From: Terriglobia bacterium
GTDB taxonomy: Bacteria > Acidobacteriota > Terriglobia > Bryobacterales > Bryobacteraceae
NCBI GenBank assembly: GCA_025350105.1
Contig: JANXYJ010000137.1
Span: 1 to 64,000 of the forward strand
Reading direction: 5' to 3'
DNA length: 64,000 nucleotides
Position 1 is the stretch's first letter. Each line of letters opens with the position of its first letter. Both the position numbers and the translations under genes were made by a program. Of this stretch, positions 1-64,000 are shown piece after piece. The notes under the pieces were generated by a model. The model saw nothing but the letters and a program-made list of their open reading frames with translations. It ran no database searches and was not told the origin of the DNA.

Positions 1-154
1 TGGTAGTGGAGCCGCGCGAGGTCGAGTCCGTCCGCGGCCGGGCCGAGCAGCGCACACGGGTCGAACGATGGCGATGTTTACGGAGTTGGGGATGCCGAGG
101 GAGCGGGACGCGGTGAAGGCGGATTTGGAAGAGGGGGACGCGGCGGCGGGGTAG
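1..154 (+). CDS. possible 3' end of an unidentified coding region
   Basis: One reading frame is open from the left edge to a TAG at 152-154 and ends in residues reading MFTELGMPRERDAVKADL, then EEGDAAAG. That tail is acidic/basic and helix-like, in the style of the C-terminus of TPR-containing proteins, but it is too short to assign. Another frame is also open over most of the stretch, so coding is uncertain. The repeat island begins just after it. If real, the gene lies mostly outside the window. Confidence 0.2.
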   Translation, partial: GSGAARGRVRPRPGRAAHTGRTMAMFTELGMPRERDAVKADLEEGDAAAG

Positions 155-189
155 GGGGCGGTTTCTGGCCGGTGCGGCTGAGGTGGCGT

Positions 190-942
190 TAGGGCGCTCC
201 CTGACGGCGGCGTGTTGGGGTGCTGAATTTTGCTTGAAGGCGGGCCTGCTGGTTAGCGATGGTGGTGGTTATTACGGCTCCCTTACGGTCGCCGCTGGGT
301 GCTGGGTTTGTTTTTTGGGGTCTGCGGTCTGGCGAGTGGGGTGGTTGGTGGGTGGTCCGTCTCCGGTCTGGCGAGTGGAGCTACTTGGGGCTACTTGGGC
401 TTGCGCTGGTTAGGAATGCGGTGGTTATTACGGCTCCCTACCGGTCGCCGCTTTGTGCTGGGTTTTTTTTGGGTGGTTGCGGTCCGGCGGGTTGGGTGGT
501 GGTCCGTCTGCGGTCTGGCGACCGGAGCTACTTGGAGCTACTTGGGCTTGCGCTGGGTAGGAATGCGGTGGTTATTACGGCTCCCTTGCGGTCGCCGCTG
601 GGTGCTGGGTTTGTTTTTTGGGGTTGCGGTCGGGCGAGTGGGGTGCGATCAGTGCGCTCCCTTACGGTCGCGGCTTGGGGTTCTGAGTTGTTGGTTGAGT
701 TCCGTCTCCGTTCTGGCGACCCGAGCTACCGGTTCCGTCTCCGGTCTGGCGACCGGAGCTACCGGGGACTGGCGAGTGGAGCTACTGGGAGTGCTTGGGC
801 TTGCGCTGGTTAGGAATGCGGTGGTTTTTACGGCTCCCTACCGGTCGCCGCTTTGTGCTGGGTTTTTAGGGGTGCGGGGTGTGTGCTACTACGGCTCCCT
901 TGCGGTCGCCGCTTTGTGCTGAGTTGAGGTGGATGAGGCATC
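190..942. repeat. left half of a repeat island (direct-repeat blocks and hairpin units)
   Basis: No credible gene is seen between 155 and 942. The DNA consists of repeated blocks: a motif of the form GGCTCCCTTACGGTCGCCGCT followed by TGTGCTGGGTTT or GGTGCTGGGTTT recurs near 275, 435, 580, 655, 830 and 890. Units based on CTCCGGTCTGGCGACCGGAG recur near 360, 510, 705, 740 and 770. The block at about 222-320 reappears almost unchanged at about 1585-1685 and 1757-1860. Open frames here encode low-complexity repeats of RSLTVAA/RLRSGD type and are products of the repeats. Confidence 0.85.
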
Positions 943-1416
943 ATGAAACTCGAAAAATGGTTTGAGAATTGGGATCTGACGAATCTGAAAGTTCATGCGG
1001 GGTTTTTGGAGGCGGAGTGGAAGCCTCAGGAGAAGGATCGGGAGGCGGCTTGGGAGTTGTATGTGGAGATGCTAACAAGGATAGTCACGCAGCCGCTGCC
1101 GGAGGCCGATGGGGATGAGAAGACGGCTCTGGAGAGTGTGCATGCGTTGTTTGGGATTACGCGGGAGATTTTGCGGCGGCAGGGGCGGGAGTGCGTGCAG
1201 TTCACCAAAGTGGCGGTGATTGTGCTGAATCAGATTGTGCGGCCGTTTACGGCGAAGTGGCACCGGTTGTCGCTAGCAGGAGCGTTTCAAGACGCCGAAA
1301 AGCGGGCGGAGTTCCGGCGGGAATTGGCTCTGGTGCAGACGGATTTGCGGCGGTTTACGGGGATGCTGTCGCAGATTGCGAAGGTGGAGGATTTGACGGG
1401 GCTGGAGGATTTTTGA
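943..1416 (+). CDS. orphan hypothetical protein inside the repeat island
   Basis: A 157-residue soluble, charged, mostly helical protein with no signal peptide or membrane segment. I do not recognise the family. The most conserved-looking patch is near residues 110-120, reading LNQIVRPFTAKWHRLS; the Arg-Pro-Phe and Lys-Trp-His residues look like motif positions. Codon use and amino-acid composition are normal, unlike the repeat-derived frames around it, which supports a real gene. The ATG follows a purine-rich GGTGGATGAGG stretch. It has no neighbour within several hundred bases on either side and is bracketed by near-identical repeat blocks, followed by a hairpin at 1441. Function is unknown; the setting suggests accessory or transferred DNA, which is inference. 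Confidence 0.75.
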   Translation: MKLEKWFENWDLTNLKVHAGFLEAEWKPQEKDREAAWELYVEMLTRIVTQPLPEADGDEKTALESVHALFGITREILRRQGRECVQFTKVAVIVLNQIVRPFTAKWHRLSLAGAFQDAEKRAEFRRELALVQTDLRRFTGMLSQIAKVEDLTGLEDF

Positions 1417-1440
1417 TTCGTTGATGTTCCTGTGATGGTC

Positions 1441-1458
1441 CCCGCCCTTGCGGGCGGG
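1441..1458 (+). terminator. GC hairpin after the orphan gene
   Basis: CCCGCCC-TTGC-GGGCGGG is a perfect 7-bp stem with a 4-base loop, 24 bases after the TGA of the orphan gene. It is not followed by a clear T-run, so termination is plausible but not certain. It could equally be one of the island's hairpin repeats. Confidence 0.4.
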
Positions 1459-1559
1459 TTGGAATGCCGGGGTGCGGTCGGGCATTAGGCGCGTCATTAT
1501 TGAAGCGTTCGGAAGTGAGGTATGCGCGACTGAGGCTTTCGCAACCGAAGTATCCGCGT

Positions 1560-2110
1560 CGCTACCTTATGGTCGCGGTTTGGTGCTGAATTTTGGTTGA
1601 CGGCGGACCTGCTGGTTAGCGATGGTGGTGGTTATTACGGCTCCCTTGCGGTGGCGGCTGGGTGCTGGGTTTGTTTTTTGGGTTGCGGTCTGGCGAGTGG
1701 GGTGCGATCAGTGCGCTCCCTTACGGTGGCGGCTTGGGGTTCTGAGTTGTTGGTTGAGGACGCGCCTGCTGGTTAGCGATGGTGGTGGTTATTAGGGCTC
1801 CCTTGCGGTGGCGGCTGGGTGCTGGGTTTGTTTTTTTGGGTTGCGGTGTGGCGAGTGGGGTGCGATCAGTGCGCTCCCTTACGGTCGCGGCTCGGGGTTC
1901 TGAGTTGTTGGTTGAGTTCCGTCTCCGGTCTGGCGACCGGAGCTACCGGGGGACTGGTGACCGGAGCTACTTGGGGACTGGTGACCGGAGCCAGCGGTTC
2001 CGTCTCCGGTCTGGCGACCGGAGCTACCAGGGGACTGGCGACCGGAGCTACTTGGTCCGTCTCCGGTCTGGCGACCGGAGCTACAGGGGACTGGCGACCG
2101 GAACCAGCGG
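1560..2110. repeat. right half of the repeat island, with tandem hairpin array
   Basis: This stretch repeats the blocks seen at 190-900: the GCTGGTTAGCGATGGTGG block occurs at about 1608 and 1768, and the CGCTCCCTTACGGTSGCGGCT motif near 1715 and 1872. From 1919 to 2102 there is a tandem array in which CTCCGGTC-TGGC-GACCGGAG hairpins (1923-1942, 2004-2023, 2061-2080) alternate with shorter GGGACTGGYGACCGGAGC units. The intervals are irregular (about 23-57 bases). No protein gene is supported. 1459-1559 holds nothing I can identify. Confidence 0.85.
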
Positions 2111-2211
2111 GGGCGGGAGTGCGCATTCACCAACACAAATGGGTTGGTTTGGTAAAAAATGGTTTTCCGCGCTGCCGGCAAGCGGGCGCAATTCCCGCGA
2201 TAATAAGGTTC

Positions 2212-2622
2212 ATGCAAAATCTTTCAGTCCCATTAAGCTTGGACGAAGCCAACCGCATCATCGCCGGAGCCATTGCAAAAGCTGTGGAGCTGCAAGTGAA
2301 AATCGGCGTAGCTGTGTGTGACGCCGGTGGACGTTTGGTTGCCTTCCAGCGCATGGACGGAGCGTTCTATGCCACCGTTTACGGGTCCCAAGGCAAAGCG
2401 GCTGCATCCGCCGCGTTCGCCAAACCCAGCGGCGATTTACAGGAACGTGCCAGCACTCCGATCATCAGCGGCATCATTCGCAACGAAGGCAACCATATCA
2501 TTCCCAGCCAGGGAGCCGTGCCGATCTTTCGCAACGGCGTCCTGATTGGCGCCTGCGGCATCGGCGGCGCCGCCCCCCAACAGGACGAAGACTGCGCCCG
2601 CGCCGGCGTGGCTTTACTGTAA
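2212..2622 (+). CDS. GlcG/HbpS-family protein
   Basis: A 136-residue protein of the GlcG/HbpS (haem-degrading domain, PF03928) family. Seen: an N-terminal LDEANRIIAGAIAKA helix, the VAVCDAGGRLVAFQRMDG strand pair, and the glycine-rich GVLIGACGIGGA segment near residue 110 that is typical of the fold. Family members bind small ligands or haem and often accompany oxidoreductases; the precise role here is unknown. The frame stays open upstream through the repeats, so the start was placed at the ATG at 2212, where family similarity begins and TAAGG lies 4 bases upstream. truA starts 3 bases after its stop, so the two are probably cotranscribed. Confidence 0.85.
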   Translation: MQNLSVPLSLDEANRIIAGAIAKAVELQVKIGVAVCDAGGRLVAFQRMDGAFYATVYGSQGKAAASAAFAKPSGDLQERASTPIISGIIRNEGNHIIPSQGAVPIFRNGVLIGACGIGGAAPQQDEDCARAGVALL

Positions 2623-2625
2623 TCC

Positions 2626-3378
2626 ATGCGCAACTTCAAACTTACCCTGGAATACGACGGCTCAAAATTCTCCGGCTGGCAATCGCAAATCAACGCCCGC
2701 ACCGTGCAAGGCGAACTGCAAACGGTGGCCGACCAACTTTTCGGCATGGAAGTGGACCTGCAAGGCGCGGGCCGGACCGACGCCGGCGTCCATGCCATTG
2801 GTCAGGTGGCGAACATCAAGGTGCGCAGCATGAAGCGGGATTTGCCCACCGCGACGATCCTGCGCGAACTGAACGACAAACTCCCGTCCTCCATCGCCGT
2901 GCTGGATTGCGAGGAAGTCCCGCCCGCTTTTCACGCTCGCCACGACGCGAAGTCGCGGGCCTACTTTTATCAGATTTCGACCCGCAAAACTGCGCTTGCC
3001 AAGCGCTTCGTCTGGTGGATTAAAGAGCCCTTGGACATCGCCAAAATGCAGGAATGCGCCGCCATGATCGTGGGCCGCCACAACTTCGTTTGCTTCCGTG
3101 CGGCGGACCCAACACGGCCCGGCGAATCCACCACGGTGGTGGTCGATGCCGCTGAAGTTGGCACGGAAGACAACCTGATCATCTTCCGCGTCGAAGCCTC
3201 GCACTTCGTTTGGAAGATGGTGCGCCGCTTAACCGGCACGCTGGTAAAAGTAGGCCGGGGCGAAGTCAGCACGGAGCAATTCCGGCTGCTGCTGACCGGC
3301 AAGAAGGACCCCAAATGCGACATCGCCAGCTGGACCGCGCCCGCGTCGGGGTTATTTCTGGAGGCCGTCAAATACTAG
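2626..3378 (+). CDS. truA: tRNA pseudouridine(38-40) synthase
   Basis: TruA isomerises uridine to pseudouridine at positions 38-40 of the tRNA anticodon arm in the cytoplasm. The 250-residue length is normal. The signature GAGRTDAGVHAIGQVA at about residues 47-62 contains the catalytic Asp52. The N-terminal FKLTLEYDGSKFSGWQ strand and the later RVEASHFVWKMVRRLTGTL segment (tRNA-binding and active-site face) are both present. It follows the GlcG-like gene after 3 bases. A well-conserved housekeeping gene with little ambiguity. Confidence 0.97.
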   Translation: MRNFKLTLEYDGSKFSGWQSQINARTVQGELQTVADQLFGMEVDLQGAGRTDAGVHAIGQVANIKVRSMKRDLPTATILRELNDKLPSSIAVLDCEEVPPAFHARHDAKSRAYFYQISTRKTALAKRFVWWIKEPLDIAKMQECAAMIVGRHNFVCFRAADPTRPGESTTVVVDAAEVGTEDNLIIFRVEASHFVWKMVRRLTGTLVKVGRGEVSTEQFRLLLTGKKDPKCDIASWTAPASGLFLEAVKY

Positions 3379-3462
3379 CGGCACGGATGGTTGTGCTACC
3401 GTGAAGGCGAGATGCGGAGTGCTCAAAATTCAGCAAATAGATCGCAAAAGGAGATCGTTTCC

Positions 3463-3819
3463 ATGAAACAGATCGTTCGAAATTTGAGTGTAGTAAGTTT
3501 GCTTCTCGGCACCAGCCTGGTTGCTAGCGCTGCGCAAGTTGACGGTGTTCTGATGGACAAAATGTGTTCGGCCAGTGCCATGAAAGACGCGGGCTTCGCT
3601 GCCAAACACGATGTGAAGTGTGCGCTGGAAGCGGATTGCATGAAGAGCGGTTACGGTGTCTACACCGCCGACGGCAAATTTTTGACGTTCGACGCCGCCG
3701 GTAACACCAAAGCCGTAGCGGCATTAAAAGCCACCAAGAAAGTGGACAACCTGAAAGTCAGCGTAATGGGCGATGTCACCGGCAGCACCATCAAGGTGAG
3801 CAAAGTAACATTGCAATAG
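3463..3819 (+). CDS. small secreted protein
   Basis: A 118-residue protein with a clean signal peptide (KQIVRNLSVVSLLLG, cleavage likely after ASA at about residue 22). The start at 3463 is fixed by AAAAGGAGA 7 bases upstream; the longer open frame from 3391 lacks such a site. The mature part carries three Cys residues in DKMCS, DVKCALEADC contexts and ends in a beta-rich region. I recognise no named domain; similar short exported proteins are frequent in Acidobacteria, from memory. It is probably periplasmic with a disulfide. It lies alone between truA and a convergent ABC-F gene. Confidence 0.8.
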   Translation: MKQIVRNLSVVSLLLGTSLVASAAQVDGVLMDKMCSASAMKDAGFAAKHDVKCALEADCMKSGYGVYTADGKFLTFDAAGNTKAVAALKATKKVDNLKVSVMGDVTGSTIKVSKVTLQ

Positions 3820-3835
3820 CTTTGAGGCAGTAGCG

Positions 3836-5635
3836 TTAGGAAACCTTCGCTTCCAACTCCGCCCAGCGCGCATACAGCATATCCACCTGCGCCTGGGCGG
3901 TATCCATCTCCGCCTGCGCCTGGGCCAGTTTCCGGCCGTCTTTCAATACTTCGGGATCCATCATGGCCGTCCGCTTGAGGTCCAGCACTTCTTCGGCTGC
4001 GGCCACGCGATGCTCCATGGTCTGGTATTCGCGGTTGTCCTGATAGGACAGCTTTTTCTTGGACGAAACTGGCGCCGCTGAAACATTACCGGACGACGTT
4101 ACGGCCTTTGGTTTCGCTCGATTGCGCTCATTCTGCCAACTATCCCATTGCGAATAATCCGCAAAGCGCTGCACCGCGCCTTGGCCGTCCAAACCCAGTA
4201 CGACTGTCGATACCCGATCCAACAAATAGCGATCGTGCGTCACCAAAATCAACGCGCCGCGAAAATCCAGCAGGCTTTCTTCCAAAATTTCCAGCGTCGG
4301 AATGTCCAGATCGTTGGTAGGCTCGTCCAGCAGCAGAACGTCGGCGGGCTCTAGCATCAGGTTGGCAATCAGCACTCGTGCCCGCTCGCCACCCGACAGT
4401 TTGCCCACCGGTTGATTCAACTGTTCGCTTAAGAATAGAAACCGCGACGCCCACGACGCCACGTGAATCACCTGATCGCGATAAATCACCGAATCGCTAT
4501 GCGGAGCCAATGCCCGCCGCAGCGTTACGTTGGGATCCAGTTGCCGGATCTGATCGAAGTACACCATGCGCAGGCCGTCGGCGCGTTCGACGGTGCCTTT
4601 CATAGGCTCCATTTCACCGCGCAGCAAACGCAGCAGCGTGGTTTTGCCGCTGCCATTGGCGCCAACCAAACCTACACGCGTTCCAGCCGTGATGGTAAAG
4701 TCCAAATTTTCAAACAACGGCCGCCCCGGATATCCGCCGGTCACTTTTTCCAGATGAATCAAACGCTTGGTTTTGCGTTCAGTCGCCGCAAAATCAATGT
4801 CGGCGGTGGCCGTTCGCTGCCGCGACTTAATGTCGGCCAGTTCGCCGATCAGCTCATTGGCGTTGTCGATACGAGCCTTCGCTTTGGTCGCCCGCGCCTT
4901 CGGTCCGCGCCGCAACCATTCCATCTCGATCTTCACGCGATTTTCCAGCGCGTCCTGTTGCTTGGCCTGCGTGTGCAGATACTCGGCCTTCTTTTCCAGA
5001 AACGCACTGTAGTTGCCCGGCACGTGCAAAATGCCGTCAGCATAAACGCGATTCAATTCGGCCATGCTGGTGGGCACGTTTTCTAGAAAGTAACGATCAT
5101 GACTGATCACCACGCACGCGAAATCGGCGCCGCGCAAAGTTTTTTCCAGCCATTCGATCCCGGCCAAGTCCAGATGATTGGTCGGTTCATCGAGAAGCAG
5201 GATCTCGGGATGCTGAACCAGCGCCTCCACAATCGACAACCGCTTGCGCCAGCCGCCGGAAAGCTTCGCGGCCTCGGCGTAAATGTCATCGAAACCCGCG
5301 CGGCCCAGTACTTCCGCTTCCCGCGCTAAACGATCACCGTCTGCAACGCCGGCGCGATCAAACGCACGATGAATCACCTGCTGCACCGTCTGGCCCGGCG
5401 TGAATTGCGAATCCTGCGCGATGTAAACCATGCGCGTGCCCTTGCGAATCACCACTTCGCCGTCGTCGGGTTCCTTGCGCTGCGCCAAAACTTCCAGCAG
5501 CGTGGATTTGCCGGAGCCATTGGGCCCGATCACCCCCAGCCGGTCGCCCGATTGAATAGAAAGCGTGATGTTCTGAAACAGCGGCGATACGCCGTAGGCT
5601 TTCGAGATTTTGTTGGTATTAAGAAGAAGCGCCAC
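3836..5635 (-). CDS. uup: ABC-F family ATPase, Uup-like
   Basis: A 599-residue soluble protein with two ABC domains and no membrane segments, the ABC-F layout (translation factors acting on ribosomes). First domain: Walker A GPNGSGKST at 37-45, signature LSGGWRKR, Walker B LLLDEPTNHLD. Second domain: GANGSGKTT, LSGGERAR, LLLDEPTNDLD. The linker between the domains is charged and helical. After the second domain comes a C-terminal extension with coiled-coil character (EYQTMEHRVAAAEEVLDL), as in Uup, which binds branched DNA and ribosomes. The signature of domain one has W in place of E after LSGG. It converges with the small secreted gene. Confidence 0.9.
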   Translation of the reverse strand: MALLLNTNKISKAYGVSPLFQNITLSIQSGDRLGVIGPNGSGKSTLLEVLAQRKEPDDGEVVIRKGTRMVYIAQDSQFTPGQTVQQVIHRAFDRAGVADGDRLAREAEVLGRAGFDDIYAEAAKLSGGWRKRLSIVEALVQHPEILLLDEPTNHLDLAGIEWLEKTLRGADFACVVISHDRYFLENVPTSMAELNRVYADGILHVPGNYSAFLEKKAEYLHTQAKQQDALENRVKIEMEWLRRGPKARATKAKARIDNANELIGELADIKSRQRTATADIDFAATERKTKRLIHLEKVTGGYPGRPLFENLDFTITAGTRVGLVGANGSGKTTLLRLLRGEMEPMKGTVERADGLRMVYFDQIRQLDPNVTLRRALAPHSDSVIYRDQVIHVASWASRFLFLSEQLNQPVGKLSGGERARVLIANLMLEPADVLLLDEPTNDLDIPTLEILEESLLDFRGALILVTHDRYLLDRVSTVVLGLDGQGAVQRFADYSQWDSWQNERNRAKPKAVTSSGNVSAAPVSSKKKLSYQDNREYQTMEHRVAAAEEVLDLKRTAMMDPEVLKDGRKLAQAQAEMDTAQAQVDMLYARWAELEAKVS

Positions 5636-5698
5636 TGGGAAGTTAGAGAACGGTAAAAGGGGTTCTTCTCTATTCTACCAGCGCGCGAGTTACGCCCT

Positions 5699-6382
5699 CT
5701 ACTTCTCCGGCAACTTCTGCGGCAACAACGCCACCCGATCCGCCGGCAACTGCTGATCCACCGCATTCAGCAACAGCGCGGTCATCGCGTAGTCACCCAC
5801 GGTCATCGTCAACTCCACCATGCCCTGCTTGCCAAACAGCTCCACGACTTGGTTGAACTCGGCGAGGTCGATTTTATGTTTTCGCAGCAGATCGCGCCCG
5901 TACTGAATCAGCACGCGCTCTTTCTCCGGCAGACCCGCGATATCACGGTTGAACTTGATCGCATCGATCACACCCTGATCGACGCCGGCGCGCCGCGCCG
6001 CCACTTCGTGCCCGGTCCATTCATACTGTTGATCGAACTCGCGCGCGGCGATCAGCGTGCAAATCTCGAAGTATTGCGGACCCGCCACCGTCTTGCGCAA
6101 TAAAACATTCAGCCGATCATATGGTTCGGAGGACGCAAGCGCGTACAGCGAATTCGACGGCGGACCCAGCCGGGGCGTGTTTTGCGCCTTGCCATCCTTA
6201 TCCTTGCCGTTGTTCAACCCGTTCACCGAATCGAAAATGCGCTGGCCTTCCGCGTCCAGCTTGTCGCGCGTAATCAGAGGCAGCCGCGAAAGCGACTGCG
6301 GATCAACCCCCGCGGGCAATGCCTTCTGTGCGCTCACCACCGTCAGGACCGTAAACAACAAGAACACAAAACGTCGAAGCAT
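5699..6382 (-). CDS. exported carboxymuconolactone decarboxylase-like protein
   Basis: A 227-residue protein with a signal peptide (LRRFVFLLFTVLTVVSA) followed by a carboxymuconolactone decarboxylase/AhpD-like helical domain: FEICTLIAAREFDQQYEW, then TGHEVAARRAGV and a later LTMTVGDYAMTALLLNAV. The AhpD CxxC redox pair is absent, so peroxidase-reductant activity is unlikely. The start at 6382 is chosen because GGGAG lies about 9 bases upstream and the signal peptide follows; the frame extends upstream to 6742 across the divergent SDR gene, which is shadow. Substrate unknown. Family assignment is fairly sure. Confidence 0.82.
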   Translation of the reverse strand: MLRRFVFLLFTVLTVVSAQKALPAGVDPQSLSRLPLITRDKLDAEGQRIFDSVNGLNNGKDKDGKAQNTPRLGPPSNSLYALASSEPYDRLNVLLRKTVAGPQYFEICTLIAAREFDQQYEWTGHEVAARRAGVDQGVIDAIKFNRDIAGLPEKERVLIQYGRDLLRKHKIDLAEFNQVVELFGKQGMVELTMTVGDYAMTALLLNAVDQQLPADRVALLPQKLPEK

Positions 6383-6433
6383 CGTGAAATCTCCCGCCCA
6401 AGATTCTACCAAATCACCTACACTCGAAAATGA

Positions 6434-7204
6434 TTGGAAAATATTTTGATCTTGGGTTGCGGCTACACGGGCCAACGCGTGGCGCGATACTTCCTGGGGC
6501 AAGGCCACCGCGTCTTGGCCACCACCCGCGATTCCGCCAAGCTGGTGCACATAAACGGTCTTGAGATTGTCCGCCTCCCGACCGCGATCCCAAACAATAC
6601 ACGCGTGCTGCATTCCATCCCACCCGCCGGTTCCAGCGGCATTTTGCAGCAACTCGGCAACGCGCCCCAGCGCCTGGTTTATATCTCCTCCACTGCTGTC
6701 TACGGTGCGGCGACGGAGGTTAACGAACATACCCGACCCCATCCAGACACTGAAAAAGCCCGCGCCCGCCTGGCGGCCGAGCAGGACGTCTTACAACATT
6801 TCAGCTCCGCCCTGATTTTGCGTCCCGCCGCCATCTACGGCCCTGGCCGCGGCGTACAGGAGTCCATGAAAACCGGCGCTTATGCCATGGGAGATAACTT
6901 CGTCAGCCGCATTCATGTGGACGATCTGGCGGCCATCTGTGAAGCGGCGCTGCGGTCGGACCTCAGCGGCGCCTACCCGGTTGCCGACGACGAACCGTGC
7001 ACGACGCGCGAGATCGGTGAGTTCTGTTTGAAACTATTCCACAAAGAACCGTTTGAAACAAAAGATGCAGCACGCGTGGCAGCCCGGGTTACCAGCAACC
7101 GCCGCGTCGACGGCACCGCCATTCGCCGCCTGCTGAACGTCACACTCCAATATCCGTCTTACAGAGTAGGCGTTCCGGCGTGTCTTGTAAACAACCGCGT
7201 ATAG
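6434..7204 (+). CDS. NAD(P)-dependent epimerase/dehydratase-like (atypical extended SDR)
   Basis: A 256-residue Rossmann-fold protein. The N-terminal ILILGCGYTGQRVARYF matches the dinucleotide-binding loop of atypical extended SDRs (GxxGxxG variant). VYISSTAVYG gives the strand-4/5 Ser/Tyr region, and LRPAAIYGPGRG the substrate-side segment. The canonical YxxxK pair is not obvious, as in many atypical SDRs. The start appears to be TTG at 6434; an ATG at 6430 is in another frame. It is divergent from the carboxymuconolactone decarboxylase-like gene with only about 50 bases between. Substrate is unknown; nucleoside-diphosphate sugars are the usual class. Confidence 0.82.
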   Translation: MENILILGCGYTGQRVARYFLGQGHRVLATTRDSAKLVHINGLEIVRLPTAIPNNTRVLHSIPPAGSSGILQQLGNAPQRLVYISSTAVYGAATEVNEHTRPHPDTEKARARLAAEQDVLQHFSSALILRPAAIYGPGRGVQESMKTGAYAMGDNFVSRIHVDDLAAICEAALRSDLSGAYPVADDEPCTTREIGEFCLKLFHKEPFETKDAARVAARVTSNRRVDGTAIRRLLNVTLQYPSYRVGVPACLVNNRV

Positions 7205-7211
7205 TGGATAC

Positions 7212-7436
7212 ATGGACAAACGACTAGCCAAGCGCCACAAACGCCAAGTGGAGCGCGCCCGCGAAAAGAAACAAGTCTCCGAACCCGACGTGCGCACTCA
7301 CGAAGAAATCCAGGCCGCGCGCGAAACCAGCCACGCCGACGTCAGCCGCGCCAATCAACCCAAACTCGCCGCATCCGGACGCGGTTTCCGCAATCCCGCC
7401 ACCGGCACCGGCAGCGCCGCCAAAACCGACGGCTAG
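7212..7436 (+). CDS. small basic hydrophilic protein
   Basis: A 74-residue protein with a strongly basic N-terminus (DKRLAKRHKRQVERAREKK) and a disordered, Ala/Gly/Thr-rich C-terminus. No signal peptide, membrane segment or recognised domain. It starts 7 bases after the SDR stop, so it is likely cotranscribed. The composition suggests a nucleic-acid-associated or ribosome-associated protein, which is only inference. It overlaps no other good frame. Confidence 0.55.
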   Translation: MDKRLAKRHKRQVERAREKKQVSEPDVRTHEEIQAARETSHADVSRANQPKLAASGRGFRNPATGTGSAAKTDG

Positions 7437-7490
7437 TCTCTATCCAAAACAACCGCCCCGGGCGGACCGTCAAATAGGCTACTGTTAGCT

Positions 7491-7661
7491 GTGTTCACCC
7501 GCCGTTGTCCGTATTGCAAATCCGTGGAATTCCGCAGCGTTGGCGTTCGTAATGCCATCGAACAAGCCGTGCATTGGCTGATCCGCCCGTATCGCTGCGG
7601 GCTCTGTGGGCACCACTTCTTTTTACTGCGCGGACTGGTCCCCGTAGAAGGCGCAAGCTAA
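7491..7661 (+). CDS. zinc-ribbon microprotein
   Basis: A 56-residue frame starting at GTG 7491 and ending TAA 7659-7661. It contains CPYC at residues 6-9 and CGLC near residues 38-41, the two knuckles of a zinc ribbon, separated by a helix-forming stretch (RNAIEQAVHWLIRPYR). The end is hydrophobic and basic (HHFFLLRGL). The paired CxxC motifs with sensible spacing make chance unlikely. No clear Shine-Dalgarno site was seen before the GTG. Function unknown; zinc ribbons of this size bind nucleic acid or protein partners. It lies on the same strand as the SDR and basic-protein genes. Confidence 0.6.
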   Translation: MFTRRCPYCKSVEFRSVGVRNAIEQAVHWLIRPYRCGLCGHHFFLLRGLVPVEGAS

Positions 7662-7666
7662 CCGGC

Positions 7667-8050
7667 TCAGCCCACTTTCACAAATTCCACATGGCGATTG
7701 TTGGCTTTGCCCTCGGGGGTCGTATTGTTGTCGAATCGGATCACCAGTCTAACGCTGAATGGACCAGGTGGCGGGCTGGCCCAGCTATTGAATCGTAAAC
7801 TTTCGCAGGACCGCGCCGATGCGGTGAAGAATCGGGCATGGGGATTGACGCTGGCCGGCTGAGCGCGAAGGGATTCGGCGCTAGTAAACCGAATCGCGGG
7901 AGTCGTACATGTAGTTGTGGGCAACGCCATTGGGATAAACGAGCGATTGCACTTGGTTGGTGGTATCAAGGGTGTAGTCGGAGGTTCCTCCGTTGCGATT
8001 GTCGGTTACAGCCGAAAGGCGAGCGCCGCCATGATGAAATGGGAACGTGG
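7667..8050 (-). pseudogene. RHS/YD-repeat remnant
   Basis: On the minus strand the frame from about 8050 to the TAG at 7881 reads GGARLSAVTDNRNGGTSDY, then TLDTTNQVQSLVYPNGVAHN and YMYDSRDSV. YPNGV...YMYDSRD is the core of an RHS/YD repeat. The frame has no start and stops abruptly, so this is a fragment. In a second minus-strand frame, 7667-7880 continues as coding-like sequence ending FDNNTTPEGKANNRHVEFVKVG-type residues and a TGA; it may be the tail of the same or another secreted protein after a frameshift. This stretch of about 430 bases holds no intact gene. Confidence 0.6.
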
Positions 8051-8089
8051 GGGGGATTGAGCGATAAGGACGTGCCCGGCGGATTTTAT

Positions 8090-8515
8090 TTAGTTTAAAA
8101 GGCTCTGATTTTCCTTCACCAAGACATCGATTTCCCCAAGTCTGACAACCTGATACTCGGGTTCAAACCCTGGGGGCCGGGGCGTTCGGTACGTCAGTTC
8201 CAGCTGCGTTGGGCTTAGCCATTTCATCGCCACACCTTGGCTGTTGCGTTCCTGTGGTTTATCAAAGAAAACCAAAACTTCGTCCGAAACCAAAACTTCG
8301 TACGAACCGGGCGAAAATTCTTTCCGGGCGCCCAGTTCCACTGTCGTTTTCATAGATCCCATGCCGAACCAGCCTGTAGCGATGGTTCGCTCGATGGCGA
8401 CGTTCTTCCCATCAGGAGATAGGACCTCAGTCGGCTTCGGCCGCAGGGCATAATACATAGTGACGACAAGGCAAACACAAACCCCACCGGCGCGAAGGAT
8501 CGGTTTACTTTTCAG
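8090..8515 (-). CDS. small membrane-anchored cassette protein, copy A (CTG start)
   Basis: About 141 residues when started at CTG 8515: LKSKPILRAGGVCVCLVV is a membrane anchor, followed by an extracytoplasmic domain containing SPDGKN and WLSPTQLELTYRTP and ending GEIDVLVKEN. The first ATG (8458) would delete the anchor. The CTG overlaps the TGA of the upstream lipoprotein gene and has AGGAGG 9 bases before it; no ATG, GTG or TTG lies between the upstream in-frame stop and the anchor. The paralogue at 9289-9684 shows the same arrangement. The SPDG...W...LELTY pattern resembles DUF5412-type proteins, which I suggest only tentatively. Function unknown. Confidence 0.65.
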   Translation of the reverse strand: MKSKPILRAGGVCVCLVVTMYYALRPKPTEVLSPDGKNVAIERTIATGWFGMGSMKTTVELGARKEFSPGSYEVLVSDEVLVFFDKPQERNSQGVAMKWLSPTQLELTYRTPRPPGFEPEYQVVRLGEIDVLVKENQSLLN

Positions 8516-8925
8516 CGAGGTGTCCCTCCTTTAGGAGCTTCGACGGGACTGCTTACCGAACGCTTTCGCACGGAAATATTTACACCATAGCATTTTGCGG
8601 CCTGAAGGCCGGCAGAGTAATTAGATCGGCCGCCGCCATAGGTCAGTTCCAATTGGGTTGGTGATATCCACTTTAGTCCCACCGGCCCAGAATCCCCAGA
8701 GCCGATATGTAAAATGACGCGTTCCACCCGTGAATCCGATGTCGACTTCAGTGATACAGTGGTAACCCCGAATCCAGTAAGGGTGCTACCCGCATAGGCA
8801 TAGGCGTGGGCTACGAAGCGTCCATCTGGGGACACCGAATCCGCGGACCAAGAATAGTCCCTCCGACATCCAGTTAGGACGAAAAGCATTGCTAGGTTTA
8901 TCAGAAATACCGGGGCCCGGAGCAT
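8512..8925 (-). CDS. small lipoprotein of the duplicated cassette, copy A
   Basis: A 137-residue protein with a lipoprotein signal (FLINLAMLFVLTGC, Cys at about residue 20). The mature part shows SPDGRFVAHAYAYAG, TTVSLKST and GLKWISPTQLELTYGGG, the same pattern as the adjacent gene, so the two are probably ancient paralogues. GGAGG lies about 12 bases before the ATG. The stop codon overlaps the proposed CTG start of the next gene, implying coupled translation. About 1.18 kb away is a close paralogue (9681-10103). DUF5412-like by impression; location probably outer- or inner-membrane lipoprotein facing the periplasm. Confidence 0.7.
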   Translation of the reverse strand: MLRAPVFLINLAMLFVLTGCRRDYSWSADSVSPDGRFVAHAYAYAGSTLTGFGVTTVSLKSTSDSRVERVILHIGSGDSGPVGLKWISPTQLELTYGGGRSNYSAGLQAAKCYGVNISVRKRSVSSPVEAPKGGTPR

Positions 8926-9027
8926 GAGTGCCGTAGTCCTCCACTATTGATGGTCGCGAAACACATTACATGCTTACTATTTTGGAACATTGCGTTCGAT
9001 TCTTTTGCGAGCTGTAGCCACTCACGG

Positions 9028-9258
9028 TCACTTCGGCGGGACAATCGGGATATTTACGTAGGAGACCTCAACGTCTCCTTTCCGGAATAACTGGACTGAT
9101 ATCCCACCTGGGTCGATAGGCTCTCCTACGCAGGATACGACCAAGTGATGGGGCGTTTCCCACTGGGCAGTTAAGCAATCGCCACCGGACCTAAAGATCG
9201 GCTTTTCCGAATAGAAAGCATGCCTGAGCTGCCTCGGAGTAAATAAATGGTCTTCCAT
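9028..9258 (-). CDS. third cassette gene, copy A (possibly truncated at the N-terminus)
   Basis: A 76-residue frame. Residues from about 27 on (DCLTAQWETPHHLVVSCVG ... KGDVEVSYVNIP) match the frameshifted sequence at 10179-10409. The W-x-T/S-P...L-x-V pattern echoes the WLSPTQLELTY core of the neighbouring genes, so this may be a third paralogue. Its N-terminus (MEDHLFTPRQ...) has no signal peptide, whereas the counterpart begins with one, so copy A may have lost its original 5' end. No strong ribosome-binding site was seen. It may or may not be expressed. Confidence 0.45.
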   Translation of the reverse strand: MEDHLFTPRQLRHAFYSEKPIFRSGGDCLTAQWETPHHLVVSCVGEPIDPGGISVQLFRKGDVEVSYVNIPIVPPK

Positions 9259-9288
9259 AAGTACAAAATATTGATCGAAGTTCAGCGC

Positions 9289-9684
9289 CTACTTAGTAGG
9301 TGGTCCCAGATTTTCCTTCACCAAGACATCGATTTCCCCAAATCTGACAACCTGATACTCGGGTTCAAACCCTGGGGGCCGGGGCGTTCGGTACGTCAGT
9401 TCCAGCTGCGTTGGGCTTAGCCACTTCATCTCCACGCCTTGTGGTCTATTAAAGAAAACCAAAACCTCGAACGAATTGGACAAAAATGCTGTTGGGTCCC
9501 CCAGTTTCACCGTCGTTTCAATAGATCCCATGCCGAACCAACCTGTGGCAGAGGTTCGCTCGATGGCGATGTTCTTCCCGTCCGGAGACAGCGCCTCAGT
9601 GGGTCGTGGTCTCAAGGCGTAGTACATAACTACGCCCAGGCATACACAAATCCCAACGGCGCGAAGGATCGGTTTACTCTTCAG
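9289..9684 (-). CDS. small membrane-anchored cassette protein, copy B (CTG start)
   Basis: About 131 residues from CTG 9684: LKSKPILRAVGICVCLGVV anchor, then SPDGKNIAIERT, WLSPTQLELTYRTP and GEIDVLVKEN. It is the paralogue of 8090-8515. The 3' parts are nearly identical in DNA (about 115 bases at 9309-9425 differ from 8108-8224 at about two places), while the middle differs by substitutions and indels. AGGAGG lies 9 bases before the CTG, which overlaps the TGA of the upstream lipoprotein gene exactly as in copy A. A longer frame exists upstream to 9759 but lies inside the lipoprotein gene. Function unknown. Confidence 0.65.
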   Translation of the reverse strand: MKSKPILRAVGICVCLGVVMYYALRPRPTEALSPDGKNIAIERTSATGWFGMGSIETTVKLGDPTAFLSNSFEVLVFFNRPQGVEMKWLSPTQLELTYRTPRPPGFEPEYQVVRFGEIDVLVKENLGPPTK

Positions 9685-10103
9685 CGAGGCATACCTCCTA
9701 TGGGAGCCGCAGGGCCGCTTACTGAACGTTCTCGCACAAAAATATCTACGCCATGACATTTTGCGACCTGAAGGTCGGGCGGAGTAGGAGATCGGCGGTC
9801 ATAAGTCAGTTGCAATTGAGTTGGTGATATCCATTTTAATTCCACCTTCCCCCCGGAATTCGAAGCGCTGAGATCTAAGATGTCGCTGTCGGCCCATGAA
9901 TGCGATGTCGATTTCAGTGACACATTCGTAAACTGGCGCCCACCACCAATCCCGCCGTTTGGATAAGTGTAGGCGTGGGCAATAAAGCGTCCATCCGGGG
10001 ACGGTAAATCCGCGGACCAAGTATCGCTCGGCGCACATCCGGATAGGACGAAAAGCATCGCGAGGTTTATCACAAATGCCGGAGCCCGCATCATGAGTGC
10101 CAT
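9681..10103 (-). CDS. small lipoprotein of the duplicated cassette, copy B
   Basis: A 140-residue lipoprotein (lipobox LFVLSGC, Cys near residue 23) with SPDGRFIAHAYTYPNG, NVSLKST and LKWISPTQLQLTYDRR. It is the paralogue of 8512-8925. The start could be ATG 10103 (GGAG 4 bases upstream) or ATG 10094, which aligns with the start of copy A. It is followed with overlap by the membrane-anchored gene. Inferred exported and lipid-anchored; role unknown. Confidence 0.7.
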   Translation of the reverse strand: MALMMRAPAFVINLAMLFVLSGCAPSDTWSADLPSPDGRFIAHAYTYPNGGIGGGRQFTNVSLKSTSHSWADSDILDLSASNSGGKVELKWISPTQLQLTYDRRSPTPPDLQVAKCHGVDIFVRERSVSGPAAPIGGMPR

Positions 10104-10178
10104 AGTTCTCCACTATTGACGCCTACTATTTTAAACATTGCGTTCGATTCTTTTGCGAGCTGTAGCCACTCACTGTCA

Positions 10179-10409
10179 CTACCGCTGGATAATCGGGATA
10201 TTTACGTAGAAGATCTCAACGTCTCCTTTCCGGAATAACCGGGCATCTTATATCATCGAGGCTAAGCAGCCCTCCTACGCAGGATACGACCAAGTGATGG
10301 GGCGTTTCCCACTGGGCAGTTAAGCAATCTTCAGCGGCTGATCCTGTGCGGCGGCTACGCCTCCGAACGTGCTTATGGCGACCCATGTAAGCACGGAGCT
10401 TCGCATCAT
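10179..10409 (-). pseudogene. third cassette gene, copy B, frameshifted
   Basis: ATG-ATG at 10409 opens a frame reading MMRSSVLTWVAISTFGG plus VAAAQDQP, a good signal peptide, but it stops after about 30 codons. The body (DCLTAQWETPHHLVVSCVG) continues in another frame, which is disrupted again before the VNIP end. Relative to 9028-9258 there are at least two frame changes. This explains most of the 374-base gap between 10104 and 10477; the remaining bases before the S55 peptidase gene show nothing clear. Confidence 0.65.
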
Positions 10410-10477
10410 AGCGGCTCCCATTTGCATATATAGAGTCTAGCGAAATAGAACCACCGGCGAACCGCTACAATGATGTC

Positions 10478-12232
10478 GTGATCCCGCGCATTTTTCTTGG
10501 GTTTTCTTTACTCCTGGTTCCAGCGATTCAAGTGACGGGCGCGTTGCCGCCTATCATGCCGTTAAAGGACGTTCGCGCGGGCCAGCGCGGCGTCGGCCGC
10601 ACGGTTTTCGCCGGATCGAAAGTGGAAGAGTTTCAATTGGAAATTCTGGGCGTGCTGGAAAATCTCGGCCCGCGCCAATCCATCATCCTCGCCAGGCTCA
10701 GCGGCGGCCCGCTGGCCAACACCGGCGTCATGCAGGGTATGAGCGGTTCGCCCGTCTACATCGATGGCAAACTCGTCGGCGCCGTCGCGCTCAGTTTTCC
10801 GCTTTCCAAGGAAGCCATCGCCGGCATCCGCCCCATCGAAGACATGATCCGGGTTGTTCCAGATAGTGTTCCAGATAGAGCCGTTCCAGATCCGCCGCGT
10901 ACAATCGCCAGCAGTCCCGCCCGCAAATCTTTCCCGGTTGGCGACGCCCGCATCCAGGAAATCGCCACGCCCGTTTCCTTTTCCGGGTTCACCGCCGCCA
11001 CTCTCGACCATTTCGCCCCTCAGCTTCGTGCCCTGGGAATGGACCCCCAACAAGGCGTCGCCGGTGGCGGCGCTGGGTCCGACGCGTTGGGGGATCCCAA
11101 ACAACTTGAGCCCGGCAGCATGATCAGCGTACAGTTGATCTCCGGCGATATGACCGTCGGCGCCGACGGCACCATCACCGCCATTGACGGCAATCGTATC
11201 TATGCGTTCGGGCATCGCTTTCTCTCCGAAGGCAGCACAGACCTGCCCTTTGCGCGCGCCGAAGTTCTCGCGCTGCTTCCCAATCTGCAAAGCTCGTTCA
11301 AAATTTCCATGGCGAAAGAACTGATGGGCAGCATCACCTCCGATCGCGACGTCGCCGTCGCGGGCCTCACGGGCCGCCGGGCTAGCGTTGTGCCCGTCAA
11401 AATAACGGTAGGTCCTCGCACCTACAACATGCGCCTGATTCAGGACCGCCTGATGACGCCGCTGCTTCTACAGATGGCCATTTTCTCCTCCATCGATTCC
11501 ACCGAACGCAACGTAGGCGCACAAACCTATTCGGTGCGCGGACAAATTGACTTCGATGGCGGGGGTGTTTCAATGAATACCGTAAAGATCAATGACGTCT
11601 ACTCGGGCGATATCGGCGTCAGCGCCCAAGCCGCCGGTAACGTGGCATCGTCAGTCCAATTCGCTTTTCAAAGCGGACTGGATACTTTGAAACTGAAGAG
11701 CGTGACGCTCGACATCACTCCCCTGGAGCGGAAAAATCAACTGCAGATCAACGACGTCCTGGCCCCCCGCACCGTTCACCCCGGCGAGGAAATGGAGCTG
11801 ACCATCGTGCTGGGCGGAGCCAACGGCCAGGAAACCGCGCAGCGCGTGAAGTACCGCGTACCGGTTGGCGTGCCCGCAGGAACCCTTTCCTTCACAGTGG
11901 CCGACGCCACGGCGACGAACATCTTTGAATATCAATCCGCCGTCGGCACGCCGCAGCGCAGCCCACAGCAGGTTCTGGGTTTACTGAACGGTTTGCGCTC
12001 TAATACCAAGGCTTATATTCGAATTTGGAGGCCGGAGGCTGTATTCAATATGGAGGGCCGCGACGTTCCCGATCCCCCGCCCTCGCTGGCGTTGGTGCTG
12101 TCCCGCGCGCAAGTGGGCCAAGCCGCACAAGCCAACACGCGCGGCGCCAAACTAGCCGAATTGGACGTAAACGGAATGCCCGGTTTCATCGTCACTGGCA
12201 CAAGAACGGTGCAAGTGGAGGTGAAGGAATGA
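10478..12232 (+). CDS. SpoIVB-type (S55 family) serine peptidase domain protein
   Basis: A 584-residue exported protein. A signal peptide (FLGFSLLLVPAIQVTG) is followed by MPLKDVRAGQRGVGRTVF, the typical start of the SpoIVB/S55 domain. GMSGSPVYIDG at about 87-97 holds the likely nucleophile Ser91, and RIYAFGHRFL lies later in the domain. The C-terminal half (about 330-584) is beta-rich and unassigned. In sporeformers SpoIVB cleaves a membrane regulator; in non-sporulating bacteria the role of these proteins is not established. The start is GTG 10478. The stop overlaps the ATG of the next gene (ATGA), so translation is coupled to the beta-propeller protein. Confidence 0.88.
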   Translation: MIPRIFLGFSLLLVPAIQVTGALPPIMPLKDVRAGQRGVGRTVFAGSKVEEFQLEILGVLENLGPRQSIILARLSGGPLANTGVMQGMSGSPVYIDGKLVGAVALSFPLSKEAIAGIRPIEDMIRVVPDSVPDRAVPDPPRTIASSPARKSFPVGDARIQEIATPVSFSGFTAATLDHFAPQLRALGMDPQQGVAGGGAGSDALGDPKQLEPGSMISVQLISGDMTVGADGTITAIDGNRIYAFGHRFLSEGSTDLPFARAEVLALLPNLQSSFKISMAKELMGSITSDRDVAVAGLTGRRASVVPVKITVGPRTYNMRLIQDRLMTPLLLQMAIFSSIDSTERNVGAQTYSVRGQIDFDGGGVSMNTVKINDVYSGDIGVSAQAAGNVASSVQFAFQSGLDTLKLKSVTLDITPLERKNQLQINDVLAPRTVHPGEEMELTIVLGGANGQETAQRVKYRVPVGVPAGTLSFTVADATATNIFEYQSAVGTPQRSPQQVLGLLNGLRSNTKAYIRIWRPEAVFNMEGRDVPDPPPSLALVLSRAQVGQAAQANTRGAKLAELDVNGMPGFIVTGTRTVQVEVKE

Positions 12233-14472
12233 GGCTCGCCTGGTTAGTACTGCTGACTGCAGGCGTGTGCCCTGCCGCCACCACGGCCACCTGGGAACTG
12301 CACAGCTACCAAGATTTTTTACGCGGCCGCATGAGCGGGCTTTCCATCACCCGCGACGGACGCCTGATCCTTGGCCCGCGCGTGGAGACCGTCTTTTCAT
12401 CCGACCAAGCCCAGGTCTGGAGCTTGGCACAAGCCCCCGACGGCTCAACCTATTTAGGCACCGGCAACCGCGGGCGGCTCATCAAAGTTGCAGCGGACGG
12501 CAAAGGTAATGTAATCTGGTCCGCCGATCAACCGGCGATATTTGCGTTGGCTATTGACCGTGCGGGCGTCGTCTACGCCGGTACTTCACCCGACGGCAAG
12601 ATCTATCGCATAGAAAACGGACGAGCCACCGAATATTTTTCTCCCAACGAACGCTACATCTGGGCGCTTGCCATTGGACCCGATAACGCGCTCTACGCCG
12701 CCACCGGACAGCAGGGGAAAATCTATCGCATCACCGCAGCAAACCAGGGAGCGGTGTATTACGAAACCGGCCAGGCGCACGTGACTGCGTTGGCTTTCGA
12801 CAACCAAGGCCGCCTTCTCGCCGGCAGCGAACCCAACGGAATCTTGTACCGCATCCCTACGTTAAACAGCGGCACGCCCGCGAAGGCGTTTGTTTTATAC
12901 GATTCCAATCTTCCCGAAATCCGCTCCATCGCGCCCATGCCGGATGGCACCATCTACGTGGCGGCGTTGGGTGGCAGCGTGGCTCGCCGGGCCTCCACCA
13001 CAACTTCCACCTCATCCACCGGCGTTATACTCACTGCTCCCTCGACAAGCATTACGGTGACAGACGCTTCAGCGGATTCAAGCAACGCTCAAGCCGGACT
13101 GGGCATCACTCCCCGCCCCGGTGCATCGGCACCAGCGCCATCATCCATCTCCGCGCCCGCCGCCACCGTCGAAGTCACGGGCGTTGAACGCTCGGCGCTC
13201 TATAAGATTTCAGCCGACAATACGGTGGAAACGCTTTTTACTTCGAAAGACGAGAACATCTACGACATCCTCGCCGAATCCACGGGCACGCTTGCGTTGG
13301 TCACCGACGCCCAGGGCCGCGTCTATCGTCTGGACCCGCGCGGTGACCGCTCTCACGAAGCTACGCTTATCGCGCAAACCAACGAAAGCGACGCCACGCG
13401 CCTTGCTTCATCGCCGCGCGGCATCTTACTTGCCGCCGGCAACGTCGGCAAACTCCTGCGCTTAGACAATGCAAATCAAGCCCCACCCACCCCATCTAGT
13501 CAAGCCTGGTTCGAATCGCCCGTGCACGATTCCGGCACCGTCGCGCGGTGGGGACACCTCACCATCACCGGCGACGCCGGAGGCGTGGCGATCAAGACCC
13601 GCACCGGCAACTCCGCCCGCCCCGACAACACCTGGAGCGACTGGGCCCTGGCGCTGCCAACCATCGCCAGCCCCAACGCCCGTTTCATTCAGTGGCGCGC
13701 GGAATTTTCAGCAAATGTGACCGCCAGCGCCATCGACGGCGTCACCATCGCCTACCTTCCGCAAAACAGCGCGCCCACCGTCCGCAGCGTCACCGTGTCT
13801 GCATCAGCAGCGAAGGCCGCCACATCCACCAGCACCAACACAAACGCCGCTTTTTCGATTACTGTTACCGATATCGGCGACGCCACCACTGCCGCCGGCA
13901 CCCAGTCCACAACTTTTTCGCGACCCGCCGGCCAGCCCCTGCAAGTCTCCTGGCAAGCCGACGATCCCGAAGCCGACAAGCTCATCTATTCTCTGTTCTT
14001 CCGCTCCGAAGACCAACGCGATTGGACTCTCCTTCGCTCCGACCTCACCGAAAACACGTTCAGCATCGACGGCGACACCTTCGCCGACGGCCGCTACTTC
14101 TTCCGCATCGTGGCGTCGGACCGTTTGTCGAACCCCATCGATCAAGCCAAAATTTCGGAACTCAGCAGCGCGCCCGTTTCGATCGACAACACTCCACCCG
14201 AAGTGAAGGCGTCGGCGCCGCGTAAGAACGCGACTACTCTGGAAATCGATGTTGACGTGGAAGACCGAGCATCTTCTTTAAAGCGCGCCGAATACTCCAT
14301 CGACGCCCGCCCCTGGCAGCCGGTGGAAGCAGCCGACGGCGTCACCGATTCCCCCCGCGAACGGTTCCTCATCCGCATCCCCAATTTCCCGGGCGGTGAT
14401 CACATGGTGGTCATCCGAGTGAACGACGCGGCGGGAAACGCAGGTTTCGCCAAGGTGATGATCAAGCAGTAG
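12229..14472 (+). CDS. exported beta-propeller protein with C-terminal Ig/FN3-like region
   Basis: A 747-residue protein. The signal peptide RLAWLVLLTAGVCPAA is followed by five or more propeller-like repeats (residues about 60-270) of the form ALAID..G.VYAGTSPDGKIYRI, with another near 400-450. There is a low-complexity Ala/Ser/Thr linker at about 335-375 and 590-620. The C-terminal 250 residues contain SWQADDPEADKLIYSLFFR and an FN3/Ig-like tail with a final sandwich (DNTPPEVKASAPRK). The start at 12229 overlaps the peptidase stop by 4 bases with GAAGG just upstream; the long open frame from 12025 is antisense-style shadow. Probable partner or substrate of the S55 protein by coupling, which is inference. 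Confidence 0.85.
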   Translation: MRLAWLVLLTAGVCPAATTATWELHSYQDFLRGRMSGLSITRDGRLILGPRVETVFSSDQAQVWSLAQAPDGSTYLGTGNRGRLIKVAADGKGNVIWSADQPAIFALAIDRAGVVYAGTSPDGKIYRIENGRATEYFSPNERYIWALAIGPDNALYAATGQQGKIYRITAANQGAVYYETGQAHVTALAFDNQGRLLAGSEPNGILYRIPTLNSGTPAKAFVLYDSNLPEIRSIAPMPDGTIYVAALGGSVARRASTTTSTSSTGVILTAPSTSITVTDASADSSNAQAGLGITPRPGASAPAPSSISAPAATVEVTGVERSALYKISADNTVETLFTSKDENIYDILAESTGTLALVTDAQGRVYRLDPRGDRSHEATLIAQTNESDATRLASSPRGILLAAGNVGKLLRLDNANQAPPTPSSQAWFESPVHDSGTVARWGHLTITGDAGGVAIKTRTGNSARPDNTWSDWALALPTIASPNARFIQWRAEFSANVTASAIDGVTIAYLPQNSAPTVRSVTVSASAAKAATSTSTNTNAAFSITVTDIGDATTAAGTQSTTFSRPAGQPLQVSWQADDPEADKLIYSLFFRSEDQRDWTLLRSDLTENTFSIDGDTFADGRYFFRIVASDRLSNPIDQAKISELSSAPVSIDNTPPEVKASAPRKNATTLEIDVDVEDRASSLKRAEYSIDARPWQPVEAADGVTDSPRERFLIRIPNFPGGDHMVVIRVNDAAGNAGFAKVMIKQ

Positions 14473-14586
14473 TCGCTTGCGAGCCGAAATCCAAACCAGC
14501 GCACCGCCCATGCTAAACTGAATTCACCCCGATCCGAAGGGGACCAAGAAATAACGATCCTAGAGCTGAACCAGAACGGCGTGACG

Positions 14587-14622
14587 AAGGGGAATGGTTA
14601 AACATTCCCCTTCTCGCTTTTT
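14587..14622 (+). terminator. strong Rho-independent terminator
   Basis: AAGGGGAATG-GTTAAA-CATTCCCCTT is a perfect 10-bp stem with a 6-base loop, followed by CTCGCTTTTT. It ends the S55 peptidase/propeller transcript about 115 bases after the last stop. A smaller CCCC-GATCCGAA-GGGG hairpin at 14527-14542 precedes it. The 298-base gap 14473-14770 contains no convincing gene; a short stable 3' UTR RNA is possible. Confidence 0.85.
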
Positions 14623-14770
14623 GCAGCCTTCATCACAGTCTTCGTCGCTTCCAGCGGTGGTGCACGGCGCCCCCCAAAAATAGGATTGGTGATCGCAATG
14701 ATGAATTCAACGCACGATAGCCTGGCCGCCCGACCGGGGCCTTTCGCCAACGGAGTAAAATAGGCAGCAA

Positions 14771-16159
14771 ATGGAAACCGACAACACCTCGCGCCGCCGT
14801 CTGTTGAAGCGCGGCCTTACTGCCGCAGTCACCGGCATCGCCCTGGCTCCGCAGGGTCGCGCCCAAACGCCAGCTGTCATCACCCAGCGCAAGTTCCGCG
14901 GCTGGGTCTCCCGTGGCTATGGATCGGCGCGAACCTCTCTTCAGGAGATGACTCTCCGCCCCATCACCGGCCGCCAGGTTGTCGTGCGTACCGAAGCCAG
15001 TAGCTTGTGTTACTCGAACACCGGCGCAGTTTTGGGCCTGCAGCCCGCCCCCACCAACACAAATTCCGGTGACGGTTTGCCACCCGCCTTTCGCCGCCTC
15101 AACGAAATGGCATTGATCCAAGGCCACGGCGGCGTGGGCATCGTCGAAGCGGTGGGCGCGGAAGTCCGCCGCGTCCAAGTGGGTGATCGCGTTTGCGTTT
15201 CCGGCACACCGCAATGCGGATCGTGTTATCAGTGCCTGCGCGGCCGTTCCGACATGTGCCAATTTTTAGGCCGTCAAGGCCCCGACGATCTGGTTCCTGC
15301 CGCCGAACTTCGTGACGGCACGCCCGTCTACATGAACTCGCACATTGGGGGCATGGCCGAACTGATGGTGACGTTTGAAGAATGGGTGGTGCCCGTCTTC
15401 AGCAAAGCAAACGCAGTTGAACTTGGCATGGTCTGCAGTTGCGTCAGCGTGGCGGGACTCGGCGCAACTACTTCACAAGTGGTCAATTTAGTTGATGCCG
15501 GTTCCACTGTCGCGGTTGTCGGCTGCGGACCGCTCGGCCTCAGCGCCATTCAAGGCGCGCGCATCGCCGGCGCAACGCGCATCATCGCCATTGAACCCAT
15601 TAAAGCCCGCCGTGATGTGGCGATGAAGGTCGGCGCAACGCATGTGCTCGATCCCAACGTCGAAGGCGACAAATTGGTGGATCGCGTTCGTGCCTTATCT
15701 TACGGCCCCGCCACTGGACCAAATGACCGCCTTTGGGCAGGCGGCCGCGATTCCGGTGGGCTCCTCGGGGGCTCCGGTGCCGATTTCGTCATCGAAGCCG
15801 CTGGTGGGGATCAAGCAAAACCCAAAGCGGAATCAGGCCCCGATCCTACCGGCATTCTGCCGCTTCGCCAAGCATATGAGATGACCGCACCGGGCGGCCA
15901 CCTGGTAACTACGAGTCTTCCGCGCGGCATGCTGACTTTACCTGCCGTGATGTTCACCATCGGCGGACGCACCCATCACGCGGGACAAGCAGGGGGCTGC
16001 AGTCCGTTGAAAGACATTCCGCGTTTTGTTTCACTTTTAGAAAGCGGAAAGTACGACGCCAAATCTCTGGCCACGCGAGTTGTGCCCATGGCCGACATGC
16101 GGGATGCTTACGAAGAAGTTCTGTATCGCACCACGGTGACGGCCATCATGACGGCTTGA
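14771..16159 (+). CDS. Tat-targeted zinc-containing alcohol dehydrogenase-like protein
   Basis: A 462-residue medium-chain dehydrogenase with a twin-arginine signal (SRRRLLK at residues 7-13, then a hydrophobic AAVTGIALAP). Zinc sites: SSLCYSNTG (catalytic Cys), GHGGVGIVEAVG (catalytic His; the usual Glu after it is Gly), CGSCYQCLRGRSDMC (four structural Cys) and CSCVSVAG. The Rossmann motif AVVGCGPLGLSAIQ is intact. The cofactor is presumably NAD(P), yet the Tat signal predicts folding before export to the periplasm. An insertion rich in Gly/Asp (about residues 320-365) separates cofactor and C-terminal parts. Substrate unknown. The start ATG has AGG 6 bases upstream. Ends 0 bases from convergent xerC. 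Confidence 0.85.
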   Translation: METDNTSRRRLLKRGLTAAVTGIALAPQGRAQTPAVITQRKFRGWVSRGYGSARTSLQEMTLRPITGRQVVVRTEASSLCYSNTGAVLGLQPAPTNTNSGDGLPPAFRRLNEMALIQGHGGVGIVEAVGAEVRRVQVGDRVCVSGTPQCGSCYQCLRGRSDMCQFLGRQGPDDLVPAAELRDGTPVYMNSHIGGMAELMVTFEEWVVPVFSKANAVELGMVCSCVSVAGLGATTSQVVNLVDAGSTVAVVGCGPLGLSAIQGARIAGATRIIAIEPIKARRDVAMKVGATHVLDPNVEGDKLVDRVRALSYGPATGPNDRLWAGGRDSGGLLGGSGADFVIEAAGGDQAKPKAESGPDPTGILPLRQAYEMTAPGGHLVTTSLPRGMLTLPAVMFTIGGRTHHAGQAGGCSPLKDIPRFVSLLESGKYDAKSLATRVVPMADMRDAYEEVLYRTTVTAIMTA

Positions 16160-17071
16160 TCACTTGCTATGCGCCTTCGGGTGCGCCTTATCGTACACCG
16201 CCATCAAATCGGTGAGCGAAACCTGCGTATACTTCTGCGTTGTGGACAGGCGCGCATGGCCCAGCAGTTCCTGAATCGCCCGCAGATCCGCGCCATCGGA
16301 AAGCAGATGCGTTGCATACGCGTGACGCAAACTGTGCGGGTGCATCGACGAATCGCCGGCGATCATGCGCGAATAAAACTTAACGATCTCCCGCGCGCTA
16401 CGGTCGGTCAAACGTGATCCGTGATGATTCAGGAATAACGCTTTCTCTGTTCGTTGCGCCGAACGAATCGCCAGATATTTGTGCAGCGCCACTTCCGCTT
16501 TGCCCGCGTATGGCACCTGGCGTTCCTTCCGTCCTTTGCCTCGAACGCGAATCCAGTGGCCGTCAAAATCAAAATCGTCCAGATTCAAACCCGTCAGTTC
16601 ACTCACACGCAAACCGCAGCCGTAGAGCAATTCAAAAATTAACAGATCGCGTTCTGCATGCGGCCGGTTCAGTCTTTCGCCGGTGTTTTCAATATCGTCC
16701 ACAATCGCATTGGTCTGCTCTGCCGTCGGCACATGTGGCACGCGCTGGGGAGCCTTCGGCGTCCGCAACTGCCGGGCGATGTTGCTGGGAATCGTCTTCT
16801 CACGCAGCAGAAACTGAAACAACGAACGCACAGCCGCCAGTTTGCGCCGGCTGGAAACAGGATCGAGCTTGCGATCATAGAGGCTGGTCAACCATTCGCG
16901 CAGCAGCGGGGCATTGATCTCGGCGGGGGTAGGGGGAGTTTGGCCCGGCGGCGTGAAGTAATCGACGAACTGATGCAGGTCTGATGCGTAGTTGCGAATG
17001 GTATGCGGCGATGCGTTTTGCCGAGCGAGCTCGCCCAGATAACGATCCAAAGCGTCTTTCAGTTCAGACAT
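16160..17071 (-). CDS. xerC: tyrosine recombinase XerC
   Basis: A 303-residue site-specific recombinase that resolves chromosome dimers with XerD at dif. N-terminal SAM-like domain (DALDRYLGELARQNASPHT). Catalytic residues are visible: Arg in CGLRVSELTG, Lys in GKGRKERQVP, His/Arg in HSLRHAYATHLL, His in LGHARLSTTQKY, with the Tyr nucleophile in the same motif. The start ATG 17071 overlaps the end of trmFO by 8 bases; the frame running upstream to 17296 is inside trmFO. trmFO next to xerC is the known gid-codV order of Firmicutes, which favours XerC over XerD. Confidence 0.92.
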   Translation of the reverse strand: MSELKDALDRYLGELARQNASPHTIRNYASDLHQFVDYFTPPGQTPPTPAEINAPLLREWLTSLYDRKLDPVSSRRKLAAVRSLFQFLLREKTIPSNIARQLRTPKAPQRVPHVPTAEQTNAIVDDIENTGERLNRPHAERDLLIFELLYGCGLRVSELTGLNLDDFDFDGHWIRVRGKGRKERQVPYAGKAEVALHKYLAIRSAQRTEKALFLNHHGSRLTDRSAREIVKFYSRMIAGDSSMHPHSLRHAYATHLLSDGADLRAIQELLGHARLSTTQKYTQVSLTDLMAVYDKAHPKAHSK

Positions 17072-18419
17072 GGGCGTACTTGCGTTCGTCCAACATAAAC
17101 TGATCCAATGCCGCGAGCGCGCGTCGGCAGACTTCGGCATAGCGAACCTTTTTATCGCGCGGCGGTTGTTCCAACTTGGGTAATAGATCGAAGGTAATGT
17201 TGGCAGGCTGATAATGCAACGGGTCCGCTCCGGAAACATACGCGCACAGCGAGCCCAAGGCCGTTGCACGAGGGAAGGCTCGTGTTGGTTCGCCATTGGC
17301 CAGCGCCACTGCTCCGCGCCCCGCGATCAAACCCGTGGCGATGGATTCGACGTAGCCCTCGACACCGGAAATTTGCCCGGCGAAAAATACGTTGGGCCGC
17401 GTTCGCATCTGCAAAGTAGGCGCCAGCAGTGCCGGCCCGTTTATATAGGTGTTACGGTGCACTTGACCGAAACGCAGGAACTCGGCGTTTTGCAATCCGG
17501 GGACCATACGCAGCACACGCTGCTGTTCACCGAAGCGCATGTGATTCTGAAAGCCCACCAAGTTGTAGCTGCCCGCGCGCGCATCTTCCTGACGAAGCTG
17601 CACGACAGCGTACGGCCAGCGCCCGGTGCGCGGATCATCCAAACCAACAGGCTTCATGGGGCCGAAACGCAAAGTATCGCGGCCGCGGCGCGCGATTTCT
17701 TCGATCGGCAAACAGGCTTCGAAGTAGCGGACGTTTTCAGAATGCGGAGCATCCTCTTCAATGTGAGCCGGCACGCTTTCGGCGGCGAGCAGCGCGTCGA
17801 GAAACGCATCGTACTCGGATTTCGTGAAAGGGCAGTTGAGATAATCGTCGGTGCCATCTATCGATTTGCCGTAGCGCGAAGCGCGAAATGCAATTGAGGT
17901 ATCGATGGATTCGGCGTCGACGATGGGGCTGATACTGTCGTAAAAGTAAAGCCGTTCCGAGCCGGTGATGCGTGCGATTTCGTTGGCCAGTGCGCTGGAA
18001 GTAAGCGGCCCGCTGGCGATGATCCAGATATTTTCGTCAGCAAGCGCAGTCACTTCTTCGCGACGGATTTCAATGTTCGGTTCCACTTCGATCATTCGTG
18101 TGACTGCGGCGGCGAACAGTTCGCGATCAACGGTGAGCGCATGCCCTGCAGGTACGCGAGTGCGCATCGCGACGTCGCCGATCAACAGCGAACCCAGCCT
18201 GCGCAATTCTTCTTTCAAAAGCCACGGCGCGGAATTCACCTGCTCACTTTTCAGCGAATTGCTGCAGACGAGCTCGGCGAGATCATTGGTTTTATGAGCC
18301 GGCGTGGAACGCACCGGCCGCATCTCATGCAAGATCGCTCGATGACCCGCACGAGCCACCTGCCAAGCCGCTTCACAACCCGCGAGGCCCCCGCCGATGA
18401 TGTGGATGGTGGGGGGCAT
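17064..18419 (-). CDS. trmFO: methylenetetrahydrofolate-tRNA-(uracil-5-)-methyltransferase TrmFO
   Basis: TrmFO makes 5-methyluridine 54 in tRNA using methylene-THF and FADH2. The 451-residue length is typical. The FAD-binding IIGGGLAGCEAAWQ is at residues 7-20, followed by the family hallmark LHEMRP and the segment LAELVCSNSLKSE with its conserved Cys. GQISGVEGYVESIATGLIAG and the FAD-binding C-terminal region are present. The ATG lies one base after the TAA of the upstream Fic gene, and its end overlaps xerC by 8 bases, so Fic-trmFO-xerC form one tight unit. Confidence 0.96.
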   Translation of the reverse strand: MPPTIHIIGGGLAGCEAAWQVARAGHRAILHEMRPVRSTPAHKTNDLAELVCSNSLKSEQVNSAPWLLKEELRRLGSLLIGDVAMRTRVPAGHALTVDRELFAAAVTRMIEVEPNIEIRREEVTALADENIWIIASGPLTSSALANEIARITGSERLYFYDSISPIVDAESIDTSIAFRASRYGKSIDGTDDYLNCPFTKSEYDAFLDALLAAESVPAHIEEDAPHSENVRYFEACLPIEEIARRGRDTLRFGPMKPVGLDDPRTGRWPYAVVQLRQEDARAGSYNLVGFQNHMRFGEQQRVLRMVPGLQNAEFLRFGQVHRNTYINGPALLAPTLQMRTRPNVFFAGQISGVEGYVESIATGLIAGRGAVALANGEPTRAFPRATALGSLCAYVSGADPLHYQPANITFDLLPKLEQPPRDKKVRYAEVCRRALAALDQFMLDERKYAHV

Positions 18420-18420
18420 G

Positions 18421-19875
18421 TTAGAGTTGCTCGCGCCAGAGAGTCAATGCACGCGTCAGTCCATCGTTCAGCCATGTCTCAAAACGTTTTTGGGTTTGCT
18501 CGAAGTCTTCCTTGTAGTTGAACTGGAACATGTCATCGTTGGCAGAAACGGCCCTCAAACTGGAATTTAGCAACATCAAAACCGCGGCCATAATTCCTCT
18601 ATAAGCCTTTCCCGCCGGATGCAAAGAAAGGACAATCGTGCTCGGCCTGCTTGTCCTCAAGTTGAGAATAAGGGTTTTGCGCGACCCCTCGGTATTAGGT
18701 GAGTACCCGAAAGATTCAGCGATCTTTTCAGTCTCTTCCCATGAAGGATCGGGAATACCGCTGGGATGAACTGAAAATGAGAATTGTGGAACGAACCGTC
18801 CAATCTGCTCAGTCAGCAATACCGCTATTTCCGACAAACGCATTTCACCGCGCCCCGCGAGCCACATGAAATGACGATTGTTCACATCGAACCGTTGGGG
18901 AAACGCGTTGATGTCTTCCCGGTTAACCAGAGACTCACGGATTTCCGCGATAACGGCTTCGGGGTTGCGGGCATGTACTGATGCAGGAGTTGACCCGGCG
19001 ATATGTGGCAATGCTTGCAGTGCTCCCAGCACCGCTCTCCGCTGCGTCCGCACGAAGAATCGAACAAGCGGCTTCAAATCCCCTTGATCCGCAGCCTCTA
19101 AAGCACCGATATACTGAGCGTGGTCGTCTCGGCGCACAAGAAACGGAAAACCACCGGCCTTGACGAAAACTAAGCTTGCGAGTATCCGGGCGACACGGCC
19201 GTTGCCATCGGCGAAGGGATGAATCTGCGTGAAGACGTGATGCAGCCACGCGGCCTGTACTTCTGGAGGAATGTCTTTGTGAATATGTGAGCGGTACAAC
19301 TCGATCATTCGATCCATCTCGGCGGCAACATGTTCGGGCGGGCAATACTCGTGCACGCTTCCATCAGGGCGCGTTGGGCTATTGGGCTGGGTTTTGTACT
19401 CTCCTTTTTTTAATTCCGCCTCAAATAAATTTCCGTTCGCATCTTTCACCGTGTGCGTGTGGACGTGGCGCAAGAGAGCGCTGTGAACTTCTTTGATATA
19501 GCTGGTCGTCAGTTCACGTTCTCCTTTGACGAACGCAAACAGGCCCTCCAGCGCATCCAGATGATCCTGCAAAATTGCGGCGAGTTCTTCAGGATCTTTG
19601 TTGGTCGACCCGCGCGTAATGAGGGAAACCTTGATGCCCTCATTGATCAACATTTCCGTAGTGCCACGATCTAATGTGTAGGCACGCTCAATAATTCCGG
19701 TTTCGATGGCCCACTCGCGGTTCAGTCGCTTGCTGAATTCAGCAGTTGCGCCTTCGTCAGCAAGGGCGCCACGCTGGTCCTTCCAAACTTCCAGTAGCGA
19801 AGTGAGTTCTCTATCCGTTAGCTCCAAAGGATTGGCAACATCCTCGAGGTGAGACCACTTGTAATTGGGAATCAT
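18421..19875 (-). CDS. Fic domain protein (putative AMP-transferase)
   Basis: A 484-residue protein. The Fic active-site loop HPFADGNGRVAR is at 219-230, matching HPFx(D/E)GNGRxxR with catalytic His219, so nucleotidyl transfer to a target hydroxyl is expected. The flap region (VHEYCPPEHVAAEMDRM) precedes it. An N-terminal inhibitory helix of the [S/T]xxxE[G/N] type would be TGIIER at 59-64: Thr and Glu63 are kept but the last residue is Arg. The C-terminal region is probably a winged-helix-like part (EMRLSEIAVLLTEQIGR). It lies 21 bases after the mutase gene and one base before trmFO. Target unknown. Confidence 0.92.
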   Translation of the reverse strand: MIPNYKWSHLEDVANPLELTDRELTSLLEVWKDQRGALADEGATAEFSKRLNREWAIETGIIERAYTLDRGTTEMLINEGIKVSLITRGSTNKDPEELAAILQDHLDALEGLFAFVKGERELTTSYIKEVHSALLRHVHTHTVKDANGNLFEAELKKGEYKTQPNSPTRPDGSVHEYCPPEHVAAEMDRMIELYRSHIHKDIPPEVQAAWLHHVFTQIHPFADGNGRVARILASLVFVKAGGFPFLVRRDDHAQYIGALEAADQGDLKPLVRFFVRTQRRAVLGALQALPHIAGSTPASVHARNPEAVIAEIRESLVNREDINAFPQRFDVNNRHFMWLAGRGEMRLSEIAVLLTEQIGRFVPQFSFSVHPSGIPDPSWEETEKIAESFGYSPNTEGSRKTLILNLRTSRPSTIVLSLHPAGKAYRGIMAAVLMLLNSSLRAVSANDDMFQFNYKEDFEQTQKRFETWLNDGLTRALTLWREQL

Positions 19876-19896
19876 GCTATTTCTATCCTAGTTGCA

Positions 19897-21393
19897 CTAG
19901 GTTTCACGGTATTCCCCAAACACCTTGCGCAGCGCATCCGAAATTTCGCCCACCGTTGCTTTGGCTTCGCAGGCAGCCATGATGCGGGGCATCAGGTTGT
20001 CGGTGCCGCGAGCGGCTTGGTCCAATTGTCTAAGCGCGGCGTTGACGGCGCCGCTTTCGCGTGACGCTCGCAGTTCTCTCACTCGTTCGATTTGTTTTTT
20101 TTCGATAGCCGGGTCAACACGGAAAACTTTGAGCGGTGTTGCTTCCTGAGCTTGAAATCGATTGACGCCGACAACGATGGCGTCGCCTTTTTCCACGCGC
20201 TTCTGATATTCATACGCCGCGTTTTGGATTTCGCGTTGGATGAAGCCGGCCTCGATGGCGACGAGGGTACCTCCCATTTTGTCTATTCGGTCGATGTAAT
20301 CGAGCGCGCCTTTTTCGATCCGGTCGGTCAGTTGTTCGATGTAGTAACTGCCGGCAAGGGGGTCGGGTTCAGAGGCGACTCCACTTTCGTGGGCAATCAC
20401 TTGTTGGGTGCGCAGGGCAAGTTGCGCGGCTTCTTCTGTGGGTAGGCCGAGAGCTTCATCGCGGCCGTTGGTGTGCAGAGATTGCGTGCCGCCCAGCACT
20501 GCCGAAAGCGCTTGCAGTGTAGTGCGCACGACGTTGACGTCGGGCTGTTGCGCGGTCAACGATGATCCAGCGGTCTGCGTATGAAAGCGCAGCATCATGC
20601 TTTTGTGGTCTTGGGCATGAAAGCGATCTTTCATGATGTTGGCCCAAAGTCTACGGGCCGCACGGAATTTGGCGATTTCTTCCAGGAAGTTACTGTGAGA
20701 GTTGAAAAAGAAAGACAGGCGCGGAGCGAACGAATCCACATCAAGTCCAGCCGCGACTGCGGCGTCCACATAGGCGATGGCGTCGGCCAAGGTGAACGCC
20801 ACTTCCTGAATTGCGGTGGAGCCAGCTTCGCGAATGTGATAGCCGCTAATGGAAATCGTATTCCACTCGGGGACCTCGGTGCCAGCCCAGGCGAACAGAT
20901 CGGTGATGATGCGCATGGCCGGGCGCGGCGGATAGATATAGGTTCCGCGCGCGATGTATTCCTTCAGAATGTCGTTCTGAATGGTTCCGTTCAACTTTTT
21001 TGGGTTGGCGCCTTGACCGCAGGCCACCAAAATATAGAGCGATAGAAGAATGGCGGCCGTCGAATTGATGGTCATCGACGTGGAGATGGTTTCGAGCGGG
21101 ATGTCTTTGAAGAGCAGTTCCATGTCGGCGATGGAAGCGATCGACACGCCCACCTTGCCCACTTCGCCGGCGGCGAGCGGATGGTCGGGGTCCATTCCCA
21201 TTTGGGTTGGTAAGTCGAACGCGACGGAAAGGCCAGTAGTCCCCTGCTGTAATAAATATCGATAGCGGCGGTTGCTTTCTTCAGCGGTGCCGAAGCCGGC
21301 GTACTGGCGCATGGTCCAGAGGCGGGTGCGATACATGTCGCGGTAGATGCCTCGGGTGAAAGGGAAGTGGCCGGGTTGTTCGGGTGCGGGCAT
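19897..21393 (-). CDS. methylmalonyl-CoA mutase large-subunit (catalytic) protein
   Basis: A 498-residue acyl-CoA mutase catalytic subunit, TIM-barrel type, that rearranges methylmalonyl-CoA and succinyl-CoA using adenosylcobalamin. Signature segments: [19 protein letters not shown], then [20 protein letters not shown] near residues 28-65, [30 protein letters not shown] and [17 protein letters not shown]. No C-terminal B12-binding domain is present, so a separate small subunit must exist outside the window, as in archaeal-type split mutases. Related isobutyryl- or ethylmalonyl-CoA mutases are alternatives. The start lies 3 bases after the stop of a small TM gene, implying cotranscription. Confidence 0.92.
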
Positions 21394-21396
21394 GAT

Positions 21397-21654
21397 TCAG
21401 CTGGACCGCGAAATTTTGCGGGCCTTTAAAAACGAGGTGGCGCAGAAGTAGCCCATCACCAACACAAATAAAGACGGGAGGGCGATACGGCCGAGGCCGG
21501 AGGCAGTCTGATCGAAGGTGCGGATTTCACGAACCACCGCCACCACTCCGGCGACCGTCAGGCAGAAGAACAGGAAACCGATGATCTCATTCCACAAGGA
21601 ATGGAGGGGTTTGATAACGCCCGGGACGATGTGGGCCATGAATTTGCGGAACAT
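21397..21654 (-). CDS. small two-helix membrane protein
   Basis: An 85-residue protein with two predicted membrane helices, about residues 24-42 ([18 protein letters not shown]) and 55-75 ([17 protein letters not shown]), and a basic C-terminus. No domain recognised. It directly precedes the mutase large subunit on the same strand, 3 bases away, so it is likely the first gene of that transcript. Role unknown. Confidence 0.65.
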
Positions 21655-21799
21655 CGGGGTGCGCTCAGCTTTATCCTATCATTTCATAGGGATGCAGGAG
21701 GCCAAAATCGACCTGCAGAAAATCTCTGCACCGCCGATAAGATGATATGCTTATAGTGGCGGAAAGAGGGACCATCTGGACGATCGGCTTAAGGATCTG

Positions 21800-22087
21800 A
21801 TGCAGGAACTCGGCAGTGCGATTAACGAATCGCTGTCGGATTCCGATCGCATCGCAGCGGCGATTGGCGAAATCAAGCGCAACGGCTACGATGTATTCCT
21901 GGTTCTGGAAGCGACCATTGGGTTCAATAAACGCGAAGACGGCGACGATTCCGATGACGGTGAAACGGTGGAGTTGGAATCGGCCCCCGAACCGCGGCGG
22001 CGCAAGCTGAACAACATCAAGCTGACCACACAGGACCAAAAGTTCCTGCGCGCCTTGAAAATCTCCGTCGACGAAGAACACAAGTAA
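21800..22087 (+). CDS. hypothetical acidic protein
   Basis: A 95-residue soluble protein. N-terminal helix QELGSAINESLSDSDRIAAA, then EIKRNGYDVFLVLEATIGFN, an Asp-rich disordered stretch (DGDDSDDGE) and a basic C-terminal helix (KLTTQDQKFLRALKIS). The start ATG 21800 has AAGGA 5 bases upstream; no other start fits. I recall similar short proteins in Acidobacteria but no function. It is divergent from the mutase transcript with about 145 bases between, which probably contain both promoters. Confidence 0.7.
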   Translation: MQELGSAINESLSDSDRIAAAIGEIKRNGYDVFLVLEATIGFNKREDGDDSDDGETVELESAPEPRRRKLNNIKLTTQDQKFLRALKISVDEEHK

Positions 22088-22122
22088 GCCGTTACGGGCT
22101 TATTTACGTGGCTGAATTCCGT

Positions 22123-22153
22123 CGCTCCCTTACGGTCGCGGCTTGGTGCTGGG
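22123..22153. repeat. dispersed copy of the island repeat
   Basis: CGCTCCCTTACGGTCGCGGC followed by TTGGTGCTGGG, the same unit found in the island at 1-2.1 kb and again at 44226. It sits between two genes. Its translation (RSLTVAAWCW) forms an artificial N-terminal extension of the following reading frame. Confidence 0.8.
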
Positions 22154-22221
22154 TCGTACTTTTCACCAGTCCTTTGCCGTGCGAACCCGCCGTTCTAGAT
22201 AGGCGTTCTAGAATAAAGTCT

Positions 22222-23187
22222 GTGAACTATCGCAAACTTGGCTCCACTGGACTGGAAGTCTCCGAGGTTGGTTTGGGCTGCAACAACTTTGGCATGCGCA
22301 TTGACCTGGAGGCGACGCGCAAGGTGGTCGACAAGGCTATCGAAGTAGGTATCACCTTTTTTGACACCGCCGACATTTACGGCGGCCCAAACAACGCGGG
22401 CGGGTCAGAAAAAATGCTGGGCGAAGTGCTGGGCGATCGCCGAAAAAACATCGTCCTGGCGACCAAGTTTTGCGGGCCCATGCTTGAGGGTAGAACCCGG
22501 CGCGATGCCTCTCGGCGCTACATCATGATGGCGGTGGAAGCCAGCCTGCAGCGTCTGAAAACCGATTGGATTGATCTGTATCAACTGCATTTTCCGGATG
22601 CGCTGACACCGCAGGAGGAAACCTTGCGCGCACTGGACGATCTGGTTCACCAAGGTAAAGTGCGCTATATCGGGTGCAGCAATTTGCCGGCGTGGCAGAT
22701 TGTAGAAGCCCAATGGATCAGCAAACATTTCGACTTGAACCGGTTGATCACCTGCCAGGACGAATACAGCCTGATTATGCGCGGGATTGAGCGCGAAAAA
22801 TTGCCGGTGATGGAAGCCTACGGAATGGGACTGCTGCCGTATTTTCCGCTGGCGTGCGGGTTGTTAACCGGCAAATACCAACGCGGCAGCGCGGCGGCGG
22901 CGGATTCGCGCTTCGCCAATATTCAGCGCCTGGCCGATCGGTACGGGAGCGACACCAATTGGACTGCCGTCGAAGCGCTGCAGAAGTTTTGCGATGCGCG
23001 CGGCCACAGTTTGATTGAGCTGGCGTTTGGCTGGCTGCTGGCGCGGCCCTCGGTGGCGAGCGTGATTGCCGGCGCAACGAAGCCGGAGCAGGTGGAGATG
23101 AACGCCAAAGCGTCGGGCTGGGTGCTGACGCCTGCGGAACTTGCCGAGATTGACAAGCTGCCGCGCGGACATGTTGAGTTTCTGTAG
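22222..23187 (+). CDS. aldo/keto reductase
   Basis: A 321-residue NADPH-dependent aldo/keto reductase of the YajO/AKR11-13 type. The catalytic tetrad is visible: Asp and Tyr in FFDTADIYGGPN, Lys in VLATKFCGP, His in YQLHFPD. The cofactor-binding end reads SVIAGATKPEQVEMNAKA. The start is taken as GTG 22222 because similarity begins at NYRKLGSTGLEVSEVGLG; the frame upstream to 22108 is made by the repeat at 22123-22153. No strong ribosome site precedes the GTG. Substrate unknown; the neighbouring genes do not suggest one. Confidence 0.88.
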   Translation: MNYRKLGSTGLEVSEVGLGCNNFGMRIDLEATRKVVDKAIEVGITFFDTADIYGGPNNAGGSEKMLGEVLGDRRKNIVLATKFCGPMLEGRTRRDASRRYIMMAVEASLQRLKTDWIDLYQLHFPDALTPQEETLRALDDLVHQGKVRYIGCSNLPAWQIVEAQWISKHFDLNRLITCQDEYSLIMRGIEREKLPVMEAYGMGLLPYFPLACGLLTGKYQRGSAAAADSRFANIQRLADRYGSDTNWTAVEALQKFCDARGHSLIELAFGWLLARPSVASVIAGATKPEQVEMNAKASGWVLTPAELAEIDKLPRGHVEFL

Positions 23188-23375
23188 ACGGCGCTTTTTT
23201 GTTGCAAAAGTCACAGTCACGTTTTGCACAAGCCGCTGAAAATCATGCAAATGCCAGTGAATCTGGCCTAAAACGGCAAGCCGGAGGCAGCGTTTCCATA
23301 CCAGGGCCGCTGAAAAGTCCAACGGCGCGTCTGGCGTCGCGCTAGCCACCAACAAACGGAAAATGTTTTAGGTGC

Positions 23376-24857
23376 TTATTGCACCCGGCAAGCGAAGTTC
23401 GCGGCATCGTTGGTGGAACCATTGCCTGAATGCACCGCCACTTGCGGATACGGGCACAACGGGCGCGTCATGTCGACGTTGTTATTGGTCACGTGGCTGG
23501 CCAGGATTTGCGCCGGCGGCTGATTTCCCTCGCGCCAGCGTTCCATCACTCCCATCACGTTGAACTGGTTCGGGCCGGGGCCTCCGCGGCAATGTTGCAT
23601 GCCGGGCACCATGAACAGGCGATACCAGCTGTCCTGCCTAGCGCCCATCTTCTTCGTGACGCTGGAGAAATAGTTGATGCTGTTCTCGGCGGTGATCAAC
23701 TGATCGTTCCAGCCGTGGTACATCAGCAATTTTCCGCCACGGGCTTTGAAGGCTTTCAGGTCCGGATTGAGCGCATTGAGGTAGGGGGCTTTGTCGTCGG
23801 CCGCAGTGACGTCGTGATCCAGATCGAATTTGTGCCAATCCCAATTGGCATCCTGATACAGCACGTATTTATAGGAGCCGAGCGGCACGGCCATGGGTTC
23901 AGGCGTGTACATGCGGGTCCAGCCGAGTTCGCCGCCTTTGGGCATTCCGGGATAGATCAGTTCGCCGTTCTTCTTTTTCGCCGCAGTATACATGGAGTCG
24001 ACCGATTCCAGTTGTGCGGCGGTCAAACAGTCCTTCATGTCCCCGCTGTTACAGAGGAGTGTTTGCGGATCGAAGCCGCATTTGCGCGGATCGTTCAACA
24101 GGCCGTCGTTGACTTGGTCCATGCCATCGCATGCAGCCAGCACGGCTTTGTTCAGTATGGCTAACTTTTCGGCGGGCACGGAGTGGGCGGGGTCCTGCAA
24201 ATTGGTCAGCGCCACTTTCATATCAAAAGCGTGCAAATGCAGATGGTAATTGGCCGGAGCGCCGGCGACGATGCCATCGAAATCCTCGGGATAGCGCTGC
24301 GCTTCTTCCAGGCCCTGGCGTCCGCCGTAGGAGCAGCCGTTCCAGTAAGAAAACTTGGCAGCCTGACCGTAGTGTTTTTGGATGATGAGCTTGGCGCGGA
24401 CGGTCATTTCATGGACCGCGCGGTAGGAGTAGTCGATCACCTGTTCGGGATGGCCCAGAGCGAAAGCGCCGTCGCCGCCTTTGTGGCCGGTATCGGTGGA
24501 GGAAGTCGCATAGCCTTCGTTGAGCGCGGCGGCCATGGCGGGGAAAGAAATGTTACCGGCCCAGCCGCCGTTGCCTACGGCCTGGTATTTTCCGTTCCAG
24601 TTTTTAGGCAACCAATATTCCACTTCAATGTTTGAATCGGAAGTGGGCTTTAATGTTGCGGCGACGCGGCAGAAGGCGGGGACGGTCAAGGCTGGAGCGT
24701 TGGGAGGTTGTCCGGACGGTTTGTAATTTCCGGCGGCGACCGATGCGACGCCGGTGATGCTGGCATGATCGAGCGCGAGCGACGACAGGTTTTCGCAAGG
24801 CGTCTGTGCGAAGGCAATCGCAGACAACAGCAACAAAAAGGCAAAAACGTGGCGCAT
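23376..24857 (-). CDS. tannase/feruloyl esterase family protein
   Basis: A 493-residue secreted esterase. The signal peptide RHVFAFLLLLSAIAFAQ precedes the mature chain. The family pattern is clear: NIEVEYWLPKNWNGKYQAVG near residue 85, the nucleophile in WNGCSYGGRQGLEEAQRYP, the Asp in LLMYHGWNDQLI, the His in FMVPGMQHCRGGPG, and paired Cys that flank the active site in this family. The enzymes hydrolyse gallate or hydroxycinnamate esters of plant polyphenols. The ATG 24857 was preferred over GTG 24875 because the signal peptide follows it directly. It stands alone; the 188 bases before the convergent AKR hold nothing clear. Confidence 0.9.
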   Translation of the reverse strand: MRHVFAFLLLLSAIAFAQTPCENLSSLALDHASITGVASVAAGNYKPSGQPPNAPALTVPAFCRVAATLKPTSDSNIEVEYWLPKNWNGKYQAVGNGGWAGNISFPAMAAALNEGYATSSTDTGHKGGDGAFALGHPEQVIDYSYRAVHEMTVRAKLIIQKHYGQAAKFSYWNGCSYGGRQGLEEAQRYPEDFDGIVAGAPANYHLHLHAFDMKVALTNLQDPAHSVPAEKLAILNKAVLAACDGMDQVNDGLLNDPRKCGFDPQTLLCNSGDMKDCLTAAQLESVDSMYTAAKKKNGELIYPGMPKGGELGWTRMYTPEPMAVPLGSYKYVLYQDANWDWHKFDLDHDVTAADDKAPYLNALNPDLKAFKARGGKLLMYHGWNDQLITAENSINYFSSVTKKMGARQDSWYRLFMVPGMQHCRGGPGPNQFNVMGVMERWREGNQPPAQILASHVTNNNVDMTRPLCPYPQVAVHSGNGSTNDAANFACRVQ

Positions 24858-24945
24858 CGGCAAATAAGACCTCACTGGATATTAAAGCACGTTGTGAATA
24901 AAGCATGCCGCGGGGTATGATACGAATTACCTCACAGCACTCTTC

Positions 24946-26286
24946 ATGCAACCTGCACCTGGGAAGGCTCCCGGCGGTGATCCGCCTGAAGCGTCCCTGG
25001 CGATTGAGCGTTTTCTCATAGCCAGCAAAAAACCTGTATTGATGGAAGCCGGAGAAAAACCGTTCGCGGTGTCGCGGGAGACGTTTGTGGTAACCCTGCG
25101 CGGCAACTGGGTGGTGATTGAGTGTTGGGATGCGCGGCGGAACTTGTCGCGCAGAGTGACCGGCATTAAGCTGGAAAAACCCGGCCGGCTGGAACTGGAA
25201 GTAGAGCGCTTTGGCCAAAAAGACGGCACGCTGACCTTGGCGGATTTGGCGCGCGGGTCCAATCAACACCTGGCAAAGAAGGGCGAGCGGTTGAAGTATC
25301 GCGAACAATTTCGCGAAAGTCTGTATCGGCAGTTTCCGGACTGGCGGGTGTCGGCGGTGAGCGCCGAACAAGATCTGCACAACAGTTTTTCGCCGGGGTA
25401 TCCGCGGGCGTTTTTGCGGCGGGGCAATACGGGGTTGGCGGCGATTGGGGCACCCGCCGTTGAAGAAGGAACCAGCAAAGGTAACGCGGAAGCGGCGCTC
25501 AGTTTTGGCCTGATCTGGTTGGATTATCTGCGGCGGCGTGAACCAAGAGTGGCGGTGGAAGGGCTGGTTCTGTTGGTACCAGCCGGGCACGAGCATGCAT
25601 TGTGCCAGCGCGTGCGGCTGCTGAATGAGAATGTGGCCAAGTACGCGGTGTTCGTGCATGAGGGTGGGTCCATTGGACAACCCAACGAGCAGCAAGTTGA
25701 TCCCAACGATTACACGAATCTGGACACCCGGCTGGAGGCGGGCACGCAGGAACGCACACGGTTTTCTTCGCGGGAGCATTTTTCGCCGCCTGATGCCGAG
25801 GTGGTGCTGGAATCGAAAATCCGCGCGAACATAGAAGAAATCGATGCAACATTATTGCCCAATCCTGTTTATGGGCAAATTCCACATTTTGCCGGAGCCG
25901 ATCGCGGGCGCATGGATTTGCTGGCGGTGGACCGCGATGGGCGGTTGGCCGTGCTGGAACTGAAAGTAGACCAGGATATCCATTTGCCTTTGCAAGCCTT
26001 GGACTATTGGATGCGAGTGAAGTGGCACCTGGACCGGGGCGAGTTCGCGGCACGCGGTTTCTTTCCGGGCATCACGCTATCGAATGAGCTGCCGCGCATT
26101 TTGCTGGTGGCACCGGCGATGGAGTTTCATCCGACGAATGAAACCGTTTTAAGGTACTTAAAGCCGGAAATCCCTATCGAACGCATGGGAATCGGAATAG
26201 AATGGAGGCGGGAGTTGAAGGTGGTGTATCGGCCACCGGTAAGCTTATGGCCCTCGCCGTTCTCCGACAAATCAAGCAAGCCTTAG
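24946..26286 (+). CDS. PD-(D/E)XK nuclease-like protein
   Basis: A 446-residue soluble protein. The C-terminal third contains GRMDLLAVDRDGRLAVLELK, in which Asp324, Glu338 and Lys340 fit the D-x(n)-ExK centre of the PD-(D/E)XK fold, followed by LPLQALDYWMRVKWH, like the DUF91/NucS-type helix. The N-terminal 300 residues are unassigned and well composed (ECWDARRNLSRRVTGIKLE; LEGLVLLVPAGH-like strand). Nuclease activity is an inference from the motif alone. The following DUF697-like gene overlaps its end, and the tannase gene is divergent with about 90 bases between. Confidence 0.65.
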   Translation: MQPAPGKAPGGDPPEASLAIERFLIASKKPVLMEAGEKPFAVSRETFVVTLRGNWVVIECWDARRNLSRRVTGIKLEKPGRLELEVERFGQKDGTLTLADLARGSNQHLAKKGERLKYREQFRESLYRQFPDWRVSAVSAEQDLHNSFSPGYPRAFLRRGNTGLAAIGAPAVEEGTSKGNAEAALSFGLIWLDYLRRREPRVAVEGLVLLVPAGHEHALCQRVRLLNENVAKYAVFVHEGGSIGQPNEQQVDPNDYTNLDTRLEAGTQERTRFSSREHFSPPDAEVVLESKIRANIEEIDATLLPNPVYGQIPHFAGADRGRMDLLAVDRDGRLAVLELKVDQDIHLPLQALDYWMRVKWHLDRGEFAARGFFPGITLSNELPRILLVAPAMEFHPTNETVLRYLKPEIPIERMGIGIEWRRELKVVYRPPVSLWPSPFSDKSSKP

Positions 26287-27149
26287 CTACACTGAACCCG
26301 AAAGATCTGCGCGAATCGGTTTCGCGGCCGTTGCGGGTAGGGTTGATTGCCGTTTCGCCCGCCGACCTGGGCCGCATGGAAGCGTACTTTGCACCCCTGC
26401 ATTTATCGCCGGAACGGAGGGCGGAAGCGTTGCGCATTCTGGTGCGGGGTGGAAGCGCGGATTGCGATCTGCAGATTTACGATAGCGCGTTACTACGGCC
26501 GAAGACGTTGGCGAAGGATGCGGCGTTCGCGTTTGATCCGGCAAATCCAGAAGATTGCGTGCGGCGTATTTTGCGGGCACGGCCAGAGCTGATGCTGCCG
26601 CTGGCCCGGCAACTGTTTCCGTTTCGCAACCCAGCGGCGCACAACATCATTCGCAGCGTGGCGAAAGAGAATGCTGTGTTTTCGCTGGCCACCGCGCTGC
26701 CCGATGTGGTGCCGTTTTTATCGCTGCCGTGGGCGATTGGCGAGTTCAGTTCCGACACGGCGTTTCTGACCATGAACCAGATCCGGATGGTGTTTATGTT
26801 GGCGGCGGTGAGCGACCGGCCGTTTGGATATGGCGAGCAGAGCTCAGAGATTGGGTCGATTATTGCAAGCGCGTTTGGCTGGCGGGCGATTGCGCGCGAA
26901 CTGATCGGCAAGGTTCCCTTTGGCGGCGGCCTGGTGCCGAAAGCGGGCATTGCATGGGCCGGGACGTATGCGGTGGGGCTATCAATGGAACGATTGTATA
27001 GACTGGGATACGGGCTTTCACGCGAAGAACGCAAGGGTGTTTATGAAGAGGCGTTTCAGCACGGCAAGCAAGTGGCGGGTGTGCTTTTGAAGGGATTGCG
27101 CCAAAAAAAAGACACCCTGGTCAAGCCGGCGGAATCGAAAGCAAGTTAA
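26247..27149 (+). CDS. DUF697-like membrane-associated protein
   Basis: About 300 residues from ATG 26247 (ATG 26202 would add 15). The N-terminal half looks like a small alpha/beta domain (PLRVGLIAVSPADLGRME). The C-terminal half matches the DUF697-type helical region usually attached to small GTPases: NIIRSVAKENAVFSLATALP, then DVVPFLSLPWAIGEF, MVFMLAAVSDRPFGYG and GLVPKAGIAWAGTYAVG. No G-domain P-loop is present. It overlaps the PD-(D/E)XK-like gene by 40 (or 85) bases, implying coupled expression. Membrane association is likely from the hydrophobic segments. Function unknown. Confidence 0.65.
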   Translation: MALAVLRQIKQALATLNPKDLRESVSRPLRVGLIAVSPADLGRMEAYFAPLHLSPERRAEALRILVRGGSADCDLQIYDSALLRPKTLAKDAAFAFDPANPEDCVRRILRARPELMLPLARQLFPFRNPAAHNIIRSVAKENAVFSLATALPDVVPFLSLPWAIGEFSSDTAFLTMNQIRMVFMLAAVSDRPFGYGEQSSEIGSIIASAFGWRAIARELIGKVPFGGGLVPKAGIAWAGTYAVGLSMERLYRLGYGLSREERKGVYEEAFQHGKQVAGVLLKGLRQKKDTLVKPAESKAS

Positions 27150-27207
27150 CGCCAGCCAGTTGAAACGTTTCCGCTCGTTTTGCGTCTAAGTGAGCAAGGA
27201 GTCTGTT

Positions 27208-28026
27208 GTGCGAACTCTGCTACCTGTATTTCTACTGATCAGCATATTTCTACTGATCAGCAGTGGTTTGTTTGCGGATACGGTTACGTTTCAGGACGGC
27301 CGAAGCGTGAATGGATCCTATTTAGGCGGCGATGCGCGGACCGTCCGAGTGGCCGTGGGGGACCGGGTGGAGACGTATTCGGTTTCCGATGTGCGCAACA
27401 TCACGTTCGGATCTGCGGCGCAATCAAGCGCGCCGCCGCAGCCAAACGTGGTTCCGCCACCTGTGTATCGTGAGCGGCCGGTGCCGCCGCAACCTACGGC
27501 AACAGCGGCGCGGATGAGCAGCGGCGAAATTCCGACGGGCACGGTGCTGACCGTTCGTCTGATTGACGATGTGGATTCGCAGCGCGACCGAATGGGACAG
27601 ACCTATCGTGCGTCGCTCGATGAACCGGTGCTGGATGGGGCGGGCAATACGGTGGTAACGCGCGGCGCCGATGTGGTGATCAAACTGGTGGATGACAAGG
27701 AATCGGGCAAGATCGAAGGCAAAACAATTCTAACCCTGGACGTTGTTTCGCTGAACATCAACGGGCGGCCTGTGGAGATTGACACGGCGAACGTCTCGCA
27801 GGAAAGCGAATCGCGCACCGGGCGGAGCGCCAAGGTGATCGGCGGCACGGCGGTGCTGGGAACGATCATCGGAGCGATCGCCGGCGGCGGAAAAGGCGCG
27901 GCAATTGGCGCGGCATCCGGCGCGGGCGTGGGCACGGCGGCGCAGGTACTCACCAAAGGCCAGCGCGTGCGCATTCCATCGGAAACGCGGTTGACCTTCA
28001 CGCTGCAGCAGCCCGTGCGAATCTAG
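27208..28026 (+). CDS. exported glycine-zipper protein
   Basis: A 272-residue exported protein. GTG 27208 is the start because AAGGAG lies 6 bases upstream; an earlier GTG at 27190 lacks a site. The signal peptide contains a duplicated FLLIS segment caused by an 18-base tandem repeat at 27227-27262. A short SH3-like strand region follows ([19 protein letters not shown]), then a Pro-rich linker and a beta domain ([14 protein letters not shown]). The C-terminus has a glycine zipper, [17 protein letters not shown], then [15 protein letters not shown], typical of outer-membrane-associated proteins. Function unknown; common in Acidobacteria by impression. Confidence 0.75.
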
Positions 28027-28052
28027 AGACTGGCTGCTACACTGAACTGATT

Positions 28053-28223
28053 ATGGCCATAAGTAAGGACCTGTTGGAGATTCTGGTTTGCCCGTTGTGC
28101 AAGGCGACGCTGGAGCTGAAGCAGGATGAAAATGGCCTGAAGTGTACGCAGTGCAGGCGCGTCTATCCCATTCGCGACGACATCCCGGTGATGCTGGTGG
28201 ACGAAGCCAGAGTGGAAGACTAG
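28053..28223 (+). CDS. Trm112 family zinc-ribbon protein
   Basis: A 56-residue protein: [18 protein letters not shown], then [20 protein letters not shown]. Two CxxC knuckles and the [11 protein letters not shown] end are diagnostic of the Trm112/UPF0434 (YcaR) family. In eukaryotes and archaea Trm112 activates methyltransferases; the bacterial role is less clear. It often precedes lipid A or KDO genes, and here the next genes are a GT9 glycosyltransferase and msbA, which fits an envelope locus. The glycosyltransferase start lies about 6 bases after the TAG. Confidence 0.85.
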
Positions 28224-28228
28224 GCCTG

Positions 28229-29197
28229 GTGGCGGAAACGCCGATGCCATCTGTGATAGAGCGGCCTTCTGTTTTAGAGCGCGTGCCGGTTTTAGACCGC
28301 CTGGGGAGGGGCTCGCAGGTTTGCGTGATTCGACTGCGGTCACTGGGCGACTGCGTGCTGACCACACCTGCGCTGGCGCTGCTGAAGGCTCATCGGCCTG
28401 ATCTGAAAATTACCGTGGTGGTGGAGCCCCGTTTTGCGGGTGTGTTTGAGGGTAATCCGGACGTGCAAGCCGTCTCCACCAGCCCACGGCACGCCGATCT
28501 GGTAATCAATCTGCATGGTGGGACGCGCAGCATGTGGATGACCTCTGGAATAGCGACAGGAACCTTCGCCAAGTTTCGGGCGGGTTTCGCGCATCATCGC
28601 TATAACTTCATTTATTCGGAGAAGATTCCCAGCGCGCAGGAAATTTTGGGCGTAACGCGGCCGGTGCACACGGCGGAACATTTAGCATCCGCGATGTTTT
28701 ATCTGGGCGTACCAATGGGCGAGATCCCGCGTGCGAAATTGGCGGCGGAACCGGAAGCGCGCGCGACACCCTATGTAGTGATTCATCCTTTTGCTTCGGC
28801 GCCAGGAAAGGCGTGGCCGGTGGAGCGTTTTGCGGCCCTGGCGGGAGAATTATTGCAAGCGGGGCTGACGCCGGTGATTGTAGCGGGGCCTTACGATGAC
28901 ACAACGGCATTGGCGGCGTTCGAGGTTTTGCGCAATGCGCCGCTATCGAAGGTAAGAAACCTGATGGCCGGCGCGGCGTTGTTGGTGGGCAATGACAGCG
29001 GGCCAGCGCACATTGCGGCAGCGTTTGGAGTGCCCGTGGTGGTGTTGTTTGGACCGTCCGACCCGGTGACGTGGGCTCCGTGGAAGACGGAGGCGCGGGT
29101 GCTGACCTCGTCCGAAAGCATCGCAAACATAAGTCTGGAAGATGTCTTGGCGGCAGCGACGGCTTTAAAATTGAAAAGCCTGAAGGTAAAGGCATGA
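28229..29197 (+). CDS. glycosyltransferase family 9 (ADP-heptose:LPS heptosyltransferase-like)
   Basis: About 322 residues. VCVIRLRSLGDCVLTTPALA begins the GT9 domain near residue 30, and LLVGNDSGPAHIAAAFGVPV then VLFGPSDPVTW is the C-terminal nucleotide-sugar site. The family transfers heptose or related sugars to LPS core at the inner membrane. Start is GTG 28229 or ATG 28244; both precede a poorly conserved 25-residue extension. It overlaps msbA by 4 bases (ATGA), tying it to LPS assembly and export. Confidence 0.88.
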   Translation: MAETPMPSVIERPSVLERVPVLDRLGRGSQVCVIRLRSLGDCVLTTPALALLKAHRPDLKITVVVEPRFAGVFEGNPDVQAVSTSPRHADLVINLHGGTRSMWMTSGIATGTFAKFRAGFAHHRYNFIYSEKIPSAQEILGVTRPVHTAEHLASAMFYLGVPMGEIPRAKLAAEPEARATPYVVIHPFASAPGKAWPVERFAALAGELLQAGLTPVIVAGPYDDTTALAAFEVLRNAPLSKVRNLMAGAALLVGNDSGPAHIAAAFGVPVVVLFGPSDPVTWAPWKTEARVLTSSESIANISLEDVLAAATALKLKSLKVKA

Positions 29198-31011
29198 GCC
29201 AGTTGTTGCGGCTGCTGCGCTATTCGCGTCCGTATATGCCGCACGTGGTGCTATCGGTGTTCCTGATGGCGTGCGTGGGTGCAGCGCAGGCGCTGACGGC
29301 TTTACTGATTGGGCCGGTGTTCGATCGGGTGCTGAATCCGAAAGCAACGGAAGCGCCGGTGCTGCTCTTCACACTTCCCCTCTTCCGGCATCGCGTTTTT
29401 TTGAACGACCTGATGCCGGCCGGGATTCACAATGTGTGGACCATGGTGGCGGTGGCGATTCTGGCGGTGTTTCTGGTGAAAGGCGTTTTCGATTATGCAG
29501 CCAATTATCTGATCAACTATGTTGGATTATCGGCCGTAACAGATTTCCGGCAAACTGTCTTTGATCGTGTCGTGCATCAGGACGCACATTTCTTTGAGGC
29601 CAACTCCACCGCGCGCGTGATGTCGTCCATCATGAACGATCTGGAAAAAATCCAAGTTGCGCTATCGCACATTCTGGCGGATTGGCTGCGGCAAAGTTTT
29701 ACGGCGCTGGGTCTGCTGGCGGTAGTGCTGCAAACGGATTTCAGGCTGGGTTTTTTCAGTTTGACGGTTTTGCCGTTTGTGTTGGTGCCGACGATCCGGC
29801 TGGGCCGCAGAATCCGGCGGACCACGAGGAGCGCGCAAGATAATGCCGCCGAGCTGAATCAGGTTTTGCAAGAGACGCTGAGCGGACATCAAGTCGTAAA
29901 AAGTTTTGGCGCTGAGGAGGTGGAATCGAATCGCTTTCGCGACCGCGCTGAAAAGCTGCGCGACAGCAACTTGCGCTACGTAGCCCAGCAATCGATTTCC
30001 AGCCCGTTGATTGAGTTTTTTGGCGCAGTGACAATCGTGGGACTACTGACCTATGCGCGGACGCAGATCAAAGCGGGAGCAATGTCGACCGGCGAGTTCA
30101 CCAGTTTTGTGATCGCGCTGCTGATGCTGTATGAACCGGTAAAGCGGCTGACGGGCATTCACAATATTTTTCAGCAGGCGTTAGGCGCGTCGCAAAAAGT
30201 TTTCGAATATCTAGACCGGGATCAACAGGTGAAGGAACGCCCGGGGGCGGTGAAGCTGGCGCGATTCGAAAAAGCGATTGTGTTCGAGCATGTCAGCTTT
30301 CATTACCCAAGCGCACCGAATGGATTTGGCTTTGACGGGATTCAACTGGAAGTTAAGGCTGGGCAGGTGGTGGCACTGGTGGGATCAAGCGGCGCGGGAA
30401 AAACGACGCTGGCCAACTTAGTCCCACGCTTTTACGATGTGACCAGCGGTGCCATTCGCATTGATGGCCGCGACGTTCGGGATTTGCGTTTGGCTTCTTT
30501 GCGCGACAAAATCAGCACCGTGGCGCAGGATACGTTTTTGTTCAACGATACGGTGGCGGCCAACATTGGCTACGGGTTGCGCCACGCGACGCAAGAACAA
30601 ATTCAGGAAGCGGCGCGCAACGCACTGGCGGAAGAGTTCATCGAAAAGCTGCCGCAAGGATACCAGACGATTATTGGCGAACGCGGCGCAAAGCTTTCCG
30701 GTGGGCAACGGCAACGCCTGGCGATTGCGCGGGCATTGTTGAAAAATGCCCCGATCCTGATTCTGGACGAAGCGACCTCGCATTTGGATACGGAGTCCGA
30801 ACGGCTGGTGCAAGTGGCGCTGGGGAATCTAATGGAACATCGTACGGTGATTGTGATTGCACACCGGCTTTCCACGGTGCGGAGAGCGGACAAGATCGTG
30901 GTGCTGGATCAGGGCCGGATCGCCGAAACCGGAACCCATGAAGAATTGATGAGCCGCGGCGGCATTTATCAACGCTTGCACGACATGCAGTTTTTGGAAG
31001 CGGATGCGTGA
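29194..31011 (+). CDS. msbA: lipid A/phospholipid export ABC transporter MsbA
   Basis: A 605-residue half-transporter: an N-terminal six-helix domain (first helix LSVFLMACVGAAQALTALLI) and a C-terminal ATPase with Walker A VGSSGAGKTT, signature LSGGQRQRLAIARAL, Walker B ILILDEATSHLD and switch His in VIAHRLST. It flips lipid A-core across the inner membrane. The ATG at 29194 overlaps the GT9 stop, with AAGG just upstream; upstream in-frame sequence lies inside the GT9 gene. The GT9-msbA context fits lipid A export rather than drug efflux. Confidence 0.9.
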   Translation: MSQLLRLLRYSRPYMPHVVLSVFLMACVGAAQALTALLIGPVFDRVLNPKATEAPVLLFTLPLFRHRVFLNDLMPAGIHNVWTMVAVAILAVFLVKGVFDYAANYLINYVGLSAVTDFRQTVFDRVVHQDAHFFEANSTARVMSSIMNDLEKIQVALSHILADWLRQSFTALGLLAVVLQTDFRLGFFSLTVLPFVLVPTIRLGRRIRRTTRSAQDNAAELNQVLQETLSGHQVVKSFGAEEVESNRFRDRAEKLRDSNLRYVAQQSISSPLIEFFGAVTIVGLLTYARTQIKAGAMSTGEFTSFVIALLMLYEPVKRLTGIHNIFQQALGASQKVFEYLDRDQQVKERPGAVKLARFEKAIVFEHVSFHYPSAPNGFGFDGIQLEVKAGQVVALVGSSGAGKTTLANLVPRFYDVTSGAIRIDGRDVRDLRLASLRDKISTVAQDTFLFNDTVAANIGYGLRHATQEQIQEAARNALAEEFIEKLPQGYQTIIGERGAKLSGGQRQRLAIARALLKNAPILILDEATSHLDTESERLVQVALGNLMEHRTVIVIAHRLSTVRRADKIVVLDQGRIAETGTHEELMSRGGIYQRLHDMQFLEADA

Positions 31012-31103
31012 GCTACGATTTGAGCAAACGGTGCCGTGAGTAAACGGCGGCGTGAAATCATCCATAATAAATAAATGTCAGCCCAGCCACGGAGCCGAGC
31101 CCG

Positions 31104-32006
31104 TTGAAAAGTCCGCTGCGGAGCATGACCGGTTTTGCCCGCGCGCGGCGCGCTTTCGCCGACGGGGAACTGGTGGTGAGTGTGAAGAGCGTGAATCACC
31201 GCGGACTGGATTTGGCGATCCAGTCGTCGTCCATGCTCGACGCATTTGAAGGCGCCATCCGCACCATGGTGAAAGCGCAGGTTTCGCGCGGCCATGTGGA
31301 AGTACGCGTATCCATTCCTAAAAACGGTGCTGGCAGTGAAACATTTTCGTTGAATCGGGAGTTTTTGCACGCATACCTGCAGGCGTTTCGCGCGGAGGCG
31401 ATGGCACACGACCTGGAGAACAAACCCGACCTGAACGCGGCGCTGCGGATACCGGGGATGATGATGGAGTCGGGCGAATCGAGCGCGCCAGAGGGAACCG
31501 AAGAAGCGTTACGCGAGGCCTTACAGCGGGCGCTGGAGGAGCTGAACACCTTCCGGGCACGCGAAGGGGCGGAGATCGCCAAGGAACTTTTCACACACAA
31601 TGCGCAGGTGGCGGCGGCGGCGCGGGAGATGGAACAACTGCGGCAGGGGACACAGGAAAGCTACCAGGCGCGGTTGACAGACCGGTTGAGGGAGATCGCC
31701 AAGGGGATTGCCATCGATCCACAAAGGTTGGCGCAGGAAGCAGCAATTTTGGCCGATCGCAGCGATATTGGCGAAGAACTGGCGCGGCTGAGAATTCATT
31801 CCGGGCAATTGGATCAGATTCTGCAGGCTGGCGGTGAAGTGGGCAAGAAGCTGGATTTTCTGTTGCAGGAAATGAATCGCGAAACCAACACGATTCTTTC
31901 GAAGACCAACGGCGCGGGCGAGGCGGCGTTGCGGATCACCGAGTTGGGCCTGCGCGCCAAGGCAGCGATTGAGAAAGTCCGTGAACAGAGTTTGAACTTA
32001 GAATAA
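31104..32006 (+). CDS. yicC: YicC family endoribonuclease-like protein
   Basis: A 300-residue protein: RSMTGFARARRAF at the start, SVKSVNHRGLDLAIQ, and the C-terminal hallmark GKKLDFLLQEMNRETNTILSK, typical of YicC. E. coli YicC is reported to promote RNA decay. The start is TTG 31104, giving the usual short extension before SMTGFAR; GGAG lies 9 bases upstream. Its stop shares a base with the gmk ATG, the widely conserved yicC-gmk-rpoZ order. Confidence 0.93.
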   Translation: MKSPLRSMTGFARARRAFADGELVVSVKSVNHRGLDLAIQSSSMLDAFEGAIRTMVKAQVSRGHVEVRVSIPKNGAGSETFSLNREFLHAYLQAFRAEAMAHDLENKPDLNAALRIPGMMMESGESSAPEGTEEALREALQRALEELNTFRAREGAEIAKELFTHNAQVAAAAREMEQLRQGTQESYQARLTDRLREIAKGIAIDPQRLAQEAAILADRSDIGEELARLRIHSGQLDQILQAGGEVGKKLDFLLQEMNRETNTILSKTNGAGEAALRITELGLRAKAAIEKVREQSLNLE

Positions 32007-32629
32007 TGACCACGGTCTTCATTATTTCCGCGCCGTCGGGCAGCGGCAAATCGACGCTGGTGGAGCAATTAATGCGGCAGGTGCCGCGGCTGCGTTTTTC
32101 GGTTTCCTACACCACGCGGCAGCCACGCGGGAAAGAAGCTGACGGGGTGGACTACTTCTTCGTGTCACGCGAGGAATTTGAAGCCCGTATTGTAAAAGAC
32201 GAATTTTTGGAATACGCCGAGGTTTTCGGCAACTATTACGGCACGCACGTGAGCGACCTGGACCGCGCGGGGAGGGAGGGCGTGGACCTGGTGCTCGACA
32301 TCGATGTGCAAGGTGCGCGACAATTAAGACAGAAGTTGAAGACCCGCATTCCGGGGCCGGTGTCGATTTTTATTTTGGCGCCCAGCCGGCAAATTTTAGA
32401 GGAGCGCCTGCGGGCGCGCAACCAGGATTCCGAACCGGTGATCCAACGGCGCTTAAACGAAGCGGCGGAGGAAATTAGAAACTATCCGGAATACGACTAC
32501 GTGCTGGTGAACCGCGAAGTGGCGGCGTCGGTGGATACGTTGGTTTCCATCGTGAAAGCAACCCGAAACCGGCGGGACCGGATGGACGCAGAAGTTCGAC
32601 GGATATTGGAGACTTTTGGCAATGGCTGA
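32006..32629 (+). CDS. gmk: guanylate kinase
   Basis: A 207-residue enzyme that phosphorylates GMP to GDP. The P-loop APSGSGKST is at 9-17, and SVSYTTRQPRGKEADGVDYF gives the GMP-binding region. LDIDVQGARQLRQ and the C-terminal DYVLVNREV are normal. The start overlaps the yicC stop by one base and its end overlaps rpoZ by 8 bases. Confidence 0.97.
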   Translation: MTTVFIISAPSGSGKSTLVEQLMRQVPRLRFSVSYTTRQPRGKEADGVDYFFVSREEFEARIVKDEFLEYAEVFGNYYGTHVSDLDRAGREGVDLVLDIDVQGARQLRQKLKTRIPGPVSIFILAPSRQILEERLRARNQDSEPVIQRRLNEAAEEIRNYPEYDYVLVNREVAASVDTLVSIVKATRNRRDRMDAEVRRILETFGNG

Positions 32630-32888
32630 TAATTTGAGACCAGGTTCGCACAACACGATTCCGGACGATCCGGAAGGCAGCGCGTATCGTTTTATCATCG
32701 TAGCGGCGAAGCGCGCGCGCCAGTTGCAGAACGGGGCCCGCAGCCTGCTGCCCACCACCAACAAGAAGCCTACGGTGGCGGCGATGGAAGAAGTGCGCCG
32801 GGGTTTGGTGCAGTACGAAGATTCAATTTTCCTGCAGGCGCAGATTGACCGCGCCGCGCGCGCCGAAGCCTTAGCCAACGAAAAGTAG
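32622..32888 (+). CDS. rpoZ: RNA polymerase omega subunit
   Basis: An 88-residue protein with the omega core SAYRFIIVAAKRARQLQNGA followed by KKPTVAAMEEVRRGLV, corresponding to the region that clamps the beta' C-terminus. Omega assists RNA polymerase assembly. ATG 32622 overlaps the gmk end by 8 bases; a TTG 6 bases earlier is possible. Position after gmk is the conserved order. Confidence 0.92.
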   Translation: MADNLRPGSHNTIPDDPEGSAYRFIIVAAKRARQLQNGARSLLPTTNKKPTVAAMEEVRRGLVQYEDSIFLQAQIDRAARAEALANEK

Positions 32889-32924
32889 GCGCTACTCCTC
32901 TCACGGAAGCTACGGGAGACGGTT

Positions 32925-34193
32925 TTGTCCACCAAGAACATTGCGCTCGGGGTAGGCGGCGGCATCGCTGCCTACAAATCCGCTGAGTTGGCACGCGCAT
33001 TGATGGAGCGCGACTGCACGGTGGACGTGGTGATGACTCGCGCGGCGGAGGAGTTTATACGGCCGCTAACCTTCGCGGGGCTTACCGGGCGGAAGGTGCA
33101 TTCGCATTTGTTCGCTACCTCCGGTAGCGAGGATACACTTAACTCCGCGATCGATCATATCCGCATTGGACAGGAAGCTGCGGCCTTGGTGATTGCCCCG
33201 GCCACTGCGGATCTCCTCGCAAAACTGGCCCATGGCCTGGCGGACGATCTACTCACCACCATGTATTTGGCGTTTACCGGCCCGGTGATTCTGGCACCGG
33301 CGATGAACACCAACATGTGGAATCATCCCGCGACCCAAACCAATCTGAAGACGTTGCGCGCACGGGGTCATGTCATCGTCGAACCCGATGACGGGTTGCT
33401 GGCGTGCGGCGTAGTGGGACCCGGGCGATTGGCGGAGCCGGTGCGGATTGCGGATCTGGTGATGCGGGCGCTGGAACATCAGCAACCTGATCTGGCCCAT
33501 CTTCTTCACGGCGAGACGATTCTGATCACGGCCGGGCCGACGCAAGAACCGATTGATGGCGTTCGATTCATCAGCAACCGGTCCAGCGGTAAGATGGGTT
33601 ACGCGTTGGCGGAGGAAGCGGTGGCGCGGGGTGCGAAAGTTGTGTTGGTTTCGGGGCCGGTGCATTTGAGGCCGCCTCGCGGCGTGACGCTGGTGCCGGT
33701 GCGCACGGCGGCGGAGATGCGGCAGGCGGTGATGGAACAGTTGAGCGAGGCGACCATCATCATTAAAGCGGCGGCAGTGGCGGATTATTATGTGCCAGAT
33801 GCGCCTTCGCAAAAACGGAAGAAAACGAGCGAACCGTTAACGCTGGCTCTTGCGCCGACCATCGATATTCTGGCGGAGCTGGGAACGAAAAAAGGCGGGC
33901 GGCTGTTGATTGGCTTCGCTGCTGAAACGGCAAATTTGATAGACGAAGCGCGGCGCAAGCTGATTGCTAAGAATTGCGACATGGTGGTGGCAAATGCAGT
34001 GGTGGGCCCCAACGGCGAGAAACCCGGCATAGGATTTGAGGCCGACGACAACGAAGTTGTGTTGGTGAAACGCGATGAAGCCATTCCGGTGAGCCGCGCG
34101 CCGAAGCGAAGGATTGCAGCGTGGATTCTGGATGAGGTTCGAAACCTGCGTTTGGCGGCGCCGGTAACCGCACAGACTGCGCAGGGAATCTAA
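32925..34193 (+). CDS. coaBC: bifunctional phosphopantothenoylcysteine decarboxylase/synthetase
   Basis: A 422-residue CoA biosynthesis enzyme. CoaC half: IALGVGGGIAAYKSAELARA, the catalytic His in SAIDHIRIGQEA, APATADLLAKLAHG and APAMNTNMWNHPATQ, and the Cys loop LLACGVVGPGRLAEP. CoaB half: LITAGPTQEPIDGVRFISNR, SSGKMGYALAEEA, then KAAAVADYYVP. The start is TTG 32925 with GGGAGA about 6 bases upstream; no ATG exists nearby. It lies 36 bases after rpoZ in the same transcription direction. Confidence 0.95.
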   Translation: MSTKNIALGVGGGIAAYKSAELARALMERDCTVDVVMTRAAEEFIRPLTFAGLTGRKVHSHLFATSGSEDTLNSAIDHIRIGQEAAALVIAPATADLLAKLAHGLADDLLTTMYLAFTGPVILAPAMNTNMWNHPATQTNLKTLRARGHVIVEPDDGLLACGVVGPGRLAEPVRIADLVMRALEHQQPDLAHLLHGETILITAGPTQEPIDGVRFISNRSSGKMGYALAEEAVARGAKVVLVSGPVHLRPPRGVTLVPVRTAAEMRQAVMEQLSEATIIIKAAAVADYYVPDAPSQKRKKTSEPLTLALAPTIDILAELGTKKGGRLLIGFAAETANLIDEARRKLIAKNCDMVVANAVVGPNGEKPGIGFEADDNEVVLVKRDEAIPVSRAPKRRIAAWILDEVRNLRLAAPVTAQTAQGI

Positions 34194-35021
34194 TTGTATA
34201 AAATGACCCGCGAACAGATCCTCCGTGACTATCTCAACTACTATCAGGACCTGGGCGTGAAGACGGTGTACCGCCGCAAGCCTACGGTTAAAACAGAAGC
34301 CGCTGCAAAGTTGTTGCAGGAGCCGGTGGCAGAAAAGCCGGAGGTAGGTAGTGCAATCGTTGCGCCCGTGATCAAAGAGACTGTGCAAATAAAAGTGACG
34401 CCTGCGGCCGTCTCAACTTCAGTGATCCTGCCTTCGCTTGCGCCGGAAAACGAAACGTTGGCCCAAATCAGCAGCGATATTGGCGATTGCAAGCGCTGCC
34501 GTCTGTGCGAAGGCCGCAACAAGATCGTGTTCGGTTCTGGCAACGAAAGCGCTGGGTTGGTGTTTGTGGGTGAGGGGCCTGGCGCGGATGAGGATGCGCA
34601 GGGCCTGCCGTTTATCGGCCGTGCGGGTCAAATGCTGACGCAGATGATCGAGAATACAGCGGAGAAGGAAGGTATTCCGATCAAACGTCCGGATGTTTAC
34701 ATCTGCAACGTGGTGAAGTGCCGGCCTCCGGAGAATCGTGCGCCGCAGCCGGATGAAATGGAAATTTGCGGACAGTTTCTATTTCGCCAGTTGATGGTGC
34801 TGAAGCCGAAAGCGATTTGCGCGATGGGTGCGACCGCCGCGAAAGCGATTTTGGCCACCAAAGAAGGCGTCACCAGACTGCGCGGCAACTGGCACAAGTG
34901 GCACGACATTCCGGTGATGGTGACTTATCATCCTTCGTACCTGCTGCGGCCGTACAACCAAAACGCCAAGCGCGAGGCGTGGGAAGACTTGAAAAGAGTT
35001 CTGCACTTTGTCTATGACTGA
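34194..35021 (+). CDS. family 4 uracil-DNA glycosylase
   Basis: A 275-residue DNA repair enzyme (UDG family 4, iron-sulfur type) removing uracil from DNA. Seen: CKRCRLCEGRNKIVFGSG with two cluster Cys, VFVGEGPGADEDAQGLPFIG (active-site motif), YICNVVKCRPPENRAP, EICGQFL and the HPSYLLR motif. An approximately 90-residue N-terminal extension carries a basic, Val/Ala-rich linker before the catalytic domain. Start is TTG 34194 (AGGGA 7 bases upstream, directly after the coaBC TAA) or ATG 34203. It overlaps tmk by 8 bases. Confidence 0.93.
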   Translation: MYKMTREQILRDYLNYYQDLGVKTVYRRKPTVKTEAAAKLLQEPVAEKPEVGSAIVAPVIKETVQIKVTPAAVSTSVILPSLAPENETLAQISSDIGDCKRCRLCEGRNKIVFGSGNESAGLVFVGEGPGADEDAQGLPFIGRAGQMLTQMIENTAEKEGIPIKRPDVYICNVVKCRPPENRAPQPDEMEICGQFLFRQLMVLKPKAICAMGATAAKAILATKEGVTRLRGNWHKWHDIPVMVTYHPSYLLRPYNQNAKREAWEDLKRVLHFVYD

Positions 35022-35679
35022 TTCGCGCGCGCAGGGGCGCGGCCGCTTCGTCACCTTTGAAGGACCCGAGGGCAGCGGAAAATCCACACAACTGCGTTTG
35101 TTGGGCAAACGCTTGCGAGGCTTGAATCGGGGAGTGCTGGAGACGGCAGAGCCGGGCGGAACCGACATCGGAATGCAGATCCGGCGGGTGTTGCTGGATG
35201 CCAAGAATCACCAATTGCGGCCTACAGCGGAATTGCTGCTGATGTTCGCGGCACGCGCGCAGAACGTGGACGAAGCGATTTTGCCGGCGTTAGGAGCCGG
35301 AACCATTGTTTTGTGCGATCGCTTCACTGATTCCTCGCTGGTGTATCAGGGCGAAGGGCGAGGGCTGGGCGCGGAAGTGGTTTACGAGGTGGACCGTATT
35401 GCCTGCCGTGGCCTGGTGCCGGACCTGACGATTCTAGTGGATATTGACGTAGAAACCGGGCTGGCACGGGCGCACAAGCGCAATCAACGAACACAAGATG
35501 TGGAAACGCGCATGGATGAGCAGGAACTGGCGTTTCACCGCACGGTGCGCGCGGCGTATCAAAAGTTGGCGCAGGATGAACCGGCGCGGGTGCGTTTGAT
35601 TGATGGGGGCAAGAACGAAACAGACGTGGCGGAAGATGTTTGGAAGGTAATTGAGCCACTGCTCAGGCGATCAGCTTAG
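35014..35679 (+). CDS. tmk: thymidylate kinase
   Basis: A 221-residue enzyme that converts dTMP to dTDP. The P-loop GPEGSGKST is at 17-25, ETAEPGGTDIG carries the DR/E-type dTMP site, and VLCDRFTDSSLVYQGEGRG is the typical DRY/DRF motif. The start ATG overlaps the glycosylase end by 8 bases. Its 3' end overlaps the convergent chromate-transporter gene by 17 bases. Confidence 0.96.
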   Translation: MTDSRAQGRGRFVTFEGPEGSGKSTQLRLLGKRLRGLNRGVLETAEPGGTDIGMQIRRVLLDAKNHQLRPTAELLLMFAARAQNVDEAILPALGAGTIVLCDRFTDSSLVYQGEGRGLGAEVVYEVDRIACRGLVPDLTILVDIDVETGLARAHKRNQRTQDVETRMDEQELAFHRTVRAAYQKLAQDEPARVRLIDGGKNETDVAEDVWKVIEPLLRRSA

Positions 35680-36193
35680 CTGCAAGACCTAGCCCTGCTG
35701 CTCCCAGGATGACCCACCAGGAAGCAACGCTTGAGAAGGTCAGCACAACGAACGTAACGATCATGATGACGGCAGCCAGCGCGCTGCCGGATGGATTGGC
35801 AAGCGCGTCATGAGCCAAAGGGATTGACGCGGCCATCAACAAACCAGCGCTGGCCAAGACGACGGCGCGAATGGCGCTACGGATGCGCGGAACGTTGGCG
35901 TAGCGGGCCGCGAATTTCATCAACGGAATGATGAGAAACGCGGGCGTGATGAGCGCTATCAAGCCCACAAATGCGCCGGGCAATCCGCCGACGAAATAGC
36001 CGACGCTCACGATATAGAGTCCGTTGGGACCGGGTCCGGTGCGGCCAGCCACTACGGCTGTGGAGAGCTGGCGGTCCGTCAACACCTGGTGCTTGACGAC
36101 GAAGTCTTCGCGCACCATGGGGAGCGAAGCCATCCCACTGAACGACGTAAAGACGGCTTTAGCAAGCAGCAAATAGAGCAAGAGAAGATTCAC
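35663..36193 (-). CDS. chromate transporter, second half-subunit
   Basis: A 176-residue membrane protein of the CHR superfamily with about six helices. FTSFSGMASLPMVREDFV, the counterpart of the FGGG...P region, and TGPGPNGLYIVSVGYFVGGL are family features. Start GTG 36193 overlaps the stop of the first half by 4 bases (GTGA); the frame upstream to 36373 lies inside that gene. Short-chain CHR pairs act as heterodimers exporting chromate with proton exchange. Substrate not proved here. Confidence 0.85.
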   Translation of the reverse strand: MNLLLLYLLLAKAVFTSFSGMASLPMVREDFVVKHQVLTDRQLSTAVVAGRTGPGPNGLYIVSVGYFVGGLPGAFVGLIALITPAFLIIPLMKFAARYANVPRIRSAIRAVVLASAGLLMAASIPLAHDALANPSGSALAAVIMIVTFVVLTFSSVASWWVILGAAGLGLAAKLIA

Positions 36194-36747
36194 TTCTTCC
36201 GCTCCGCGTCCGGCCAAAGTAAGCCGAGCAAGGCAGCCAGTCCGACAATGGGGAGCGGCGTCAGGTGAAACGTGTAGAGCGCAAGAAACGCACCCAACAC
36301 AATCGGCACGGCGCGGACAATCCCTTGGCTGCTGTGGATGTAGGGCTTCACCAGCAAAGCGATGCTGGACCACATCATGCCGACCACTGCGGCGATGGTA
36401 CCGGCGATAGCGGCCAACACCAGCGGATTCGAGCGCCAGGTTTCATAACCCTGGGTGATGAGGACAGCGAGAATAGCCGATGGCGCGGTTTCGCCCAAAG
36501 CCCCGGCCAGCGCGCCGGCGAAGCCCAGCATCTGGGCACCGGTAGCGGCGCAAAACGCGATGACGTTGGTGCCGGGCGTGATGCGCGCCAGCGAAAATGC
36601 CAGGCCGTAGTCCTCTGGAGTGAGCCATTTTTCGCGCTCCACGAATTCGCGCTGCAGCGCGGCCATGGTGGGCAGCCCGCCGCCGAAGGTTGAGTTACCT
36701 ACGCGGAAAAAAACCCAGGTGAGTTGGCGGAGGGTGGGCCGGGGCAT
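36190..36747 (-). CDS. chromate transporter, first half-subunit
   Basis: A 185-residue membrane protein: FFRVGNSTFGGGLPTMAALQ near the N-terminus is the CHR signature, followed by ARITPGTNVIAFCAATGAQM (usually PGP or PGS) and further helices. With the next gene it forms a short-chain CHR pair equivalent to a full-length ChrA. It starts 90 bases downstream of the ntrX stop, on the same strand, so it could be part of that transcript. Confidence 0.88.
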   Translation of the reverse strand: MPRPTLRQLTWVFFRVGNSTFGGGLPTMAALQREFVEREKWLTPEDYGLAFSLARITPGTNVIAFCAATGAQMLGFAGALAGALGETAPSAILAVLITQGYETWRSNPLVLAAIAGTIAAVVGMMWSSIALLVKPYIHSSQGIVRAVPIVLGAFLALYTFHLTPLPIVGLAALLGLLWPDAERKK

Positions 36748-36773
36748 CTGGGTTGATTCGTTCGTTTCCAGCT

Positions 36774-36849
36774 TATTCTTTCGCGTACTCGCTTTGCGCC
36801 GCTTCTATTCTTTCGCGACTTTCATCGGCGCCGCTTCTATTCTTTCGCG
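36774..36849. repeat. short tandem repeat duplicating the ntrX 3' end
   Basis: GCGCCGCTTCTATTCTTTCGCG occurs at 36796-36817 and again at 36828-36849, with a partial copy (TTATTCTTTCGCG) at 36774-36786. The 36828-36849 copy includes the last codons and stop of ntrX. The period is 32 bases. Confidence 0.8.
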
Positions 36850-38255
36850 GCGATACCCAGGGCCTTCATCTTGCGATAGAGGTGGCTGCGTTCCAGGCCC
36901 ACCAGTTCGGCGGCACGGGTGATATTGCCGCGGGCTTCTTCGAGCTTTTTCAATATGTATTCGCGTTCGGCGGCTTCGCGGACTTCCTGCAAACTCCCGA
37001 AGCGGTCCATGGCACGTTCGAAAACGGCGCGGCGCGAGCGGTCCAGCGGAATGTGCCGGGCATCGATAGTGGCCTGCGGGTTCATGATGACGATGCGCTC
37101 CATCAAATTGCGCAGCTCGCGAACGTTGCCCGGCCAAGGGTACGCCTCCAGTGCCTGAAAGGCCTCTTCAGTGAGTTCCTTCGGCTTGCGTCCGTAAGCA
37201 GTGGTGAACTCATTCAAGAAGTGCCCGGCAAGAAGACGGACGTCTTCGATACGTTCCCTGAGAGGCGGAACATAAAACGGAATCACGTTGAGGCGATAAA
37301 AAAGGTCTTCGCGAAAATTGCCGCGTTCGATTTCTTCTTCCAGCTTTTTGTTGGTAGAAGCGACCACGCGCACATCCACTTGAATGGATTCGGCCGCACC
37401 TACAGGTTCAAAGCGCTGTTCGTCCAAGGCGCGCAGGACTTTGGCTTGCGTCTTCAAAGACATGTCCGCCACTTCGTCCAAAAACAGCGTGCCGCCGTCG
37501 GCCTTTTGCAGCTTGCCGGTTTTATCTTGTAACGCGCCAGCCCAACTGCCTTTGCGATGACCGAAGAGTTCGCTCTCAATCAACTCCTCTGGAATGGCGG
37601 CACAGTTGACTTCGACAAAAGCTTCGTCGGCGCGAGGGCTGGCGGCGTGAATGGCATGCGCGATCAACTCCTTGCCTGTCCCGCTTTCACCGAAAATCAG
37701 AACCCGGCCATTGGTGGCGGCCATCAAACCCAACTGCTGGCGCAGCGCCTTCATGGGGACGCTTTCGCCGATGATGCGAACTTTGCTATCGCCGGATTCA
37801 CGCAGACGGCTGACCTGCAATTCCAGGCGGCGCTGTTCAATCGCGTTGTGCAGAACGACGGTTACCTTTTCGATGGTCAGCGGCTTTTCCAGAAAATCGA
37901 AAGCACCCAGTTTGGTGGCCTTAACAGCGGTTTCGATGGTGCCATGGCCGGAGATAATGACAACTTCGGGCCGGTCCGCCGCTGGGATTTCCTGAATACG
38001 GGCGAGGACGTCAAGACCGTCCAATAATTTAGAAGCGTTACCGTTGTGGCTGCCGCCATCGCCGGCGCTGCTGTCCGCGCCCGCCAGCCAGACGTCCAAC
38101 AAAACGGCGTCGAAATTCTGGCGGGCCAGTTCCGCCAGACACTGTTCGCCGCTTTCTACCGCTTTGCAGAAATAGCCTTCATCTTCGAGGACGCCACTGA
38201 GAGATTCGCGAATCCCGGGCTCATCATCAACGATCAACACGCGCGGGCGTTTCAT
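36837..38255 (-). CDS. ntrX: NtrC-family response regulator, NtrX-like
   Basis: A 472-residue sigma-54-type activator. Receiver domain 1-135 with Asp10/11, phospho-acceptor Asp54 and Lys124; a Gly/Ser/Asn-rich insertion lies at about 58-78 right after Asp54. AAA+ domain with Walker A GESGTGKE at 189-196 and LFLDEVAD. The sigma-54 contact loop reads GSWAGA (236-241) instead of GAFTGA. The C-terminal Fis-type helix-turn-helix ends ITRAAELVGLERSHLYRKMK. It overlaps the kinase gene by 3 bases, so it is its cognate partner. NtrYX-type pairs respond to nitrogen, redox or envelope cues; the input here is unknown. Confidence 0.9.
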   Translation of the reverse strand: MKRPRVLIVDDEPGIRESLSGVLEDEGYFCKAVESGEQCLAELARQNFDAVLLDVWLAGADSSAGDGGSHNGNASKLLDGLDVLARIQEIPAADRPEVVIISGHGTIETAVKATKLGAFDFLEKPLTIEKVTVVLHNAIEQRRLELQVSRLRESGDSKVRIIGESVPMKALRQQLGLMAATNGRVLIFGESGTGKELIAHAIHAASPRADEAFVEVNCAAIPEELIESELFGHRKGSWAGALQDKTGKLQKADGGTLFLDEVADMSLKTQAKVLRALDEQRFEPVGAAESIQVDVRVVASTNKKLEEEIERGNFREDLFYRLNVIPFYVPPLRERIEDVRLLAGHFLNEFTTAYGRKPKELTEEAFQALEAYPWPGNVRELRNLMERIVIMNPQATIDARHIPLDRSRRAVFERAMDRFGSLQEVREAAEREYILKKLEEARGNITRAAELVGLERSHLYRKMKALGIAAKE

Positions 38256-40372
38256 GCGCGGGCCTCGGCGGGTTTTGCTTCGGCTGGTTTTGCTTCGGCT
38301 GGTCTAGCTTCGTTGCCCGGTGCCTCCGGCAATGTGGGTTCATGTGCGGCAACAGCGGGAATATCCACATAGAAACAAGCGCCGGCGGGCTGATTGGTTT
38401 CGACGCGGACACGCGCCCCGTGTTCCGCCAGAATATGACTGACGATGGCCAAGCCCAAACCGGTGCCGCGATTTTTTGTAGAAAAATAGGGTAAGAACAA
38501 TTTTTCTTTATCCTGCGCGGAGACGCCGCAACCAGTGTCGGCGACCAACAACTCCAGCGAATCGGGCGCGGAAAGTTGCGTACGGACCAGTAAGCGGCGA
38601 ACCGGCGATTCGCGCATCGCTTCGGCGGCGTTGTCGACTAAATTTACGATGACGCGTTTGAATTGCTCCGGATCCACGATGACAGCGGGCAGATCGGGCG
38701 CGAACTCCACGCGCAGATCAAGGTCCTCCAGACGGCCCTGAAAGACAGCCAGTGCGTTGCGGGCGATTTCATTGAAGTCACACAAAACTGGTTGCGCGGC
38801 GGGGAAGCGCGAGAACTGGGAGAATTCGTCGGCTAGGTTTTTGACGGACTCCACTTCGCGAGAAATGGTGAGGGCGCAGGACCGCAGAATCCGCTGAGAG
38901 TCGTCGGTAATGGCGCCGCGATCGAGAATGCGGCCGATGCGTTCGGCGCTGAGTGCGATGGGGGTTAAAGGGTTCTTCAGCTCATGGGCAATACGGCGGG
39001 CGACCTCGTGCCAAGCGGCGGCCTTTTGCGCGCGCAGCAGCTCACTGGTATCTTCAAAAACAGCAACGAAGCCCTGGCCTACCGGCGGATGCGCGGGCAG
39101 CGCCGAAACGGTGACGGCCAAATGCAGCACTCGGGAGGGCGCGTGAATTTCCAACTGGCTGACGGCGACGCCGGTGCGGCGGGCACGTTTCAACAGGTAC
39201 CGGATTTCGGTTGCGTCTTCGGCGGAAAACAAATCTTCCAGGTTGAGCGGCGGGTCCGTGTCATCTTTGGGAAAGGGGGCCTTGGCAAACAAGGCCTGAA
39301 ACGCACGATTCACGCGTTGAATACCACCCTCGGCGCTGAGCGAAATGACACCGGTGGGAATGCTTTCAAGAATGGTTTCGGTAAAGCGCCGGCGGGTTTC
39401 CAGTTCGCGGCTATTGATTTCCAGCGCCTGCATCATCTCATTGAAGGCGCGTACCAGCGTGGCCAATTCGTCGATCGCTTTGACGCGCACGCGATGGCCC
39501 AAATTCCCCTTGCGCACTTCGCTGGCGGCCACCAGTAAGGCCGAAATGGGCGAGATAATTTGCCGCGAAAGCTGTAGTGCGATCCAGGTGGAAACGAACA
39601 GAATGAACAGCGTTATGGCCAGCATGAACAGCAGATACAATGTGCGGATGTTTTTCTTCTCGCCCGCAAGCTGTTGATATTCGCGCACGTAACGGTCGAT
39701 ATCGCTCTGCATCTTTGGAATTTCGATGGCCGGACGCAGGGTCACCGCGATTATGCCTTTCGCAAAAGGCGCTTGTGCTGTAAAGAGTGCGGTTGAACCA
39801 GGTTCCAAGGGGCAAACGGCGCGGGAAGCGCCATCTTGTAGAGTGACCTCCAACGCGGCGATGGAGTTTTCGCGACACAGAGCGGCAAAGTTCGCGGTGC
39901 CTTCAGCCACTTCGGGAAGGGCCGCCAACCAGCGGGCCAAAGCCGTGGCGCGGCCCTGAACTTCAGCGGAAAGCCCGGTGCTGGCGTTGGCGAGATTCGT
40001 GCGAATACCTTCGGCGGGACGGCTAAACCATTTCTCCACGTTTCTGTTCAGAATGACGTAGCTGAATAATGCCAGAAAGATGACCGGCAACAGGCTGAGC
40101 GCCAACGCCCCCGCCACAAATTTGGTTTGGATATGCGAGCCTTCGCGATTAGCGTGGCGCTCTATGTAGAGCTTCACGAAGGTGCGGAACAACATGAAGC
40201 CCAGCGTGACCGTCAAGACAAAAATGAGGGTGGAAATAGCCCAGTAAACAAAAGTTTGGATGGGATTCGACGGACCGTATTCGCCGAAGGTGAAGGAGAC
40301 CTGCCACACCACCAGCGCGACGAGAATCGCCAGAAGAGCGATGCCGGAACCGAGAAGATACCGATTGCGCAT
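38252..40372 (-). CDS. ntrY: NtrY-like sensor histidine kinase
   Basis: A 706-residue membrane kinase. Three N-terminal helices (about 8-30, 42-65, 88-110), an extracytoplasmic loop to about 245, a fourth helix (LYLLFMLAITLFILFVSTW), then HAMP, a PAS-like region (ESIPTGVISLSAEGGIQRVN) and HisKA with the phospho-His in RRIAHELKNPLTPIALSAER. The ATPase domain has NLVDNAAEAM, DTGCGVSAQDKEKLF and STKNRGTGLGLAIV. This layout matches NtrY. The C-terminus ends in a PAEAK repeat encoded by 15-base tandem repeats. Transcribed with ntrX; acpS lies 42 bases upstream. Confidence 0.9.
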   Translation of the reverse strand: MRNRYLLGSGIALLAILVALVVWQVSFTFGEYGPSNPIQTFVYWAISTLIFVLTVTLGFMLFRTFVKLYIERHANREGSHIQTKFVAGALALSLLPVIFLALFSYVILNRNVEKWFSRPAEGIRTNLANASTGLSAEVQGRATALARWLAALPEVAEGTANFAALCRENSIAALEVTLQDGASRAVCPLEPGSTALFTAQAPFAKGIIAVTLRPAIEIPKMQSDIDRYVREYQQLAGEKKNIRTLYLLFMLAITLFILFVSTWIALQLSRQIISPISALLVAASEVRKGNLGHRVRVKAIDELATLVRAFNEMMQALEINSRELETRRRFTETILESIPTGVISLSAEGGIQRVNRAFQALFAKAPFPKDDTDPPLNLEDLFSAEDATEIRYLLKRARRTGVAVSQLEIHAPSRVLHLAVTVSALPAHPPVGQGFVAVFEDTSELLRAQKAAAWHEVARRIAHELKNPLTPIALSAERIGRILDRGAITDDSQRILRSCALTISREVESVKNLADEFSQFSRFPAAQPVLCDFNEIARNALAVFQGRLEDLDLRVEFAPDLPAVIVDPEQFKRVIVNLVDNAAEAMRESPVRRLLVRTQLSAPDSLELLVADTGCGVSAQDKEKLFLPYFSTKNRGTGLGLAIVSHILAEHGARVRVETNQPAGACFYVDIPAVAAHEPTLPEAPGNEARPAEAKPAEAKPAEARA

Positions 40373-40413
40373 GAGCTAATTTCAATTATAGTCGGCGGCG
40401 CCGGCTTGCCAGT

Positions 40414-40791
40414 CTAGTCTTCAAAAATCACGAAGGCCATGGCCTGCTGTTCCGTATGGGTCATCGATAGCGCGATGCGGGTGACGCCCAGTTGTTCGGC
40501 GATGGCAAAAGCTTTACCGTGCAGTTGCAGGGTGGGCCGGCCGGAGGGGAGATTCATCACCTGAAAATCCTGCCACGTCACGCCGCGGCGCCAGCCGGTG
40601 CCCAGCGCCTTCATGCCAGCCTCCTTGGCCGCGAAACGGGCGGCATAGCGTTCAAAACGGTTGGCCTTGCGGTTGCAATAGGCGATTTCCAGGGGCGTGA
40701 AAACACGCTGAAAGAAGCGGTCGCCATGGCGTTCAAAGGCAGCCCGAATGCGCGGCACTTCACAAATGTCAACACCCGTACCAAGGATCAC
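40414..40791 (-). CDS. acpS: holo-[acyl-carrier-protein] synthase
   Basis: A 125-residue enzyme transferring 4'-phosphopantetheine from CoA to acyl carrier protein. ILGTGVDICEVPRIRAAFER carries the metal-binding Asp, and RFAAKEAGMKALGTGWRRGV the catalytic Glu/Lys region; ALSMTHTEQQAMAF is the C-terminal strand. GTG 40791 is chosen because similarity begins at once; the frame upstream to 40899 is not conserved. It is divergent from the cobalt/nickel transporter. Confidence 0.93.
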   Translation of the reverse strand: MILGTGVDICEVPRIRAAFERHGDRFFQRVFTPLEIAYCNRKANRFERYAARFAAKEAGMKALGTGWRRGVTWQDFQVMNLPSGRPTLQLHGKAFAIAEQLGVTRIALSMTHTEQQAMAFVIFED

Positions 40792-40893
40792 GAGAGTCAG
40801 AATACCAGCTTGCGGCCAGGCATTATTATGTACCGCCGCCCGCCTTGCGCGATACTGAGAGGATACGGTGCGATCCTCGCGCTCTACCTGCTT

Positions 40894-41787
40894 ATGCACA
40901 TTCCCGATGGAGTTTTAAGCACGCCGGTGTGGGCGGCGCTGGACGCGGCCGCGGTGGGCGTTGTGGCATTCAGCACGCGGCGCGCAGAACGGGATTTCGG
41001 AAGCGCAAATCATGCGCGGATTCCTTTACTGGGCATGATGGGTGCGTTTGTGTTTGCCGCGCAAATGATCAACTTCCCGCTGGGAGCGGGCACCAGCGGC
41101 CATCTGGTGGGCGGCGCGCTACTGATGGTGGTGCTTGGTCCGTGGGCGGCGTCGGTGGTGATGACCGCCATCCTGATTCTGCAGGCGCTCATTCTGCAAG
41201 ATGGCGGCATCCTGGCGTTGGGCGCGAATATTTGCAACATGGCCATGTTGGGAGTGCTGGCCGCCTACGTTCCTTATCGCGTTTTGGGGCGCGGGCGCAC
41301 ACGCGGACCGGGATTGTTCCTGGCAGGATTTTGCAGCGTGGCGGTGAGTGCCGCCGCGGCGATGACCGAGTTGAGCCTTTCGCATTTTCACTTTTCACGA
41401 AGCCTGTGGATCACTTCCGCAATTCTGTTCGGGATTACCGGCGCGATCGAGGGAGCGATTACGGTAGCGGCAGTGAGCGCGATAGAGCGGGTGAATCCGG
41501 CGCTTGCGCCGGACAACGCCTCGCCAAAGCCGCGTTTTGCCGGTTTTGTGTTGTTGGGGTTAGCCCTCGTATTGGCCATCGTGTTGGCGATTGGTGTGGC
41601 GGTTGCATCGTCCGCGCCGGATGCCCTGCAGGCGGCGCTGGCCGGGCGAATGGCCTTGAGTCCAACCGTCAGTTCAGGCGAGGCACCGATCGGCCGCAGA
41701 GTAGTGGCCGGTATGGGTGGAATGCTTTTGGTGTTCGCCAGCAGTGTGATCGCCGGGCGGCTGTGGACGCGGCGGAGGCCGGTTTGA
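40894..41787 (+). CDS. cbiM: cobalt/nickel ECF transporter substrate-binding component with PDGLE tail
   Basis: A 297-residue membrane protein. In CbiM/NikM the mature N-terminus MHIPDG itself binds the metal through Met1 and His2, so ATG 40894 is chosen although the frame has an earlier ATG at 40828. Further family motifs: AAQMINFPLGAGTSGHLVGG, ALILQDGGILALGANICNM and MTELSLSHFHFS. The C-terminal part (from about residue 210) is a PDGLE/CbiN-like segment with APDALQ, so M and N functions are fused. A hairpin (GAGGAT...ATCCTC, 40859-40878) lies just upstream. It overlaps cbiQ by 4 bases (TTGA). Confidence 0.9.
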   Translation: MHIPDGVLSTPVWAALDAAAVGVVAFSTRRAERDFGSANHARIPLLGMMGAFVFAAQMINFPLGAGTSGHLVGGALLMVVLGPWAASVVMTAILILQALILQDGGILALGANICNMAMLGVLAAYVPYRVLGRGRTRGPGLFLAGFCSVAVSAAAAMTELSLSHFHFSRSLWITSAILFGITGAIEGAITVAAVSAIERVNPALAPDNASPKPRFAGFVLLGLALVLAIVLAIGVAVASSAPDALQAALAGRMALSPTVSSGEAPIGRRVVAGMGGMLLVFASSVIAGRLWTRRRPV

Positions 41788-42500
41788 GTTTTTTGTTTCC
41801 GGCGATGGAGTCGAGTCCGCTGGCGCTGCCACTCACACAAATCGACGCACGCGCAAAACTTGCCGGACTGATGGTTTACCTGATCGCAGTGGCCACAACG
41901 CCTGCGCGCGGATCGGGGAAGGCTTTCGTAGGTTACGCGCTGGTGTTGTTCGTTCCTCTCGCCGCCAGCCGGCTGCCTGTGGCGATGATCCTGTTGCGCG
42001 CCGCCGCCGTGATTCCTTTCTGCGCCAGTTTCGCGTTGCTCACCTGGTGGAGCGCGGGAGCTGCGCTTGCGTTGGTCATCATCGAAAAGAGCTTCCTGTC
42101 TGCGCTGGCGGCGGTGATGGTGATGGCGGGGACTCCCTTGCCGGAGATGGCGCGGGCGCTTCGCTGGTTCAAAATGCCGGCGATGCTGGTGCTGGTGCTG
42201 CAGTTCTTATATCGCTATTTGTGGGTGACGGCGGGGCAGGCACGGAGGATGCAGATGGCGGCGCGCAGCCGCGCGGGTCTGGGTTGGCGTTCAGGATTTC
42301 GGTCCGCCGCAGGTTCGCTAGGCGTGCTGTTCGCGCGCTCGTCCGAACGCGCCGAAGGAATTCACCACGCCATGCTTTCGCGCGGATTTACGGGAACTTT
42401 TCCCGCGCTGGTGCCAAGCCGTTTTACAACCAAAGACGCGGCGTTCCTAGCCGTCTTGCTAGCGCTGATTTTGGCCGCGGCCTTGGCGGCGCGGTTTTAG
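41784..42500 (+). CDS. cbiQ: ECF transporter transmembrane component CbiQ-like
   Basis: A 238-residue membrane protein with helices across its N-terminal half. LPEMARALRWFKMPAMLVLV and the later AGQARRMQMAARSRAG are the coupling segments; ARSSERAEGIHHAMLSRGFT carries the S-x-R-x-x-x-I-x-x-A-M-x-x-R-G motif of T components. TTG 41784 is chosen because GGAGG lies 5 bases upstream and it overlaps the cbiM stop; ATG 41805 is the alternative. The long open frame upstream to 40845 is shadow of cbiM. It links CbiM to the ATPase. Confidence 0.88.
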   Translation: MSFLFPAMESSPLALPLTQIDARAKLAGLMVYLIAVATTPARGSGKAFVGYALVLFVPLAASRLPVAMILLRAAAVIPFCASFALLTWWSAGAALALVIIEKSFLSALAAVMVMAGTPLPEMARALRWFKMPAMLVLVLQFLYRYLWVTAGQARRMQMAARSRAGLGWRSGFRSAAGSLGVLFARSSERAEGIHHAMLSRGFTGTFPALVPSRFTTKDAAFLAVLLALILAAALAARF

Positions 42501-42501
42501 G

Positions 42502-43227
42502 ATGCCCTCGCCTGTCGTTCCATCATTGTTGATTGACGTTCGGGGGTTGCGCTACCGCTATGCGGACGGCACCCTGGCGCTGGACGGCGTGGATTTCCAA
42601 TTGCACGGGGGAGAATGCGTAGCGTTGTTGGGCGCGAATGGCTCCGGCAAAACCACCTTCGCACTGCATTTGAATGGACTACTAAACGCTTGCGATGGCC
42701 GCGTAACTGCGTTTGGCGTGGAGTTGTCGTCGAAAACTTCTTCCGCCGATTTAAATCACGTGCGCGCGCGATTGGGCCTGGTATTTCAAGACGCTGATGA
42801 ACAATTGTTTCTGCCTACTGTGCTGGAGGATGTGGCGTTCGGGCCAGCGAATTTAGGGTTTGCGCCAGAGGAAGCCCGGCAGAGAGCCATCCGCGCCTTG
42901 CAGAAGGTGGGCCTGGACAGCGCGCGGGATAAAGCGCCGTATCACTTAAGCGCCGGCGAAAAGCGCCGCGCGGCGCTGGCCGGGGTGTTGGCGATGGAAC
43001 CGGACGTGTTGGTGCTTGACGAGCCCACGACGTCGCTCGATCCACCGGGCCACCGCGACCTGGTGCACTTGCTGCGCGGCTTGCCACAGACGAAATTGCT
43101 GGTTACCCACGACATTGACTTCGCCTGTGCGCTGGCCACACGGGCGGTGTTTTTCGAACGCGGCAAAGTGGCCGGGCAAGGCCCGGTGGCGGAAGTGGTG
43201 GAACGTTTTGGGTGGACGCGCAGCTGA
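42502..43227 (+). CDS. cbiO: cobalt/nickel ECF transporter ATPase
   Basis: A 241-residue ABC ATPase. Walker A LLGANGSGKTT (about 42-52), Q-loop LVFQDADEQLFLPTV with the ECF-typical Q-D-A-D-E/Q, signature LSAGEKRRAALAGVLAM, Walker B VLVLDEPTTSLD and switch His in VTHDIDF. It starts one base after cbiQ and completes a cbiM-Q-O metal uptake system. It could supply cobalt for the adenosylcobalamin-dependent mutase at 19.9 kb, but that link is inference. Only one ATPase gene is present, so it would act as a homodimer. Confidence 0.92.
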   Translation: MPSPVVPSLLIDVRGLRYRYADGTLALDGVDFQLHGGECVALLGANGSGKTTFALHLNGLLNACDGRVTAFGVELSSKTSSADLNHVRARLGLVFQDADEQLFLPTVLEDVAFGPANLGFAPEEARQRAIRALQKVGLDSARDKAPYHLSAGEKRRAALAGVLAMEPDVLVLDEPTTSLDPPGHRDLVHLLRGLPQTKLLVTHDIDFACALATRAVFFERGKVAGQGPVAEVVERFGWTRS

Positions 43228-43232
43228 GCGCC

Positions 43233-44150
43233 CTAGTTTGCCCGTTTTTTCGAACGCGGCATTGCCGTGGTGCTGGCGCCCAGTTCACGCAGATGGTCAC
43301 GCGCTTTAGGCGCCAAAGCATGGCTGGGATAACGCGCCAGGAAATCTTTGAACTCGACGATCGCGTCGGCACGGCGGGCTTTGATGTTCATTAGCGCGGC
43401 ACCTTTTAGATATAAGGCGTCGGGCGATTTGGGATTTTCAGGATAGCGCTCCAGAACCGCGTCGAAGGCGAGCACGGCGTCGTCATACTGTTTGGCTTTC
43501 CAATAAATATCGCCGATCTGATACTGGGCGGCGGGGGCGTTTTCCGACTGCGGAAAAAATTTGACGTAGTCATTGAACTCGCTCAGCGCCAGCTCATCTT
43601 TACCGCCCAACTTGTCGCGCGTCGCGCTTTGCCACAAACTGTCCGGAGTAACACCTGCGGGAACCGCGGGACCGGAGGGAGCCGCCACGGGAGACTGTGG
43701 CGGCGGAGGCGGTGCATTGATCGTACGAATCGCGCTGGATATATCGGCCAGCTTGCTGTCCAGATTATTCACGCGTTTAGTCAGATCGGTCACGTTCTCG
43801 CGGGTGGCGCGAACGTCGTCGGAAACCTGGTCCACCTTCACTCCGATGTTCGAAAGCGGAACTTCTGTGCGCGCCTGCTGTTGGTTTAGACGTTCGTTCA
43901 TGGTGCGTTCGAGTGTTGCGACGGTGGACGACAAACGCGAGGATTCGTCCAGCGCCTGGCGCAGCATGTTCTGAATGGCAGTGAGTTTCTGGTCCTGATC
44001 GGTGCGCATCTGCGTCAACTGGTCCTGCAACTGGGCGACGTCGCGTTGAATAGAGAGGATGTCTTCGCGCTTTTGCGCGTACAAGGGTTGCAGAATAAAG
44101 ACGGCGGAAAGTATGGCGAGCAGTGGTTGAGTCAAGTAACGACTACGCAT
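43233..44150 (-). CDS. cpoB: Tol-Pal system coordinator CpoB/YbgF-like
   Basis: A 305-residue periplasmic protein. Signal peptide RSRYLTQPLLAILSAVFI...YAQ; a coiled coil (about 25-130, e.g. DILSIQRDVAQLQDQLTQM); a Pro-rich linker; and a C-terminal TPR domain (DSLWQSATRDKLGGKDELAL, AQYQIGDIYWKAKQYDDAVL, YPENPKSPDALYLKGAALMN). ATG 44150 has GGGAG upstream. It is the last gene of the Tol-Pal block, separated from pal by 230 bases with repeat DNA. CpoB coordinates peptidoglycan synthesis with outer-membrane constriction in E. coli. Confidence 0.87.
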   Translation of the reverse strand: MRSRYLTQPLLAILSAVFILQPLYAQKREDILSIQRDVAQLQDQLTQMRTDQDQKLTAIQNMLRQALDESSRLSSTVATLERTMNERLNQQQARTEVPLSNIGVKVDQVSDDVRATRENVTDLTKRVNNLDSKLADISSAIRTINAPPPPPQSPVAAPSGPAVPAGVTPDSLWQSATRDKLGGKDELALSEFNDYVKFFPQSENAPAAQYQIGDIYWKAKQYDDAVLAFDAVLERYPENPKSPDALYLKGAALMNIKARRADAIVEFKDFLARYPSHALAPKARDHLRELGASTTAMPRSKKRAN

Positions 44151-44225
44151 GCATGGTCTCCCAAACGGGGTGGCGATCAAGTACAGACTCCCCTCCTTCT
44201 ACTATCGCTTAAAGGTGACTCCGTG

Positions 44226-44330
44226 CGCTCCCTGACGGTCGCGGCTTGGTGCTGGTCTAGAAAGGGCACTGGCTTACGGTCAAAGCTTAGTGCTGGTCTA
44301 GAGTGGACACTGGTGAAGCTCACGGCTTGG
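44226..44330. repeat. dispersed island-type repeat between pal and cpoB
   Basis: 44226-44255 carries CGCTCCCTGACGGTCGCGGC plus TTGGTGCTGG, matching 22123-22153 and the island. Two more degenerate copies follow: CTTACGGTCAAAGCTTAGTGCTGG near 44273 and AGCTCACGGCTTGGCAC near 44316, joined by TCTAGAAAGGGCACTGG and TCTAGAGTGGACACTGG, so this is a short three-unit array. The rest of the 44151-44380 gap shows nothing else. Confidence 0.75.
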
Positions 44331-44380
44331 CACCGAAAAGGCCACCCAGCCGTGAGCGTCAAGAAATACCTGAACGCGCC

Positions 44381-45211
44381 CTAATTGCCCTTGGCCAAAT
44401 GCGCGCGGCGGTTGCGTTGGTAGCAAGCCTCGTTGGTATCGGTGCAGATCGGGCGATCCTTGCCATAGCTGATGGTGCGAACCTTCGCGTCGGGAATCCC
44501 CAGACCCATCAGGAATTCTTTCGCCGCCGTAGCGCGCCGGTCACCCAGACCGAGGTTATATTCGGCGGAGCCGCGTTCGTCGCAATGGCCTTCCAGCACC
44601 ACGCTGAAGCTGGGATCGCTGGCGAAAAGCTGCTTTAAGGCATCGGCGTCGGCCGTCAGCGCCTGGCGGGCGTCAGCGCGGATGTCGCTCTTATCGTAAT
44701 CGAACATGGCGTCACCGCCGTTGGAGAAAGCCCCAAAAATCCTGTCGAATTGTTCGCTGGTGGACAGAGTGGGCACCGGGGGCGGAGGCGGAGGTGGCGC
44801 CGGCGGATTGGTCACTTCCAAGGTCACCGAACGTGTGTCCGTCCCCCCGGGGCCGCGAGCGGTGAGCGTATAAGTCGTCGTGCTCGCCGGATTTACCGTG
44901 CGGACTCCGTTGGCTTCCACGGCGCCGACAGCGTTGTCGATGGCAACGTCGGTGGCATTGGCGGCCTGCCATGCGAGTGTGGCGGTCTGCCCGCGCTGGA
45001 CCGAGCGCGGCTCCACCGTAAAGCTGTTGATGCGCGCGGCGGGCGCGGGAGGCGGTGGAGGCGGTGGCGGCGGCGCTTCTACGGTTCGCGCCACCGGTGC
45101 AGGGGGTGGGGGTGGCACCTTCTTCTTGCAGGCCTGCACGCCCACCAACAAAATCGTCGTGAACACCACTGCACCCACTGTCCTATAGGGTGTTCCATAG
45201 TTCATTCGCAT
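44381..45211 (-). CDS. pal: peptidoglycan-associated lipoprotein Pal-like
   Basis: A 276-residue lipoprotein. Lipobox LLVGVQAC with Cys28, then Pro-rich runs flanking an Ig-like bacterial domain (FTVEPRSVQRGQTATLAWQA, about 62-135) that is absent from the standard Pal. The OmpA-like peptidoglycan-binding domain follows: VVLEGHCDERGSAEYNLGLG, DRRATAAKEFL and ISYGKDRPIC. Pal anchors the outer membrane to peptidoglycan and binds TolB. The domain insertion makes it longer than the usual 170 residues. Confidence 0.92.
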   Translation of the reverse strand: MRMNYGTPYRTVGAVVFTTILLVGVQACKKKVPPPPPAPVARTVEAPPPPPPPPPAPAARINSFTVEPRSVQRGQTATLAWQAANATDVAIDNAVGAVEANGVRTVNPASTTTYTLTARGPGGTDTRSVTLEVTNPPAPPPPPPPVPTLSTSEQFDRIFGAFSNGGDAMFDYDKSDIRADARQALTADADALKQLFASDPSFSVVLEGHCDERGSAEYNLGLGDRRATAAKEFLMGLGIPDAKVRTISYGKDRPICTDTNEACYQRNRRAHLAKGN

Positions 45212-45245
45212 CCTAAAACTGCCTCCTTCAATTCCGCTAACTGAG

Positions 45246-46673
45246 TTAGTTTACTCCGTTTACCCATACCGGTTGCAAGTTATTTCCTTGCGTGGTCAAC
45301 TGCTTCACATTGGTACCATCGGCAAGCATGCTATAAACCTGCGTAGAGGAACCGCGCTTCGACGTAAAAACGATGTGCACTCCATCGGGCGCAAACCAGG
45401 GATTTTCGTTGCGGCCGGAATTCTGCGTCAGTTGCGTCACTTGGTGAGTGGCGGGATCCATCAGGAAGATATTGAAATTACCAGGTTCGAAGCCGCGGGT
45501 CCAGGCAAAGGCGATCTGTTGGCCATTGGGGCTCCAGGCGGGGTTGGCGACGTCGCCCTGGCCGTTGGTCAACTGCTCCAGGTCGGTGCCTTCCAGTGAC
45601 ATACGCCACATCTGCTGGCGCCCGCCACGGCCGGAGATAAACAGAACGTCGTTGCCGGTTTTGGGATTCACACGCGGGGAAACTTCAATCGCGCGGATGT
45701 TTGAAATGCGCCGGAAGCCGCCGCCATCCACGTTGCTGACGCACAACTGCACCCAACCGTTCAGGGCAGTGGCGAACAAAAGTTGTTTGCTGTCGGGGGT
45801 AAACTCCGGCGTCTCCACAACCGATGAGATGGGGTTGTAGAACGGCAGACGGCGGCCGCTGGTGGTCGAGTGAATACGAATTTGCGGGTTGCCGCCGGCA
45901 TAAGTGGTGAACGCCACCATGCGGCCATCGGGCGAAACCGCGGGCATCCCGGACACCGAATTGTACTGGGTGATGCGCGTTTGGTTGGACCCGTCGTAAT
46001 CCATGGACCAGATTTCGCGGTTCCCGGTGCGGTCCGACGCAAAGAATATTTTCGTGCCGGCCAGGCTTTTGGCGCCGAACTGCTGCAGAATATCGGCGGC
46101 GAAATCGCGGGCGACTTTCTTGGCCCCGGCGGCGTCCAGGGTGCCGAAGTAAACTTTGTTGATCATTTTGGCGCCGTTCACGTCGGCGTTTTCCAAACCG
46201 ACATTATAGAGCCAGCCAAACAGAGCCAGACGATTGTCCTGAACACCGGCGTATCCAAAAGCGAGATAATTGGCGCTGACCGGAGAGCCGGACCAATCGG
46301 TGAGCCAGGGACCGCTATTGCTAACCACCGGCGGCTGGCCGCGCCGTGGGTTCGGCGTGGTAACCGGCGGACGGAAATCCTGCGGCTGCTGCGGAACATT
46401 CAGCGGATAAGATGTTTTGGCGATCATCTTCAGTTGGCCCGAGCCGGCAAGTTCATCCCACAACGTGGAATTGAAAACGTCCATGTATCTTTGCGCGTCG
46501 CCGGAGCCGCGGAAATCCGGGACGGCGATCGATTGTCTCTCTCCCCCTTTAACGATGTCCCCTTTGAACTGCGCGGTGGAAAGCACGGCGCTGCCCAACA
46601 GTCCGCTGACCACCAAGAGCGTTATGACGAATCCAGCGCGCGGCATATTACGAATGAAGGAGTATATTTTCAT
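45246..46673 (-). CDS. tolB: Tol-Pal system beta-propeller protein TolB
   Basis: A 475-residue periplasmic protein. Signal peptide FVITLLVVSGLLGSAVLSTA; N-terminal domain with SIAVPDFRGSGDAQRYMDVF; C-terminal six-bladed WD40-like propeller from about 215 (KIFFASDRTGNREIWSMDYD, PAVSPDGRMVAFTTYAGG, PAWSPNGQQIAFAWT, PWFAPDGVHIVFTSKRG). The N-terminal domain has a Pro-rich insertion around 95-120. The start overlaps the tolA stop (ATGA). Confidence 0.95.
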   Translation of the reverse strand: MKIYSFIRNMPRAGFVITLLVVSGLLGSAVLSTAQFKGDIVKGGERQSIAVPDFRGSGDAQRYMDVFNSTLWDELAGSGQLKMIAKTSYPLNVPQQPQDFRPPVTTPNPRRGQPPVVSNSGPWLTDWSGSPVSANYLAFGYAGVQDNRLALFGWLYNVGLENADVNGAKMINKVYFGTLDAAGAKKVARDFAADILQQFGAKSLAGTKIFFASDRTGNREIWSMDYDGSNQTRITQYNSVSGMPAVSPDGRMVAFTTYAGGNPQIRIHSTTSGRRLPFYNPISSVVETPEFTPDSKQLLFATALNGWVQLCVSNVDGGGFRRISNIRAIEVSPRVNPKTGNDVLFISGRGGRQQMWRMSLEGTDLEQLTNGQGDVANPAWSPNGQQIAFAWTRGFEPGNFNIFLMDPATHQVTQLTQNSGRNENPWFAPDGVHIVFTSKRGSSTQVYSMLADGTNVKQLTTQGNNLQPVWVNGVN

Positions 46674-47455
46674 CGTTTGAACTCAAAAGTAAACTCTACC
46701 TGCGCGGAATCTTTCGGGAAGCCGGAGGGCAGCGGCGGAAAGCGGGCATCCGCCATGGCACGCTTCACGGAATTATCCAACGCCGCGTTTCCGCTGGATT
46801 GCAGCAAGTGCGGATTGCGCACACTGCCGTCGCGCAAAATATCAAACGCCGCGATCACTGGCGGCGCGGTCTGCACGCTGGCGTCGATGCTGCTGGTGTT
46901 CCACGCTTTCGCGAGGTTCGCTTCGATTTGCGCACCATAGGCCGCGAAGTTGGTCCCGAAAGTGGTAGCGTTGGTGCCAATCTTGCCGGCTCCGGGTGCG
47001 GCGGCATACATCATATTCGCTATAGACGGCGCTTGCTTCGAAAAAGTCTGATTGGCGTCCAGTTCGTTGAACGGGCGGAACTTTCGCAACTCACTGGCAA
47101 CATCGGCGGGGCGGCGCTTGTCCTTTATCTTCAGGGCCACCGCGTTGGGCGAAACCTTTTCTTTCTTGGGCTGCACCTTGGGGGCGGGCTTGATGGGCGC
47201 TTGCGGCACCTGCGATTCGGAATCGTTGGCCACAGGATTGGGGCGTCCCGCATGTGGCAACGGGATGGAGTTCACGGCTTCAATGCCGATGGCCCCGCCG
47301 CCGGCGTCCTTCGCGCCGAAGGTTTCTGCCGATGAGCTCATAAGACTGTAGATGCCGTACGCGGCAAACAGCGTTACATGGAAAATGACCGCCCACAGGA
47401 ATCCCCGGCGCAAAGACTCGTCCTGAAGATCGAGGATATCGGCATGCTGGGTCAT
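46670..47455 (-). CDS. tolA: TolA/TonB-like energy-transducing protein
   Basis: A 261-residue protein with one N-terminal membrane helix (FLWAVIFHVTLFAAYGIYSL), a Pro/Lys-rich periplasmic linker (APIKPAPKVQPKKEK) and a C-terminal TonB-type domain (PPVIAAFDILRDGSVRNPHL, LDNSVKRAMADARFPPLP). Position between tolR and tolB makes TolA the likely role, carrying force from TolQR to Pal/TolB. The central domain is shorter than in E. coli TolA. Confidence 0.85.
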   Translation of the reverse strand: MTQHADILDLQDESLRRGFLWAVIFHVTLFAAYGIYSLMSSSAETFGAKDAGGGAIGIEAVNSIPLPHAGRPNPVANDSESQVPQAPIKPAPKVQPKKEKVSPNAVALKIKDKRRPADVASELRKFRPFNELDANQTFSKQAPSIANMMYAAAPGAGKIGTNATTFGTNFAAYGAQIEANLAKAWNTSSIDASVQTAPPVIAAFDILRDGSVRNPHLLQSSGNAALDNSVKRAMADARFPPLPSGFPKDSAQVEFTFEFKR

Positions 47456-47489
47456 CGTTTGGCACGCGTTCCTAGGAACGCGTTTTCTT

Positions 47490-47930
<441 letters not shown>

Positions 47931-47934
47931 GGTT

Positions 47935-48630
47935 TTAGAGCGTTCTGGTTTCCTTGCGGGCTTCCTCGTACGTCCGCTCCGTCGTGTTGAGGAACTCCAG
48001 CGAAAAATCTTCCATGCGGGCCCCGAACTCCTTCACCATGTGCCCAAAATAATTGTAAAAGATTGCGGCGGGGATCGCCGCGAACAGGCCCAGCGCGGTG
48101 GCGAACAACGCGTTGGCAATACCGGGCGCCACCGTGCGCATGCTGGTGGAACCGGTGAGGCCCAGCGCCTGAAACGCTTCAATAATGCCGAATACGGTGC
48201 CCAGCAAGCCAATGAACGGAGAGACCGTTGCCACCGTGGCCAGTATATTCAGGTTGCGCTCCAGCTTGGCGATTTCTTCGCTGATGGCCAGTTGCAAGGT
48301 GCGCTCCACCGCCACGGGATTGGTGATGGTGCCGCGCGCGGCAATTTGCCGGCTGATTTCGCTATAGCCAAAATCAAAAACAGCAGAGACTGGCGCGCTG
48401 ACGTATTGCTGGCTTTGCGCCGCCACCGCGTCCATGCGGCCGGCTTTACGAAACACGCGCAGAAAAGATCGATTAGCCATGCGCGCACGGCGGAAGAAGG
48501 ACCATTTGGTAAAAATCACGCTCCAGGAAAGGAGAGAGGCAACCGCCAACACCGCCATAACCGCAATGGGGATGGGCTCCGAACTCTTTACCAACTCCCA
48601 GAAGTTCACCTGCAGGATAAGTAGGGCCAC
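47935..48630 (-). CDS. tolQ: TolQ/ExbB/MotA-like proton channel protein
   Basis: A 231-residue inner-membrane protein with three helices: IPIAVMAVLAVASLLSWSVI, LATVATVSPFIGLLGTVFGI and ALFATALGLFAAIPAAIFYN. The G-L-L-G-T-V-x-G-I pattern is the ExbB/TolQ hallmark. The start is GTG 48630. It heads the Tol-Pal operon, divergent from recN with about 104 bases between, and forms the proton channel with TolR. Confidence 0.94.
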   Translation of the reverse strand: MALLILQVNFWELVKSSEPIPIAVMAVLAVASLLSWSVIFTKWSFFRRARMANRSFLRVFRKAGRMDAVAAQSQQYVSAPVSAVFDFGYSEISRQIAARGTITNPVAVERTLQLAISEEIAKLERNLNILATVATVSPFIGLLGTVFGIIEAFQALGLTGSTSMRTVAPGIANALFATALGLFAAIPAAIFYNYFGHMVKEFGARMEDFSLEFLNTTERTYEEARKETRTL

Positions 48631-48720
48631 GCTTCCCCAATTGTAATCCCAAGCGGGTTAAAACAGAAGGGGGTGGAATTGTTTCAATAGAGTTTTAGGT
48701 GGCGGCCCCGCTCAGCCCGC

Positions 48721-48726
48721 TATAAT
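48721..48726 (+). promoter_or_regulatory. possible -10 box for recN
   Basis: A perfect TATAAT lies 8 bases before the recN ATG. No good -35 hexamer is seen at the usual distance, and transcription starting here would give an almost leaderless mRNA. Weak support only. Confidence 0.3.
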
Positions 48727-48734
48727 TTCAGTCA

Positions 48735-50396
48735 ATGCTGGTGGAGCTGACTGTAGACAATTTCGCGGTGGTGGAAAAGATCCGTGTGCGCTTTGACCGT
48801 GGCCTGAACCTGCTGACGGGCGAAACGGGGAGCGGCAAATCCATCGTGGTGGACGCGCTGGCTCTGCTTTTTGGCGGACGCGCCTCGGCCGAAATGGTGC
48901 GCACGGGAGCCGACCGTGCGCGCATCGCAGGCATCTTCGAGATTGGCAAAATGCCCTTGCCAGACGGGATTGAAGCTGAAGAGGGTGAGTTAATTGTGGA
49001 GCGCGAAATTCTGGCCAATGGAAAATCACGGGCGTTCGTGGGCGGACGGCCGGTGACGGCGGCTCTGCTGAGGGAACTGGGCACGCATCTGGGCGACATT
49101 CACGGTCAACACGATCAGCAACATTTGTTTTCGCCGGTGACGCAGCGCGAAATGCTGGATCAATTTGCCGGGGCGGAAGACACTCTGGCGGAAACCGCTT
49201 CGGTCTATTTGCAGTGGCGCAAGGCCACGGACGAACTTGCGGAGTTGGAGCGCACCGCGCAGGAGAAATTGCGCCAGGTGGATTTGCTGACGTTTCAGAA
49301 TTCGGAGATTCAAGCGGTGACGCCGCTGCCGGGCGAAGACGCGCAACTGGAAAATGAACGGCGGGTTTTGCGCAACGTGGTGAAACTGGAAGAGAACGCC
49401 AGTGCAGCCTATACGGCATTGTACGAAGATCCGGAAAGCGTGGCGGCGCAGTTGCGGACGGTGATCCGCCGCCTGGAGGATCTGGGAAAGATCGACCAAG
49501 GCGTGAATGATGTTCTTGTCGCGCTGCAACCGGCGCTGATCACGGTGGATGAAGCCTCACATGCATTGCGGCATTATTTGGGCAAGCTGGAAGCGGACCC
49601 AGCGCGCCTGGAGGAAATTGAATCGCGGCTGGCCGCGCTGGAAAAGCTGAAACGCAAATATGGCGCAACCGTGGAAGATGTAATCGCGTTTGGCGAAGAC
49701 GTCCGGCAAAGTCTGTTGGCCGTGGAGAGTTCCGGCGAAAGGCAGGCGGCGCTGCAAAAGCAGGTGGCCGAACTGGCGGCGGCTTATGAAAAAACCGCGA
49801 AGAAACTTTCCCAGTTGCGCCACGACGCCGCACGCAAGTTGAGCAAGCGCGTTCAGGAAGAATTGGCCGCGCTTGCCATGGAGAACACCAGGACGGAAAT
49901 GCGCGTGACGTCAGCTGAGTGGTCCGCCGCAGGGGCCGATGCAGTGGAGTTTCTCATCTCACCCAACGTGGGTGAAGAATTGAAGCCGCTCGAAAAAATT
50001 GCCTCTGGCGGGGAACTCTCGCGCGTTGCCTTGGCGCTGAAGACCTGCGTGAGCCCCAGCAAAACGGATAAGCACGCCATACCACGCACCTTGGTATTTG
50101 ACGAAGTGGACGCGGGCGTTGGCGGCAGCGCGGCGGAAAGCGTTGGCCGGCGGCTGAAAAAGCTTTCGGCCAGCAATCAACTGCTGTGCGTTACGCACTT
50201 GGCGCAAATCGCGGGCTTCGCGGATCATCATTTTTACGTCGAGAAGAATTCAGTGAAAGGCCGCACCGTGGCGACCATTGAAGAATTGGAAGGCGCTGCG
50301 CGCACACGCGAAATCGGGCGAATGCTTTCCGGCGAACGCGTAACGCCTGAAGCGCTGAAGCACGCCGAGCAATTGATCAAACTAGCGGCCAAATAA
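48735..50396 (+). CDS. recN: DNA repair protein RecN
   Basis: A 553-residue SMC-like ATPase of double-strand break repair. Walker A GETGSGKS at 29-36 near the N-terminus, GDIHGQHDQQHLFSPVTQRE, a central coiled coil (about 150-360), and the C-terminal head with LKPLEKIASGGELSRVALAL (signature) and TLVFDEVDAGVGG (Walker B). The length is normal. Divergent from tolQ; the nuclease gene follows after 5 bases. Confidence 0.96.
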   Translation: MLVELTVDNFAVVEKIRVRFDRGLNLLTGETGSGKSIVVDALALLFGGRASAEMVRTGADRARIAGIFEIGKMPLPDGIEAEEGELIVEREILANGKSRAFVGGRPVTAALLRELGTHLGDIHGQHDQQHLFSPVTQREMLDQFAGAEDTLAETASVYLQWRKATDELAELERTAQEKLRQVDLLTFQNSEIQAVTPLPGEDAQLENERRVLRNVVKLEENASAAYTALYEDPESVAAQLRTVIRRLEDLGKIDQGVNDVLVALQPALITVDEASHALRHYLGKLEADPARLEEIESRLAALEKLKRKYGATVEDVIAFGEDVRQSLLAVESSGERQAALQKQVAELAAAYEKTAKKLSQLRHDAARKLSKRVQEELAALAMENTRTEMRVTSAEWSAAGADAVEFLISPNVGEELKPLEKIASGGELSRVALALKTCVSPSKTDKHAIPRTLVFDEVDAGVGGSAAESVGRRLKKLSASNQLLCVTHLAQIAGFADHHFYVEKNSVKGRTVATIEELEGAARTREIGRMLSGERVTPEALKHAEQLIKLAAK

Positions 50397-50401
50397 ATCC
50401 C

Positions 50402-51319
50402 ATGAAAGTTTTAATCGCCATTATCGTACTCGCGCTGCCTGCGGCCGCTTGGAACGCCACCGGCCATCGCATCATTTCAGCGATCGCCTATGACCGCTTG
50501 ACTCCCGCTGCGTGGGCGAAGGTGGACGACCTGATCAGGGCGCATCCGGATTATTCCACTTTGTTTACAGCGGACGCGTTAACCGACTCGGCGGCACGGG
50601 CGCGCGCTGCATTCTTGTACGCCTCCACTTGGCCCGATGTGATTCGCGGCGACACGCGATTTTACGATGAGACCCGCCCGGACTTCGTGCAAACGCCACT
50701 CCTCCCCGGCTTCGCCAGTATGAGCCGCCACGTCACCTGGCATTACTACGACATCCCGTTTGCGCCCGATGGAGCCAAGCCCACTCTGCAATCGCCGCCC
50801 CACGCGCTGAGCGAATTGCGCCGTATGCTGGTACATATTTCGAGCGAACCTATGGCCGATGCTGCCTATGATCTTCCGTGGCTCGAACATATTTTGGGCG
50901 ACGTGCATCAGCCCTTGCATGCCACCACTCGTTTTCTGAAAGCACAACCCAAAGGGGATGCTGGTGGAAATTTTGTGTTCGTGGCGTCGAATGCAGGTCA
51001 ATCGATCACGCTGCATGCCTACTGGGACAATCTGGCGGGAACCGACCCAAGCGATGACGCGGTCAGCAAATTTGCCGCCAGCGTTACAGCGGAATATCCA
51101 GCGTCCAGCGATTTCAGCCTGAACCCCAATCGCTGGCTGAAGGAAAGCTTCAAGCTGGATAGATCAGACGTGTACTCATTTGGGCTGGGCACTGGAACCA
51201 AGGATCAGCCGCTGCATCTGTCCGCTGAATACGATGCCCGCGCGAAAGTGATCGCGCGCCAGCGCATTGCGTTGGCCGGTTATCGCCTGGCTGCGGTTTT
51301 GAATGAGCATTTCCGCTAA
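50402..51319 (+). CDS. S1/P1-type zinc nuclease
   Basis: A 305-residue secreted enzyme. Signal peptide KVLIAIIVLALPAAA, cleaved so that Trp17 becomes the N-terminus (WNATGH, Trp17 and His22), which in P1 nucleases binds zinc through its amine. Other zinc-ligand segments: TWHYYDIPF, WLEHILGDVHQPLHATTRF, GDAGGNFVF and LHAYWDNLAG. These enzymes cleave single-stranded nucleic acids and 3'-nucleotides. It follows recN by 5 bases, although their compartments differ. The identity is clear. Confidence 0.9.
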   Translation: MKVLIAIIVLALPAAAWNATGHRIISAIAYDRLTPAAWAKVDDLIRAHPDYSTLFTADALTDSAARARAAFLYASTWPDVIRGDTRFYDETRPDFVQTPLLPGFASMSRHVTWHYYDIPFAPDGAKPTLQSPPHALSELRRMLVHISSEPMADAAYDLPWLEHILGDVHQPLHATTRFLKAQPKGDAGGNFVFVASNAGQSITLHAYWDNLAGTDPSDDAVSKFAASVTAEYPASSDFSLNPNRWLKESFKLDRSDVYSFGLGTGTKDQPLHLSAEYDARAKVIARQRIALAGYRLAAVLNEHFR

Positions 51320-51388
51320 GCTACTTGCTCACCAAATGCGGAGCGTCTTTTTCATTTTCGGCGCACACGAATTCGATCAGATCTTCGT

Positions 51389-52204
51389 TCAACAAGATCT
51401 TGGCTTCACCGTAACGGTCCACGGCTTGGTGTAGGATTTCGGATCTTCCACTGTCACCTGCGTTTCCAAATTGCCGAAGTTAACGCGGCGGATGCGCTCG
51501 GTCATTTTGCCGGTTTCCGTCAGCGGACTGCCTTCCACATCCAGCCAAACGTCATCGCGGAATCCAGTGGTTTCCACCACCAACGTGTCGCCATCCCAGT
51601 GGCCCACGGAATAGCCGTACCACCAGGGCTGCGGATTGTTGTTCGGCAACTTGCGTCCGTCCATGAAGATTTGCCGCACACCTCCATTGGCTTCGTACAG
51701 CATCACAATCACCTGCGGCGTTTGAATAACTTTACGCGGCTGGGGATGCAGGTGGAGCTGCATTAAACCAATCGGCAGGCAATGCGCATCTGGATTGTCT
51801 TTGTTATTTTCCGAGCTGCGTTCCTTTCGCAAATTCATAGCCCACGGAGTGAACGGCAGGCCGCCTTTCACCTCAATGCCAATATTGAAGAACGGCGAAG
51901 TATTGGCCGTAACCGGACCCAGGCCCGTAGAGGCGCCGGGCACCGCAACGATTCCGTTGTTCGTGGCGGGTACGGTGATGTTGCCTCCGGCATTGGCGAC
52001 AGGTCCGCGCTCGCGATAGTATTCCCACAAACCGGTGAGATCGGGATGGCCAGCGGAGGTACGCGGCACGGGACCCAAAAGATCCGGTTTCCCATCCGCG
52101 GTTTTGGGAAAGCCCTGCGATGGAAAATTCGGCCACTGGGCCAGCAAATTCAGAGATACGGCGAGGGCCGCCACCAACACAAATCGACGAGTTAGATTTC
52201 GCAT
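51389..52204 (-). CDS. exported hypothetical protein, apparently frameshifted near the end
   Basis: A 271-residue protein with a signal peptide (RFVLVAALAVSLNLLAQ). Segments such as SAGHPDLTGLWEYYRERGP and GHWDGDTLVVETTGFRDDVW are typical of a large acidobacterial exported family of unknown function. It ends KPRSC at 51389, but a one-base shift near 51411 gives KILLNEDLIEFVCAENEKDA then PHLVSK and a TAG at 51321-51323; ends of this type (FVCAENE...) belong to the family. Either the gene is damaged by a one-base deletion or there is a sequencing error. The start ATG is in place. Function unknown. Confidence 0.75.
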   Translation of the reverse strand: MRNLTRRFVLVAALAVSLNLLAQWPNFPSQGFPKTADGKPDLLGPVPRTSAGHPDLTGLWEYYRERGPVANAGGNITVPATNNGIVAVPGASTGLGPVTANTSPFFNIGIEVKGGLPFTPWAMNLRKERSSENNKDNPDAHCLPIGLMQLHLHPQPRKVIQTPQVIVMLYEANGGVRQIFMDGRKLPNNNPQPWWYGYSVGHWDGDTLVVETTGFRDDVWLDVEGSPLTETGKMTERIRRVNFGNLETQVTVEDPKSYTKPWTVTVKPRSC

Positions 52205-52237
52205 GACATGTTCCTGATTTTGCCACTAAAGCCGGCG

Positions 52238-52328
52238 ATCAAACCCCAGAGATCAAATCCCAGAGATCAAACGACGGAATGGTTTCACAGCCTGAGACGA
52301 CAGCCCAAACCACCGTTCAGGCTGTCGT
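52238..52328. repeat. short tandem repeat and inverted repeat
   Basis: ATCAAAYCCCAGAG is repeated twice plus ATCAAA from 52238. Downstream, ACGACAGCC (52297-52305) and GGCTGTCGT (52320-52328) form a perfect 9-bp stem with a 14-base loop. The inverted repeat lies after the stop of the minus-strand propeller gene and could act as its terminator, but there is no T-run. Confidence 0.55.
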
Positions 52329-52381
52329 GCTGGCTATGGTGCAGGCTGTGGTGCAGGCTCAGGTCCACGAAATTATGCAAT

Positions 52382-53875
52382 CTATTGGTCGAAGCCGCTG
52401 GACTCTGCCGGGCAATAGCCGCCATTTGTGCAGGTGATTCCGGTGGCCACCGCTTTTTGATCCACCGCCAAAGTGATGATGCTTTTGATCAGCGGATCGC
52501 CCAGCAGAAAGTCGTCGCAGGAAGCGGTGGTTCCGGTCACGTCGCAATGCACCACTTCATTCGCCACCGTTGTGGGCACTGTAAGGGACGCCGTCAGGCC
52601 CGCGATTCCACGCAGATCGGCCGTCAAACGCGTACGGCGTCCGCCATCGGAAATCGTACGAACTGTGCCGCCGGCGGCTCCGTTGCTGTTTAGTTCCGTG
52701 GTGGATCTGCCGCCGATATTCTGCGCAGGCTTGCTGGGATCGCCGAACACCAAAATTCCAGCCGTGCCAGTGGTTGTGCTATTCGGATCGGCGGGATATT
52801 GCGATACCGGGACATACACATTGCCGGTGAGGGGATCAACTCCGGCGATATGATTACCGCGGCCGGTGCAGGCCACTGTATCCAGCCGTGCCGGCGCGGA
52901 ACTGGTGGGATGCACCGCATCAAACACGCCCACAACCGGCACCAGCGAACCGAACGGGGGCGCATTCGGGGTTGCCGGACAGCCGCTGGTGGTGGCGGTA
53001 TTCAAACCTGATCCTGAATAGAAACGCCGCAGATTCGGGTTGAATACGATGGTATCTGTTCCGCCCACATCGGTAAATTGAATGTATTTGCCCGTGGCCA
53101 AGTCTATTCCCAAATTTCCGTTTGAGGTTCCCTGGAAACATCCCATCACGGCAATGTTGGAAATGGGGTCGATGTCGATGCCATGCCCCGGACAAATCGA
53201 TCCAACCTTATACATTGCCGGCGTCGTCAATGTGTTGGTGGCGGGATCGTACACTCCAATCCCCGCCGCGGCATTGTTGTTGTCCGCATCTTCCATCGCA
53301 ATGTAGATTTTGCCGTCGCGCGGATTGAACTTGATCAGATCGGAGCTATAGGGGATCAAAGTCTGGCTGACGATTTTCTTCTGCGTCAAACTGATGCCGG
53401 TGAGATAATACGGCGGGTTATCGTTCACCACATAGACGGTCTGGTTGATGGTGTCGTAGTCCAGCCCGTCAGGAACATTCGGAACGTTGTAGACGGTGGG
53501 CGCGGCGGCCCCAATTCCAGTAGTTGGAGTCCGCAGGTCCCACACCAGAACCGAATTCAGGCCGTCGGAGACCACCAGTTGTTGCACATCGATAGCCACC
53601 AGCGGTTGGTTGACGACAGTGGTCGCCGCCAACGGCATCTGGCCCACCACCGTATTTGTGTGTGTGTCGATCACTGTGATGGCATGATTGGTGCGATCCG
53701 CCAGATACATGATGCGGGTATCCGGGTTGAAGCCAAAAAGATCCGTGCCGGCTTTGCCCACAGACCAGCCAGGAACGGGAATGATTTTCACCAGTTGCAG
53801 GTCAGCCGCCTGGCCCAACGCGGCCAATACGCACAAGCCAATAGCCAAGTCTCTGAAACGATTTGCTGCTTTCAT
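52382..53875 (-). CDS. exported YVTN-type beta-propeller protein
   Basis: A 497-residue protein with a signal peptide (LAIGLCVLAALGQAA). Propeller-type repeats are visible: MYLADRTNHAITVIDTHTNT, VVVSDGLNSVLVWDL-like, YVVNDNPPYYLTGISL, GKIYIAMEDADNNNAAAG and NVYVPVSQYPADPNS. The C-terminal 100 residues include several Cys (HCDVTGTTASCDD, ITCTNGGYC) and differ from the propeller. Such proteins are secreted or surface-bound; substrate or partner unknown. The 235 bases before the pilin stop show no gene. Confidence 0.8.
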   Translation of the reverse strand: MKAANRFRDLAIGLCVLAALGQAADLQLVKIIPVPGWSVGKAGTDLFGFNPDTRIMYLADRTNHAITVIDTHTNTVVGQMPLAATTVVNQPLVAIDVQQLVVSDGLNSVLVWDLRTPTTGIGAAAPTVYNVPNVPDGLDYDTINQTVYVVNDNPPYYLTGISLTQKKIVSQTLIPYSSDLIKFNPRDGKIYIAMEDADNNNAAAGIGVYDPATNTLTTPAMYKVGSICPGHGIDIDPISNIAVMGCFQGTSNGNLGIDLATGKYIQFTDVGGTDTIVFNPNLRRFYSGSGLNTATTSGCPATPNAPPFGSLVPVVGVFDAVHPTSSAPARLDTVACTGRGNHIAGVDPLTGNVYVPVSQYPADPNSTTTGTAGILVFGDPSKPAQNIGGRSTTELNSNGAAGGTVRTISDGGRRTRLTADLRGIAGLTASLTVPTTVANEVVHCDVTGTTASCDDFLLGDPLIKSIITLAVDQKAVATGITCTNGGYCPAESSGFDQ

Positions 53876-54110
53876 GTTTGAACCCCTTCTTCCAGAAATG
53901 TTTCCGACGCAAACGCCGCAGCAAGTATATAGGAAGGGGAAGTGGAGTGACAGCGTAGCGGGGCGAATGCCAAGGCTCCCCTTCGCGGGTTAGTCTACTT
54001 GAGCTCTGGGCTCTTATCTAGGGGTATGGTTTCGCCGCACGAGACACAAACCCAAACCGCAGTTTAGCTGTCGCCCGAGAAGGAGGCCGAGTATCGATCG
54101 GCGTCGCGTC

Positions 54111-54602
54111 TTAATTTCCGATGTTAGGGCTCTTGTCGGTTGCCGGGTCCTGCGTATTGCTGTAATGGATGCCGCCGTTTTGGTCAGAATAGAAATTCCT
54201 GGTCCCGGTGGTTCCAAATTGTTCGGGCACGGCCGTAATTGCGTAGCCGGTGGGAGTCATTTGAATGGCGAACAGATAGCCGCTGGCTTTACCTTCCGCA
54301 AGGTTTTTGGGAAGAATATCGGCAGCTGAAGGCCCGGCGGCGCCACTGGCGGGAGGACCCAACTCGGCCAGCGAGGACGCGAACTTGCCGAACTGGGAGT
54401 TGTATTGTAGCTGGGCCTGGGTGATGGAACGCACCTGACTGATGGCCGCCGCCTCCTTGGCTGCCATCATCTGCTTGTTGAATTTCGGCACGGCAATCGC
54501 GGCGATGATCAGGATGATGGCAATCACGATCAGCAGCTCGATCAACGAAAATCCCCGTTGTAGAAAGCGACGGCGGTTTTGTGAAAGGTTCAAAGTCCCC
54601 AT
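54111..54602 (-). CDS. type IV prepilin-like protein
   Basis: A 163-residue prepilin. Short basic leader, cleavage after Gly17 in QRG-FSLIELLIVIAI, conserved Glu at +5, and a 22-residue hydrophobic helix (LLIVIAIILIIAAIAVPKF). The globular part is small and Gly/Ala-rich (ELGPPASGAAGPSAAD). It could be a type IV pilin or a type II secretion pseudopilin; no other pilus genes lie nearby. Stands between the propeller gene and kdsA. Confidence 0.88.
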   Translation of the reverse strand: MGTLNLSQNRRRFLQRGFSLIELLIVIAIILIIAAIAVPKFNKQMMAAKEAAAISQVRSITQAQLQYNSQFGKFASSLAELGPPASGAAGPSAADILPKNLAEGKASGYLFAIQMTPTGYAITAVPEQFGTTGTRNFYSDQNGGIHYSNTQDPATDKSPNIGN

Positions 54603-54647
54603 AACTACTATCTTAGACGGACCGGGGGGCGCCGGCGTGCAATCGAA

Positions 54648-55463
54648 TTACGCACCTGCCACTTCATGAATCCGTTTCAGCTTTGCCCACAACGGCCCCA
54701 GTAAATCCAGCCTTAATGCATTCGCGCCGTCCGATAGCGCCCGCTCCGGAGCTTCATGCACTTCCAAGAAAACGGCGTCCACCCCCGCCGCCACTGCGGC
54801 GCGCGAAAGCGGCGCGATGAACTGCGGCTGCCCGCCGGAGGCGTTGCCCGACGCTCCCGGGAGTTGCACGCTGTGCGTGGCGTCGAACATCACCGGCCAC
54901 CCGAAGTCCCGCATGATGGCCAGCCCGCGCATATCCACAACCAAATTGTTGTACCCAAACGTAGTCCCGCGTTCGGTGATGACGATTTTTTGATTGCCGG
55001 TGGACGCCACCTTTTCCGCCGCGTTGCGAATATCCTGCGGCGAAACAAACTGGCCTTTCTTGATATTGACGATTCGCCCCGTGCGGCCAGCCTCGACCAA
55101 AAGATCCGTCTGCCGGCACAAAAACGCCGGGATCTGCAGGATGTCCACGGCGTCCGCCGCCAGCGCTGCTTGCGCCGGTTCGTGAATGTCGGTCAACACC
55201 GGAAAGCCGGCGTCACGCACGCCTTGCAAAATGCGAAGGCCCTCTTTCAACCCAGGACCGCGATAAGAAGAAACGCTTGAACGGTTGGCTTTATCGAACG
55301 AGGCTTTGAAGACAAAATCGCCAACAATATCCTGGATGGCCCGCGCCAGAAAATGCACGTGCCGTTCGCTTTCAATCACGCAAGGCCCGGCGATCAGCGT
55401 CAGCGGCTGCCCCGCGCCCATTTTGATCTTCGAACTAACGGCGATTGCCTTAACGTCCGTCAC
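54648..55463 (-). CDS. kdsA: 3-deoxy-8-phosphooctulonate synthase
   Basis: A 271-residue enzyme condensing arabinose 5-phosphate and PEP to KDO-8-phosphate. [59 protein letters not shown] and [13 protein letters not shown] are all present. The [10 protein letters not shown] segment retains the Cys of metal-dependent KdsA types. GTG 55463 is the start and overlaps pyrG by 14 bases. Part of kdsB-pyrG-kdsA. Confidence 0.96.
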
Positions 55464-57111
55464 TCAAAACACTTTCCTGTTCTTCGGTTAACAGCCGCGC
55501 CTGCCGTGGATGATCCAGCGCCGCGCCAATAAAGGCCTTAAATAAAGGATGCGGCTCCAATGGCTTGGACTTGAACTCGGGGTGGAACTGGCAACCCAGG
55601 AACCAGGGATGATCCGCCAGTTCGCAAATCTCCACGTAAACCCCATCGGGAGTCTCGCCCGTCAATCGCAAGCCATTCTGCCGCAGCACAGTTTCAAATT
55701 CGCGATTGAACTCGTAACGATGGCGATGCCGCTCACTGATTTCTTCGCTGCCATACGCCGTGCGCGCGAAACTTTTTTCCTGCAACTTGCACAGATACGC
55801 ACCCAGACGCATGGTACCGCCCAACTCATCCACGCCTTTCAGTTCGCGCAGTTTGTAGATCACGCGTTCTTCCGTCGCCTGATCGAATTCGGTGGAATTG
55901 GCGTTGGTCAACCCGCACACGTTGCGCGCAAACTCAATCACCAAGGTCTGCATGCCCAGGCAAATTCCAAAATAGGGCACCTTGGCTTCGCGCGCATAGC
56001 GGATGGCGCACAGCATTCCCTCAATGCCGCGCTTACCGAAACCGCCGGGCACCAGAATGCCGTCAAACTCCGCTAGTTGATCCTTGGCTTGCGGCCATTG
56101 CAATTTTTCCGCTTCAATCCAAGTGATGTGCACTTTGGCATCGTGCGCCAATCCGCCATGGAGCAGCGCTTCTTTCAGACTTTTATAAGAATCTTCGTAC
56201 TCGACGTATTTACCGACAAGACCAATAGAGACATGGCGTCCCGGGCGTTTCATCTGCTGGACCATCTCGCTCCAGCGGGCCATGTTGCGGGGCTTGGCGT
56301 TGATCGCCAATAGCTTCAGCGCTATTTCATCCACACCCTGCTCAGCGAAAACCATCGGGCATTCGTAGACGCTTTCTACATCGCTGGCCGTGATCACCGC
56401 GCGTTCGTCCACGTCGCAGAACAGCGCGATCTTTTCCTTCATATCCTGCGGCAGCGGCTTTTCGCTGCGGCACAAAAGAATATCGGGCTGGATACCCAGC
56501 GCGCGCAGTTCCTTCACGCTGTGCTGCGTGGGTTTGGTCTTCAACTCCTGCGCCGCCGCGATCCATGGCACCAACGTCACGTGGACAAACAAAGTATTTT
56601 CGCGGCCCAATTCGTGACGCATCTGGCGAATCGCTTCCAAAAAGGGCAGCGATTCAATATCGCCCACCGTGCCGCCAATCTCCACAATCACCACATCGAT
56701 GGGGCCGGACACTTCAAGCGTTGCCACCTTGCGCGCCGCTGCTTTAATCTCGTTGGTGACGTGCGGAATCACCTGCACCGTCTTGCCCAGATAATCGCCG
56801 CGGCGTTCGCGCGAAATAATCTGTTCGTAGATCCGCCCGCTGGTTAAGTTGCTGGCTTGCGAAAGCGGCGAATGCGTGAAGCGCTGGTAATGGCCCAAGT
56901 CCAAGTCTGTTTCCGCGCCATCGTCGGTGACGAACACTTCGCCGTGCTGGAACGGGCTCATTGTGCCAGGGTCAACGTTCAAATACGGATCGAACTTCTG
57001 CATCGTGACCTTCAACCCGCGGCTTTCCAGCAGACACCCAATGCTGGCCGCCGCAATGCCTTTGCCCAACGAACTCACCACGCCACCGGTAACGAATATA
57101 TATTTTGCCAT
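55450..57111 (-). CDS. pyrG: CTP synthase
   Basis: A 553-residue enzyme converting UTP to CTP with glutamine. N-terminal synthetase domain: [20 protein letters not shown] (P-loop), [32 protein letters not shown]-terminal class I glutaminase: [15 protein letters not shown] with the nucleophilic Cys, and [11 protein letters not shown] with the catalytic His/Glu. The product is used by KdsB to make CMP-KDO, which fits the gene neighbours. The start lies 16 bases after the kdsB stop. Confidence 0.97.
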
Positions 57112-57126
57112 CGTCGTTTTTATTGC

Positions 57127-57924
57127 CTATTTCGCGAAATCTTTCTCTGACGTCTTCTGCCACGTCTTTTCATACAAAGACGCCACGCGCTGCCAATCCT
57201 CCGGCGTGTCCACGCCAATCGATTCGTAGTCCGTCTCGGTCACTCGAATCTTGAAGCCGTTTTCCAGGGCGCGCAGTTGTTCCAGTTTCTCGGCCTGTTC
57301 CAGCGGACCAACCGGAAGGTCCGGATAGCCCAATAGAAAATCCCGCCGGTACACGTACAGGCCAATATGTTTGAAGTAAGCAGCCGCGCTTTCCTTTGGT
57401 TGAAAACCAGCTTCCCGCTGGAACGGAATCGGCGACCGCGAAAAGTAGATTGCGTTGCCTTCGCTGTCCGTCACCACCTTCACAACATTGGGATCGTGAA
57501 TGTCTTCGGCACGCTCAATCCGTTTCTTCAACGTGCCCATGGGAATCTCATCCTGGTCCAGTAGGCCCAGTACGGCGGCGTCAATCGCGGCGGGATCCAG
57601 CAGCGGTTCGTCACCTTGAATGTTAACGATGATGGAGGCGTTCGACGCCGACGCGGCTTCGGCCACGCGGTCCGTTCCCGAAACATGATCGGAGCGCGTC
57701 ATCACCACCCGCGCACGAAACTTTTCGGCGGCATCGCGGATACTTTCATCATCGGTGGCGATCACAACGGAGGTGAGGTAGCGCGCCTGCATCGCGCGTT
57801 CCCACACGTGTTGCAGCATGGTTTTTCCGGCGATAGAGACGAGTATTTTGCCTGGAAATCGGGAGGATGCGTACCGGGCGGGAATTACCCCGAGGATCTT
57901 CAGCGGCACGGTCAAGTTTAGCAT
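57127..57924 (-). CDS. kdsB: 3-deoxy-manno-octulosonate cytidylyltransferase
   Basis: A 265-residue enzyme forming CMP-KDO from CTP and KDO. ILGVIPARYASSRFPGKIL is the nucleotide-binding signature, IIVNIQGDEPLLDP carries the metal-binding Asp, and HIGLYVYRRDFLL is the KdsB C-terminal segment. Start ATG 57924 leaves a short extension before the core. First gene of the kdsB-pyrG-kdsA run. Confidence 0.96.
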   Translation of the reverse strand: MLNLTVPLKILGVIPARYASSRFPGKILVSIAGKTMLQHVWERAMQARYLTSVVIATDDESIRDAAEKFRARVVMTRSDHVSGTDRVAEAASASNASIIVNIQGDEPLLDPAAIDAAVLGLLDQDEIPMGTLKKRIERAEDIHDPNVVKVVTDSEGNAIYFSRSPIPFQREAGFQPKESAAAYFKHIGLYVYRRDFLLGYPDLPVGPLEQAEKLEQLRALENGFKIRVTETDYESIGVDTPEDWQRVASLYEKTWQKTSEKDFAK

Positions 57925-57990
57925 AGACGCGCCGCCTGGATCTAGAAAAATGTTTTAGAAAAGATTTTGCAAAACTTCCGCCACCGGACG

Positions 57991-59418
57991 CTAGCGAACC
58001 GCCTTCGTGAAATCTGCAGCTTGCCGCGCCGCTCCCGTCAGTTCCACGATGTGCATGCCCGTATTCGCGCGGTCTACGGCGTAAATGTAGCCGCGATCAT
58101 CCACTTCAACATTATTGGTTTGAATGGCCACCTTGCACTGCTGGTCAGTTCCTTGACCCACGCAGCGCTTGTCGGTCTTGTCCGTTACGGCTGGTATGTA
58201 ATAGCCGATCTCCTTCGGCCGGTACGGATCGCGAATGTCCACCGCGCGTACGCCCGCGTTGAAGTGAGCCACAAACGCCACGCGGTTATAAAATACCGGC
58301 GTAAAATTTTCGTTGGTGGAATGCGTCCCAAAGCGTCCGCCGGCGGTGCAGAAATTGCCGCTGTCTTCTGGCACCGTCCATGTGGAAACCCCCACCGGCT
58401 TCCCTTCCGTGGTGATATCAAAGATGCGCGCCATCTGCCGGCTTTCCTGGCATTCGTTGGGAGTGGTCTCGCCAATCAGCAGCAGAAAGTCTTTGGTCTT
58501 GCTGAATTTTTGCTTGGAGAATTCCGAAAGCTGCATCTGCATCATCGGGTAAGCATTGTGCGCGCCCATATCGTCGGGCAAATCCACACGGCCAATCACT
58601 GGATAGCGCAAATTCTCCTCGGTAGGTTCTTTCGGTCCGTTCAATAATTTTTCGCGATCGACGATTTCAATCACGCCATTGCGCGCGTTGCCATAAGCCA
58701 AATACACGCGGTTGCCCTTGACGCCGGTTGAAACCGCTCCGTGCATGCTATCGGGCGTTGGCCCCTTCGCTGTTGGTTCATGCCCTGGCAAACCAAAATT
58801 GCGGATGAACACAGGCTTGGCGGGGTCGCTCAAATCGTAAATCTGCATCATGCGGGGCGTGCGCCAACCAACCACGCCTGAAACCAGATAGGCAATGCCG
58901 GTATCGCATTCCCACCAATTTTTGTGCGTATCCCGCAAGCCCGCCACGATGACGTTCATGCGATTTGGCTTGGCCGGATCCGTCACGTCCCACATCTCAT
59001 GAGCGCTATTGCCGAAATCGCGCAACATATAATACTTGCCCTTTTCGCCGTGCGGCAGATCGTTGCCGCTGCAGATGCGCACCATCGACGCGCCGCCGAA
59101 TTCGCCCGCGCGGTCCTTGGGTTCGCCGGGCAAATGGATCAGATACTTCGGCTTCTTCGGGTCGGTCACGTCGACAATCGAGGTTCCGTTAGGCTCCATC
59201 TTGCCCGTCATCGGATTCAGCGCTTCGCCGCCGTGATGGCCCACGTAGGCAATCCAGCGCTCGCCCTGTTTTTGGATCACCGGCTGATACGCGCTGCGCG
59301 CCTGCAGGTCGTTGTATCCCACCAGCTCCATGTTGCTTTTACGCGGCTGCTTCTGCGCCGCCGTTTGCCCAAACAGCGCGATCGAAATCAGGCACAAAAA
59401 AGGAAATATATTTTTCAT
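57991..59418 (-). CDS. exported LVIVD-type repeat protein
   Basis: A 475-residue exported protein. ATG 59418 is chosen: GGGAGG lies about 5 bases upstream and a signal peptide (KNIFPFLCLISIALFG) follows; the frame from 59436 adds only six residues. Repeats of the type TSIVDVTDPKKPKYLIHLPG, MWDVTDPAKPNRMNV and MQIYDLSDPAKPVFIRN match the LVIVD/propeller pattern, and VRAVDIRDPYRPKEIGYYIP occurs near the end. Function unknown. The stop and the kdsB start are 66 bases apart, with no obvious promoter seen. Confidence 0.82.
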   Translation of the reverse strand: MKNIFPFLCLISIALFGQTAAQKQPRKSNMELVGYNDLQARSAYQPVIQKQGERWIAYVGHHGGEALNPMTGKMEPNGTSIVDVTDPKKPKYLIHLPGEPKDRAGEFGGASMVRICSGNDLPHGEKGKYYMLRDFGNSAHEMWDVTDPAKPNRMNVIVAGLRDTHKNWWECDTGIAYLVSGVVGWRTPRMMQIYDLSDPAKPVFIRNFGLPGHEPTAKGPTPDSMHGAVSTGVKGNRVYLAYGNARNGVIEIVDREKLLNGPKEPTEENLRYPVIGRVDLPDDMGAHNAYPMMQMQLSEFSKQKFSKTKDFLLLIGETTPNECQESRQMARIFDITTEGKPVGVSTWTVPEDSGNFCTAGGRFGTHSTNENFTPVFYNRVAFVAHFNAGVRAVDIRDPYRPKEIGYYIPAVTDKTDKRCVGQGTDQQCKVAIQTNNVEVDDRGYIYAVDRANTGMHIVELTGAARQAADFTKAVR

Positions 59419-59436
59419 CGCAGCCTCCCGCTTCAA

Positions 59437-60303
59437 CTAAGCAGAATACATCAATCCTTCAACCGCCTGTACCGCTTCGTCGGGTAGACGAAGGTTCACG
59501 CCCTCCAAATCCTGCCGCATATGTTCCGCATCGCTGGTGCCGGTCAGCGGCAGCATACCCACACCGCGCGAAAAACTGAATATGATTTGGGCGGGCGTGA
59601 TTTCCTTTTCCGTGCTGGCGCGTGCCGCCAGGCCCACGATGAGAGGGTGCCGCAACAACGCCGCATTCGCCGTCAACAGCGAAAAGCCCTGATACACAAT
59701 CTCATGCTCGCGGCAAAACTGGCGCACGTCGCGATCCCATCCTAATCGGGCATAACACCGGTTCTGCACAAACGCGGGCGCTTCACCATGCAGCTTCATC
59801 ATCTGATGCAGATGCCGAAGCGAAACGTTGCTTACTCCCAACGCTCGTGCGCGGCCAGCCTTGCGCTCCCTTTGCATGGCCTGCCACGCTTGGGCATCCT
59901 CGTCGGTCCATCCAAAGCTCGCATGCGGACCATGCAGGATGTAACTGTCCACGTAGTCCGTGCCCAGATGTTCCAGCGAACTGGCCAGCGATTGCTCCAC
60001 TTGGGTTGCGAAGTTCGCCGCCGGGTCATACGGCAAGCGCTGGTCTTGGCCCGCTTGATAGGTGTATTTCGTTTGCAGAAAGAGATCGGCGCGAGTGACC
60101 AAGCCTTGTTGATACGCCTGCTGCAACGCCTGCCCAACGCCCGCTTCAAAATAGTGTTTGCGCTGGTTGGCGGTGTCAATCGCACGAAAACCCTGGCGCA
60201 GCGCCAAGGCCACCAGCGCCGTTGTGCGTTCTTCTTTCCAGGCGGTGCCGTACAAAAACGTGAGCTGGTTTAAGGTGGAGGTGATGAGGGGATCAAATAG
60301 CAT
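59437..60303 (-). CDS. aldo/keto reductase, divergent type
   Basis: A 288-residue protein. AKR landmarks: RAIDTANQRKHYFEAGVG (Asp and probable Tyr, with three extra residues between them), FLQTKYTYQ (Lys), VDSYILHGPH (His), GVSNVSLRHL and the C-terminal GTSDAEHMRQDL. It is related to the 2,5-diketogluconate reductase-like group. Compared with the AKR at 22.2 kb it is a separate lineage. Substrate unknown. The LVIVD gene follows after 18 bases. Confidence 0.85.
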   Translation of the reverse strand: MLFDPLITSTLNQLTFLYGTAWKEERTTALVALALRQGFRAIDTANQRKHYFEAGVGQALQQAYQQGLVTRADLFLQTKYTYQAGQDQRLPYDPAANFATQVEQSLASSLEHLGTDYVDSYILHGPHASFGWTDEDAQAWQAMQRERKAGRARALGVSNVSLRHLHQMMKLHGEAPAFVQNRCYARLGWDRDVRQFCREHEIVYQGFSLLTANAALLRHPLIVGLAARASTEKEITPAQIIFSFSRGVGMLPLTGTSDAEHMRQDLEGVNLRLPDEAVQAVEGLMYSA

Positions 60304-60423
60304 CTGAGTATCCAGTCATGATGACATGGCCCCCATGATATGGCCATAAGAGTCGGCAAAGTTTTTCGGATCTTTTCAACCCCGGTCTCCGTATACGACT
60401 GCAGACATATGAAGGAGTCCGAC

Positions 60424-60660
60424 ATGCTGTACCAAAATCTGCACCGTTCCCACCTCGAACCAATGCCTACCGACCTGTGGCAGGCTTACCGCGCATCCTT
60501 TGAAAATTTTGCCCGCCAAGCAGCGACACACCAAGCAGCAGCACCGGGAAGCAATGCATTAAATCTGGAACAAGCCCGCATCGCCTATGCGCAGGCGCGC
60601 AATGCCCTGGCGGACACGCTTCTAGAAAAGCACGGGCAGCGCAAAATGGTTTGCGCCTGA
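60424..60660 (+). CDS. small hypothetical protein
   Basis: A 78-residue soluble protein. The start at 60424 is fixed by AAGGAG 6 bases upstream; the frame extends upstream to 60340 without a better site. It is helical and Ala/Gln-rich (FENFARQAATHQAA; LEQARIAYAQARNALADTLL) with a single C-terminal Cys. No domain recognised. It faces the AKR gene divergently across about 120 bases that include CATGG-CCC-CCATG (near 60324), a possible operator. It converges with the DUF2235 gene. Confidence 0.6.
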   Translation: MLYQNLHRSHLEPMPTDLWQAYRASFENFARQAATHQAAAPGSNALNLEQARIAYAQARNALADTLLEKHGQRKMVCA

Positions 60661-60681
60661 AAGATTGCTGCTGAAGAACGC

Positions 60682-62211
60682 CTAGAGCGAAGGCGAGTTG
60701 CGCAATTCGTTCAGGCGTTTGCGCAACAGCGGCTGGGCCCCATGCCAGAATGCGGAAAAATTTTTGCTCATCCGGGCCTTCACCCAGCGTGATATCACCA
60801 ACGCAACGAAAAGCCCGCCCAGCAGGATGGCCGCGGCTATTTTCAGATTATGCGCGGCCCCATCCCCTAGCGCCCCCGGCCCGAAGTGGTGACGCACGGC
60901 TTGGCTGATGCCACCCACCAGCAAAACCACCATCGGCACGAACGACAACACGTAGAGCCAATAGGACACCTGGCCCAGCATCACTTCCGTGCGGCACTCC
61001 GATAACAGTGGCAATCCCGCTGATTCGTGGTCGTGCGCGGTGCGCAACACTTGCTTTACATGATCGGCACGGGCCTTGGCGAATTTGTCGCGCTCCGGGT
61101 CGCCCGTCGGCGTGAAAACAACTTCCCCATAAGGCGGCAGATTGCCGGGTGCGTAGTCTTCGGTGCCATGCGCCACCCGCTCCAGTGCGCTGAGATGAAT
61201 GGCCGGATGAACCTTGGCATCAGCGCACAATTTTGTGGCGTCCCGCAAATTCCAGCGATAGAACATCCCCAACCCGGCGCGCGGATTGTAGAGCTTATCG
61301 TCCACATTAGCGTGGTCGTTGTAAGTCCTGGCGTCCTCGGGGACAATCCGCAAGCCTTCCTTGCGCGCATGCCACATCATCCAGTCCATGGCCACCAGCG
61401 ACAATCCCTGTTTGGGATAGCCGCCGCCTACATTTGAATGCACGCCCGCAAACCACACTTGTGAAATGCGCGAGGAAGTTGGCTCCTCCTGCGATTCATC
61501 CCACAGCACCGGCGTAAAGGACATCCGCGGGTCGTCCAGCGAAAGTGCGTGGCAGGCTCGCACCACCGTGGTACTCAAATGCAGGTCGGGGAACTTGAAG
61601 CGATGAATCACCGCGTTGATGAAGTCCCCAATCTGCAGCGGCGTGCCCACCGCATCCACCGTGTCCCAGACGCCAATGAAGCGGATGGGAACCACTCCGG
61701 GCAGGCAATGGTCGTCCCGGAATGTTTTGATCGCGGCCAAATCCGGTTCGCCAAATAAAAGCTTGGCTAACTCGGTGCGATACGCCTTGCGATAAGTTCC
61801 GTAGGTTGCCCGGACAGCCTGATTCAAGGCATCCGCCGTCAGCAGCCGTTTCATATCCAAAATTCCGCAGCGCGCAATCAATCCGCCCAAAGTTCGCACG
61901 GTGAATGCCCCACGGCTGAAGCCGAACAGGAAAATCTGGTCGCCCGGATCGTAGACCCGCACCAGCGCCTTGTACAACCGCCTGACGTTATTCGCCAAAC
62001 CAAATCCGGTGGCGCCCGCGAAGATTTTCAACGGCTTAAATTCTTCCGTGCCCACACCGTCGTCATAAATCGCCACTTGCGGCATTAGGTGTTTGTCGGT
62101 GCGATGGCCATTCAAGTCCGCTGCCTCAAACAATTTGAAGACGTTAGTGCCACGGCCCTTTACCGCCGTATTTCCGGTTCCATCCGAACAGATGATGATG
62201 TTTTTAGGCAT
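60682..62211 (-). CDS. DUF2235 alpha/beta-hydrolase with C-terminal membrane segments
   Basis: A 509-residue protein. MPKNIIICSDGTGNTAVKGR at the start and FLFGFSRGAFTVRTLGGLIA (GxSxG nucleophile) define DUF2235, the group that includes Tle1-type phospholipase effectors. FIGVWDTVDAVGTP and WFAGVHSNVGGGYP supply the Asp and His regions. Two C-terminal hydrophobic stretches (YVLSFVPMVVLLVGGIS; AAAILLGGLFVALVISRW) suggest membrane anchoring. No T6SS genes (VgrG, PAAR, immunity) are nearby. Start ATG 62211 follows GGGAAAG; upstream in-frame sequence to 62307 is not conserved-looking. Substrate unproved. Confidence 0.85.
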   Translation of the reverse strand: MPKNIIICSDGTGNTAVKGRGTNVFKLFEAADLNGHRTDKHLMPQVAIYDDGVGTEEFKPLKIFAGATGFGLANNVRRLYKALVRVYDPGDQIFLFGFSRGAFTVRTLGGLIARCGILDMKRLLTADALNQAVRATYGTYRKAYRTELAKLLFGEPDLAAIKTFRDDHCLPGVVPIRFIGVWDTVDAVGTPLQIGDFINAVIHRFKFPDLHLSTTVVRACHALSLDDPRMSFTPVLWDESQEEPTSSRISQVWFAGVHSNVGGGYPKQGLSLVAMDWMMWHARKEGLRIVPEDARTYNDHANVDDKLYNPRAGLGMFYRWNLRDATKLCADAKVHPAIHLSALERVAHGTEDYAPGNLPPYGEVVFTPTGDPERDKFAKARADHVKQVLRTAHDHESAGLPLLSECRTEVMLGQVSYWLYVLSFVPMVVLLVGGISQAVRHHFGPGALGDGAAHNLKIAAAILLGGLFVALVISRWVKARMSKNFSAFWHGAQPLLRKRLNELRNSPSL

Positions 62212-62373
62212 TGCACTTTCCCAAGCCGCCCATGGCCGGCCCCCTCCGTCTAGCCAATTCCCGTCCTCCGTTTCCCTCCTACACGGAAACGCTAAGGCCG
62301 TCACCACCCTTAGAAGCGTGGCTTGCGGATACCGTCCGCCAAATTGCGTCCGTCAAATTGTGGCGGCAAGTGA

Positions 62374-63570
62374 TTATGGACGAGAACCCGCGCGCCCATT
62401 GATGGCCCGATCCAATAACTGCGCCACATGCAGCACTTGCGTCGTATCGCCGCGCCGGGAAAGCGCTGCGCGCATTTGTAGAATGCAGCCAACATTGCCG
62501 GTAGCCACCACATCGGGAGCGGCGTCCACAATGTGCGCGGCTTTGCGATCGCCCAAGGCGTCGGCGGCTTTTGGCTGCACCAGGTTATAGATTCCCGCCG
62601 ACCCGCAGCATAGCGCGCCCTCCGGCAGATCCATCAACTTCACGCCAGGTATTCCGCGCAACAATTCCCTAGGCTGGGTTGTCACCTTTTGCGCGTGCTG
62701 CAGGTGACAGGAATCGTGATAGGCCACCTTCAGCGGCAAAGCAGTGCGCGCCGCGCGCGGTCCCAACGCACTTAAGAATTCAGAGATGTCGTGGCACTTC
62801 GATGAAAACTGCCGCAAGTGTGACCCGCAGCCTCCGGCATTGGTAATGATGGCGTCAATGCGCGTGTCATCCAGGGCAGCAACCAATTTCTGGGCGCACT
62901 CGGCGCCCTTTTCCGGCTGGCCACCATGAGACAGCAGCGCCCCACAGCAGGCCTGCTGCACCGGCGCGATCACTTCGCAACCCTCCGCCGCCAATACCCG
63001 CGCCGTAGCAGCATTGATCTCCGACATCCATTCGCGCTGCACGCAACCCAGCATCAGCGCCACGCGCGCGCGCTTTTCTCCCCGCGCCGGCGTAACCACT
63101 GGCACATCTTCCACTGGGCCAATTTGAGGAACGATGCGGCGCGGATCGAGAAAGGATAGTTTTCCGGCCAAGCTCACGAAAGGCCGCAGAAAGCGTAATA
63201 GATTGATATTGGGAAACGCGCTGAGAATCGCCGAGCGCATCCAGCGCTGATGCACAGGCCTTTCGTAAACGCGCTCCACTTCCGCGCGGGCTTCTTCGAT
63301 CAGCTTTTCATAGTTGACGCCGGAAGGGCACGCGGTCATGCAGGACACGCAACCCAGGCAGGAATCAATGTGCGAAACCCAGGTTTTGTCGATGGCCATC
63401 GTGCCCTCTACAGCCGTTTTCATCAAGTAGATTCGCCCGCGCGGCGAATCCATTTCGTTGCCCCACAACTGATACGTCGGACAAGCCTGCAAACAAAAGC
63501 CGCAATGGACGCACTGATTCAGCAGGTCTTTGCTCATACCCGCGGAAGTAGACGAAGGTACCGCCGCCAT
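62374..63570 (-). CDS. glcF: glycolate oxidase iron-sulfur subunit
   Basis: A 398-residue subunit with two 4Fe-4S clusters: CVHCGFCLQACPTYQLWG and CLGCVSCMTACPSGVNY. Two CCG domains follow (ALMLGCVQREWM, QQACCGALLSHGG; HDSCHLQHAQ, GALCCGSAGIYNL). GlcF transfers electrons from the flavin subunits of glycolate oxidase to the membrane. ATG 63570 shares its A with the stop of glcE, so translation is coupled; a second ATG lies 33 bases downstream. Upstream of the DUF2235 gene on the same strand after 162 bases with no feature. Confidence 0.93.
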   Translation of the reverse strand: MAAVPSSTSAGMSKDLLNQCVHCGFCLQACPTYQLWGNEMDSPRGRIYLMKTAVEGTMAIDKTWVSHIDSCLGCVSCMTACPSGVNYEKLIEEARAEVERVYERPVHQRWMRSAILSAFPNINLLRFLRPFVSLAGKLSFLDPRRIVPQIGPVEDVPVVTPARGEKRARVALMLGCVQREWMSEINAATARVLAAEGCEVIAPVQQACCGALLSHGGQPEKGAECAQKLVAALDDTRIDAIITNAGGCGSHLRQFSSKCHDISEFLSALGPRAARTALPLKVAYHDSCHLQHAQKVTTQPRELLRGIPGVKLMDLPEGALCCGSAGIYNLVQPKAADALGDRKAAHIVDAAPDVVATGNVGCILQMRAALSRRGDTTQVLHVAQLLDRAINGRAGSRP

Positions 63571-64000
63571 CAGATGCCACCCACGAAGCGCCCGGGATTC
63601 AAAGTGTTTTTCGGATCGAACTGGCGTTTCACTTCGCGCATCAATGGCAGGGCATCGCCCGCGTTGCCCCACGCATCCAGACCGCTGGATCGCATCAACG
63701 CATGGCGCAACAAAACCAGCGAACCTCCGGCCTGTTCGATTCCAGCGCGCAATGCTCCCAAGCCCTCCCGTTGGCGGATCCAACCTAATCCCGTTGCGTG
63801 AATCACCGCCTCGCCCGAAATTTGTGCCAACGTTTCCGCGATTTGCGTTGGTAGGATCGACAGCTTGGCGTCGGCATCCATCCTGGCCCAGACCGCTGGC
63901 ACGCCTTCCACCGGTTTTCCCATCTGCCACAACTGTTTCATCTGCGATGCAATGCCTTCCTCGGTTCCCTCAAACGCAACGTCAATTTCTGGAGCGCTGC
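63570..64000 (-). CDS. glcE: glycolate oxidase FAD-binding subunit, 3' part
   Basis: The frame is open to the right edge of the window (residues SAPEIDVAFEGTEEGIASQM lead into the visible ORF), so this is the C-terminal 140 or so residues of a longer gene. The end MREVKRQFDPKNTLNPGRFV is the typical C-terminus of FAD-linked oxidase subunits such as GlcE. It is followed with overlap by glcF. The missing 5' part and glcD would lie beyond 64000. Confidence 0.88.
   Translation of the reverse strand, partial: SAPEIDVAFEGTEEGIASQMKQLWQMGKPVEGVPAVWARMDADAKLSILPTQIAETLAQISGEAVIHATGLGWIRQREGLGALRAGIEQAGGSLVLLRHALMRSSGLDAWGNAGDALPLMREVKRQFDPKNTLNPGRFVGGI

Follow-up and report, generated by a model that had tools for sequence, protein, structure and literature searches.

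The duplicated unit and its genes

The window (the whole stretch of 64,000 nt that was analysed) carries on its minus strand, at about 8090-10443, two direct copies of a unit of about 1.17 kb, one after the other, with a copy-to-copy spacing of about 1,150-1,200 nt and a G+C content of 50-54%, compared with 56-62% in the flanks. Each unit contains a gene for a lipoprotein and a gene for a membrane-anchored paralogue, the two sharing a 4-base CTGA overlap at the lipoprotein stop. In copy 1 these are lipoprotein 1 (9684-10103, minus strand; lipobox LSGC, SPDG...WISPTQLQLTY core, family HMM E 8e-49) and inner-membrane-anchored paralogue 1 (9292-9687, minus strand; family HMM E 2.5e-39), which has an N-terminal hydrophobic segment; in copy 2 they are lipoprotein 2 (8515-8925, minus strand; lipobox LTGC, E 3e-43) and inner-membrane-anchored paralogue 2 (8093-8518, minus strand; E 1e-39). 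Both membrane-anchored paralogues probably use a CTG start codon, since a perfect AGGAGG lies 9 nt upstream of the CTG in both copies. The lipoproteins, with their L-[ST]-G-C lipoboxes, are 61% identical to each other and the membrane-anchored forms 79-81%. Moreover, a search within the source genome relates the lipoprotein to the membrane-anchored protein (E 1e-9), which, together with the lipoboxes and the hydrophobic N-terminus, bears out the preliminary description's view that each copy encodes one protein of either kind and that the two have a common origin. Judging from these signals, the proteins are likely to be exported and anchored. The two membrane forms cluster together in a tree of the family, which is poorly resolved and does not tell when lipoprotein and membrane forms diverged.

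Over aligned columns the two copies are 77% identical, in a mosaic pattern: the core of a third gene and the 3' end of the membrane-protein gene form blocks of 93-98% identity, and the blocks of the lipoprotein gene region range from 53 to 87%. The high-similarity blocks seem to mark recombination between the unit copies, as has been described for esaG arrays of the type VII system (PMC9484751). Between copies, dN/dS is 0.53 for the lipoprotein and 0.32 for the membrane protein, values below 1 that are the pattern expected of coding genes.

The claim of a tandemly duplicated three-gene cassette thus stands for the duplication and for two of the genes, and fails for the third, which is disrupted in copy 1 and, in copy 2, reduced in length. 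In copy 1 (10190-10420, minus strand) it is a pseudogene whose signal peptide and core lie in different frames and which has another shift of 1 nt; copy 2 (9028-9258, minus strand) retains a probably decayed ORF of 76 aa, without a signal peptide and related to the C-terminal half of the family. Its core, open in copy 2, reads QWETPHHLVVSC and resembles the W-x-[ST]P-x-L half of the family, and the SPDG motif is absent from the ORF. The core outscores 1998 of 2000 shuffled sequences with the family profile and all 2000 with a DUF5412-like profile, and hhalign gives the ORF E values of 0.0096 and 0.0013, respectively. The suspicion that the third protein might also be a relative is therefore supported by the shared half and by the shuffles, and weakened by the missing SPDG motif and the faintness of the relation; the gene is probably a decayed distant family member. 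In place of the 'up to six relatives' first proposed, we find four intact ones plus the decayed third genes.

Downstream of the array lies a worn RHS/YD-repeat fragment (7884-8020, minus strand). The adjoining RHS fragment of the preliminary description is thereby confirmed, although its match to PF05593 (E 0.0014, 19.4 bits) falls below the Pfam cut-off of 22. RHS repeats above threshold occur in the source genome on another contig only.

The window proteins match no family in Pfam or NCBIfam, and no relatives of theirs were found among viral contigs and phages. A link to DUF5412 had been suggested, and at the level of profiles it holds: the window family shares the SPDG core with DUF5412, and hhalign identifies it as homologous to a DUF5412-like set (96.7%, E 4e-10). 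At the level of the Pfam model it does not, as no window protein matches PF17428 (cut-off 25 bits), for which one relative (L008) scores 26.8 bits and the lipoprotein of locus L049, discussed below, 23.2 bits. DUF5412 is not named in the literature that we searched. An AlphaFold2 model of lipoprotein 1 (pLDDT 78) is a beta-sandwich similar to the blades of beta-propellers (S9 peptidases; 87 residues aligned with an rmsd of 3.8 and a VIA Z of 6.5), a Z below the level counted as telling, so that the likeness says little about function; profile matches in the PDB cover only the SPDG stretch, of about 16-20 residues, of WD40/propeller proteins.

Relatives behind an RHS toxin domain

The family is sparse, with members in a handful of genomes of the class and in one Acidiferrales MAG. 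A search that started from the lipoprotein returned seven homologous loci, in five of which the lipoprotein gene comes immediately after one and the same RHS C-terminal domain; this domain follows the RHS core intact in two genomes (G133, G339) and is broken up in three (G409, G292, G114). A search with the toxin domain alone gave ten toxin loci, nine at E<1e-9 and one tail at E 0.006, adding four further clear loci and the tail to those already known. A family member stands next to the toxin in nine of the ten, including genomes G704, G785, G592 and G666, where it comes right after the toxin domain. In the tenth (L059, genome G718) a worn toxin has a TM-anchored SPDG protein behind it, which reaches only E 1.1 with the family HMM. 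One locus (L056) has two family members downstream of the toxin; the second one in G592 lies further downstream and is cut by the end of the stretch.

The junctions are tight: of the eight loci with both ends known, six have a toxin gene and a putative immunity gene that share 13-16 nt, and in the other two these genes are separated by 11 and 25 nt. An immunity-type position, right after a variable C-terminal toxin domain, is seen in L019 (Rhs_assc_core E 6e-12), L041 and L054-L056. The preliminary description had likened the locus to immunity-gene arrays and had called for a survey of other genomes for association with RHS or other toxins; in the survey, homologues do co-occur with RHS toxin domains, and in nine other genomes they stand directly behind one, so that the likeness is well supported. 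Counting against an immunity reading, two lipoprotein loci (L022, L042) and three DUF5412-like singles (L008, L030, L031) have no adjacent toxin. Some of these relatives sit alone among housekeeping genes (L008, L030, L042), as would fit orphans and also other roles. No counterpart of the window's membrane-anchored paralogue was seen beside the toxin in other genomes.

Two of these neighbourhoods have features of their own. In G133, the toxin-lipoprotein pair is followed (L019, 3978-6622) by another RHS tip, whose C-terminal domain is a different one, and then by a protein of 378 aa that is likely to have a signal peptide; the locus reads as stacked alternative RHS tips, each with its own likely immunity gene. 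In two genomes (loci L042 and L048), a gene for an SPDG-type or related exported protein lies between argG-like and argH-like genes; the site is the same and the proteins are very different.

The toxin domain and its likely site of action

The toxin domain of the homologous loci is modelled as an all-alpha fold of seven helices (AlphaFold2, pLDDT 82, pTM 0.81) and carries a [GA]NYV[FY]G...AAAG signature; none of the 87 chains of solved structures aligned to the model reached Z>=5. Ntox44 (PF15607), described as all-alpha in the accessible text of Zhang et al., 2012 (PMC3482391), is the only Pfam toxin family to respond, with E values from 0.0019 to 0.44 that are all below cut-off; the best match, at E 0.0019, reaches 19 of the 24 bits that the cut-off demands. 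Among the Ntox44 motifs (DxK, GNxxxG, DxxxD), the domain has [GA]NYV[FY]G and LDAQ, and DxxxD is not clear. Comparison with four canonical Ntox44 domains by hhalign gave a weak alignment on the [GA]NYV[FY]G motif (E 0.063). We therefore call the domain Ntox44-like and regard its membership in Ntox44 as uncertain.

Independent support for the toxin-immunity link comes from another acidobacterium (L049), in which a canonical Ntox44 domain (E 1e-11) is closely followed by a DUF5412-like SPDG lipoprotein that our family profile finds at E 4e-5. A further acidobacterial locus (L050) encodes at 920-1498 a 192-aa lipoprotein of another kind, with no Pfam match, whose gene overlaps the preceding canonical Ntox44 RHS gene; it is a candidate for a further immunity family. 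On plasmids of Pantoea, Enterobacter and Serratia (L066, L067, L068), the Ntox44 gene overlaps the gene of a protein with an N-terminal anchor; in the Serratia case both are read as a single fused ORF. These plasmid neighbours form a separate family, with a conserved WLYITEY...YRYxL...FTNSAFFY pattern and no homology to the window family detectable by hhalign (0.2%). The Enterobacterales loci and the homologous loci of the window family are nevertheless alike in the all-alpha toxin, the [GA]N-[YF]-x-[FY]-G motif and the anchored neighbour encoded by an overlapping gene.

Immunity proteins sit where their toxin acts. Every immunity candidate that we observed, from at least three sequence families, is either a lipoprotein or anchored at its N-terminus, which makes the envelope the most likely place of action of the toxin. 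Anchored and apparently exported neighbours of Ntox44, here and on Enterobacterales plasmids, are a direct hint in that direction. For Ntox44-type toxins this suggests the cell envelope as site of action, contrary to the RNase or nuclease label that they commonly bear (PMC12165300, PMC9635880); the accessible part of Zhang et al., 2012 (PMC3482391) gives no immunity partner for Ntox44. More broadly, and only tentatively, the window family and the DUF5412-like lipoproteins could form one hitherto unrecognised superfamily of envelope-anchored immunity proteins to Ntox44-type toxins, which would then act in the envelope (on the membrane or the wall, for instance) and not as cytoplasmic RNases.

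A probable orphan immunity array

The likely explanation of the locus is an array of the homogeneous polyimmunity type that has become an orphan; its genes would belong to an exported immunity family not recognised before, and it would shield the cell from the toxins of neighbours. Its four intact members are tandem paralogues of one immunity type, as assigned from gene linkage, in the same orientation, with small spacing and with no toxin gene between them or in the window. Neither tblastn nor HMM searches found a toxin remnant inside the window, and a search of the source assembly (96% complete, 206 contigs, so that a toxin gene could be absent from it) did not find the toxin domain of the homologous loci. 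The array is called an orphan because the source genome lacks such a toxin and has only a worn RHS scrap beside the array.

The contention that no system of this architecture had been described proved wrong. Homogeneous polyimmunity loci were described by Zhang et al., 2012 (PMC3482391), and as far as the accessible text of that paper goes, the array resembles them in its same-strand tandem paralogues of a single immunity type, small spacing and lack of an intervening toxin, and differs from them in that its immunity family lies outside Pfam and NCBIfam and its unit combines a lipoprotein with a membrane anchor. Orphan arrays in the T6SS clusters of Vibrio cholerae likewise keep immunity genes without the toxin, there after displacement of the effector (PMC5361080); those arrays belong to T6SS delivery, whereas the window has an RHS remnant and no displacing effector pair was seen. 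Tandem esaG/tsaI arrays are a further known case, and the tandem esaG and tipC genes of the type VII system share with our paralogues the blocks of high similarity, but they belong to Gram-positive hosts and a different secretion system and have no established relation to the window family (PMC9484751).

In intact loci elsewhere, the immunity protein would be made together with an RHS protein that ends in the all-alpha Ntox44-like domain. Neighbouring cells would deliver this domain into the cell envelope, where the immunity proteins, in a lipoprotein set and an inner-membrane set, would bind and block it. In the source genome the toxin would have been lost, leaving the RHS scrap, and the array, enlarged as its unit was duplicated in tandem and the copies recombined, would guard against the toxins of other strains. 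We infer the binding, the neutralisation, the envelope as site of action and the protective role of the orphan array.

A less favourable reading is that the locus is the decaying remnant of an RHS toxin-immunity locus that has lost its toxin, with immunity genes that drift and have no present function. The state of the third gene in both copies, the RHS fragment in pieces, the lack of a toxin in the source genome and the lack of any family match in the 20 other genomes of the same genus that were searched all fit such decay. We nevertheless judge it improbable: four genes are still open over about 1.6 kb, with the dN/dS between copies of 0.32-0.53 noted above, and the ribosome-binding sites are preserved in both copies. 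Comparison with genomes of the same genus yielded no clean empty site, the gene order around an S55 peptidase being different. That the genes encode surface lipoproteins or antigens diversifying independently of toxins, with RHS adjacency by chance, would suit the relatives found alone among housekeeping genes, and is very unlikely given that one specific RHS C-terminal domain is linked to the family in 9-10 genomes, with overlapping genes, which is not chance. The related idea of a stockpile of surface antigens found no supporting evidence and was dropped.

As an orphan immunity array, the locus would give a likely role to a family previously without one and would extend polyimmunity arrays to the Acidobacteriota, abundant soil bacteria in which contact-dependent competition has been little studied.

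Elsewhere in the window, positions 264-2111 hold several tandem arrays with periods of 147, 158, 57, 33, 24 and 23 nt; their repeats are related to each other, rich in G+C and composed of CTGGCGACCGGAGCTACCGGGGA-like units, and the arrays lie upstream of a truA-like gene.
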